This document shows, in pieces, positions 1 through 38,960 of a stretch of DNA of 38,960 nt (the first letter of the stretch is position 1; each line of letters begins with the position of its first letter). The position numbers and the translations under genes are program-made. Source of the DNA: Chloroflexota bacterium (GTDB lineage Bacteria > Chloroflexota > Dormibacteria > CF-121); NCBI GenBank assembly GCA_005889345.1, contig VBFR01000186.1, positions 1 to 38,960 of the forward strand, written 5' to 3'. Under the pieces are notes generated by a model that saw nothing but the letters and a program-made list of their open reading frames with translations, was not told the DNA's origin and did no database searches.

Positions 1-90
1 CACGGCCTGCTCGTGCAGGATGGTTTCGACGCCACCAATGATCGGCGGGCTGGTGTAATGCAGCAGCCCGACGCGCGCCCGAGTGGTCAC
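1..90 (-). CDS. Glycosyltransferase family 4-like, N-terminal fragment
   Basis: The first 30 codons of a minus-strand gene run off the left edge, starting at a GTG at 88-90. The peptide reads VTTRARVGLLHYTSPPIIGG and then VETILHEQA. This hydrophobic strand followed by a glycine-rich loop and GGVE is the typical opening of GT-B fold family 4 glycosyltransferases, where the loop lies near the donor sugar-nucleotide. It starts 7 nt after the stop of the upstream debranching-enzyme gene, so the two are probably co-transcribed and act on related glucans or glycosides. No clear Shine-Dalgarno sequence is seen. Substrate cannot be judged from 30 residues. Confidence 0.72.
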   Translation of the reverse strand, partial: MTTRARVGLLHYTSPPIIGGVETILHEQAV

Positions 91-97
91 GGGCCGG

Positions 98-2173
98 CTA
101 GGTGATGAGGGGCGGTTCGTCGAGGATGACGGCCAGGTCGTCGGGCTTCTCGAGGACGTCGACGTGCGGCCGGCCGCCGTTGTAATCCACCTTGAACGAG
201 AGCTTGCCATTCCCGAGCCGCATCCCGCGGATCTCGATGCTGCGCGCCTGCCCGAACGGAATCGGGTTGAGGTAGACGCGGCCGGCCGTGGTATCCGGCA
301 CGATGCCGAGCGCGGTCTGCATCAAGTGGAAGGCCGCGCCCGCGCCCCACGCCTGCGGATTGCAGGACACCAGGTACTCGGCAGGACCGTTGTTGTAATG
401 GCTGTCGCGCCGAAATCCGCAGAACAACTCCGGCAGCCGATGGTCCGGCATGCGGATGCCGGCTTCCATGATGCCTTCGATCACGCGGCCGGCCGCCTCC
501 GCGTGGCGGTAGCGGCGCAGGCCGGCGACCGCGATCGAGTTGTCGTGAGGCCAGATCGTGCCATTGTGATAACTCATCGGGTTGTAGTGCGGTGAGTCGG
601 CGGAGAGTGTACGGATCCCCCAGCCGGAGAACATATCGGGCGCCATCAGCCGGTCGCGCAGAATCTCGGCGCGCTCGGGATCGATGATGCCGGCCCACAG
701 GCCGTGCGCCGGGTTCGAGGTGATCGAGGGAATCTGTACCTTCTGCCGGTCGAGTCCTTGCGCATAGAACTGCTCGTGGTCGAGCCAGAACGCGAGCTCG
801 AAGCGACGCCGGAGCTCGGCCGCCTCCCGCGCCAGCCGCTCGGCCATCACCGGTTGGCCGAGGCGCTCGAGGATGCGGCTCAGCCCCACCTTCGCCTGGT
901 AGACGTATCCCTGCACCTCGACGAGCGCCACCGGCAGCTCCACCGGGCGTCCATCCGGATAGAGCAGCGAGTCATGCGAGTCCTTCCAACCCTGGTTGCG
1001 CACGCCGCCGCTGGCGCGCTCGGCGTACTCGACGAAGCCGTCATGGTCCGCATCGCCATAGACGTCGACCCACTTGAGGGCGCCCAGGATGGCCGGCAGC
1101 AGCTCGACGAACAGATCCTGGTCGTTGAGCCAGTCCATCATTTCGACCGCGGCGACGAGGAAGAGCGGGGTGCTGTCGACGGATCCGTAGTAAGGCGTGT
1201 GCGGGATCAGCTTGAGGTTGGCGAGCTCGCCATAGCGCGCCTCGTGCAGGATTTTGCCGGGTTCCTCATCGCGCGAAGGGTCGACCTTCCCCCCCTGATG
1301 CTGCGCGAGGTAGCGCAGGGTTCCTCGGGCGACCTCCGGGTTGAGCATGAGCGTCTGGATGGAGGCGATCAGCGCATCGCGTCCAAAGGGCGCCGAGAAC
1401 CAGGGGATGCCCGCCATGGGGAAGAGCCCGCTGTCGAACTCCTCCAGCAGGATTCGCAAGTCCATCTGGCTGCGGCGCAGCAGGCCGCGGTCGAGGAAGG
1501 CATTGTCGGTGCCGATCCGGGTCGTGTTGTCGTGCCAGCGGCGATAGGACCCTTGCAGCGCCTGCAGCGCGTCGTCGTAGAGGTAACTCAGTATCGGCTC
1601 GTTCTCGCCGATCACCGGGATGACATCGATCACGAGCGTGACCGTGTCTTTCGAGTTGAGGTGGAAATGCCAGTTCAGCGTTCCGTCCTGATTGAGCGTG
1701 CGCGGCTCCGGCTTGACGACGACCTCGGTTCGGCGCAGGAGGCCATCCTGGCCGTCATAGGTGAAGGTCAGGCCCCGGGTGTTGACCTCGGTCGGTCGAA
1801 TCGTGCCGAGGGTCTGCACCTTGTAGCCACGCACATCGAACATGTCGCGAAAGTCGCCCTCGATCCGCAGCGAGCACTCGATCTCGACCGGTTCGGTGCC
1901 ACAGTTCTGGATGCCGATGCGCTCGTGTAGGCCGCCGTAGATGAAGCGACTGCGACGAATGCTCAGGCTTTGCTGCGGGATCCTGCGCTTGCCCTCGTCG
2001 AGGAGCAACACCGGGTTGACCATCTGAAAGGTGGCGACATAGCTCTCATCGACAGAAGCGGATAGCAGGATCGGCTGTAACCGATTGAGCCGGAACTCAT
2101 AGGTGGAGACGAAGCGGGTATCAGAAAAGTAGAGGCCGAGCCCCTTACTGTTTCCGGCCGGGATGTCGCCCAT
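98..2173 (-). CDS. Glycogen debranching-type enzyme (amylo-alpha-1,6-glucosidase family)
   Basis: A 691-residue protein of the GDB1-type family. An N-terminal beta-sandwich domain opens with GDIPAGNSKGLGLYFSDTRF, the usual GLY-x-x-DTR signature of the GDE N-terminal domain. A C-terminal (alpha/alpha)6-barrel glucosidase domain follows, with WFSAPFGRDAL, GWKDSHDS and NGTIWPHDNS, motifs that line the acidic active site in this family. It probably hydrolyses alpha-1,6 branches or related alpha-glucosides in the cytoplasm. The reading frame is open from an ATG at 2224. I chose the ATG at 2173 because a perfect TATAAT lies at 2192-2197 on this strand, placing the likely transcript start near 2184. 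The gene is divergent from der and precedes a glycosyltransferase. Confidence 0.88.
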   Translation of the reverse strand: MGDIPAGNSKGLGLYFSDTRFVSTYEFRLNRLQPILLSASVDESYVATFQMVNPVLLLDEGKRRIPQQSLSIRRSRFIYGGLHERIGIQNCGTEPVEIECSLRIEGDFRDMFDVRGYKVQTLGTIRPTEVNTRGLTFTYDGQDGLLRRTEVVVKPEPRTLNQDGTLNWHFHLNSKDTVTLVIDVIPVIGENEPILSYLYDDALQALQGSYRRWHDNTTRIGTDNAFLDRGLLRRSQMDLRILLEEFDSGLFPMAGIPWFSAPFGRDALIASIQTLMLNPEVARGTLRYLAQHQGGKVDPSRDEEPGKILHEARYGELANLKLIPHTPYYGSVDSTPLFLVAAVEMMDWLNDQDLFVELLPAILGALKWVDVYGDADHDGFVEYAERASGGVRNQGWKDSHDSLLYPDGRPVELPVALVEVQGYVYQAKVGLSRILERLGQPVMAERLAREAAELRRRFELAFWLDHEQFYAQGLDRQKVQIPSITSNPAHGLWAGIIDPERAEILRDRLMAPDMFSGWGIRTLSADSPHYNPMSYHNGTIWPHDNSIAVAGLRRYRHAEAAGRVIEGIMEAGIRMPDHRLPELFCGFRRDSHYNNGPAEYLVSCNPQAWGAGAAFHLMQTALGIVPDTTAGRVYLNPIPFGQARSIEIRGMRLGNGKLSFKVDYNGGRPHVDVLEKPDDLAVILDEPPLIT

Positions 2174-2191
2174 CTCATCGGACCGGTGCCT

Positions 2192-2197
2192 ATTATA
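2192..2197 (-). promoter_or_regulatory. -10 box of the debranching-enzyme promoter
   Basis: The minus strand reads TATAAT, a perfect -10 hexamer, 18 nt before the ATG at 2173. No good -35 hexamer is seen at 16-18 nt spacing, so the box stands alone. It argues against the longer start at 2224, because that codon would lie upstream of the transcript start. Confidence 0.5.
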
Positions 2198-2263
2198 GGT
2201 TCGGGTTTTCACCAACCCCTCCATACAGATACATCAAATGTTGACAATCCCCACGCCCGGCTG

Positions 2264-3607
2264 ATGGCGCTGCCCTTAGTGGCGATCGTCGGCCGCCCGA
2301 ACGTGGGCAAGTCCGCGCTGTTCAACCGGATTCTGGGCGAGCGCCGCGCCATCGTCGATCCGATGGCCGGGCTGACCCGCGACCGGCTGTACGCCGAGAG
2401 CGAGTGGCAAGGGCGCAAGTTCGTCATTGTCGATACCGCGGGACTGGTCCTGGGGAAGGACCGCGACGAGGTTCCGGCTCAGCGCGAGCTCCGCCGGCGG
2501 ATGGAGGAGCAGAGCCGGCTGGCCATCGAGGAGGCCGACCTGGTTTTGTTTGTGCTCGATGTGCGCGAGGGCTTGACCGCCGTTGATCGCGACATCGCCG
2601 AGCTGCTGCGTAGGTCGCGAACCCCGGTGCTGGTGGTGGCGAACAAGGCCGATGGGCGCGGCCGCGAGGTGCTGGCGAGCGAGTTCTATGAGCTGGGGAT
2701 TGGCGACCCGTGGGTCATCTCTGCCCTGCATGGGACGGGGAGCGGCGACCTGCTGGATGCGGTGGTGGAGAAGCTGCCGCCGCCGAAGCCGGAGGTGGTC
2801 GATGACAAGCTGGCCGGCCGGGTCGCGATTCTGGGGCGACCGAATGTGGGGAAGTCGTCGCTGGTCAATGCGCTGATCGGCGACGCGCGAAGCCTGGTGA
2901 CGGCGGTGCCGGGAACGACGCGCGACCCCGTCGACACGACGGTGACGTTTCAGGGCAAGCGCGTGCTGCTGGTCGATACCGCCGGCATTCGTCGGCCCGG
3001 CCTGACCCGAGGCGTGGAACAGTACTCGCTCTTGCGTGGGCTGCGCGCGATGGAACGGGCCGATATCGGGATCGTTGTCATCGATGCCAAGGACGGGCTC
3101 ACGGCGCAGGACGCGCACATCGCCGGCTATGTCGTCGAGGCGGGCCGCGGGCTGGTGCTGGTGCTAAACAAATGGGATCTTCTGTCACCGGAGGAAAAGG
3201 AGGAGAAGGTCTGGCGGAAGAAGGTCAAGGAGGCCCTGGCTTTTGCCCCGTGGGCGCCGATCTCGTATGTGTCGGCGAAGACGGGGCAGCGGGTGGCGCA
3301 GCCGCTCGAGGTCGCCCTCAAGGTGGTCGAGGAACGGCGCCGCCGGATTGCCACGCCCGAGTTGAATCGATGGCTGCGCACGATCCTGGGCAAGCGCGAA
3401 CCGCCCACGCGCAAGGGGAAGCGGCTCAAGGTTTTGTACGCGACCCAGGCCGAGGCGACGACGCCGACGTTTGTGTTTTTCGTCAACGACCCGGAGCTTG
3501 TTCACTTTTCCTACCGGCGGTATTTGGAGACGCAGCTCCGCCAGGCGTTCGGCTTCGAAGGCACACCGATCCGCATGGTCTTCAGGAAGCGCGGCGAGGA
3601 GACGTAG
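2264..3607 (+). CDS. der: Ribosome-assembly GTPase Der (EngA)
   Basis: A 447-residue protein with two tandem G domains and a C-terminal KH-like domain, the hallmark of Der, which is needed for 50S ribosomal subunit maturation. The first G domain starts at once with AIVGRPNVGKSALFNR, then DTAG and NKAD. The second has GRPNVGKSSLVNALIG, DTTVTFQGK, DTAG and NKWD. The last ~100 residues carry the KH-like part, ending in GTPIRMVFRKRGEE, typical of the family. The frame is open upstream to an ATG at 2186, but homologues begin as MALPLVAIVGRP, so the ATG at 2264 is chosen. It is divergent from the debranching enzyme and ends 14 nt before tRNA-Pro. Confidence 0.97.
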   Translation: MALPLVAIVGRPNVGKSALFNRILGERRAIVDPMAGLTRDRLYAESEWQGRKFVIVDTAGLVLGKDRDEVPAQRELRRRMEEQSRLAIEEADLVLFVLDVREGLTAVDRDIAELLRRSRTPVLVVANKADGRGREVLASEFYELGIGDPWVISALHGTGSGDLLDAVVEKLPPPKPEVVDDKLAGRVAILGRPNVGKSSLVNALIGDARSLVTAVPGTTRDPVDTTVTFQGKRVLLVDTAGIRRPGLTRGVEQYSLLRGLRAMERADIGIVVIDAKDGLTAQDAHIAGYVVEAGRGLVLVLNKWDLLSPEEKEEKVWRKKVKEALAFAPWAPISYVSAKTGQRVAQPLEVALKVVEERRRRIATPELNRWLRTILGKREPPTRKGKRLKVLYATQAEATTPTFVFFVNDPELVHFSYRRYLETQLRQAFGFEGTPIRMVFRKRGEET

Positions 3608-3621
3608 AATAGGCACCGCGT

Positions 3622-3695
3622 CGGGGAGTGGCGCAGCCTGGTAGCGCACCTGAATGGGGTTCAGGGGGCCGCAGGTTCAAATCCTGTCTCCCCGA
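3622..3695 (+). tRNA. tRNA-Pro (anticodon GGG)
   Basis: A full cloverleaf can be drawn by eye. The acceptor stem is CGGGGAG with CTCCCCG, plus discriminator A. The D arm is GCGC...GCGC with a GG-containing loop. The anticodon stem CCTGA/TCAGG closes a 7-nt loop ATGGGGT with anticodon GGG. The variable loop is 5 nt, and the T arm is GCAGG-TTCAAAT-CCTGT. The 3' CCA is not encoded. It lies 14 nt after der on the same strand. Confidence 0.95.
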
Positions 3696-3707
3696 TAGCT
3701 CACTCCG

Positions 3708-4115
3708 ATGTCAGAGGCACGGCCAACTCGGCACCAGCGTGGAATCAGCCAGGATTTCGCAAACCAGTTGGCACAGATTGCCGCGGGCTGGCGGATTGTG
3801 AGTGACAGCAAGGTCCTTCTCGCCGAGCCAGCGGAGGGGCTGATACAGATCAATGCGATCGATGGCTCGGCGTCCATCAACGGCAAGCGGGCCGAATTCG
3901 CAATGGCTCGTGAGCTCCAACATTGGGCGTCGGAAGAACTGAGCAGGAAGGATCTCGGGAGCTCGTGGCTCATTAGGGCGAGCATTGAGCTTCGCTACAA
4001 ACGCTCGCACCGGATGGGTCGGGAGCCCAGCGTCGAACTGCAGGCCGCGTCTCGGATCAGCTCAGCTTACGGTGAGGCATCGGAGTCGTTTACCAATGCA
4101 CAGCCGCTTCTTTAG
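3708..4115 (+). CDS. Hypothetical protein, 135 residues
   Basis: Family not recognised. The ORF starts 12 nt after tRNA-Pro with ATG and has no convincing Shine-Dalgarno sequence. The product is soluble, with no signal peptide or membrane segment. The middle (GWRIVSDSKVLLAEP, then LIQINAIDGSASINGKRAEF) looks like beta strands, and the C-terminal half is helical and basic. Base composition and third codon positions look less GC-rich than in neighbouring genes, so it may be acquired DNA next to the tRNA 3' end. Two antisense frames overlap it (3677-3985 and 3711-4010). I prefer this one because it is the longest, but coding status is uncertain. Confidence 0.45.
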   Translation: MSEARPTRHQRGISQDFANQLAQIAAGWRIVSDSKVLLAEPAEGLIQINAIDGSASINGKRAEFAMARELQHWASEELSRKDLGSSWLIRASIELRYKRSHRMGREPSVELQAASRISSAYGEASESFTNAQPLL

Positions 4116-4135
4116 CCTTAACACCGCGTCGGCGG

Positions 4136-4602
4136 CTACTCTCCCGTTTCCCCGTCGATCGACTCCCGAATGAGGTCGGCATGACCGTTGTGCCGCCCGT
4201 ACTCCTCGATCATGTGGACCAGGATCCAGCGCAGGCTCGGCGACTCGCCGTTGGGCCAGGGGCGCTGCAGAGGGCGAAGAGTTGCTCCGGGGTGTCCTCG
4301 GCGGCTGAGTGCCACTCCCAATCGGGATCAGCCTTCCAGTCCACCAGGTCGAAGGGGTGCTGCCGCTCATGCCCGTGCAACCTCTGTGAGAACCAGTAGT
4401 CCTCGACGTAGGCCAGGTGCTTGAGTAGCCCACCCAAGGTCATCGACGAAGCACCGACCTTCGCTTGCAGGCCGGCCCGATCGAGTCCACGGCACTTCCA
4501 CGCAAGCGTTGCGCGCTGGTAGTCGAGGAATCCCAGAAGGGTGGCGGTCTCATCCGCGGCGACCGGAGGTTCCGGACGACCGTGATCGTCGACGGTAGTC
4601 AT
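4136..4602 (-). pseudogene. DinB-like (DUF664) protein, frameshifted and internally shortened
   Basis: The N-terminal part is read from ATG 4602: TLLGFLDYQRATLAWK, then MTLGGLLKHLAYVEDYWF and [15 protein letters not shown]. These match DUF664/DinB-fold proteins, four-helix bundles with metal-binding histidines, often thiol-dependent. The conserved C-terminus ([20 protein letters not shown], then [13 protein letters not shown], stop at 4136) is in another frame. The switch falls around 4250-4275, where the usual ~25-residue stretch before LRW also seems to be missing. Either a real deletion inactivated the gene or the assembly has an error. It sits 11 nt after the NTF2-like gene, as last member of a small minus-strand operon. 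Confidence 0.75.
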
Positions 4603-4613
4603 GGCGGTCAGCC

Positions 4614-5009
4614 TTAGGCTGGAGGTTGCCCGCGAGGACTCATGAACCACTCGCGGATCGATTGGCACCGGCCGCTGCCGTCGAATCGAAGAACAAAAAT
4701 ATTGTCGAACTGACGGACTAGCTCGGCCTTCGAGGCATCCTTGAAGTAACGGGTGCGTCCGTGGGCGACGGCGAGATCGCCATCGATCGCGATCGGCTCG
4801 TAGTGGCCGTCATAGGTGCCGGGATCATCCTTGGGATCGAGCCAGGAGGCGACGATCGCCAGCCGGCCGCGCACCGGTTCCTCGAAGGGATGGTATTCAT
4901 ACGTCGCGTCCTCGGCGAACAGATTCCCGATCGCGTCCGGATCGTATGTCTCCCAGGCCCGAACGTAGGCAGCGAGCCAGGTAGCGACCCGTTCTTTGGT
5001 CAGTGGCAC
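4614..5009 (-). CDS. SnoaL/NTF2-like fold protein
   Basis: A 131-residue protein with the cone-shaped NTF2-like fold. It has an N-terminal helix pair (VATWLAAYVRAWETYDPDAI), then NLFAEDATYEYHPFEEPVRG, the classic hook of SnoaL-like proteins, and strands ending FDNIFVLRFDGSGRC and IREWFMSP. Members range from polyketide cyclases and isomerases to non-catalytic binding proteins, so the reaction cannot be named. It is soluble with no signal peptide. It lies between a 54-residue protein (13 nt upstream) and the DUF664 pseudogene (11 nt downstream), and is probably transcribed from the promoter at 5233-5262. Confidence 0.85.
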   Translation of the reverse strand: MPLTKERVATWLAAYVRAWETYDPDAIGNLFAEDATYEYHPFEEPVRGRLAIVASWLDPKDDPGTYDGHYEPIAIDGDLAVAHGRTRYFKDASKAELVRQFDNIFVLRFDGSGRCQSIREWFMSPRGQPPA

Positions 5010-5022
5010 GACGAGGTCGAGT

Positions 5023-5187
5023 CTAAGCCTGGGGCCCTAAAAGGCTTCTCAGATCGCCTTCGTGCGTGGCGAGCAGCTCATGCACATCAATGACGTCGTC
5101 CGCGGTGATGATCGGCTGGCGCCCAACCGCCCGCGCGTGCAACTCCAGTTGGAGTTCGAACATCGCTCGGCCGTCCTGGGCGTTCAT
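5023..5187 (-). CDS. Small hypothetical protein, 54 residues
   Basis: Not recognised. The peptide starts MNAQDGRAMFELQLELHARA and is mostly helical and acidic, with a C-terminal LLATHEGDLRSLLGPQA; it has no membrane segment. The frame is open to 5262, but the ATG at 5187 is favoured. It has an AAGGGA Shine-Dalgarno sequence 9 nt upstream (5197-5202) and lies about 38 nt after the predicted transcript start of a near-consensus promoter. It is the first gene of a putative three-gene unit with the NTF2-like protein and the DUF664 pseudogene. A regulatory or partner role is possible, but nothing in the sequence shows it. Confidence 0.62.
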   Translation of the reverse strand: MNAQDGRAMFELQLELHARAVGRQPIITADDVIDVHELLATHEGDLRSLLGPQA

Positions 5188-5210
5188 TTTATTGCTTCCC
5201 TTGTTATGGT

Positions 5211-5233
5211 TAGTGATACCGTCGCTGTCACTA
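5211..5233. promoter_or_regulatory. Inverted repeat, candidate operator
   Basis: TAGTGA (5211-5216) and TCACTA (5228-5233) are perfect inverted arms separated by 11 nt. The element spans the predicted transcript start and touches the -10 box, where a repressor would block initiation. The responsible regulator is not known. Confidence 0.4.
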
Positions 5234-5262
5234 GAATACGAAGTCGCAATGTCGCTTGTCAA
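5233..5262 (-). promoter_or_regulatory. Sigma-70-type promoter for the 54-residue protein operon
   Basis: On the minus strand the -35 is a perfect TTGACA (5257-5262). After an 18-nt spacer the -10 is TATTCT (5233-5238). The transcript start is expected near 5226, giving a leader of about 38 nt with a good Shine-Dalgarno sequence. It is among the best promoters in the window. Confidence 0.7.
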
Positions 5263-5297
5263 GTGGGCGAGCGTCCCGGTCCAATTGGGCTACAAGG

Positions 5298-5325
5298 GAA
5301 ACGGTCGGGACCGGCGGACGGTTTC
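5298..5325. terminator. Hairpin downstream of the membrane-protein gene
   Basis: Arms GAAACGGTC (5298-5306) and GACGGTTTC (5317-5325) pair at 8 of 9 positions around a 10-nt loop. It lies just past the stop of the minus-strand membrane protein. There is no T-run on either side, so intrinsic termination is doubtful. It may instead be a transcript-end stem. Confidence 0.3.
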
Positions 5326-5329
5326 GGTG

Positions 5330-5725
5330 CTAGGCGGGGCTGCGGCGGCGGCGAATCGTACGGAAGGCCAGGCCGGCGCCGGTTAGGAACAACAGACCGC
5401 CCAGCAGGATCGGCCCGATCGCCAGAGGCAGGAACAGGGGGTTGTCGAGATCGTTCTCGGCGAACCCGAGGAACGTCATGATCAAGATCGAGATCATGCC
5501 GAGCGCGGCTCCGCCCAGAAACGCGCCCAACTCGACGTCCGATGCCGCGGGCAGGCGGGTGCTATACGACGGCGCCATCAGGCCGGCTCGCACGCCAAAG
5601 GCGATGAGGGCAAGGAGCGTGAGCCCCGACGCGACCGTGAAGATCACTGCGACCACGATGACGGAGGTGATCTGATTCGCGCTCAACCCGCCGAACAGGT
5701 TCATCCAGTCGAGCGATAGCCGCAT
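5330..5725 (-). CDS. Hypothetical integral membrane protein, 131 residues
   Basis: Three or four hydrophobic segments are visible: ITSVIVVAVIFTVASGLTLL, LGAFLGGAALGMISILIMTF and LPLAIGPILLGGLLFLTGAG. The protein ends in a basic cytoplasmic tail FRTIRRRRSPA. No catalytic motif or known family is recognised. It begins 11 nt after the kgd stop codon on the same strand and is probably transcribed with kgd. Whether it has a role in 2-oxoglutarate metabolism is unknown. A weak hairpin follows the gene at 5298-5325. Confidence 0.75.
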   Translation of the reverse strand: MRLSLDWMNLFGGLSANQITSVIVVAVIFTVASGLTLLALIAFGVRAGLMAPSYSTRLPAASDVELGAFLGGAALGMISILIMTFLGFAENDLDNPLFLPLAIGPILLGGLLFLTGAGLAFRTIRRRRSPA

Positions 5726-5736
5726 CGCGCTGAATT

Positions 5737-8700
5737 CTATCCCGAACTGGGCGCTCTAGTCTCGTCCGGCTTGGACGCCAGCGCCGTTTGAACGAGCTTC
5801 GCTTCCTGTGCCTGGTGGGCCACGGCGTAGCCCTCGCTCGGGCTGGCCCGCTCCGGCCGGCCGACGTAGTTGAGGCTGAGGTGCTTGGGCAGCTTGGGCT
5901 CAAGGCGTCGCTTCACGTGCCAGTAAGCGCCCATGTTCATCGGCTCCTCCTGCACCCAGGTCAGCTGTCGCGCGTTGGAGTACTTCGCGATAGCCGCCAG
6001 CACGTCGTCCGTGCGGAAGGGCTCGAGCAACTCCATGCGGATGATGGCGAGGTCCTTCGCCTCCGCGCGCAAGGGGCTGGCGATCAGGTCGTAGTAGACC
6101 TTGCCGGTGCAGAGAATGATGCGGCGGACGTCGTCGCGATGCGACTCCATCATCGGGTCGTCGATGAGCCGGCGGAAGCTGTGCACGCTGAAGTCCTCGA
6201 GCTTCGACCAAGACGCCCGCAGTCGCAGCAGGCTCTTGGGGGTCATGATGATCAGCGGACGGGGACGGCTGTGCAGCGCCTGGCGACGGAGCGCGTGGAA
6301 GTAGTTCGCCGGGGTGCTCGGATAGAAGACGCGAATGTTGCCCTCGGCGGCCAGTTGAAGGAACCGCTCCAGCCGGGCGCTCGAATGCTCGGGCCCGCCG
6401 CCTTCGTAGCCGTGGGGGAGGAGAAGCGTGAGTCGCGATGACTGTCCCCACTTCGCCAGCCCCGAAACGATGAACTGGTCGACGATGATCTGCGCGCCAT
6501 TGGTGAAATCACCAAATTGCGCCTCCCAGCAGACGAGCGCTTCGGAGGCGTCGGAGCTGTAGCCGTACTCGAAGCCGAGGGCCGCGTACTCGGAGAGCGG
6601 GCTGTTGTGCAGCTCGAAGCTCGCGCTGGCGCCGACCAGGTGCTGGATCGGCGCCCACGTCTTGCCGGTGCGGACGTCGTGGAAAACCAGGTGGCGCTGG
6701 CTGAAGGTGCCGCGCTCGGTGTCCTGGCCCGTGAGCCGTACCGGGATGCCGCCCGTGATCAGCGTCGCGAAGGCCAGCTCCTCGGCTTGCGCCCAGTCGA
6801 TTTCTCGCTCGGCCAGCGGCGTCTTGCGACGCTCCATCTGGCGGAGCAGCTTGGGGTGCACGCTGAATCGGTCCGGCACGGCCAGCAGCTGGCGGTTGAG
6901 TGATTCCAGCGCCTCGGCCGGTACCGCGGTCTTGATATCGGGCTCGGGACTCGCGTCCATCGGCGGGCGGCTGACCTGCGGCGCGTGCGCCGCACTCGCC
7001 TTGACGTTCTGGTGCGCACTGGCCAGCCGGGCCTCGGCGGCGTCCGCTCGCGCGCTCGCATCTTCAGCGCTCAGCAGGCCTTCCTCGATCAGTTGCGCCG
7101 CAAACATCTCGCGCACCGTCGCGTGCTCCTTGATCGCGTCGTACATCAGTGGTTGCGTGTAGGCGGGCTCGTCGGTTTCGTTGTGGCCGAACCGCCGATA
7201 GCCGATGAGGTCGATGACGACGTCGCGCCCGAACTTTTGCCGGAAGGCGGTCGCCAGGCGCACCGCGCTCACACAGGCCGTGATGTCGTCGGCGTTGACA
7301 TGGATGATCGGCAGGTCGAACCCCTTGGCGACGTCGGACGCGTAGCGCGTGGAGCGTCCTTCCTCGGGGTCGGTCGTGAAGCCAAGCTGGTTGTTGGCAA
7401 TGATGTGCAGCGTGCCGCCCGTGGTATAGCCCTCGAGTTTCGACAGGTTGAGCACCTCTGACACCACGCCCTGGGCCGGGAACGCGGCGTCGCCGTGGAT
7501 CAGGATCGGTACGGTGCCCGTGCGATCGAAATGCGGCTCAGGCCCCTTGCGCCTGGTCTGCTCCGCCCTGGTCCATCCCTCGACCACAGGATCAACCGCC
7601 TCCAGATGGCTGGGATTGGCGAGCAGGCTGACCGACAGCTGCTTTCCGTTCGGTGTGACGTAGGTGCCCTCGGCTTCGGCGTGGTATTTCACGTCACCGG
7701 TGACGTCGGTGCCGGTCGCCAGCCGTTCCTGGCTCTGCTCGAACTCCACCAGCAGTGACTCGTAGGTGCGGTTGACAACATGGGCGATGACGCTGAGACG
7801 ACCGCGATGGGCCATGCCCATCACCACCTGGCGCGTGCCGTTGTCCGAGAGCAGCTGCAAGGTCTCCTCGAGCATCACGATCATCGAGTCAAGCCCTTCG
7901 ATCGAAAATGTCTTCTGGCCGAGGAAGGCCTTGCGCAGGTAACGGTCCATCGCCTCGACCTTGGTGAGGCGGCCGAGCAACTGCAGCTTGCGTTCCGGGC
8001 TGAGTGGTTGGCGGTATCGCCCCGACTCGATCCGCTCGCGCAGCCAGTTGCGTTGCTCGTGGCTTGATATGTGTTCGATCTCGTAGGCGATGGTGGAGCA
8101 ATACGTCTCGCGTAGATGGGTGAGAACCTCGGCCAGGTTTTCTCCAGGCACGCGCACCCGGAGCACGGCGGCCGGCACGGCCTCCATCATCTGCGGGGTC
8201 AAGCCGTGGTTCACCGGATCCAGCGATGGATCGCCGGGCGGCGCACTCCCCAGCGGGTCGAGGCGAGCCGCGAGATGTCCGTGAGACCGGTAGGCGGCCA
8301 CCAGCGCCATGCCCGCGGCGATCGCCCGCAGCAGCTCCGCTTCCGCGGTGGTGGGAGCGGCGATGGCCGCTTCAGTTGTTACGACTCCAGCCCGCGCCGG
8401 CTCGCTGATCCCGGCCGGCGGCACCAGTTTCATTGATTCGAACACCGATTCGTAGAAGCCGTCCGCGCCGGAGAGGAGCTCATCGATGCGGCGCAGAAAC
8501 TCGCCCGACTCGGCCCCCTGGATGACGCGGTGGTCGTAGGTGCTCGTCATGGTCATCACCTTTGAGACGCCCAGCTGCCGCAGCCCGCTCTCGGCGATGG
8601 CCGTGAACTCGGGCGGATAGCCGATGGCGCCGGTCGCGACGATCGTGCCCTGGCCTCTCATCAGGCGCGGTACGGACGCCACCGTTCCGATTCCACCGGG

Positions 8701-9744
8701 ATTGGTCAGCACGATGCTGGCGCCGCTGAGCTCATCGGCCACCAGCTTCCCGGTGCGCGCTTTCGAGACCAGCGTTTCGTAGTGATCGCGGAAGGCGGCA
8801 AAGTCGAGGCGGTCGGCATCGCGGATCACGGGAACCAGCAGCATGCGGCTGCCGTCCTGGCGCTGCACGTCGACCGCGAGTCCGAGGTGCACGCCGCGCG
8901 CCACCCGCGCCGGGTTCCCGTCGACGCGATCAAACGTCACTGCCATCGAGGGCACGTCCTTGACCGCCCGCGTGATCGCGAAGGCGACCAGGTGGGTGTA
9001 TGAGATCTTCTCCGGACGCCCCGCCGCCTGGACGCTCTGCGTGAGCTGGCGCCGTCGCTGGTCGAGTACGTCGACCCGCACCGTGCGGAAGCTGGTTGCC
9101 GTTGGGACCTGGAGGCTTTCCTCCATGTACTTGACCAGCGCCGCGGCCGCGCCACGCAGTGGGATGGATCCCGTCGGCGACTGCGCCGGGGCGGGCAGGG
9201 TGGGGGCTTTCTTTTCCTCCTCCTTCGCGGGAGCGGGCAGAGTGGAAGTCTGTTGCCGTTCAATCGCCTCCGCGACGTCGCGACGGCGGACCGAGCCGCC
9301 GGGGCCGCTGCCCTTGACGGTGGCGAGGTCAATGCCCTTTGCGCGGGCGAGCAGCTCGGCACCCTCCGTCACCTCGACGGCGCTCGCCGTTGTCCCTCCA
9401 CCGCTTACGGGGGAGGGCAGGGTGGGGGCTTTTTTCTCTTCCCCGTTCGCAGCGGCAGGGACGGCGGTGGCCTTTTTGGACGCGCCGTCACCGTCTGCCC
9501 CGACCGCGATCTCCGCGAGAGCGGCACCAACCGCGACCGTTTTCCCCGCCTCGGCGAGGATCTTCACCAGGGTTCCGCTGGCGGGCGCGGGGACCTCGGC
9601 ATCCACCTTGTCGGTGGTGACCTCAACCAGCCCTTCGCCTTCGCGAACCTGATCGCCCGGCTGCTTCAGCCACTTGGCGATGGTCCCCTCGGTGACCGAC
9701 TCACCCATCTCTGGAAGGGTGACCTGCATCGTCGACTGGGGCAC
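5737..9744 (-). CDS. kgd: Multifunctional 2-oxoglutarate decarboxylase/dehydrogenase E1-E2 with N-terminal lipoyl domain
   Basis: A 1335-residue fusion that oxidatively decarboxylates 2-oxoglutarate and transfers succinyl in the TCA cycle. In order: a biotinyl/lipoyl domain (about 6-82, lipoyl-lysine K46 in TTDKVDAE); a Pro/Ala/Lys linker; a peripheral-subunit-binding domain (about 124-162, with RAKGIDLATVKGSGPGG); a second linker; an E2 acyltransferase domain (about 196-430, with DHRVIQGAESGEFL at 404-417, Gln where classical E2 has Asp, as in Kgd/OdhA); then a thiamine-diphosphate E1o domain (about 460-1320, with MGMAHRGRLSVIAH, HGDAAFPAQGVVSEV and RFGHNETDEPAY). Mycobacterial Kgd and corynebacterial OdhA lack the lipoyl and binding domains. 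The GTG at 9744 lies just after TAGAAT (9751-9756), so it may be leaderless; ATG 9729 is the alternative start. Confidence 0.95.
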   Translation of the reverse strand: MPQSTMQVTLPEMGESVTEGTIAKWLKQPGDQVREGEGLVEVTTDKVDAEVPAPASGTLVKILAEAGKTVAVGAALAEIAVGADGDGASKKATAVPAAANGEEKKAPTLPSPVSGGGTTASAVEVTEGAELLARAKGIDLATVKGSGPGGSVRRRDVAEAIERQQTSTLPAPAKEEEKKAPTLPAPAQSPTGSIPLRGAAAALVKYMEESLQVPTATSFRTVRVDVLDQRRRQLTQSVQAAGRPEKISYTHLVAFAITRAVKDVPSMAVTFDRVDGNPARVARGVHLGLAVDVQRQDGSRMLLVPVIRDADRLDFAAFRDHYETLVSKARTGKLVADELSGASIVLTNPGGIGTVASVPRLMRGQGTIVATGAIGYPPEFTAIAESGLRQLGVSKVMTMTSTYDHRVIQGAESGEFLRRIDELLSGADGFYESVFESMKLVPPAGISEPARAGVVTTEAAIAAPTTAEAELLRAIAAGMALVAAYRSHGHLAARLDPLGSAPPGDPSLDPVNHGLTPQMMEAVPAAVLRVRVPGENLAEVLTHLRETYCSTIAYEIEHISSHEQRNWLRERIESGRYRQPLSPERKLQLLGRLTKVEAMDRYLRKAFLGQKTFSIEGLDSMIVMLEETLQLLSDNGTRQVVMGMAHRGRLSVIAHVVNRTYESLLVEFEQSQERLATGTDVTGDVKYHAEAEGTYVTPNGKQLSVSLLANPSHLEAVDPVVEGWTRAEQTRRKGPEPHFDRTGTVPILIHGDAAFPAQGVVSEVLNLSKLEGYTTGGTLHIIANNQLGFTTDPEEGRSTRYASDVAKGFDLPIIHVNADDITACVSAVRLATAFRQKFGRDVVIDLIGYRRFGHNETDEPAYTQPLMYDAIKEHATVREMFAAQLIEEGLLSAEDASARADAAEARLASAHQNVKASAAHAPQVSRPPMDASPEPDIKTAVPAEALESLNRQLLAVPDRFSVHPKLLRQMERRKTPLAEREIDWAQAEELAFATLITGGIPVRLTGQDTERGTFSQRHLVFHDVRTGKTWAPIQHLVGASASFELHNSPLSEYAALGFEYGYSSDASEALVCWEAQFGDFTNGAQIIVDQFIVSGLAKWGQSSRLTLLLPHGYEGGGPEHSSARLERFLQLAAEGNIRVFYPSTPANYFHALRRQALHSRPRPLIIMTPKSLLRLRASWSKLEDFSVHSFRRLIDDPMMESHRDDVRRIILCTGKVYYDLIASPLRAEAKDLAIIRMELLEPFRTDDVLAAIAKYSNARQLTWVQEEPMNMGAYWHVKRRLEPKLPKHLSLNYVGRPERASPSEGYAVAHQAQEAKLVQTALASKPDETRAPSSG
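9394..9428. repeat. Small GC-rich palindromic repeat, copy 1 (in the kgd linker)
   Basis: The plus strand contains CCGCTTACGGGGGAGGG and then AGGGTGGGGG. This closely matches 33362-33397 in mutL, where the core is CCGCTTGCGGGGAAGGG with a GGTTGGGGG tail. The core can fold as a short hairpin. In kgd it is read in frame as TLPSPVSGGG in the linker between the lipoyl and subunit-binding domains. A truncated tail copy (GCAGGGTGGGGGCTTTC) lies near 9197-9213 in the second linker. Confidence 0.6.
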
Positions 9745-9778
9745 GGTCGAATTCTACCGACTAAACTTGGGTCCGAAT

Positions 9779-10609
9779 ATGACGTTCAAGGCACAATTGC
9801 AGGCCAGCGAGGACGCCACCGGCTCGCTCCTCTGCCTCGGCCTCGACCCCGAGCCCGACCTGCTGCCGCCATCGATTGAGCGGTCACCCGCCGGCATCGC
9901 CCGATTCGTCCGCACCATCGTCGACGCGGTTGGCGATTCGGTGTCCTCCTACAAGCTCAACCTCGCGTTCTACGAGCGATGGGGGAGGGAGGCCAGCTGG
10001 TTGCTCGACCAGGCGATGGCGGCGTTGCCTAAAGGGCGGCCCGTGATCTTCGACGCCAAGCGCGGCGACGTGGGCAGCACGGCCCAGGCGTACGCGCACG
10101 CGATGTTCGAGGCTTGGGGCGCCGACGCCGTTACGGTCCATCCCTTCCTCGGTTATGACTCGGTTGCGCCGTTCCTGGCGCACCGGGACAAGGAAGTCTT
10201 CATCGTGTGCCGGACATCGAACCCGGGAGCGGCGGAGTTCCAGCAACTGCGCAGCGAGGGCGAGGCTCTGTACCGGCATATCGCGCGCGCCGGCGTGCGT
10301 TGGGATCATCACGGCAACATCGCTTTCGTCGTCGGGGCGACGGCGCCAGCCGAACTGCGCGACGTGCGCCAGATCGCCGGCGACCGGCTGCTCCTTGTTC
10401 CCGGTATCGGCGCGCAAGGTGCCGACCTCGCGGCCGCGCTCAAGGCCGCACTCAGGCCCGATGGGCGCGGCGTCATCGTCCCGATCTCGCGTGGCATCCT
10501 GTTCGCGTCGGGCGGCACTGACTACGCGGATGCCGCGCGCGCCGCGGCGCGCCAGTATCGCGACGCGATCAACGCGCTTCGGCCGGAGCCCGCGACGGCT
10601 CGAGGCTAA
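9779..10609 (+). CDS. pyrF: Orotidine 5'-phosphate decarboxylase, type 2
   Basis: A 276-residue TIM-barrel enzyme of the last step of UMP synthesis, converting OMP to UMP. The catalytic DAKRGDVGSTAQAYA (D92, K94, D97) is the signature of the type 2 subfamily, as are SLLCLGLDPEPDLLP near the start, SSYKLNLAFYE, and the phosphate-binding end VPGIGAQGAD with PISRGILFAS. The frame is open to 9674, but the ATG at 9779 fits the family N-terminus. A TAAACT box at 9762-9767 would give a very short leader. It is divergent from kgd (34 nt between starts) and begins an operon with the LigB-AMMECR1 fusion, 4 nt downstream. No other pyrimidine genes are nearby. Confidence 0.95.
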   Translation: MTFKAQLQASEDATGSLLCLGLDPEPDLLPPSIERSPAGIARFVRTIVDAVGDSVSSYKLNLAFYERWGREASWLLDQAMAALPKGRPVIFDAKRGDVGSTAQAYAHAMFEAWGADAVTVHPFLGYDSVAPFLAHRDKEVFIVCRTSNPGAAEFQQLRSEGEALYRHIARAGVRWDHHGNIAFVVGATAPAELRDVRQIAGDRLLLVPGIGAQGADLAAALKAALRPDGRGVIVPISRGILFASGGTDYADAARAAARQYRDAINALRPEPATARG

Positions 10610-10613
10610 GCCC

Positions 10614-11920
10614 ATGCCCGGCTTTGTCGCCGGCGCCCTGGTTGCCCATCCTCCGATCCTGCTAACCGAAGTCGGTGGCGCGCAGTCGGAGCGAGTCCGC
10701 GCAACGGCCGCTGCCATGCGACAACTCGACGCCATCCTCTTGACCGTCGATGCTCCGCTCGCGGTCGTCGTTTCGCCGCACAGTCCCTCGAGCATGACGT
10801 CGCTCCCCGTCCGTCGGGCCGCTCACGCCGCCGGCGACCTGGGCCGCTTTCGGGCGCCGCAGGTCCGGGTGGAGGCACAGGTTGACGTGGAGCTTGCGGC
10901 CGCGCTCGTCGTCGATGGGCAGCGCGCCGGTTTCTCGCTCATCTGGGCCGAGGAAACCGAACTCGATCACGGGGTCGTGGTCCCGCTCCATTCGCTGCCG
11001 CGCACGATGGCGAGCAAGCGCTTCATCTTCCTCGGCGTCAGCGGATGGCCGTTCTCCCGCTTCGCCGAGTTCGGCGGCTGGCTGCATGCTCGACTCGGAG
11101 AGCGCTCCGCCATCCTGATCGCCTCCGGTGATCTGTCACACCGCCTCACCCCGGACGCGCCTTATGGCTTTCGTCCCGCGGGCCCACTCTTCGACCGGCT
11201 CGTGATCGACGCTCTTCGCGCGCGATCCTGGGAACAGATCGAGTCGCTGGATCCGGATCTCGTCGAGAAGGCCGGCGAATGCGGCCTGCGTCCACTCGCG
11301 ATCCTGCTCGGCGCTGGGCGTGCGGCGAACTTGAAGTCCCAGGTCCTCAGCTATGAGGGCCCGTTTGGGGTCGGCTATCCGGTCGTCGCTTTTACCGCGT
11401 CCGCATCCCCGGCCATGGTGCTCGACATCCAGACATTGGGCCGCCACGCGATCGATACCTACCTGCGGACGCACCGGCTGGTCGACCCGCCGCAGCCGAT
11501 TCCCATCGAGCTGCAGTCTCCCTCGGCGGTTTTCGTGACGCTGCGCAAGCACGGCGAGTTACGCGGTTGCGTCGGGAGCGTGCGGCCCACCGAGGCGACC
11601 GCAGCGCATGAATTGATCCGCTATGCGGTCGCGTCCGCCGTGCGCGATCCACGCTTCGACCCGGTGCGGCTCGATGAGGTCAGCGCGCTGACGGTCAAGG
11701 TCCAGCTGCTCGACATGCCGGAGCCGGTGCGCGACATCGCCGAGCTCGACCCGCACGTCTATGGGATCATCGTCCGCCGCGGCGATCGACAGGCCCTGCT
11801 CTTGCCGGATATCGACGGCATCGAGACCCCCGAGCAGCAGGTGCTGGCCGCCTGTCAGAAAGCCGGCATCGATCGCTACGCGCCACTCCAGCTCGAGCGC
11901 TTTCGCACTCGCACGCTGAC

Positions 11921-11924
<4 letters not shown>
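10614..11924 (+). CDS. AmmeMemoRadiSam protein A-type fusion: LigB-like dioxygenase domain + AMMECR1 domain
   Basis: A 436-residue two-domain protein. The N-terminal ~260 residues resemble class III extradiol dioxygenases (LigB/Memo superfamily): GALVAHPPILLTEVGG, VVVSPHSPSS, LDHGVVVPLHSL and IASGDLSHRL supply the His and acidic metal-ligand candidates. The C-terminal ~170 residues are an AMMECR1 domain, with VFVTLRKHGELRGCVGS, AVASAVRDPRF and LLPDIDGIETPEQQVLAACQ. The same fusion is known in several phyla, often with a radical SAM partner; its biochemical role is unsettled. No radical SAM gene of that kind is visible here. The ATG at 10614 follows pyrF by 4 nt, and the end overlaps the next gene by GTGA, so translation is coupled. 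Confidence 0.88.
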
Positions 11925-12901
<977 letters not shown>

Positions 12902-12918
12902 GTCTGGAGGCAGGAACC

Positions 12919-13071
12919 ATGGCGAAGTCACGCGATAGAGGCAAGCGCGAAGTCAAGAAGAAAAAGAAGGAAAAGGCCCCCAAGGGCGCCCCGGCACCGT
13001 TTAGCGACGCCGCCTTCACCCCACGGCGCGAGCCCGGCATGCCTGGCTCGGCGGGAGCGCCGCCGGTATAG
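12919..13071 (+). CDS. Small lysine-rich protein, 50 residues
   Basis: The ORF encodes MAKSRDRGKREVKKKKKEKA, then a Pro/Ala/Gly-rich tail ending GAPPV. It has a strong Shine-Dalgarno sequence (GGAGG, 12906-12910) 8 nt before the ATG and a near-consensus promoter at 12855-12883, so expression is likely. The basic N-terminus (pI clearly very high) suggests nucleic-acid or ribosome binding, and the tail looks disordered. I know of similar short Lys-rich hypothetical proteins in other bacteria but no function. Its TAG stop (13069-13071) overlaps the presumed start region of the SpoIID-like gene. Confidence 0.7.
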   Translation: MAKSRDRGKREVKKKKKEKAPKGAPAPFSDAAFTPRREPGMPGSAGAPPV

Positions 13072-14930
13072 TCGCCCGAGCTGGCGGCGCCCTGCTGGCG
13101 CTGCTGCTCCTCGTCACCGCCGTGCCCGCGCACGCGGATGATCCCAGCACGCTCGCCGATCGGCTTGCGCAGGTGCAGGCGGAACAGGCGCGGCAGCATC
13201 AGCGGCTGAGCGCGCTCGAAGGACAGCAGGTCCAGGTGCGGCAAATGCTCGCCGCCCTACAAGCCCAGCTGGCGCAGAGCAACGCCGACCTCGCCCCCAT
13301 CGCTGCGCAGGCGCAGGCGATCGAGGCGCAAATTGCGGATGCGCAGTTTCAGCTCGCGCGCGACGAGCTCGTCTACCAGCAGCACATGCGCACCTTCCAG
13401 GCGGACATCAAGAAGCTGTACGCGCTCGGTGGTGTGCGGTGGCTCGAGTTCGTGTTTTCCGCGCGAAGTTTCGATGACCTGCTGAACCGCAGTATCTATT
13501 TGCAGCAGATCTCGGTCAGCGAGCTGCAACTGGCCCGCAAGCTGCGTGCCGAGCGTGATGCGCTGGAGGCGCAACGCCGTCTGCTCGCCCAGGCTCGGGC
13601 GGACCTCGCGCCATTGCTCGATGCTCTCCAGGCGCGGGCCAACGCGATCGCCAGTCAGGTGGCTGCCGTCGCCAGCTACGACAGCGACCTCGACAATCAG
13701 CGCCGCCAGACGTTGATCCGGCTGGCGGGATTGCAAGGACAGAGCCGCGCGCTGCAGACAGCGCTCGACAACTACGAGACGGAGGCGGCGCTGGCCGCAC
13801 TCCGCGGGTCCGGTGCCACGTACGGGGCGACCTGTCCGGCGGCCGCGCCGGCTGGATCGGTTCGCTTCTGCGGTCACGGCTGGGGCCACGGCGTCGGACT
13901 CGGGCAGTGGGGCGCCAAAGGCATGGCACTCGCCGGACTCAACTACCGGTTCATCGATCAGCACTTCTACACGGCCACCAGCTGGGCCAGCCTCGACACA
14001 GCCAACACGCCGATCCATGTTGCGGTCCTCTGGGGCACGGCGACCTATCGCGTCATTCCCAGCGGGCCCGCGCAACTGATCGCGGGCGGTCGCGTCACCA
14101 ACCTGGCGCCAGGTCAGACGGTCTCGCTCGCACCGTCAGGTGGGGTGCAGAAGCTCGTGCCGACCTCGGCCGGCACCCGGCTGACGGTGTACGGACCGTC
14201 GGGTCGTTATCACGCCTATCGCGGATCGATCGTGGCGCAGCCCAGCGGTGGCCTCCTGTACATCATCAACGTGCTTCCGATCGAGGACTACCTGCGCGGC
14301 CTCGGCGAGGTCCCGTCGAGCTGGCCGTTGGAGGCCATCAAGGCCCAGATCGTGGCAGCGCGGTGTTACGCCCTCACGCACATGGGAAGCACCGGCCTGT
14401 ACGACGTCGACGACACGACGCAGTTTCAGGTGTACCGCGGGATCGATTCCGAGAGCGGATCGCAGAATGCCGCGGTCGACCAGACCGCCGGCCAGGTCTT
14501 GATGTACAACGGCCGCGTGATCGAGGCGTTCTTCTCAGCGTCGGACGGCGGCCACACCGCCAATGTGTCGGACGTCTTTGGCGGCTCGCTCGCGACGTAT
14601 CCGTACCTGCGCGGTGTGCTGGATCCCTGGGACATCGTGGCGCCACGCCACACCTGGTACACCGGTGTCTACACGTACGCCGCCCTGGAGCCGGTCTTCT
14701 TCAGCAGCGCCGACGTCGCTACCTACGGACGCCTGAGGGGATTCGACTTACACGACCGCGACGCCTCGGATCGCCTCAACACCGTTGGACTTATCGGCTC
14801 CCGCGGCGTCAAGCGGATCGGGGTCTCGGCCTTCCTCCACGCCTTCAATCGGTCGCCGCTTACCGGCACCGACGTGCTCTGGAACGAGATGTTCGGCAGC
14901 ACGCCCTCGAACACCTGGCGCTACTGGTAG
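13068..14930 (+). CDS. Secreted coiled-coil SpoIID/LytB-domain protein
   Basis: A secreted cell-wall protein. A signal peptide (VARAGGALLALLLLVTAVPA, cut near AHA-DD) precedes ~230 residues of coiled coil rich in Ala, Gln and Leu, resembling PcsB/CwlO N-termini. Then come FCGHGWGHGVGLGQWGAKGM and a SpoIID domain (YIINVLPIEDYLRGLGEVPS, AIKAQIVAARCYAL, FFSASDGGHTANVSDVFGGS). SpoIID proteins are lytic transglycosylases or wall-remodelling factors; here they need not mean sporulation. The first standard start is GTG 13122, but that lies inside the signal peptide's cleavage region. No ATG, GTG or TTG occurs upstream in frame after the stop at 13002-13004. I tentatively start at ATA 13068, which overlaps the previous TAG and has GGGAG 10 nt upstream. 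Confidence 0.85.
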   Translation: MVARAGGALLALLLLVTAVPAHADDPSTLADRLAQVQAEQARQHQRLSALEGQQVQVRQMLAALQAQLAQSNADLAPIAAQAQAIEAQIADAQFQLARDELVYQQHMRTFQADIKKLYALGGVRWLEFVFSARSFDDLLNRSIYLQQISVSELQLARKLRAERDALEAQRRLLAQARADLAPLLDALQARANAIASQVAAVASYDSDLDNQRRQTLIRLAGLQGQSRALQTALDNYETEAALAALRGSGATYGATCPAAAPAGSVRFCGHGWGHGVGLGQWGAKGMALAGLNYRFIDQHFYTATSWASLDTANTPIHVAVLWGTATYRVIPSGPAQLIAGGRVTNLAPGQTVSLAPSGGVQKLVPTSAGTRLTVYGPSGRYHAYRGSIVAQPSGGLLYIINVLPIEDYLRGLGEVPSSWPLEAIKAQIVAARCYALTHMGSTGLYDVDDTTQFQVYRGIDSESGSQNAAVDQTAGQVLMYNGRVIEAFFSASDGGHTANVSDVFGGSLATYPYLRGVLDPWDIVAPRHTWYTGVYTYAALEPVFFSSADVATYGRLRGFDLHDRDASDRLNTVGLIGSRGVKRIGVSAFLHAFNRSPLTGTDVLWNEMFGSTPSNTWRYW

Positions 14931-14939
14931 CCTGCCGAC

Positions 14940-15689
14940 ATGGAGATCCTGGTGCCTGTCGCCATCGTGGCCATCGTCATTGGGTTGCTCTTCGTCGTCC
15001 TCCGCCGCCCGAAGGTAGTCCAGCCACCGACGAACGCCAAGGCGCCGGGCAGCGGTCCATCAGCCGCGGCCCCTAAGAGCGACGACCCCATGCAGCAGAT
15101 CCTCAGCCAACTGAAGATGGACCTGCCGTCAGATGGGAAGGCGCACGTCCAGATCCTGAAGGGCAAAGAGGGAATCGGCTGGACGGTCACAAGACGGATG
15201 AAGGGCATCTCGCTCTCGTCCGCCGACCTGGCTGGACTAGAAGGCACCGGCAACACCGAGCAGCTGGCGAGGCAACTTCTCGCGAGGCTGGCACCAGGTT
15301 CGGTCCCTAGCAACGCGCCGCCGGAGGCGCAGCTCCAATATCCGGGCTCGAGTCCGGTGCTTGACTCCGTCGACATCGATCGCACGACAGCTACTTCTGC
15401 CGAGTCTCGGGACGTCTACAAGACCACCCTTGCGACGGAAGCCGACAGTGCCCAAGTAGTGGAGTGGTATCGGGACTGGTTGCTTGGCCATGGGTGGCAG
15501 CCCACGCCGTCAGCCGGGACCACCGCCGACTCGTCGCAGGAGTACGTTCGCACGACCGAGCATTTCCGGCTTGCCGTCGCAGACCCGGAGACCCTTGCGG
15601 CTGTCATCGCGGTGCCTATTCCCGTAGGGACGAAAACGGTCTACGAAGTCGAGTACAGCAATACCTCGACGCAGGTGACGACGCCATAG
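14940..15689 (+). CDS. Hypothetical single-pass membrane-anchored protein
   Basis: A 249-residue protein of unknown family. Residues 3-21 (ILVPVAIVAIVIGLLFVVL) form an N-terminal transmembrane anchor with a short outside or cytoplasmic tip, followed by a Pro/Ala/Ser linker. A mixed alpha/beta part with QILSQLKMDLPSDGKAHVQI follows. The C-terminal half contains a TTLATEADSAQVVEWYRDWL segment like those of small extracytoplasmic lipoproteins, where a helix is followed by GHGWQ. It starts 9 nt after the SpoIID-like gene and is probably co-transcribed. It ends tail-to-tail with the VOC gene, with 13 nt between them. Confidence 0.7.
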   Translation: MEILVPVAIVAIVIGLLFVVLRRPKVVQPPTNAKAPGSGPSAAAPKSDDPMQQILSQLKMDLPSDGKAHVQILKGKEGIGWTVTRRMKGISLSSADLAGLEGTGNTEQLARQLLARLAPGSVPSNAPPEAQLQYPGSSPVLDSVDIDRTTATSAESRDVYKTTLATEADSAQVVEWYRDWLLGHGWQPTPSAGTTADSSQEYVRTTEHFRLAVADPETLAAVIAVPIPVGTKTVYEVEYSNTSTQVTTP

Positions 15690-15702
15690 CGGTCAGCGAA
15701 AC

Positions 15703-16095
15703 CTAGCCGAGCAGGACCGAGCCGTCGTCCGCCAGCCTCCAGTCGGGATTGTGCGCGACCTCCCACACGTAGCCCTCGGGGTCGGCGAAGGCTCCCGTGT
15801 AACCACCCCAGTCGGCGCGCGCCGCGGGGCGAATGATCGTTCCACCGGCGCCTTTGGCCTCGGCCAGCACGGCATCGACCTCTTGTGGTGAGTGGACGTT
15901 GTGCGCCAGCTCGACCCCGGGCGCACCATGCCCGCCGAGCGCGGCCCAGAGTCCGAAAACCATTCCACCGGCCTGGTAGAACGCCACCTCGTTGTCGGGC
16001 TGCTGGGCGCCGGTCCAGCCGAGCGCTTCGTAGAACGCACGCTCGCGCGCCAGGTCCCTGACTCCGAGCGTCACCATGCTGATTCGCTGTTCCAT
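15703..16095 (-). CDS. VOC (glyoxalase/bleomycin-resistance fold) family protein
   Basis: A 130-residue vicinal-oxygen-chelate protein with two beta-alpha-beta-beta-beta modules: ISMVTLGVRDLARERAFYEA, LGWTGAQQPDNEVAFYQAGG, and second-half GTIIRPAARADWGGYTGAFA and DPEGYVWEVAHNPDW. The DP-G-x-x-W-E end, carrying the metal-ligand Glu, is typical. Members include lyases, dioxygenases and antibiotic-binding proteins, and substrate cannot be assigned. It follows the TadG-like gene by 22 nt on the same strand, but a functional link is unlikely. Confidence 0.88.
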   Translation of the reverse strand: MEQRISMVTLGVRDLARERAFYEALGWTGAQQPDNEVAFYQAGGMVFGLWAALGGHGAPGVELAHNVHSPQEVDAVLAEAKGAGGTIIRPAARADWGGYTGAFADPEGYVWEVAHNPDWRLADDGSVLLG

Positions 16096-16117
16096 GCGCC
16101 AAGTATGGCGCGCGGCC

Positions 16118-17986
16118 TTACGGCAGCAGGTGCAGCGGGCCGCCCTTGAGGCCGACCGCCACCGTCACCGTGTCGACCGCGACCGTGCCGGCGCCGGTGA
16201 CGTACTGCATGCTCCACCAGTCGGCCCCGGGTGCAGGGTTGTAGCTGCCCGGCACCGGGATTTCGACGTGAATCCATTCGCTGTTGGCGGAGATGCCACG
16301 GGACGTGTCCTGGGCCACGAAGGTTGCTGCGGTATTTCCACCGGCTGCGCTCGCCAGGACGGTGTAGTTGCCGCTGGCCAGATTCGAGCGCTGCACTCCG
16401 AGGTTGTACACGTTGACGCCACCCGGGAAGACATTGCTACCGCTCGGGTCGTTGATGTTGATGCGCACGAAGCCGCTGGTGCTGGCGACGTCGCCAGGGT
16501 CCCAGAGGTCGACGCTGACCGTCAGCCCGGCATAGTCAGGCGTGAGGCGAAACAGCTGCATGCTGAAGTTTCCACCTGGGCCGGCATCGAAGGGGGTGAA
16601 GAAGGACATGTCATCCCAGGCTGACACGGCGCAGGGGCCGCAGGTGCTGAGGTTGGGGTTCACGGCCCGCACCGCATATCCCTTGTGGCCGGTTTGCCGG
16701 CCATTTACCACGTTGCCATTGTTGTCCAGCGCATCCACCCGCAGGCGGTAGTTTCCGGGCTGCAGGACGCCACCGATGAGGTACGAGTTGGGGAATGTCT
16801 GCAGCGAAACGAGCTGGTTGTCGGATCCGCCAAGATAAGTGGCAACGTCCACCCAGTTGTGGTAGATGAACATGTTGGACGGCGCGTTGCCGCTGTAGAG
16901 CTGGGTCACGGTCTGGTTCATCGTTGGCCCACCCATCGCCTTGTACTGGTTGGCCGGCTGGTTCCAGTTGCGGGCGTCGATCGGATACACCGTCATCTGC
17001 GAGATCATTTGGTCAGTCGCCCGGATGAACACGTTGTTGACGCGGAAGAGGGTGTAGCGCATCGCCGTGTAGCGGGTCGCGTCGTTGGGGTCGAACGGGC
17101 CTCCGTCGTCCTCGTGGAACCACTGGAAACCGCCGACCGAGCAGGTCCGCGCCGCCGGGTTGGAGTTGTTGTTGTCGCAGAAGTTCGCACTGCCGTTGGT
17201 CCCGTCCGGTGCAAAGGCGGCATTGTAGACCTGGATTGTGCCGCCGGTGCCGCCTGTGGGAATGTTGATCCGGTAGTTGTAGCCACCGAGGTCGCGAAGC
17301 GTCGCGTAGCGCGGCTCCGAGCCGTTGCTGAAGCTGATCTGGTGTTTGTCGTCCGATGCCCCATAGCTACCGCCCAGCGGGTTCGGCGTATAGGCGTCGC
17401 CCTGGCTGCGGTCGGTGGACCAGCCTTCCTCGCGCATGAAGGCGAAGCGGGTGCGACCCAGGTCTCCGAGCGACGAGCCGATCTGGCTGCCGGGCTGCCC
17501 GAGCGAGATTGGTGGCAGATAGGCGGCCACCGCCGTTCGTGCCACGCGGTAGGTCGAGAATCCGAAGAGCTGCATGAAGAACACCGGGGCGTTCCGCGAA
17601 ACGGTGACCCGGAGCTGGTTCGCGTGGCCGGGCACCACGGCCGGGGTCACCGACACGGCATTGGCGGCATCCGCCGGGTCGAAGGCGTTGCGTTTGGCCT
17701 CATCCACAGCGCGGTCCGTGGCATCGTTGCGCGAGCCAAGCGGGGTCGCCGACGCCGGCGAGAACTGGTCGGGCATGAAGACCACGCCCGAAAGCGCGGC
17801 CGCCGCCGCCGCCCGCTCGGCGGCGATGCTGTACATATAACCAACCGCGAGGTCGACGGCGATGCCGACGCCGCCGATCAGGAGCGTGCCCGTCAGTGCC
17901 AGCAGCACGATCGCCTGCCCGCCCTGCCGCTTCAGCCGCCGCAGCACGCCGGCCGACTGCTTGGGTCGCTGGTATCTGTGTTTCAT
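16118..17986 (-). CDS. TadG-like pilus-associated protein with large extracytoplasmic domain
   Basis: A 622-residue protein. A basic N-terminus (KHRYQRPKQSAGVLRRLKRQ) precedes GGQAIVLLALTGTLLIGGVG, the class III signal/TM anchor of TadE/TadG-like proteins. AVGYMYSIAAERAAAAAALS follows, then the RNAPVFFMQLFGFSTYRVAR stretch common in the family. About 450 further residues, rich in Gly, Asn and Thr, are predicted outside the membrane; several cysteines (CDNNNSNPAARTC, CGPC) could form disulfides. Such proteins are minor pseudopilin-like parts of Tad/Flp pili. The frame is open to 18073, but ATG 17986 overlaps the upstream TadE stop in ATGA, so that start is chosen. Confidence 0.83.
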   Translation of the reverse strand: MKHRYQRPKQSAGVLRRLKRQGGQAIVLLALTGTLLIGGVGIAVDLAVGYMYSIAAERAAAAAALSGVVFMPDQFSPASATPLGSRNDATDRAVDEAKRNAFDPADAANAVSVTPAVVPGHANQLRVTVSRNAPVFFMQLFGFSTYRVARTAVAAYLPPISLGQPGSQIGSSLGDLGRTRFAFMREEGWSTDRSQGDAYTPNPLGGSYGASDDKHQISFSNGSEPRYATLRDLGGYNYRINIPTGGTGGTIQVYNAAFAPDGTNGSANFCDNNNSNPAARTCSVGGFQWFHEDDGGPFDPNDATRYTAMRYTLFRVNNVFIRATDQMISQMTVYPIDARNWNQPANQYKAMGGPTMNQTVTQLYSGNAPSNMFIYHNWVDVATYLGGSDNQLVSLQTFPNSYLIGGVLQPGNYRLRVDALDNNGNVVNGRQTGHKGYAVRAVNPNLSTCGPCAVSAWDDMSFFTPFDAGPGGNFSMQLFRLTPDYAGLTVSVDLWDPGDVASTSGFVRININDPSGSNVFPGGVNVYNLGVQRSNLASGNYTVLASAAGGNTAATFVAQDTSRGISANSEWIHVEIPVPGSYNPAPGADWWSMQYVTGAGTVAVDTVTVAVGLKGGPLHLLP

Positions 17987-18528
17987 ACGAGTAATGGGGC
18001 CGCCTTCATGACCGCGTAATCGGCGAGCTGCATGTTGCTCGGGAAAATGCCTGCCGGTGGGGTGTAGGTCCACAGGATGCGGACGCCGATCGAGGTCTCA
18101 TAGGGCGGCGTCTGCTGCCGGTTCGTTAGGGGAAACGTCTGCGTGCCCGGAGAGATCCCGCCGCCTGCCGAAATAAAGTACTGATCGACCGGGTCGCCGG
18201 GTGTGTAGCTGCCGTCGGCGCGCGACGGAGCGTAGACGTCGATTTCAGTTGGCGTCGCCGAGGTCAACCCCTTCGCCACGGCGAGCACGTTACGCACGAT
18301 CTGGTTGTCAACCACCGATGTGGTGGCGCCCGTGGTCTGTGACCCGCCGATCTCCGCCGCCAGCCGCGCACCCTGGCGGACGGCGTAGCCGGCAGTGATC
18401 TTGTTCGAGATCATGACACTGGCGTCGAAGCCACCCATCAGCAGAAACACGAGCACCGGGATGACTACGGCCATCTCGGCCAGTGACTGGCCGCGCTTGC
18501 GTGCCGGGCGTGGTGAAAGTGCCTTCAT
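17983..18528 (-). CDS. TadE-like minor pseudopilin (second copy)
   Basis: A 181-residue protein beginning MKALSPRPARKRGQSLAEMA and then VVIPVLVFLLMGGFDASVMI. The Gly-Gln-Ser-Leu-Ala-Glu-Met turn with a following hydrophobic helix is the TadE prepilin-like signature, where the Glu lies at +5 of the processing site. The rest is an extracytoplasmic beta-rich domain. The ATG at 18528 is one base after the stop of the first TadE; a longer frame from 18558 would overlap that gene. Together with the first TadE and the TadG-like gene it forms a tightly packed three-gene unit. The Tad ATPase, platform and prepilin-peptidase genes are not in this window. Confidence 0.86.
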   Translation of the reverse strand: MKALSPRPARKRGQSLAEMAVVIPVLVFLLMGGFDASVMISNKITAGYAVRQGARLAAEIGGSQTTGATTSVVDNQIVRNVLAVAKGLTSATPTEIDVYAPSRADGSYTPGDPVDQYFISAGGGISPGTQTFPLTNRQQTPPYETSIGVRILWTYTPPAGIFPSNMQLADYAVMKAAPLLV

Positions 18529-18529
18529 T

Positions 18530-19063
18530 TCAATAGCTCTGTGGCTCGATGCGGACATAGGAGACCGCCGTTGTCTTCAGCGGCCCCAGCGGGGCGAAGA
18601 ACCCGGCTTTCCAGGTGTAGGTGTAGTTGACCGTGACGCCGATGAAGTCACTGGTGCCGTTCCCCACGTTTCGGCTCGAGGCCGGCCACGGCGTGCCGTT
18701 CAGTGGCGTTCCGTCCAGCGCGTATTTGTTGATCTTCGCGGGATCCGGCGTCAAGTTGCCGTTCCCATCCTGGTTGAGCTTGTAGATGTCGACCTCGTCG
18801 ACCGTGAAGAGCTTGGTGCCGCTGACGATGTTGCGAACCGTCGCCACCACCTGGCTGTCGGTGTTCGCGACGTTGCCGAGGGTCGCGGCGACCCGCGAGC
18901 CTTCGGCGGAGCCGTAGCGCGCGGTCCCGACACTGAACATCAGCAGGGCGCCGTCGAGCACGCCCATGATGAGCACCATCAACACCGGTACGACCAGCGC
19001 GAACTCGGTCATGGTTTGACCGCGTGATGGCGCGCCCTTTCCCAAAGACCTTACGGCTTCCAT
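18530..19063 (-). CDS. TadE-like minor pseudopilin (first copy)
   Basis: A 177-residue protein: GKGAPSRGQTMTEFALVVPV, then LMVLIMGVLDGALLMFSVGT. The RGQTMTEFALV motif is the class III signal sequence processed by a TadV-type peptidase, with Glu at +5. The rest (SAEGSRVAATLGNVANTDSQ, then strands ending KTTAVSYVRIEP) is exported. It is the first gene of the unit. Its upstream region (19064-19200) is shared with the divergent lipoprotein gene, and no strong promoter is seen on this strand. Confidence 0.86.
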   Translation of the reverse strand: MEAVRSLGKGAPSRGQTMTEFALVVPVLMVLIMGVLDGALLMFSVGTARYGSAEGSRVAATLGNVANTDSQVVATVRNIVSGTKLFTVDEVDIYKLNQDGNGNLTPDPAKINKYALDGTPLNGTPWPASSRNVGNGTSDFIGVTVNYTYTWKAGFFAPLGPLKTTAVSYVRIEPQSY

Positions 19064-19154
19064 AACAACGAAACGCAGGGTGTTCCCAAAGGCATTCGGC
19101 AGTGAAAGGAAGTGAACGGTTTTGTGCCCGGTCCGAGAAGCATCCGCGAAGGCC

Positions 19155-19183
19155 GGTACTCGAACGTCGCTTCGCGTTACAAT
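19155..19183 (+). promoter_or_regulatory. Candidate promoter of the lipoprotein gene
   Basis: TACAAT (19178-19183) is a good -10 hexamer; the -35 position at 17-nt spacing (GGTACT, 19155-19160) is weak. The transcript start would be near 19190, about 10 nt before GTG 19201, which supports the shorter start of that gene. Confidence 0.4.
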
Positions 19184-19200
19184 CGGCGCCAGCTTTGAAC

Positions 19201-20339
19201 GTGTCCAGGCCTTTAGGCTGGGTTCAACCGGCCGTCATCATCCTTATCGGGCTCTTAAGCGCGTGTGCCACTCCTGCCGCCGACACGACCCCAGCAAGCG
19301 CGACCCCCTCGCCGTCGGCTTCCGGTACAGCCGCGCCGGCCTCCGGTTACCGCGTGGTCTTCACGGCCTCCACGCCCAGCGCCAGCGAGATCTTTCTCTA
19401 CGACTCTGCCAGCAGCACACCGCAGCAGCTGGTGTCGCTAAGCACCGCGTCGCCGCCGGAACCGCGCTTCATCGCTGCGCAGAAGATTGCCTACCTCGAC
19501 AATCCCAACGCCGGGCCCGCCAAAATCATCAGCCTCGAGCTCGGCACCCGCGCGACATCAACCGAGGTCACCGTCAACGGCTACGTGCCGGCCTTCGCCT
19601 ACAGCCACGATGGCTCGCTGCTCGCGTATCTCCTGCACGACACCTCGGGCTCGGGCAAGGCGTCGCTCCACGTGCGCCGCGGCGGACAGGAGAAGACGCT
19701 GAGCCTCAACACCGTTGCCGGTCGCGGCATCGGCCGCGACGACGAGGTGCGGCTCGAGTTTGCGCCCGACGACAAGTACCTGCTCATGGTCGACACCTAC
19801 CTGAGCAACCAGGGCCAGGCGCCCGAGACGGGCCAGTTTCTCGTCATCCGCAGCGCCGACAATACCGTCGCGTTCGTGCCGCCGGCCGGTATCAGCTCCA
19901 ACGCGACGATGGCGACCTGGGCGCGGCACAAGGATCGCCTCTACTACCGCGACGCGGTCGGCGTGCGCAGTTGGGATGCCGGCGCGACCAGCGTCGGCAC
20001 CATGGCGACGGCGCTCCACTGGTACGATCCGGCGCCCGCTGCCGATGACCGCTGGCTGGCGTTCACCGAGATCGACAACAACTCTGCGCCGCACGTGCGG
20101 CTGTACGACCTGCAAAGCCACCAGGTTCTCGCCACCGGGACCGTGCCCCGCTCGCATCCCATCTTTATCACCGGGGACACGCTCTGGTACCTCGAGGAGC
20201 AGCCATGCGTCAGCGAATGCCTGGGTGGGCCATCGCAGACGTCGGGAAGAGTTTTCGCCTACAGCCTGAAGACCAAGAGCGAGACCGGCCTACCGTTCAC
20301 GGATGTGCACAGCCTGTCGCAGCTGTCGGTGGTCTCCAG

Positions 20340-20343
<4 letters not shown>
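19201..20343 (+). CDS. Lipoprotein with predicted beta-propeller-like domain
   Basis: A 380-residue exported lipoprotein. The N-terminus VSRPLGWVQPAVIILIGLLS is followed by A-C, giving a lipobox LLSAC with the modified Cys at 22. A Thr/Ser/Pro/Ala linker follows, then repeated blade-like strands (YRVVFTASTPSASEIFLYDS, FAYSHDGSLLAYLLHDTSGS, EFAPDDKYLLMVDTYL, AADDRWLAFTEIDN), suggesting a TolB/DPP-like beta-propeller used for binding. No catalytic residues are recognised. The frame is open to ATG 19102, but GTG 19201 gives a normal-length signal and follows the -10 at 19178. The stop codon shares CTAG with the convergent aconitase stop. Confidence 0.76.
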
Positions 20344-23060
<2,717 letters not shown>

Positions 23061-23080
23061 GCCGTCTTGATGCTACTGCG

Positions 23081-24064
23081 TTACTCGCGATTTCCGCTGT
23101 GAAATTTGCGATGCGCGGCGCGCAACTGGGGATTCGTTACGTGGGTGTAGATCTGCGTGGTGTTGAGATTTGCGTGACCGAGCAACTCCTGGACGGCGCG
23201 CAAGTCGGCGCCGTTGGAGAGCAAATCGGTGGCGAAGGAATGCCGCAGGGTGTGTGGTGTCGCTTTGACACCCAGCCCGGCGACCTTGACATACTTCTGC
23301 ACCACCCGCTCGATCGACCGCGTCGAGATCCGCATGCCGGGCCCGCCCGGCGTCGTGTCGAGGCTGCCCTTCATCCGGATGAAGAGGGGTTTCCAGCGAT
23401 CGCGGCGGGCCTGCAGGTAGCGGTCCAGCCACTCGCATGCGGCGTCGCTGAGAAAGACGACGCGCGGCTTTCGGCCCTTGCCGATGACCCCGAATTCGCG
23501 GGTCTTCAGGTTGATGTGGTCGCGATCCAGCCGCGCCAGCTCCGCGAGCCGCAGCCCGGTGCTGAAGAAGGTCTCCAACAGGGCGCGGTCGCGCAGGCCG
23601 CGCGGGTCGTTGATGTCCGGAGCGGCGAGCAGGCGACGCAGCTGATCCGCGTCGAGAAATTTCAACGACCGTGAGGCGGCCTTGCCGAGCTCGATCCGGT
23701 CTGGCGCGAGGACCTCCATGCCCTGCAGGATCCAGTAGCGCAGCAACGAGCGGATCGCGATCAGGAAGTAGGTCTGGGTGGCGCGCGTCAGGGGCCGTCC
23801 GCTGTGTTCATTGACGTGCCGGGCCAGGGCGAGCTTGTAGCGGCGTACCACCTCGGTGGTGAGGTCGGGCAGATCCTTGACGCCCGGCTCCTCCCGCCCC
23901 AGCCAGCCGAGCAGGTTATTGAGGTAGTGGTCGTACTGGCGAATCGTCAGCGGACTGAGGTTGCGATCGATCTCACATGCCTCGAGGAAGCCCCGCACGC
24001 GCTCGACGAGCGCGCTGGCGACCGGAGGTGCCTGCGTTGGGGACGTGGGGAAGACGGTGGGCAC
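23081..24064 (-). CDS. Xer-type tyrosine recombinase/integrase
   Basis: A 327-residue site-specific recombinase. An N-terminal SAM-like core-binding domain (about 18-115: RNLSPLTIRQYDHYLNNLLG) precedes the catalytic domain with the full set R172 (STGLRLAEL), K196 (GKGRKP), H271-x-x-R274 (HTLRH), H297 (ELLGHANL) and nucleophile Y306 (TQIYTHV). Length and motifs fit XerC/XerD, which resolve chromosome dimers at dif, but no dif-like site or phage genes are visible nearby. An integrase from an old element cannot be fully ruled out. It precedes aconitase by 20 nt and is divergent from the PadR gene. Confidence 0.9.
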   Translation of the reverse strand: MPTVFPTSPTQAPPVASALVERVRGFLEACEIDRNLSPLTIRQYDHYLNNLLGWLGREEPGVKDLPDLTTEVVRRYKLALARHVNEHSGRPLTRATQTYFLIAIRSLLRYWILQGMEVLAPDRIELGKAASRSLKFLDADQLRRLLAAPDINDPRGLRDRALLETFFSTGLRLAELARLDRDHINLKTREFGVIGKGRKPRVVFLSDAACEWLDRYLQARRDRWKPLFIRMKGSLDTTPGGPGMRISTRSIERVVQKYVKVAGLGVKATPHTLRHSFATDLLSNGADLRAVQELLGHANLNTTQIYTHVTNPQLRAAHRKFHSGNRE

Positions 24065-24107
24065 GCTGCTGCGCGAATTCTACGGCTCCGCCTCGCTCAA
24101 TTCGCGT

Positions 24108-24154
24108 TTGACACCGATCGGGGCTCTCCGGTAATATCGCGATATATCGTGATA
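24108..24154 (+). promoter_or_regulatory. PadR gene promoter with tandem palindromic operator
   Basis: The -35 is a perfect TTGACA (24108-24113); after 18 nt the -10 is TAATAT (24132-24137). Two 10-bp units lie head to tail, TATCGCGATA (24135-24144, perfect palindrome) and TATCGTGATA (24145-24154, one base off). The operator overlaps the -10 and the expected transcript start near 24144. Autorepression by the PadR protein downstream is inferred. Confidence 0.72.
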
Positions 24155-24181
24155 GCGCGTCAAAAACAGGAGGATTTCCCA

Positions 24182-24715
24182 GTGTGGTCACGTCGTGAGT
24201 TCCGCTTCGACCAGTTCCGCCGCCAGATGTTCGAGCGGGGCGACCTCAAGTACGTCATCCTCGACCAGCTCAAGGACAAGCCCGCCCACGGCTACGAGCT
24301 GATCAAGGCCCTGGAAGAGCGCTTCGGGGGCTTCTATGCTCCGAGTCCGGGCGCCGTCTACCCGACCCTGCAGATGCTCGAGGACATGGGCTACGTCAGC
24401 TCCGTCCAGGAGGACGGCCGCAAGATCTACAGCATCACGGATGCCGGCCGCACCTTCATGAGCGAGCGCCGGCCGCAGGTCGACGAAGTCTTCAGCCGGA
24501 TGAAGGAGCGCTGGGGCGCCGAATGGGGTCCGCAGGCGCATCACGTGATGCACGAGCTGCGCAATGACCTGCGCGACCTGGGCCGTTCCGTCGCCAGCGA
24601 GGCCCGCAACCGCTGGCCGGATCCCGATCAGCAGCGCCGCATCCGCGATGCCATCGGTCGGGCCAAGGCCGAGATCGCGTCGATTCTCTCGGAGAAACCC
24701 GCCGCGAAGGTCTAG
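24182..24715 (+). CDS. PadR-family transcriptional regulator
   Basis: A 177-residue regulator. The PadR winged-helix domain starts at about residue 17: ERGDLKYVILDQLKDKPAHG, YELIKALEERFGGFYAPSPG, AVYPTLQMLEDMGYVSSVQE, DGRKIYSITDAGRTFM. A C-terminal helical dimerisation domain follows (about 90-170). GTG 24182 is chosen because AGGAGG (24168-24173) is 8 nt upstream and the promoter/operator ends at 24154; the longer open frame has no such signals. PadR proteins usually repress their own gene and an adjacent transporter or stress gene. Here no co-directional target follows, since the next gene is convergent and shares the CTAG at the stop. Confidence 0.93.
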   Translation: MWSRREFRFDQFRRQMFERGDLKYVILDQLKDKPAHGYELIKALEERFGGFYAPSPGAVYPTLQMLEDMGYVSSVQEDGRKIYSITDAGRTFMSERRPQVDEVFSRMKERWGAEWGPQAHHVMHELRNDLRDLGRSVASEARNRWPDPDQQRRIRDAIGRAKAEIASILSEKPAAKV

Positions 24716-25896
24716 AGCTCGCCGCCGATGATCCGCCGGCGGATCCACTCCTCGAAGAACCGTTCTTTGATGGTGTAGGCGCCGCTCGCTTCCAGGTCGA
24801 CGAGCTCGCGGTCGATGAGCGTCTGAATGGCGCGCTGCACCGTGGTCGCCGGCCCCAGATTGGCGCGCCGCCGGTAGTCCTCCCGGTAGATGTTGCGTCC
24901 ACCCCACTCGACGAGCGCCACAAGGAGATTGCGCTGGGCGGGGGCCGAGTCGTGCCAGAGGACGGTCATCTGCGCGGCCTCGGCGTCGAGGACCCGAGCG
25001 ATCGCGGTCGACACCAGCTCCTGAGTGGAGAGGGGAAGGAGGGCGACTTCCCAGAGAAAATGGGCGGCCTCCTGCGTGTCATTGGGATGGGCCCCGGTGA
25101 AGTCGATCAGAGCGTAGACGGCGTCTTTCGGTAGCGGCCGGCCGCTGGCCCGAAAGCGCGCCATCAGGAAGGTGGCGAACTCCTCGCGGGGCAGCGGGCC
25201 GAGCGGGTAGGGGCGCGCCATCTTCAGCAGCGGCGCGTTGCGGTCGTGCACGGCGCGGCGGAGCAGGCCTTGGCGCGAACCGAGGAGGGCATACGAGACG
25301 TGTTGCTGGTGCTGGATCACGGCGCGTAGCTGGCGCAAGAGGGTGACACCCAGTTCCATCAGGTCCTGGAATTCGTCGAGGATGACCACGACCCGTTTCT
25401 TCTTGCCCTCGCGAGCGATCACCTCGGGCTCCTGAAAAATCTGTTCGAGCAGCGCATCGAGGTTGGGCGCGCCGGCACTGCCCGCCTCGAAGGATAGTGA
25501 CGCGTGTCCCTCGCTGTCGAGTGTCAGGGTGGGCCGGACCCGAAACGCCTTGAGATGCTGTACGACCCAGTCCTCGGCACGCTGCGCCGGATTCTTGAAG
25601 GCATCGAGATAGGCCGAGGCGAGGCGGTCGGCGAGCCGGGCTCGAGATGGGACCAGCATGCAATCGAGGTAGGCGACCGGGATGCCGCCCGCCTCCAAAT
25701 GCCGCTTCACCTCGAGGATGAGCGAGGTCTTACCGAAGCGTCGGGGCGCCTCGATCAGAATGTTCTGCCCGCCGCGCAGTTCGCGTTCGAGCGCCAGCAG
25801 GTCGGCCTCGCGGTCGGTGAAGGCGTCCCCGGAAACGATGCGGCCAAAGCGGAACGGGTTGGTCGTCGCCGCGGCGGCCTTTACGCGAGCCGGCAT
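24712..25896 (-). CDS. AAA-family ATPase with C-terminal winged-helix-like region
   Basis: A 394-residue STAND/archaeal-type ATPase. NPFRFGRIVSGDAFTDREAD leads into Walker A EAPRRFGKTSLI (49-60), with Walker B RVVVILDEFQDL, a sensor-like SYALLGSRQGLL, and a lid domain (YPLGPLPREEFATFLMARFR). The C-terminal ~90 residues (NIYREDYRRRANLGPATTVQ, ALID-like helix RAIQTLIDREL, YTIKERFFEEWIRRRI) look like a winged helix. Relatives are often orphan ATPases of unknown function. The frame is open to 25974, but ATG 25896 lies ~10 nt after TATACT (25907-25912), suggesting a nearly leaderless mRNA. The stop overlaps that of convergent padR. Confidence 0.85.
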   Translation of the reverse strand: MPARVKAAAATTNPFRFGRIVSGDAFTDREADLLALERELRGGQNILIEAPRRFGKTSLILEVKRHLEAGGIPVAYLDCMLVPSRARLADRLASAYLDAFKNPAQRAEDWVVQHLKAFRVRPTLTLDSEGHASLSFEAGSAGAPNLDALLEQIFQEPEVIAREGKKKRVVVILDEFQDLMELGVTLLRQLRAVIQHQQHVSYALLGSRQGLLRRAVHDRNAPLLKMARPYPLGPLPREEFATFLMARFRASGRPLPKDAVYALIDFTGAHPNDTQEAAHFLWEVALLPLSTQELVSTAIARVLDAEAAQMTVLWHDSAPAQRNLLVALVEWGGRNIYREDYRRRANLGPATTVQRAIQTLIDRELVDLEASGAYTIKERFFEEWIRRRIIGGEL

Positions 25897-25906
25897 TACG
25901 CAGGTT

Positions 25907-25912
25907 AGTATA
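25907..25912 (-). promoter_or_regulatory. -10 box of the AAA ATPase gene
   Basis: The minus strand reads TATACT, one base from consensus, ending 10 nt before ATG 25896. The -35 position (TTACGC, 25931-25936, 18-nt spacing) is poor. The predicted leader is only a few bases. Confidence 0.5.
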
Positions 25913-25985
25913 ACGCGATTGCGCGGAATTGCGTAAGCGGCCTCCACAACCGTCGGCCGCAGCCAACGCCCCATTTGAGGGAGCG

Positions 25986-26108
25986 GTGGTGCACGAACGG
26001 ATCGTCTTCTTCGGCTCGAAGCTCTACATTTTCGAAGGCATCACGCGGACCACGGATGCGAAGCATCCGGCCTACGACACGATGCTGGCGACTTTCAAGA
26101 CCCTCTGA
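25986..26108 (+). pseudogene. C-terminal gene remnant, about 40 codons
   Basis: A GTG-started ORF reads VVHERIVFFGSKLYIFEGIT, then RTTDAKHPAYDTMLATFKTL and stop. The pattern (strand-strand followed by a closing helix MLATFKTL) looks like the last part of a secreted or lipoprotein beta-alpha domain such as PsbP/DUF1795-like proteins, where this is a conserved C-terminus. Upstream the frame stays open only to 25914, without such homology. I take it as the tail of a decayed gene rather than a functional small protein. It lies between the divergently placed ATPase gene and the HExxH gene. Confidence 0.4.
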
Positions 26109-26121
26109 CGCCGTTCACTGA

Positions 26122-26646
26122 TCAGGCCGCCGGCTTCAAGGGCCGCCGGGCGCCCATCGGGTAGCCGGGCAGGATGCTGCTCCAGTCGATGCCCCGGTTG
26201 CGGGCCCGGAAGTACGTCAGGGCAAAGCGGTCGCACGCCGTTTCGGCCGCGCCTTTTCCGCCGCGCACCTCACGGAGATACCAGTGATAGAACTCGTGGC
26301 AATAGAGAAAGCGCAGCACCTCGCGACGCGTCCGGAAGCGGACGGTCCGGCCGAACCACTGGAAGGCGAGGCGGCGTCCCGGTCTGCGGCGGGCCCGGTA
26401 GTAGACCTTCTCCTCCCAGGCGCGAAAGGGTTCCGGGACCTGCAACTCGATCAGTCGGTCGTCATACCAGCAGTAGGCCGCCAGGTGCGGCGCCTGCCGG
26501 TAGCGGAGCGGCCGGGTGCTGACCCCGTAGCCAACCGGGGGCGGGAGGTCGGCGAGCCAGCGCCGTACGGTGTCGGCATCCACGCCGGTGACCCGAGAAC
26601 GAAGGGGGATCGAGGCCCAGGTGCGGCGGAGAGGGGAGAGGGGCAT
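26122..26646 (-). CDS. Putative zincin-like protein with HExxH motif
   Basis: A 174-residue protein of unknown family. The core is VLRFLYCHEFYHWYLREV, an HExxH zinc-metalloprotease-type motif at the end of a helix. It is followed 14 residues later by GAAETACDRFALTYF, where the Glu could be the third zinc ligand as in gluzincin or SprT-like minigene proteins. The N-terminal part is basic and rich in Trp/Tyr (VYYRARRRPGRRLAFQWFGR). There is no signal peptide or membrane segment, so it is probably cytoplasmic. It is divergent from the GAF membrane protein gene. A peptidase function is inferred from the motif only. Confidence 0.72.
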   Translation of the reverse strand: MPLSPLRRTWASIPLRSRVTGVDADTVRRWLADLPPPVGYGVSTRPLRYRQAPHLAAYCWYDDRLIELQVPEPFRAWEEKVYYRARRRPGRRLAFQWFGRTVRFRTRREVLRFLYCHEFYHWYLREVRGGKGAAETACDRFALTYFRARNRGIDWSSILPGYPMGARRPLKPAA

Positions 26647-26789
26647 CCTATTTAGCTTACGGGCAAGTCTGGCGGCTTGGCTTTAAAGGCAGTCGTTACA
26701 CCATTTGTAAGGTTTCGCCGCTCGCCCGCCACAGGTTGTCGCCAGCTCTTCGACGCGGCCGCAGCCTTCCCGCCACAGACTGGGGGCTG

Positions 26790-28409
26790 GTGGAAACGGC
26801 TCCCCTGAGCGAACTCGATCTGGCGCGCCTCAAGGCCAGGCAAGCCTCGCGTCCCGCGGTCCACCCGGCGGCCGGGTGGCGGCGCCCCATACCGAACTGG
26901 CGTGACACCCTCGGTTGGACCGGGGTCGCGCTGACGCGTGAGCTGAAGACCTGGCACACCGCCCTGCCGGCGTTGGTGCGCAGCGATGCGGTCTTCAGCC
27001 TGATGCTCTGGGTTGCGGTCTTCAGTGTCGCCGCCGCCGTGGTCGCCGTCCCCAGCATCCCGATCTCGGTCCGCTACAGCGCCGGCCTGGCTGCGGTCGC
27101 CTACCTCTTTATCTGTGTCGAACTGACCCGCATCCAGCGGCCCGTTCCTGGGCGCCATGTGCTGCTCGGTGTGGCCGACCTCGCCGTGGTCATGGCGCTT
27201 GGCGCGCTCTCGGCCGGTTACGCGCCCTACGCGCATGTGCTGCTCTTCTTCGGGGCGGCGCGCCTGGCGGCCCGCTTCCGCGATCCGCGCATCCTCGCCG
27301 CCGGGCTCTTGCTCTTGTGGCCCTTCGAGGCGGCGGCTCACGCCGTGCCCCTCGCAATGCTGATGGACCTCTTTTTGGTCCTGATGACGATGTGGCTGGT
27401 CGTCTTCCTGACGACCTCGGCCGATGGGGCCAAGGAGACGATCGCGCGACAGGGCACGCTCGCCGCAGTCACCTCCGGGTTGGCGCGGGCCCGCGACGAG
27501 GAGGGCCTGTTCGCGCAGCTCGCCGGCCTGGCGCCGGCGCTCGCCCCCGAATGCGCCTGGGCCTTCTGGGTCAAGGATCCGGCGGGCGACGTGTTTCGCG
27601 CCGTTCGTTGGGCCGGGCTGAGCGATGGCGAGCTTCCCGGATTTACCTTTACGCCGACCCTCGGCGCCGATCCCAGCCAGGCGGTGCTCATCCAGGGCCC
27701 GCTGCCGGGCACCAGCTTCGGGGAGCGCACGCTGATCCAGCCAACGGCCGGCGAGGATGGCACCAACGGGTTGATCACCGTCGCCGGGCGTGCGGACGCG
27801 CTCGATCTGTCGACACAGGGGTTGATCCGCGCCCTTGGGGCTGAAATGGGCGCCACATTGCTGCGGCTGGCCACGCTCGACGAGGAGCGGCAGCAGACCG
27901 AGGCGATGGAGCAGGCGAACCGATTGGCCGGGCTCGCGGCGCCCTTCGCCGACGACCAGCGGGCGGCGCTCGGGGCGGTTCGGCCCGCGCTGGCGGACGT
28001 GCTGCGCTCCGAGAGCCTGCACCTCGAGTGGGTCAACGGCGACCGCCTGCAGCTGGTCATCCCCGAGGGCGATCCGCTCCAGGACCACGCGCCGAGCTGG
28101 CTGCCGCTCGCGGGAACCCGGACCGCCGAGGTGGAGCTCGAGGGCCGCGCCTTGCGCGAGCCGCTCGCCGGTCGCCGTCCGGAAGATCTCTTCGGGGTCC
28201 CGGCGGGGCTGCGGCACATCGCGGTCGCGCCGATTCAGTGTGGGGAGGTCGCGGGGACCCTGCAGATGGCGCGGCGCCTGCCGCGCGCCTACGCCGCCAG
28301 TGAAGTTCTGGTGCTCGAGCGCCTCGCAGAGCGCCTCGGTGTGTTGTTCGCGCCCGCCACGCCCGGGGCCAGCGTCGTAAATTCCACGACAGGGGGAGTA
28401 GTCCAGTGA
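26790..28409 (+). CDS. Membrane protein with GAF-like sensor domains, no kinase
   Basis: A 539-residue protein. Roughly six transmembrane helices lie between residues 55 and 220 (SLMLWVAVFSVAAAVVAVPS, LGVADLAVVMALGALSAGYA, LAMLMDLFLVLMTMWLVVFL). A cytoplasmic region follows that starts like a GAF domain (RQGTLAAVTSGLARARDEEG, ECAWAFWVKDPAGDVFRAVR) and ends with a second GAF-like stretch (HIAVAPIQCGEVAGTLQMAR, SEVLVLERLAERLGVLFAP). No histidine-kinase, GGDEF or other output domain follows, which is odd for this layout. GTG 26790 has GGGGG just upstream; TTG 26736 is an alternative. The end overlaps the next gene in GTGA. Confidence 0.77.
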   Translation: METAPLSELDLARLKARQASRPAVHPAAGWRRPIPNWRDTLGWTGVALTRELKTWHTALPALVRSDAVFSLMLWVAVFSVAAAVVAVPSIPISVRYSAGLAAVAYLFICVELTRIQRPVPGRHVLLGVADLAVVMALGALSAGYAPYAHVLLFFGAARLAARFRDPRILAAGLLLLWPFEAAAHAVPLAMLMDLFLVLMTMWLVVFLTTSADGAKETIARQGTLAAVTSGLARARDEEGLFAQLAGLAPALAPECAWAFWVKDPAGDVFRAVRWAGLSDGELPGFTFTPTLGADPSQAVLIQGPLPGTSFGERTLIQPTAGEDGTNGLITVAGRADALDLSTQGLIRALGAEMGATLLRLATLDEERQQTEAMEQANRLAGLAAPFADDQRAALGAVRPALADVLRSESLHLEWVNGDRLQLVIPEGDPLQDHAPSWLPLAGTRTAEVELEGRALREPLAGRRPEDLFGVPAGLRHIAVAPIQCGEVAGTLQMARRLPRAYAASEVLVLERLAERLGVLFAPATPGASVVNSTTGGVVQ

Positions 28410-28645
28410 TCAAGCAGACGGTCCGAGCGGCGAGCGACGCCGACGGGTTGGTCAACGAGATGCGCCAGCTGGCCCAGGGGGTGGTACCGGGCCAAACGAT
28501 CGACGACCCAGCTTATATGGAGCGAACCATCAGCACGCGCATTGCGACCTTCTTAATGGTGCTGCTCGTCACGATCATCTTTGCCACGTCGGCGCTGCCG
28601 GATGTCGGCCCGACGCTGGCGAAGGTCATCCAGGCGCATCTCTAG
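28406..28645 (+). CDS. Small single-pass membrane protein, 79 residues
   Basis: The GTG start (28406) overlaps the stop of the GAF protein in GTGA, so the two are translationally coupled and presumably work together. The N-terminal ~45 residues are polar and helical (DADGLVNEMRQLAQGVVPGQ). A single transmembrane helix follows, TRIATFLMVLLVTIIFATSA, and a short tail. No family is recognised. Given the coupling, it could be a partner or regulator of the GAF membrane protein. The 112 bases after it, up to the convergent Nudix gene, hold no feature I can support. Confidence 0.7.
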   Translation: MIKQTVRAASDADGLVNEMRQLAQGVVPGQTIDDPAYMERTISTRIATFLMVLLVTIIFATSALPDVGPTLAKVIQAHL

Positions 28646-28757
28646 CACGTCGCGGGCGGCTTCCGGGGCTCGCCGCTGTGTCTGACGCTTTTGCCCCCAA
28701 CTTGGTGCGTCGGAGAATGGCCGATTTATGACGTCGGCGCCAAAGCCCGCTTGACAC

Positions 28758-29258
28758 TTAGTGCGACTCGGGTTTCCAGGTATCCCCCAGCACGCGGACT
28801 GGGCCAGCGAAGTGCTCGGCGATGACCGCTCGGACGGCTTCGGCAATGGGTGGGCGGAAATCCAGCCGGGGGAGCTGGTCCGCCGACACCCACTGCCAGC
28901 CGGCGAGCACAGGATCGCGAGGGTCGAGCACGGGCGCGACCCCCTCCCCTATCTCTGCCTGAAAAATGAGGTTGACGACGTGGCGGTCGGGCGCCAGGCT
29001 CTCGCAGACAATCACCAGGCTCCCGACGCGCGCCTCCAGACTGAGCTCTTCCTTCAGCTCGCGGCCCAGGGCCGCCTCCAGCGTTTCGTGGCCCTCGAGC
29101 CGGCCGCCGGGAAGCACCCAGTAGCGCTGGCCACGCTTGCGATGCTCGACGAGCAGGATCTGGCTCTGGCGGACGATGATGGCCGCCACGCGCAGTTGCG
29201 GTGTCACGGGGTTAAAGGCCTGCACCAGCGACGCGAGACTGACCAGCGATGTGCTCAT
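28758..29258 (-). CDS. Nudix hydrolase
   Basis: A 166-residue hydrolase of nucleoside diphosphates linked to other moieties. The Nudix box is visible as GGRLEGHETLEAALGREL followed by KEELSL, fitting G-x5-E-x7-RE-x2-EE. The N-terminal strand PQLRVAAIIVRQSQILLVEH and YWVLPGG are typical of ADP-ribose- or (d)NTP-acting members; substrate is not evident. A GTG at 29267 is in frame, but AAGGAG (29271-29276) is 12 nt before ATG 29258 and only 3 nt before the GTG, so ATG is preferred. It follows the LysM gene by about 20 nt on the same strand and probably shares its LexA-controlled promoter. Confidence 0.92.
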   Translation of the reverse strand: MSTSLVSLASLVQAFNPVTPQLRVAAIIVRQSQILLVEHRKRGQRYWVLPGGRLEGHETLEAALGRELKEELSLEARVGSLVIVCESLAPDRHVVNLIFQAEIGEGVAPVLDPRDPVLAGWQWVSADQLPRLDFRPPIAEAVRAVIAEHFAGPVRVLGDTWKPESH

Positions 29259-29279
29259 CGTAGTCACAGGCTCCTTGCG

Positions 29280-29576
29280 CTACTCGCGCGGCAGCTGCAG
29301 CGCCTGCCCGGGCGTGAGCAGCGGTGTCGACAGCCGGTTCGCCTCGAGGATCGCTGCCACGCGTGGCCGCGGATCACCACGGTAGTGGGCGGCGGCGATA
29401 CTCCAGACCGTATCCCCCGGCGCGACGACGACCCGGTCGCTGGCCTGCGGCCCACTGCCATATGCCAGCCGGCCGGTCGCCAGCACAAGGGCCGCAACGA
29501 GGACCACGACGCGGCCCCAGCCGCGGCGGCGCTGAGGTCGAGGATACCGGTGTCGAACTCCGTCCTGCCAGAACAT
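29280..29576 (-). CDS. YneA-like LysM membrane protein, probable SOS cell-division inhibitor
   Basis: A 98-residue protein: a basic N-terminus (RHRYPRPQRRRGWGR), one membrane segment (VVVLVAALVLATGRLAYGS), then a LysM domain (DRVVVAPGDTVWSIAAAHYR...LLTPGQALQLPRE) facing the wall. Size, layout and divergence from lexA match YneA of Bacillus, which delays division during the SOS response. ATG 29576 is chosen. It lies inside the first LexA box (29571-29582), whereas the open frame to TTG 29618 would run through two boxes and the promoter. A promoter at 29590-29618 with LexA boxes on and around it makes SOS induction very likely. The YneA role is by analogy only. Confidence 0.82.
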   Translation of the reverse strand: MFWQDGVRHRYPRPQRRRGWGRVVVLVAALVLATGRLAYGSGPQASDRVVVAPGDTVWSIAAAHYRGDPRPRVAAILEANRLSTPLLTPGQALQLPRE

Positions 29577-29582
29577 CTGTTC
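29571..29582. promoter_or_regulatory. LexA box 1
   Basis: GAACATCTGTTC fits the Gram-positive LexA box (GAAC-N4-GTTC) perfectly. It covers the ATG of the LysM gene. Its centre is exactly 29 bp from that of box 2. Confidence 0.85.
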
Positions 29583-29589
29583 GGTCAAG

Positions 29590-29618
29590 ACGCTAACACG
29601 AACAAGCGTTCGCGTCAA
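29590..29618 (-). promoter_or_regulatory. Candidate LysM (yneA-like) gene promoter
   Basis: Minus strand: TTGACG (29613-29618), 17-nt spacer, TAGCGT (29590-29595). The -10 is weak, but the spacing is ideal and LexA box 2 sits between the hexamers. The leader would be about 7 nt. Confidence 0.45.
29599..29612. promoter_or_regulatory. LexA box 2
   Basis: CGAACAAGCGTTCG: both half-sites CGAAC and GTTCG are perfect. It lies in the spacer of the LysM gene promoter, where LexA would exclude RNA polymerase. Confidence 0.88.
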
Positions 29619-29627
29619 TCCCTCGCC

Positions 29628-29641
29628 CGAACAAGTGTTTG
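29628..29641. promoter_or_regulatory. LexA box 3
   Basis: CGAACAAGTGTTTG has one perfect half-site and one with a single change. Its centre is 29 bp from box 2, and it overlaps the -35 of the candidate lexA promoter. Confidence 0.78.
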
Positions 29642-29668
29642 CAATGGGGCGAACAGATGTGCTAGGAT
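29639..29668 (+). promoter_or_regulatory. Candidate lexA promoter
   Basis: TTGCAA (29639-29644), 18-nt spacer, TAGGAT (29663-29668). Box 3 overlaps the -35 and box 4 fills the spacer, which fits LexA autorepression. The leader to ATG 29884 would be about 210 nt. Confidence 0.45.
29650..29663. promoter_or_regulatory. LexA box 4 (degenerate)
   Basis: CGAACAGATGTGCT has a perfect left half CGAAC, while the right half is only GTGC. Its centre is 22 bp from box 3, about two helical turns. It lies between -35 and -10 of the candidate lexA promoter. Confidence 0.55.
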
Positions 29669-29883
29669 GCCCCTGTTTTGGAGAAACGCGGCGGCCGGTC
29701 GACCGCTGGCTTTGCCCGAAAAATCGACCGATTCGGCCCGGAAATTACTGTGCTACCATGCTGTGATCGCGGTCTGAACCCCTCCTCTCCCCCCTCCCTG
29801 GACGCGCCGTTTGGGACGGCGCTGGGCGCGAGATGATCGGCTCTTGGCCGTCGACGACATCGGCGATAAAGGGAGGGGACGAT
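29669..29883 (+). other. Long lexA leader region
   Basis: About 215 bases separate the LexA boxes from the lexA start. They contain a polypyrimidine stretch around 29778-29802, a three-codon ORF (ATG CTG TGA, 29758-29766) and a second in-frame ATG at 29833 lacking a good Shine-Dalgarno sequence. A TACCAT box at 29754 could be an alternative -10. No clear terminator or riboswitch fold is seen. Confidence 0.35.
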
Positions 29884-30519
29884 ATGCCGGAACCGTTGAC
29901 CAGCAGGCAGCGGGAGATCCTGGAGTACCTTCGGTTTCGACAGAAGATCCGCAGTTACCCGCCGACCGTTCGCGAAATTGGCGAAGCGGTCGGACTCTCC
30001 TCCAGCTCCACGGTTCAGAACCACCTCAACACTCTGGAGCGGAAGGGCTACATCCGGCGCGATCCGACCAAGTCGCGCACCATCGAAGTCGTCGACATCG
30101 ACGAAATGCAGGCCAAACTCAGCAAGGTCGTGGCGGTCCCCCTGGTGGGCCGCGTCGCCGCCGGCCAGCCGATCCTCGCCGAAGAGAACATCGAGGATCA
30201 CCTGGTCCTCAGCCAGGAATTGGTCGGCTCGGACACGGCCTTCGCCCTCGAGGTCCATGGCGACAGCATGAAGGACGTCGGCATCCTCTCCGGTGATTTT
30301 GTCGTGGTCCGCCCCGGCAAAGATGCGCCCAATGGCAGCATCGTTGTCGCCCGGCTGGAAGACGACCAGACCAACGAGTCCACGGCCACCGTCAAGCGGC
30401 TCTTCCGCGAGGCCAACCGCGTGCGGCTGCAAGCGGAAAACCCGGCGTATGAGCCGATCTACAGTACGGCCGCCCAGCTCGAGGGCCAGGTGGTCGCGGT
30501 CGTGCGACTGCTGCGCTGA
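29884..30519 (+). CDS. lexA: SOS repressor LexA
   Basis: A 211-residue repressor-protease that shuts off SOS genes until RecA filaments trigger self-cleavage. The N-terminal winged helix (LTSRQREILEYLRFRQKIRS, PPTVREIGEAVGLSSSSTVQ) binds the boxes upstream. The cleavage site is A93-G94 in GRVAAGQP, the catalytic serine S128 in VHGDSMKD and lysine K171 in TATVKRLF. ATG 29884 is preferred over 29833 because homologues begin MPEPLTSRQREI and GGGAGGGG lies just upstream (29871-29878). It is divergent from the YneA-like LysM gene, as in Bacillus, and convergent with hflX. Confidence 0.97.
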   Translation: MPEPLTSRQREILEYLRFRQKIRSYPPTVREIGEAVGLSSSSTVQNHLNTLERKGYIRRDPTKSRTIEVVDIDEMQAKLSKVVAVPLVGRVAAGQPILAEENIEDHLVLSQELVGSDTAFALEVHGDSMKDVGILSGDFVVVRPGKDAPNGSIVVARLEDDQTNESTATVKRLFREANRVRLQAENPAYEPIYSTAAQLEGQVVAVVRLLR

Positions 30520-30522
30520 CGG

Positions 30523-30541
30523 CGCAGCGCTAAGCGCTGCG
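30523..30541. terminator. Hairpin between convergent lexA and hflX
   Basis: CGCAGCGC (30523-30530) and GCGCTGCG (30534-30541) are perfect inverted arms around TAA. The hairpin starts 3 nt after the lexA stop and includes the last codons and stop of hflX. No T-run follows on either strand, so it may act as a bidirectional but imperfect terminator. Confidence 0.4.
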
Positions 30542-31822
30542 GTCCACGCCGGGAAAGCGGAAACGATCGAACTTCGTCAGCAGCCGTCGCGGTAAGGCGC
30601 CGCGCATCAGCACCCCGTCGCCGCGGTAGTCGACGGTCTCGACATTTCCATGGGCATGAAATTCTGCCTGGCGCGCGTTCTCGCTGTAGGGCAGCAGCAC
30701 CTCGATCGGCACCATTTCACCGGGCAGCGCGTGGGCGATCGCGCGGCCCAGCGGCTCGAGTCCGGTTTTCCGTAGCGCCGAAATCGGCACCACGGCGAGA
30801 TATGGCGACCAGTCCTCGGCGAGCAGCTGCTCGACAGCCAATGGGCTCAGCTGATCCACCTTGTTGAGCGCCAGCACCTTCGGTTTCTCCAACGCGCTCA
30901 GGTCTTGGAGCGTTTCGTGGACCGCTTCCATTTGGTCGCGTCCGTTGTAACGCGTCGCATCGAGCACGTGGAGCAGCAGGTCGGCTTGCTGCACCTCTTC
31001 GAGCGTGGCCTTGAAGGCGGCCACCAGGTCAGTGGGGAGCTTCTGGATGAAACCGACGGTGTCGGTGAAGAGGACCTCGCGCCGGTTGGGCAGCCGCACC
31101 AGGCGCGTCGTCGGGTCGAGGGTGACGAACAGCGCGTCTTCCACCCGCACCTGCGCGTGGGTCAGGACGTGAAGCAAGGTCGACTTGCCGCTGTTGGTAT
31201 AGCCGACGATGGCGACCACCGGATAGGCCGCGCGGCGGCGTCCCTCGCGGCGCAATTCCCGCTGCTTGCGAATCTCCTTGATCTCCCGGTCGAGCTCGCG
31301 GATGCGGTGACGAATCCGCCGGCGGTCGCTCTCGAGTTTCTGCTCGCCCGGGCCGCGGGTACCGACGCCCGCACCGAGGCCGGAGAGGTCGCGACCCCCC
31401 TGCAGGCGCGGCAGCAGGTGATGCAGTTGCGCCGCCTCGACTTGCAGCCGGCCTTCTTTGGTGCGGGCCCGCTGGGCAAAGATGTCCAGGATCAACTCGG
31501 TGCGGTCGATCACCTTGACGTCGAGCTTCTTTTCCAGGTTGCGCTGCTGGCGCGGTGAGAGCTCCTCGTTGAAGACCAGCAGGTTGAAGTCCGCCTCGTG
31601 CTTGAGCGCGTGCAGCGCCTCGACCTTTCCCTTGCCGAGGAACAGCGCGGGATCGGGTTTTGGGCGACGCTGCGTGTCGGTGCCGACCACGACCACGCCG
31701 GCTGTTCTCGCCAGCTCGCTCAGCTCGAGCATCTGCTCTTCCACGGCGGCCAGCCCCTGGTCCTCGTAGTCGAGCGACATCAAATAGGCACGCTCGTGCC
31801 TGCCGTTGGAGTTCCGGATCAA
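30530..31822 (-). CDS. hflX: Ribosome-associated GTPase HflX
   Basis: A 430-residue GTPase that splits or rescues stalled ribosomes. The N-terminal HflX domain has KPDPALFLGKGKVEALHALK, DLLVFNEELSPRQQRNLE-like residues and GVGTRGPGEQKLESDRRRIR, followed by a helical linker. The G domain carries VVAIVGYTNSGKSTLLHVLT, DTVGFI, LALNKVDQL and PISALRKTG. The frame is open to 32089 inside miaA. I choose TTG 31822, which overlaps the miaA stop in TTGA, because the first family-like segment (RHERAYLMSLDY) begins a few codons later. Gene order miaA-hflX, usual in many bacteria, supports co-transcription. Its 3' end forms half of a hairpin shared with lexA. Confidence 0.94.
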   Translation of the reverse strand: MIRNSNGRHERAYLMSLDYEDQGLAAVEEQMLELSELARTAGVVVVGTDTQRRPKPDPALFLGKGKVEALHALKHEADFNLLVFNEELSPRQQRNLEKKLDVKVIDRTELILDIFAQRARTKEGRLQVEAAQLHHLLPRLQGGRDLSGLGAGVGTRGPGEQKLESDRRRIRHRIRELDREIKEIRKQRELRREGRRRAAYPVVAIVGYTNSGKSTLLHVLTHAQVRVEDALFVTLDPTTRLVRLPNRREVLFTDTVGFIQKLPTDLVAAFKATLEEVQQADLLLHVLDATRYNGRDQMEAVHETLQDLSALEKPKVLALNKVDQLSPLAVEQLLAEDWSPYLAVVPISALRKTGLEPLGRAIAHALPGEMVPIEVLLPYSENARQAEFHAHGNVETVDYRGDGVLMRGALPRRLLTKFDRFRFPGVDRSA

Positions 31823-32721
31823 CTCGCCTCTGCCGACATGATACCCACGCGCAGACGCTCCACAATCATGTCCGGATCCGCCGGAAGCCACTGCACGCGA
31901 CGGTCGGCGCGAAACCAGGTCAGCTGGCGGCGCGCATATTGGCGCACCTGGCGCACCGTGGACTCCCGGGCTTCCGCCAGTGAAAGCCGACCCTCGAGAT
32001 GGGCGGCCAGCTCCGGATAGCCGTGGCCGAGGCGTTGCATGTCGGCCGCTGGAAATTCGCGGCGAATTCGGGCCACCTCCTCCACCCAACCACCGTCGAT
32101 CATGGCGGTGACGCGCGACTCGATGCGCTGGTCCAGGACCGCAAGCGGCACGTCGAGCCCGATGAGGGTCGTCGACCAGGGCGGTGGAGTCGACGCGCGT
32201 GCCCGGGTCGGAGGCAGACCGGTCGCCGCATGAATCTCGAGCGCGCGGATCAGGCGGCGCGGGTTGCGCTGCGCGCGATCGGCAGCCTCGGGATCGATGG
32301 CCTGCAGCTCGGCCGCGAGTGCATCCGGCCCCTCCTCATCGAGGCGCTGCTCGAGCGCCGCCCGGAATGCCGGGTCGGGCGGCGCATCACCCAGATTCCA
32401 GCCGTCGAGTAGCGCTCGAAGATAGAGGCCGCTCCCCCCCTGCAACACGGGAAGCCCGCCGCTGTGGTGGATCTCCGCAATCGCAGCTGTGGCCAATCGT
32501 TGGTAGTCGGCAACCGTGAAGGGCGTACCAGGGTCGACGACGTCGAGCAACCGGCATGCCAGCCCGCCCAGCTCTTTCGGTGTGGGCTTGTTCGTGCCGA
32601 TGTCGGAGTGCCGATAGACTTGCCGCGAATCCACCGAGACCAACTCGCCGTTGAGGCGATGCGCCGCCGCGATCGCGACCGCCGTCTTTCCACTGGCGGT
32701 GGGTCCCACGATGGCCACCAT
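31819..32721 (-). CDS. miaA: tRNA dimethylallyltransferase
   Basis: A 300-residue enzyme that adds a dimethylallyl group to N6 of A37 in tRNAs reading codons that start with U. It shows the P-loop GPTASGKTAVA, the substrate loop SVDSRQVYRHSDIGTNKP, the DYQRLATAAIAEI helix, VLQGGSGLYLRALLDG, RNPRRLIRALEIH and GHGYPELAAHLEGRL near the C-terminus, followed by RQYARRQLTWFR, all diagnostic. It starts 12 nt after the mutL stop and is translationally coupled to hflX. Its product is the substrate of MiaB, whose gene lies at the head of the same cluster. Confidence 0.96.
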   Translation of the reverse strand: MVAIVGPTASGKTAVAIAAAHRLNGELVSVDSRQVYRHSDIGTNKPTPKELGGLACRLLDVVDPGTPFTVADYQRLATAAIAEIHHSGGLPVLQGGSGLYLRALLDGWNLGDAPPDPAFRAALEQRLDEEGPDALAAELQAIDPEAADRAQRNPRRLIRALEIHAATGLPPTRARASTPPPWSTTLIGLDVPLAVLDQRIESRVTAMIDGGWVEEVARIRREFPAADMQRLGHGYPELAAHLEGRLSLAEARESTVRQVRQYARRQLTWFRADRRVQWLPADPDMIVERLRVGIMSAEAS

Positions 32722-32732
32722 GCGCAGGTTGC

Positions 32733-34463
32733 CTACGGCCGTTTGAACAGTCGCCTCAACTGGTCATCCGGCAGGATCACGGTCGTCGGCCGCCCGTGCG
32801 GGCAGCTGATCGGCTCCTCGGTCACCGCCAGCGAGCTCAGCAGTTGGCGCGCGGATTCGGGCGACATCGCGTCGCCGAAACGAACCGCGCTGTGGCAGGC
32901 GAGCAGCGCCGCTGTCTCGCGCAGCCGGCGGTCGGGTGTTCGCTCGCCGAGCAGGTCTGTGAGGAGCAGCTCGAGCACGCGAGCGACGCGAGGTTCCGGC
33001 ATGTCGGCCGGTGCCGCGCGAATTCGAATGGTATGGGGCCCGAAGCGCTCGCCCTCGAAACCCAGCGTCTGCAGCCACGACTCGTGCTCCTGGAAGGCCG
33101 CGATCTGGCCCGGTGTGAGGTCGAGCACGTGCGGGATCAGGAGCAGCTGACTCGATGGCTGCCGCTGCTCGAGGCGACGGACGATGCGGTCGAAGAGGAC
33201 TCGCTCGTGCGCGGCATGCTGGTCGATCAGCACCACCGCGCGCGGCGCCTCCGCCACGAGGTAGCCATGCAGCAGCTGCCCGATGAACTCCAGCGGTGGC
33301 AGCCGCGGACCTTCCCTCCCCTCGGCGCCGCCGATCTCCCTCGCCTCTGCGCGCTCGATCTCCTCCCCCGCTTGCGGGGAAGGGTTACGGTTGGGGGTGG
33401 GCGCCGTCTCGCGCAGCTCGAGCAACGACCCACCCGCCGCCGACTGCAGCTCATAGATCGGGCTCTTCCGAAGCGCGCGGTAGCAGGCGCGCTCGACTGC
33501 CCCGAAGGTAGCACCCTCGTTGCGAAAGCGGACTTCACGCTTGGTGGGATGAACGTTGACGTCGACCTCGGCGGGATCCACGTGCAGATCGAGGACCGCC
33601 AGAGGGAATCGATCGGGCTCGCGCAGTCCGCGATAGGCCTGCTCCACCGCGAACGCCAGGTTGCGATGGTGGATGCGACGCCCGTTGAGGAGGATCACGA
33701 CGTGGTCGCGGCTGGCCCGGTGCAAGGCCGGCGGACTGATCAGGCCGCTGACGATGCCATCGTCGACGGCGAGCATGGCGGCAGCCGTCGGCGGATCGTA
33801 AACGGCGGCAAAGGCCGCGCGCCGGTCCCCGTTTCCAGGGGTTTCCAGCACGCGCCGCCCATCGACGTCGAGCATGATCGCGATGGCAGGCTGCGCCAAC
33901 GCCAGCTCGCCCACCATTCGCACGATGATCGCGGTTTCAGTTCCGGGTTGCTTGAGGAATTTGAGACGGGCCGGAGTATTGAAGAACAGCCGCCTGACGC
34001 TGACGCGACTCCCGGCCGGACTCCCTGCCGGACCAGCGGCGATTTGCGCGCCGCCCTCAACCAGCACCTGGTACCCCTCTCCCCTATCGCGCGGCCGGCT
34101 GACCGCCTCCACGCGCGCGACCGCGGCAATGCTCGCCAGCGCCTCGCCCCGGAATCCGAGGGTGTGAATCGTTCGCAGGTCGTCGAGCGAGCGGATCTTG
34201 CTCGTGGCGTGCCGGCGAAACGCCAGCGGCAGGTCGACCGCGGCCATCCCCTCGCCGTCGTCGACCACCTCGATCAAACGCTGCCCGGCGGCCTCGATGC
34301 TGACCTGGATCCTCGACGCGCCGGCATCGATCGCGTTCTCCACAAGCTCCTTGACCACCGCTGCGGGTCGATCGACCACCTCGCCCGCGGCGATGCCGTC
34401 GGCGACTGCGGCCGGCAGGATGGTGATGCGGGCGGGCTCGAGGCCGGTCTCAGGGGGTGACAT
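32733..34463 (-). CDS. mutL: DNA mismatch repair protein MutL
   Basis: A 576-residue GHKL ATPase that links MutS to strand removal. The N-terminal ATPase has ITILPAAVADGIAAGEVVDR, VKELVENAIDAGASRI, DDGEGM, TLGFRGEALASIA and GSRVSVRRLFFNTPARLKFL. A low-complexity linker follows (about 345-395), then a C-terminal domain with DQHAAHERVLFDRI, ACHSAVRFGD and CPHGRPT. These resemble the metal-binding endonuclease motif set, but the last acidic residue of DQHA-x2-E-x4-E is Asp. ATG 34463 overlaps the mutS end by 14 nt; the longer frame to 34580 has no homology. The linker contains an in-frame GC-rich repeat (33362-33397). Confidence 0.96.
   Translation of the reverse strand: MSPPETGLEPARITILPAAVADGIAAGEVVDRPAAVVKELVENAIDAGASRIQVSIEAAGQRLIEVVDDGEGMAAVDLPLAFRRHATSKIRSLDDLRTIHTLGFRGEALASIAAVARVEAVSRPRDRGEGYQVLVEGGAQIAAGPAGSPAGSRVSVRRLFFNTPARLKFLKQPGTETAIIVRMVGELALAQPAIAIMLDVDGRRVLETPGNGDRRAAFAAVYDPPTAAAMLAVDDGIVSGLISPPALHRASRDHVVILLNGRRIHHRNLAFAVEQAYRGLREPDRFPLAVLDLHVDPAEVDVNVHPTKREVRFRNEGATFGAVERACYRALRKSPIYELQSAAGGSLLELRETAPTPNRNPSPQAGEEIERAEAREIGGAEGREGPRLPPLEFIGQLLHGYLVAEAPRAVVLIDQHAAHERVLFDRIVRRLEQRQPSSQLLLIPHVLDLTPGQIAAFQEHESWLQTLGFEGERFGPHTIRIRAAPADMPEPRVARVLELLLTDLLGERTPDRRLRETAALLACHSAVRFGDAMSPESARQLLSSLAVTEEPISCPHGRPTTVILPDDQLRRLFKRP
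33362..33397. repeat. Small GC-rich palindromic repeat, copy 2 (in the mutL linker)
   Basis: The plus strand contains CCTCCCCCGCTTGCGGGG, then AAGGGTTACGGTTGGGGG. It matches the kgd copy at 9394-9428 over most of its length, with a 3-base insertion. The core CCCCGCTTGCGGGG is a near-perfect hairpin. In mutL it reads as PNRNPSPQAGEE in the interdomain linker, in the same orientation to the gene as in kgd. Confidence 0.6.
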
Positions 34464-36999
34464 GCGCTCCCTGCCAGGCGTAGAGCTTTTCGAGCGCCTC
34501 CCGCGGCGACAGGCGCTCGAGGTCGAGTTGCTTGAGCTCGGCCACGACCGGATGATCCAGCGGTAGGCTGAGTTGCGCACTCGCAGCCGGCCGTTCCAGT
34601 GGCCGCTGACCTTCCAGCTCCGTGAGCACCTGGCGCGCGCGCACCACCACCTGGCGCGGAAGGCCGGCGAGCTCGGCCACGTGAATGCCGTAGCTGCGGT
34701 CCGCGCCTCCCTCCACGACCTGGTGCAGGAAGATGACGCGCTCGCCTTCTTCGCGGACTTCCATCCGGAAGTTACGCAGCCGCGGCAAGCGCTGGGCCAG
34801 TGCCGTCAGCTCGTGGTAATGCGTGGCGAACAGCGTCAGCGAGCGCAGCTGCGGAGCATCGTGCAGGTACTCCAGGAGCGCCTGCGCGATGCTGACCCCG
34901 TCGTAGGTGCTGGTGCCGCGGCCGACCTCATCGAAGATGAGCAGGCTACTCGGGGTCGCGTGCGAGAGGATGTGGGCGGTCTCCACCATCTCGACCATGA
35001 ACGTCGACAGGCCGCGCGCCAGCTCGTCGTGCGCGCCGACCCGCGTGAAGATCCGGTCGCAGAGGCCGATCGCGGCGCGGGTGGCCGGAACGAAGCTGCC
35101 CACCTGGGCCAGTAAGACGATGATGCCGGCCTGTCGCAGGAAGGTCGACTTGCCGGCCATGTTCGGGCCACTCAACAGCACCACCTGCTGATCGTTCGGG
35201 TCCAGCCGCAGGTCGTTGGGGACGAAGCGTCCGGGACCGAGCGCCGCCTCGACCAGTGGGTGGCGGCCACCGGCGATCTCGATGCCCGGTTCATCCCGCA
35301 ACACCGGTCGTACCCAGTGGTGACGCGCCGCCACGGTGGCGAGCGCGGCGACGGCATCGAGTTGACCGAGCCAGGCGGCGGTTTCGAGCAGGTCCTTGCC
35401 GGCCGCGGTGATCCGCCGGCAGAGCTCGCTGAAGAGCGCCTGCTCGCGCGTGACCATCGCGCTCTTCGCGTTGAGGACCAGCGCCTCCTTTTCCTTGAGG
35501 TCGGGCGTGACATAGCGCTCGCCGTTGACGAGGGTTTGCTTGCGCAGGTACTCGGCAGGAATCGCCTCGCGATTCGCGTGGCTGATCTCGAGGTAGTAGC
35601 CAAACACCTGGTTGAATCCCACCTTGAGCGACCGGATGCCGGTCCGTTGGCGTTCCCCCTGCTCCAGCCCGGCGATCCAGTCGCGGGCGGCCCGCGACCC
35701 GTCGCGAAGGCCGTCGAGCTCGGCGTCGAACCCCGGCTGGAAGACCCCGCCATCCTTCAGTGTCGCCGGAACATCGTCGACCAGCGCGCGCGCCAGGAGC
35801 TCGCGCAGCTCCTCCTCCGATGGCGCCGGCGCCGAGCCGCTGAGTTCCGGCCAGCGGGCCGCGATTCGGCGCACGCCGGGGAGTGCCACCAGCGCCTTGA
35901 GCAGGGCGCGCAGATCCCGTGGCGTGGCGACCCCCTGCCCGGTCCGGGCGGCGATGCGCTCCAGATCGGGCAGGCCGCGCAGCTCGGCCTGCAGCTGGGT
36001 GTGCGCCAGCGGATCTTCGACGAGCAGGGTCACGCGGTCGAGGCGGTCCTCGAGCGGCGCACGATTGCGCAAGGGCTGGTCGAGCCAGCGGCGGAGCTCG
36101 CGCGCGCCCATCGTCGTGGTCGCCTCGCGCAGCATCATGCCAACGAGGTCCTCTCCCGATGCGGCGCGGTCGGCCGCCAGTCCGAGGCTGCGCCGCGTCG
36201 GTGGGTCGAGATGCATATAGGCGCGGGGATGCTCGGCATGCAGGCGGAGCAGCCCGGCTTCGAGGCGCAGGTGCGATCGCTCAGCGTGGCGTAACAAGGC
36301 ATGCGCCGCCGCCAGCGCCTCCGGCCACTCATCGCAGCCGAAGGCCGCCAGAGTCTCGACGCCGAGCAGGGTCAACAGACGGTCGACGGCGGCGCGGGCA
36401 TCAAAATCCAGGGGGTCGACCCAGCTCACCGGCGTCTTGCTGACCAACGCGAGCAGACGTGAACGGTCGCCTTCGGAGGCGATCAGCTCTGCCGGCCGCA
36501 GCCGAGTCAGCTCATCGCGAAGCGCGTCATCGGTCGGCTCGACCCGCAGCAGCGCGAGCTCGCCGGTCGAGCAGTCGAGGGCCGCAATGCCGTGGTAGTG
36601 CGACCGCAGGCAGACGGCGACCGCGTAGTTGGTGCCGCCGCTCTCGAGATAGGCGTCCTCGACCACCGTGCCGGGCGTCAGCACCCGGACGACCTCGCGG
36701 CGCACCAGGCCCCGCGCTTCGCCCGCGGTCTCGACCTGGTCGCAGAGGGCGACCTTGATTCCGGCGCGCAGCAGCTTTCCGACGTAGCTCTCGTAGGCGT
36801 GGTACGGCACCCCGGCCATGGGATAGCGCTGCCCCTTGCCGAGCTCGCGCGACGTGAGCGTGATGCCTAGGAGCGGGGCAGCCCGTTCGGCATCGTCACC
36901 GAAGGTCTCGTAGAAGTCGCCGAGGCGGAAGAGCACGATGGCGTCGGGGTACTCGCGCTTGACCGCTTCATACTGCTCGAGGACGGGGACCGGCTTCAG
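34450..36999 (-). CDS. mutS: DNA mismatch repair protein MutS
   Basis: An 849-residue mismatch-recognition ATPase. The mismatch-binding domain contains LFRLGDFYETFGDDA (Phe-Tyr-Glu wedge). Core domains follow (YYLEISHANREAIPAEYLRK), then the ATPase: LLSGPNMAGKSTFLRQAG, STFMVEMVETAHILSHA, LLIFDEVGRGTSTYDG and FATHYHELTAL. The first standard start is GTG 36936 (VLFRLGDF), but the preceding codons read PVPVLEQYEAVKREYPDAI, the conserved MutS opening. No ATG, GTG or TTG occurs there, so I use CTG 36999 (LKPVPVLEQY), 8 nt after the miaB stop. A substituted or miscalled ATG is equally possible. The end overlaps mutL by 14 nt. Confidence 0.96.
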   Translation of the reverse strand: MKPVPVLEQYEAVKREYPDAIVLFRLGDFYETFGDDAERAAPLLGITLTSRELGKGQRYPMAGVPYHAYESYVGKLLRAGIKVALCDQVETAGEARGLVRREVVRVLTPGTVVEDAYLESGGTNYAVAVCLRSHYHGIAALDCSTGELALLRVEPTDDALRDELTRLRPAELIASEGDRSRLLALVSKTPVSWVDPLDFDARAAVDRLLTLLGVETLAAFGCDEWPEALAAAHALLRHAERSHLRLEAGLLRLHAEHPRAYMHLDPPTRRSLGLAADRAASGEDLVGMMLREATTTMGARELRRWLDQPLRNRAPLEDRLDRVTLLVEDPLAHTQLQAELRGLPDLERIAARTGQGVATPRDLRALLKALVALPGVRRIAARWPELSGSAPAPSEEELRELLARALVDDVPATLKDGGVFQPGFDAELDGLRDGSRAARDWIAGLEQGERQRTGIRSLKVGFNQVFGYYLEISHANREAIPAEYLRKQTLVNGERYVTPDLKEKEALVLNAKSAMVTREQALFSELCRRITAAGKDLLETAAWLGQLDAVAALATVAARHHWVRPVLRDEPGIEIAGGRHPLVEAALGPGRFVPNDLRLDPNDQQVVLLSGPNMAGKSTFLRQAGIIVLLAQVGSFVPATRAAIGLCDRIFTRVGAHDELARGLSTFMVEMVETAHILSHATPSSLLIFDEVGRGTSTYDGVSIAQALLEYLHDAPQLRSLTLFATHYHELTALAQRLPRLRNFRMEVREEGERVIFLHQVVEGGADRSYGIHVAELAGLPRQVVVRARQVLTELEGQRPLERPAASAQLSLPLDHPVVAELKQLDLERLSPREALEKLYAWQGAHVTP

Positions 37000-37007
37000 G
37001 GGTTGGC

Positions 37008-38387
37008 CTAGTTGAGGACCTGGCCTCGAAGTTGCCAGGCGGTGGCGTTCTCGATGGAGACTCGGCGAACCGTGCCGACCTGCGCGCCCAATGGCGCGGC
37101 TCCGATGACGACCCGATTCTGCCGCGTTCGCCCTGTGGCCTCCCCATTCTCGGCCCGCTCGACCAGCACTTCGACCGTCCTGCCCAGCCAGCGCCGGTTC
37201 GCTTCTTCGGCGATCCGCCGCTGCGCCTCGAGCAAGACGTTGATGCGGCGCTTCTTTTCGGCCGGCGCCACATCATCGGCCTGCCGGGCCGCTGTCGTGC
37301 GCGGTCGCGGCGAGAAGCCCTGGATGTGGACCACGTCGAACTTGATCTCTTCCAGCAACGCCAGCGTTCGCTGGAATTGCTCCTCCGTCTCGCCCGGGTA
37401 GCCGACGATGACATCGGTCGATACGGAGAGATCAGGAATCAGGTCGCGGGCGTGGACGATGATCGCCCGGTACTCGTCGACGGTATAGCGACGGCGCATC
37501 TGCTTGAGGATGGCGTCATCAGCCGATTGGAACGGGAGATGCAGGTGCTCACACACCCGGGGCAAATCCCGAATCGCAAAGAGCAGGTCGTCGTGGACGT
37601 GGCGAGGGTGTGAGGTCAAAAAGCGCACCCGCCAGATGCCGGGTACCCGCTCCACCGCTTCCAGGAGAGTCGCCAGCCCGGCCTTCGTCTCGGGGTCGCG
37701 ATAGGAGTTGACGGTCTGGCCAAGCAGGGTAACTTCCCGCACGCCCTGGTTCGCAAAGCGCCGCACGTCGTCGACGACGTCAGCCAATGGTCGGCTGCGC
37801 TCGGTGCCGCGAACGAACGGGACGATGCAGAAGCTGCAGACTTCATTGCAGCCGAAGATCACCGGCACATATGCCGTGAGGCCGTGCTGCAAGATCGTCC
37901 CACCGGTCTGCGCCGGGTCCGTCTCGTACTCGCCCTGCAGGTCGTCGATGAAGGCCTCGTACTGGCGCATGTCGAAGCGATAGTCGAGGTCGGGCAGCCG
38001 CTCGTAGAGGCGGTCCTTTTCCTTGTTGGCCATGCAGCCGGTGATCGCGATCGCACGACCGGGACGCGCCCGCTTCCACGCCTTCAACTCGCGGAACCTG
38101 CCGTACGCCTTTTGCTCGGCGTTCTGACGGACCGAACAGGTGACGAGGATCGCGATGTCGGCCTCGTCGAGGTCGGCGACGGCGCTGAAGCCGGCGGCCG
38201 TCAGACCCTGCGACAAATAGTCCGCATCCGACTCATTCATCTGACAGCCGCTCACCCAGAGGTGAAAACGCTGACCGGAGGGTGGGCGCTTGTGTCCGTT
38301 CGGACGCGGCCGCCGAAAGGCGTGCGGCTCGAAGGTTAGCGGTGCGCCGGGAATTCGGAGGCGGGGTGGGGCGGCCGACTCAGGCAT
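37008..38387 (-). CDS. miaB: tRNA-2-methylthio-N6-dimethylallyladenosine synthase
   Basis: A 459-residue radical SAM methylthiotransferase that adds a methylthio group to C2 of the MiaA-made i6A37. The N-terminal UPF0004 domain binds a second [4Fe-4S] cluster through cysteines in WVSGCQMNESDAD, ILVTCSVRQNAEQ and AITGCMANKEK. The radical SAM cluster is in GCNEVCSFCIVPFVRG (C-x3-C-x2-C). STDVIVGYPGETEEQF and HIQGFSPRPRTTAA follow, with a C-terminal TRAM domain (RTVEVLVERAENGEATGRTR). It begins 9 nt after the spoVS stop and ends 8 nt before the presumed mutS start. Confidence 0.97.
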   Translation of the reverse strand: MPESAAPPRLRIPGAPLTFEPHAFRRPRPNGHKRPPSGQRFHLWVSGCQMNESDADYLSQGLTAAGFSAVADLDEADIAILVTCSVRQNAEQKAYGRFRELKAWKRARPGRAIAITGCMANKEKDRLYERLPDLDYRFDMRQYEAFIDDLQGEYETDPAQTGGTILQHGLTAYVPVIFGCNEVCSFCIVPFVRGTERSRPLADVVDDVRRFANQGVREVTLLGQTVNSYRDPETKAGLATLLEAVERVPGIWRVRFLTSHPRHVHDDLLFAIRDLPRVCEHLHLPFQSADDAILKQMRRRYTVDEYRAIIVHARDLIPDLSVSTDVIVGYPGETEEQFQRTLALLEEIKFDVVHIQGFSPRPRTTAARQADDVAPAEKKRRINVLLEAQRRIAEEANRRWLGRTVEVLVERAENGEATGRTRQNRVVIGAAPLGAQVGTVRRVSIENATAWQLRGQVLN

Positions 38388-38396
38388 CGAGCGAGT

Positions 38397-38762
38397 TTAG
38401 CGGGACTCGACCAGCAGACGGATCCCGGTCCGCTCCTCACCTTCAATGGTGATGTCGATGAACGATGGGATGCAGACCAGGTCGAAGCCCCCGGCCGCGA
38501 CATAGCCGCGCGAGATGGCAATCGCCTTCACCGCCTGGTTGATCGCACCGGCGCCGATCGCCTGCACCTCAACGCGGCTCTGGCTTCGAACTACGCCGGC
38601 GATCGCCCCGGCGACGGCAACGGGTTTGGATGTTGCCGAGACTTTCAGGATCTCAATCGCCGCGCGGGCCGTACGGGGTATGCCGGCAGCCGGGCTGGCC
38701 GATAACGTCTTCTCCCCTGTCGAGCCGTTCGATGGCGGTGTGCTGGTTTCCAGAGTGTCCAT
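38397..38762 (-). CDS. spoVS: Stage V sporulation protein S
   Basis: A 121-residue protein whose last ~86 residues are a full SpoVS (Alba-like fold): EILKVSATSKPVAVAGAIAG, EVQAIGAGAINQAVKAIAIS, RGYVAAGGFDLVCIPSF and ITIEGEERTGIRLLVE. SpoVS acts in spore coat assembly in Bacillus but occurs widely in non-sporulating bacteria, where its role is unclear. Compared with typical ~86-residue SpoVS there is a 35-residue low-complexity N-terminal extension (Ser/Thr/Pro/Ala). The family Met falls on an ATT codon, so the ATG at 38762 is kept. It lies next to a ymdB-like gene, as in Bacillus. Confidence 0.94.
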   Translation of the reverse strand: MDTLETSTPPSNGSTGEKTLSASPAAGIPRTARAAIEILKVSATSKPVAVAGAIAGVVRSQSRVEVQAIGAGAINQAVKAIAISRGYVAAGGFDLVCIPSFIDITIEGEERTGIRLLVESR

Positions 38763-38841
38763 CTATTCTATCGAGGCATGACGACCGAACGTTTGATTGC
38801 CCCCCGACACCTTAACCCCACGAGGAGGGGTCGTCAAGCCG

Positions 38842-38960
38842 CTAGTCAAGCTCGACCTCCCGATCCACCCGCTCGATGCTATCTGCCTTGCCCGAAAGGG
38901 CATCGATCCGGACCAGCACCGAGTTGAACTGGACCGGGCCTTCGGCGACTTCGAAGCGGT
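38842..38960 (-). CDS. YmdB-family metallophosphoesterase, C-terminal fragment
   Basis: The C-terminus of a minus-strand gene enters from the right edge: RFEVAEGPVQFNSVLVRIDA, then LSGKADSIERVDREVELD and the stop at 38842. This closely resembles the last strands of YmdB (TIGR00282) phosphodiesterases, which act on 2',3'-cyclic nucleotides and pair with RNase Y. The Bacillus order rny-ymdB-spoVS supports the call. Only 38 residues are visible. About 80 bases separate it from spoVS and include a weak 5-bp ACCCC/GGGGT hairpin. Confidence 0.7.
   Translation of the reverse strand, partial: RFEVAEGPVQFNSVLVRIDALSGKADSIERVDREVELD

Follow-up and report, generated by a model that had tools for sequence, protein, structure and literature searches.

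A predicted four-box LexA operator between divergent lexA and LysM genes in a Dormibacteria genome of the Chloroflexota

The window analyzed here, a stretch of 38,960 nt from a Chloroflexota (Dormibacteria) assembly, contains lexA transcribed divergently from a small LysM gene, with a NUDIX hydrolase gene behind the latter. Candidate LexA boxes lie between lexA and the LysM gene; their mismatches were counted against the consensus GAACNNNNGTTC (GAAC-N4-GTTC type).

28758–29267, minus strand: NUDIX hydrolase gene (Pfam NUDIX, 2.4e-17), directly downstream of the LysM gene
29280–29576, minus strand: LysM gene, a YneA/ChiZ-like candidate division inhibitor of 98 aa, with one transmembrane helix followed by a LysM domain
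29571–29582: LexA box 1, GAACATCTGTTC, 0 mismatches, holding the ATG of the LysM gene (reverse complement GAACAGATGTTC)
29600–29611: LexA box 2, GAACAAGCGTTC, 0 mismatches, within the LysM promoter spacer (17 bp)
29629–29640: LexA box 3, GAACAAGTGTTT, 1 mismatch, its right half entering the lexA –35 element (TTTGCA/TTGCAA)
29651–29662: LexA box 4, GAACAGATGTGC, 1 mismatch, in the lexA promoter spacer, its right half also forming part of the extended –10 element TGCTAGGAT
29884–30519, plus strand: lexA, 211 aa (TIGR00498, E 3.1e-63; Peptidase_S24 and LexA_DNA_bind domains)

GAAC-N4-GTTC palindromes are thus present at both promoters, and their centers are separated by 29, 29, and 22 bp. The first-pass annotation had reported four boxes between the two genes with the same center distances, and both points hold; its starts for boxes 2 and 3 (29599 and 29628) were one base early, falling on the C of CGAAC, the correct ones being 29600 and 29629. 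Sites with at most one mismatch are as numerous in the whole window as in first-order Markov simulations (13 observed, simulated mean 13.25), but four of them fall within 92 bp. The densest 92 bp held one such site in 209 of 300 simulated windows, two in 90 and three in one, and a cluster of four was never obtained (0/300). The Poisson probability that a given site has three further sites of this kind within 80 bp is about 3e-6.

LexA scores 213 bits against TIGR00498 (cut-off 111), and the features of a self-cleaving LexA, the A93-G94 site, S128 and K171, are invariant in the alignment. An in-frame upstream ATG at 29833 (29833–29883) is open and in frame in 13/13 family loci checked, located 48–54 nt before the annotated start and reading MIG(S/A)W..., so that LexA may carry an N-terminal extension of 16–18 aa across the family (17 aa here). 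Such an extension has been demonstrated experimentally for LexA of M. tuberculosis (PMC2897130). No Rfam family matched the lexA leader at the gathering score.

A sigma-70 consensus scan at a strict threshold matched no promoter, and the promoter assignments therefore rest on conservation in the family alignment. The predicted elements are as follows.

29613–29618, minus strand: putative –35 element of the LysM promoter, TTGACG; TTGACG/TTGACA is kept in the family (f1) and TTGACA/TTGACT in two sister families (f3 and f2)
29590–29595, minus strand: putative –10 element of the LysM promoter, TAGCGT, extended TGTTAGCGT, with a 17-bp spacer
29639–29644, plus strand: putative –35 element of lexA promoter P1, TTGCAA, overlapping box 3
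29660–29668, plus strand: putative extended –10 element of P1, TGCTAGGAT, with a spacer of 18 bp here and 17 bp in relatives
29751–29759, plus strand: possible second lexA promoter P2, TGCTACCAT, conserved family-wide and lacking a LexA box

With these predicted elements, the earlier placement of the boxes is retained: box 1 on the LysM start codon (29576, minus strand), box 2 in the LysM promoter spacer, box 3 on the lexA –35 element, and box 4 in the lexA spacer. Transcription of the LysM gene is expected to start near 29583, which, with the ATG at 29576, would leave a very short leader. That boxes 3 and 4 each depart from the consensus by one base would be explained by their right halves, which may also serve as promoter sequence.

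The family alignment comprises 14 distinct loci, and all four boxes are carried by eleven relatives (L002–L012), as well as by L013 and L065. Half-site positions are invariant in 32/32 cases, compared to 17/44 positions between the boxes (Fisher P 3e-9, a value that overstates independence, as the aligned loci are closely related by ancestry), and 37/170 positions are invariant in the lexA leader. Within this single alignment the contrast between the predicted half-sites and the spacer is clear. The distances vary little, being 28–30 bp for boxes 1–2, 28–29 bp for boxes 2–3, and 21 bp for boxes 3–4 in the 13 other loci; only this genome has 22 bp at the last interval. The difference results from a one-base insertion in the G run at 29641–29651, either real or an assembly slip.

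The earlier annotation regarded four boxes as more than is usual at lexA. This does not stand, since the lexA promoter region of M. tuberculosis contains four SOS boxes, one for lexA and three for the divergent operon (PMC8151990; the discussion of that paper prints the divergent genes as Rv2019c-Rv2017c, and the legend of its supplement names the rv2719c operon). Hence, both the number of boxes and the dual control are precedented. The lexA/Rv2719c (ChiZ) region resembles our locus in its LysM gene divergent from lexA and its four GAAC-type boxes; it differs in the one/three split of the boxes and in the presence of a PafBC motif.

This precedent also supports a possible, though less probable, reading of our locus, in which the boxes would serve chiefly the LysM operon, lexA having a single one, and the LexA-free P2 would also produce lexA, making autoregulation weak. 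The TGCTACCAT element is consistent with it, being a conserved block, free of a LexA box, inside the otherwise diverged lexA leader. However, P2 lacks a conserved –35 element, and box 4, whose GAAC half is invariant, is located in the P1 spacer in 14/14 loci, where it would block lexA. Dual control of lexA and the LysM gene, the claim made for this region at first pass, is well supported, at the level of sequence, by the conservation of the boxes in the family and the class and by the occurrence of the motif upstream of other SOS-type genes (see below).

The LysM gene product matches Pfam LysM with E 1.8e-9. Against the YneA model NF010723 it scores 29.9 bits (E 3.9e-7), below the curated cut-off of 60 bits, and hence we term it YneA-like rather than YneA. 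In the AlphaFold2 model (mean pLDDT 75.7), a helix at residues 20–38, coinciding with the most hydrophobic stretch of the protein, is followed by the LysM beta-alpha-alpha-beta fold. Foldseek returned LysM domains as the best matches, none of them at E 0.001 or better, while the sequence profile of the protein matches the LysM part of 4uz2 with E 7.8e-14. The YneA-like nature proposed earlier is supported by this architecture, one membrane helix and then LysM, and by the position of the gene, divergent from lexA under LexA boxes.

SosA, YneA, ChiZ, and DivS are SOS-controlled inhibitors encoded beside lexA (PMC6851548). YneA works on FtsW by way of its membrane helix, and its LysM domain must also bind peptidoglycan (PMC13396833). 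The locus resembles the B. subtilis lexA/yneA arrangement in having a divergent lexA neighbor with a membrane helix and LysM and a CGAACN4GTTCG operator (PMC6851548, PMC13396833, PMC9578287), differing in the subthreshold score with the YneA model and in the adjacent NUDIX gene. S. aureus sosA and C. glutamicum divS similarly encode SOS-controlled membrane division inhibitors adjoining lexA (PMC6851548), the LysM gene here being a candidate inhibitor; SosA and DivS have no LysM domain, unlike the protein studied here.

It is unlikely, in our estimate, that the LysM gene encodes an SOS-induced cell-wall enzyme or wall-binding protein instead of a division inhibitor. Wall hydrolase activity has been reported for ChiZ (PMC6851548), and among PDB entries the LysM part of an endopeptidase is closest in sequence to our protein, but the protein has just 98 aa, comprising the membrane helix and one LysM, and no catalytic domain was found in it by the Pfam search or in the AlphaFold2 model.

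Among family loci that include enough flanking sequence, most have the NUDIX gene behind the LysM gene; it was not found near L010 and L011. The two genes are likely to be on one transcript, and the NUDIX gene is a candidate for an SOS nucleotide-pool enzyme. In sister family f2 it is divergent from the LysM gene, the LexA boxes being common to both. That the NUDIX gene starts within a LexA box, as seen in several loci of that family, was considered and rejected, as the frame is broken in L023, the frame from the first box is lost in L016, and the boxes of L020 contain no ATG.

We observe different layouts in the sister families. The divergon of f3 has three boxes, on the LysM ATG (GTACATNNGTTC), in the LysM spacer, and on the lexA –35 element (GAACAAAGGTTT), separated by mostly 23–27 bp (boxes 1–2) and then by mostly 27–28 bp; no equivalent of box 4 was seen in f3 loci. 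The LysM gene start is also inside a LexA box in L133 of family f4. In f2, a single box is found at lexA, near –77; the LysM gene is about 2.3 kb away from lexA, its own promoter holding two perfect boxes 32–33 bp apart, and thus the boxes follow the gene. The lexA loci read from other Chloroflexota classes have mostly a single box, and none of them has a LysM neighbor of lexA. The triple-box pattern was found in 10 of 400 genomes of the phylum, nine of them belonging to the same family and one containing an unrelated tandem repeat. The latter match (L074 in G294, an unrelated Chloroflexota genome) was rejected as an operator array because it is a 16-bp tandem repeat; its GAACGCMCGTTCAGTA units, with a 16-bp period, form an array with LexA-box-like palindromes.

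The spacing of the boxes is, judging by these comparisons, better explained by promoter geometry than by helical phasing, as the positioning of boxes on promoter elements recurs in the sister families while the distances differ (28–30, mostly 23–27, and 32–33 bp). The boxes track genes and promoter elements and not a fixed distance. The first-pass annotation had taken the exact 29-bp phasing as a sign of cooperative binding and had proposed conservation of the spacing in relatives as a check. This interpretation is not supported, the narrow range kept within the family being abandoned in its sister families. A phased array, in which LexA dimers would touch on evenly spaced boxes, load cooperatively and yield a sharper or tighter switch for both genes, is in our judgment highly improbable. 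In its favor, the distances of 28–30, 28–29, and 21 bp are held within the family although the spacer sequence has diverged, and the 21 bp between boxes 3 and 4 of the relatives (2.0 turns) equal the distance between the two boxes of the E. coli lexA operator, which otherwise differs, having CTG-N10-CAG boxes, dgkA as the upstream gene and no divergent division inhibitor. On the other hand, 29 bp correspond to 2.76 helical turns (approximately 274 degrees), so that neighboring dimers would be off a common face, one-base shifts are tolerated, the extra base between boxes 3 and 4 here among them, and the distances would be fixed by the geometry of the promoter elements under the boxes. Neither a common helical face nor a spacing kept across relatives was found.

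The regulon of the same genome was read from pattern matches and their flanking stretches in an assembly that is 88% complete. The flanked motif CGAACANNNGTTYG yields 15 forward and 6 reverse sites, compared to 2 and 1 for the reversed control. Perfect GAACNNNNGTTC sites number 41, several of which are inside ORFs or have no clear target, as expected from the 31 sites of the reversed control. The motif precedes other SOS-type genes, and LexA boxes are found upstream of an ImuA-like/ImuB-like pair, a DEAD helicase bearing an HRQ1-type winged helix, and three DUF222-HNH endonuclease genes (L140 1555, L144 1556, and L146 263). The latter recall the LexA-controlled 13E12-type repeats of mycobacteria. 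A full-length recA was not found in this 88%-complete assembly. That the boxes are a functionless similarity due to chance or repeats is so improbable as to be negligible, since the frequency of lone boxes with at most one mismatch in GC-rich DNA, about 13 per window, is set against the cluster probability, the complete conservation of half-sites, and the recurrence in sister families.

Taken together, boxes, conservation, gene content, and co-occurrence with SOS-type genes indicate, at the level of sequence, that the locus is a genuine, conserved SOS divergon, and the region is very probably an operator common to both of its genes, with four LexA boxes over two back-to-back promoters. We infer LexA binding, damage induction, and the division block. 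LexA dimers on boxes 1 and 2, in the start region and the promoter spacer, would keep the LysM gene off, and dimers on boxes 3 and 4, on the –35 element and in the spacer, would do so for lexA, the spacing of the boxes being set by the positions required on the promoters. Upon DNA damage, RecA-stimulated self-cleavage of LexA would free both promoters, and the LysM protein, anchored in the membrane by its one helix and binding peptidoglycan, would most likely delay septum formation until repair is done; renewed LexA would then reset the system. A bolder and improbable extension is that the LysM start codon would lie, throughout the class, in a LexA box of a near-leaderless transcript and, together with the three further boxes of this family, would create an unusually tight, late-opening division checkpoint with cooperating LexA dimers.

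The type of switch is already known from Bacillus and Mycobacterium; what is new here is the lineage. The open-access literature searched, outside which most subscription papers fall, contained no paper combining Dormibacterota with "SOS response", and the SOS regulon of the Chloroflexota/Dormibacterota group seems to be little described in it. The divergon of lexA and a LysM division inhibitor, known in Bacillota and Actinomycetota, would thus reach into the Chloroflexota, to a lineage of uncultured soil bacteria, where the conserved operator can be read across sister families, with the boxes apparently fixed on promoter elements and their spacing drifting freely.
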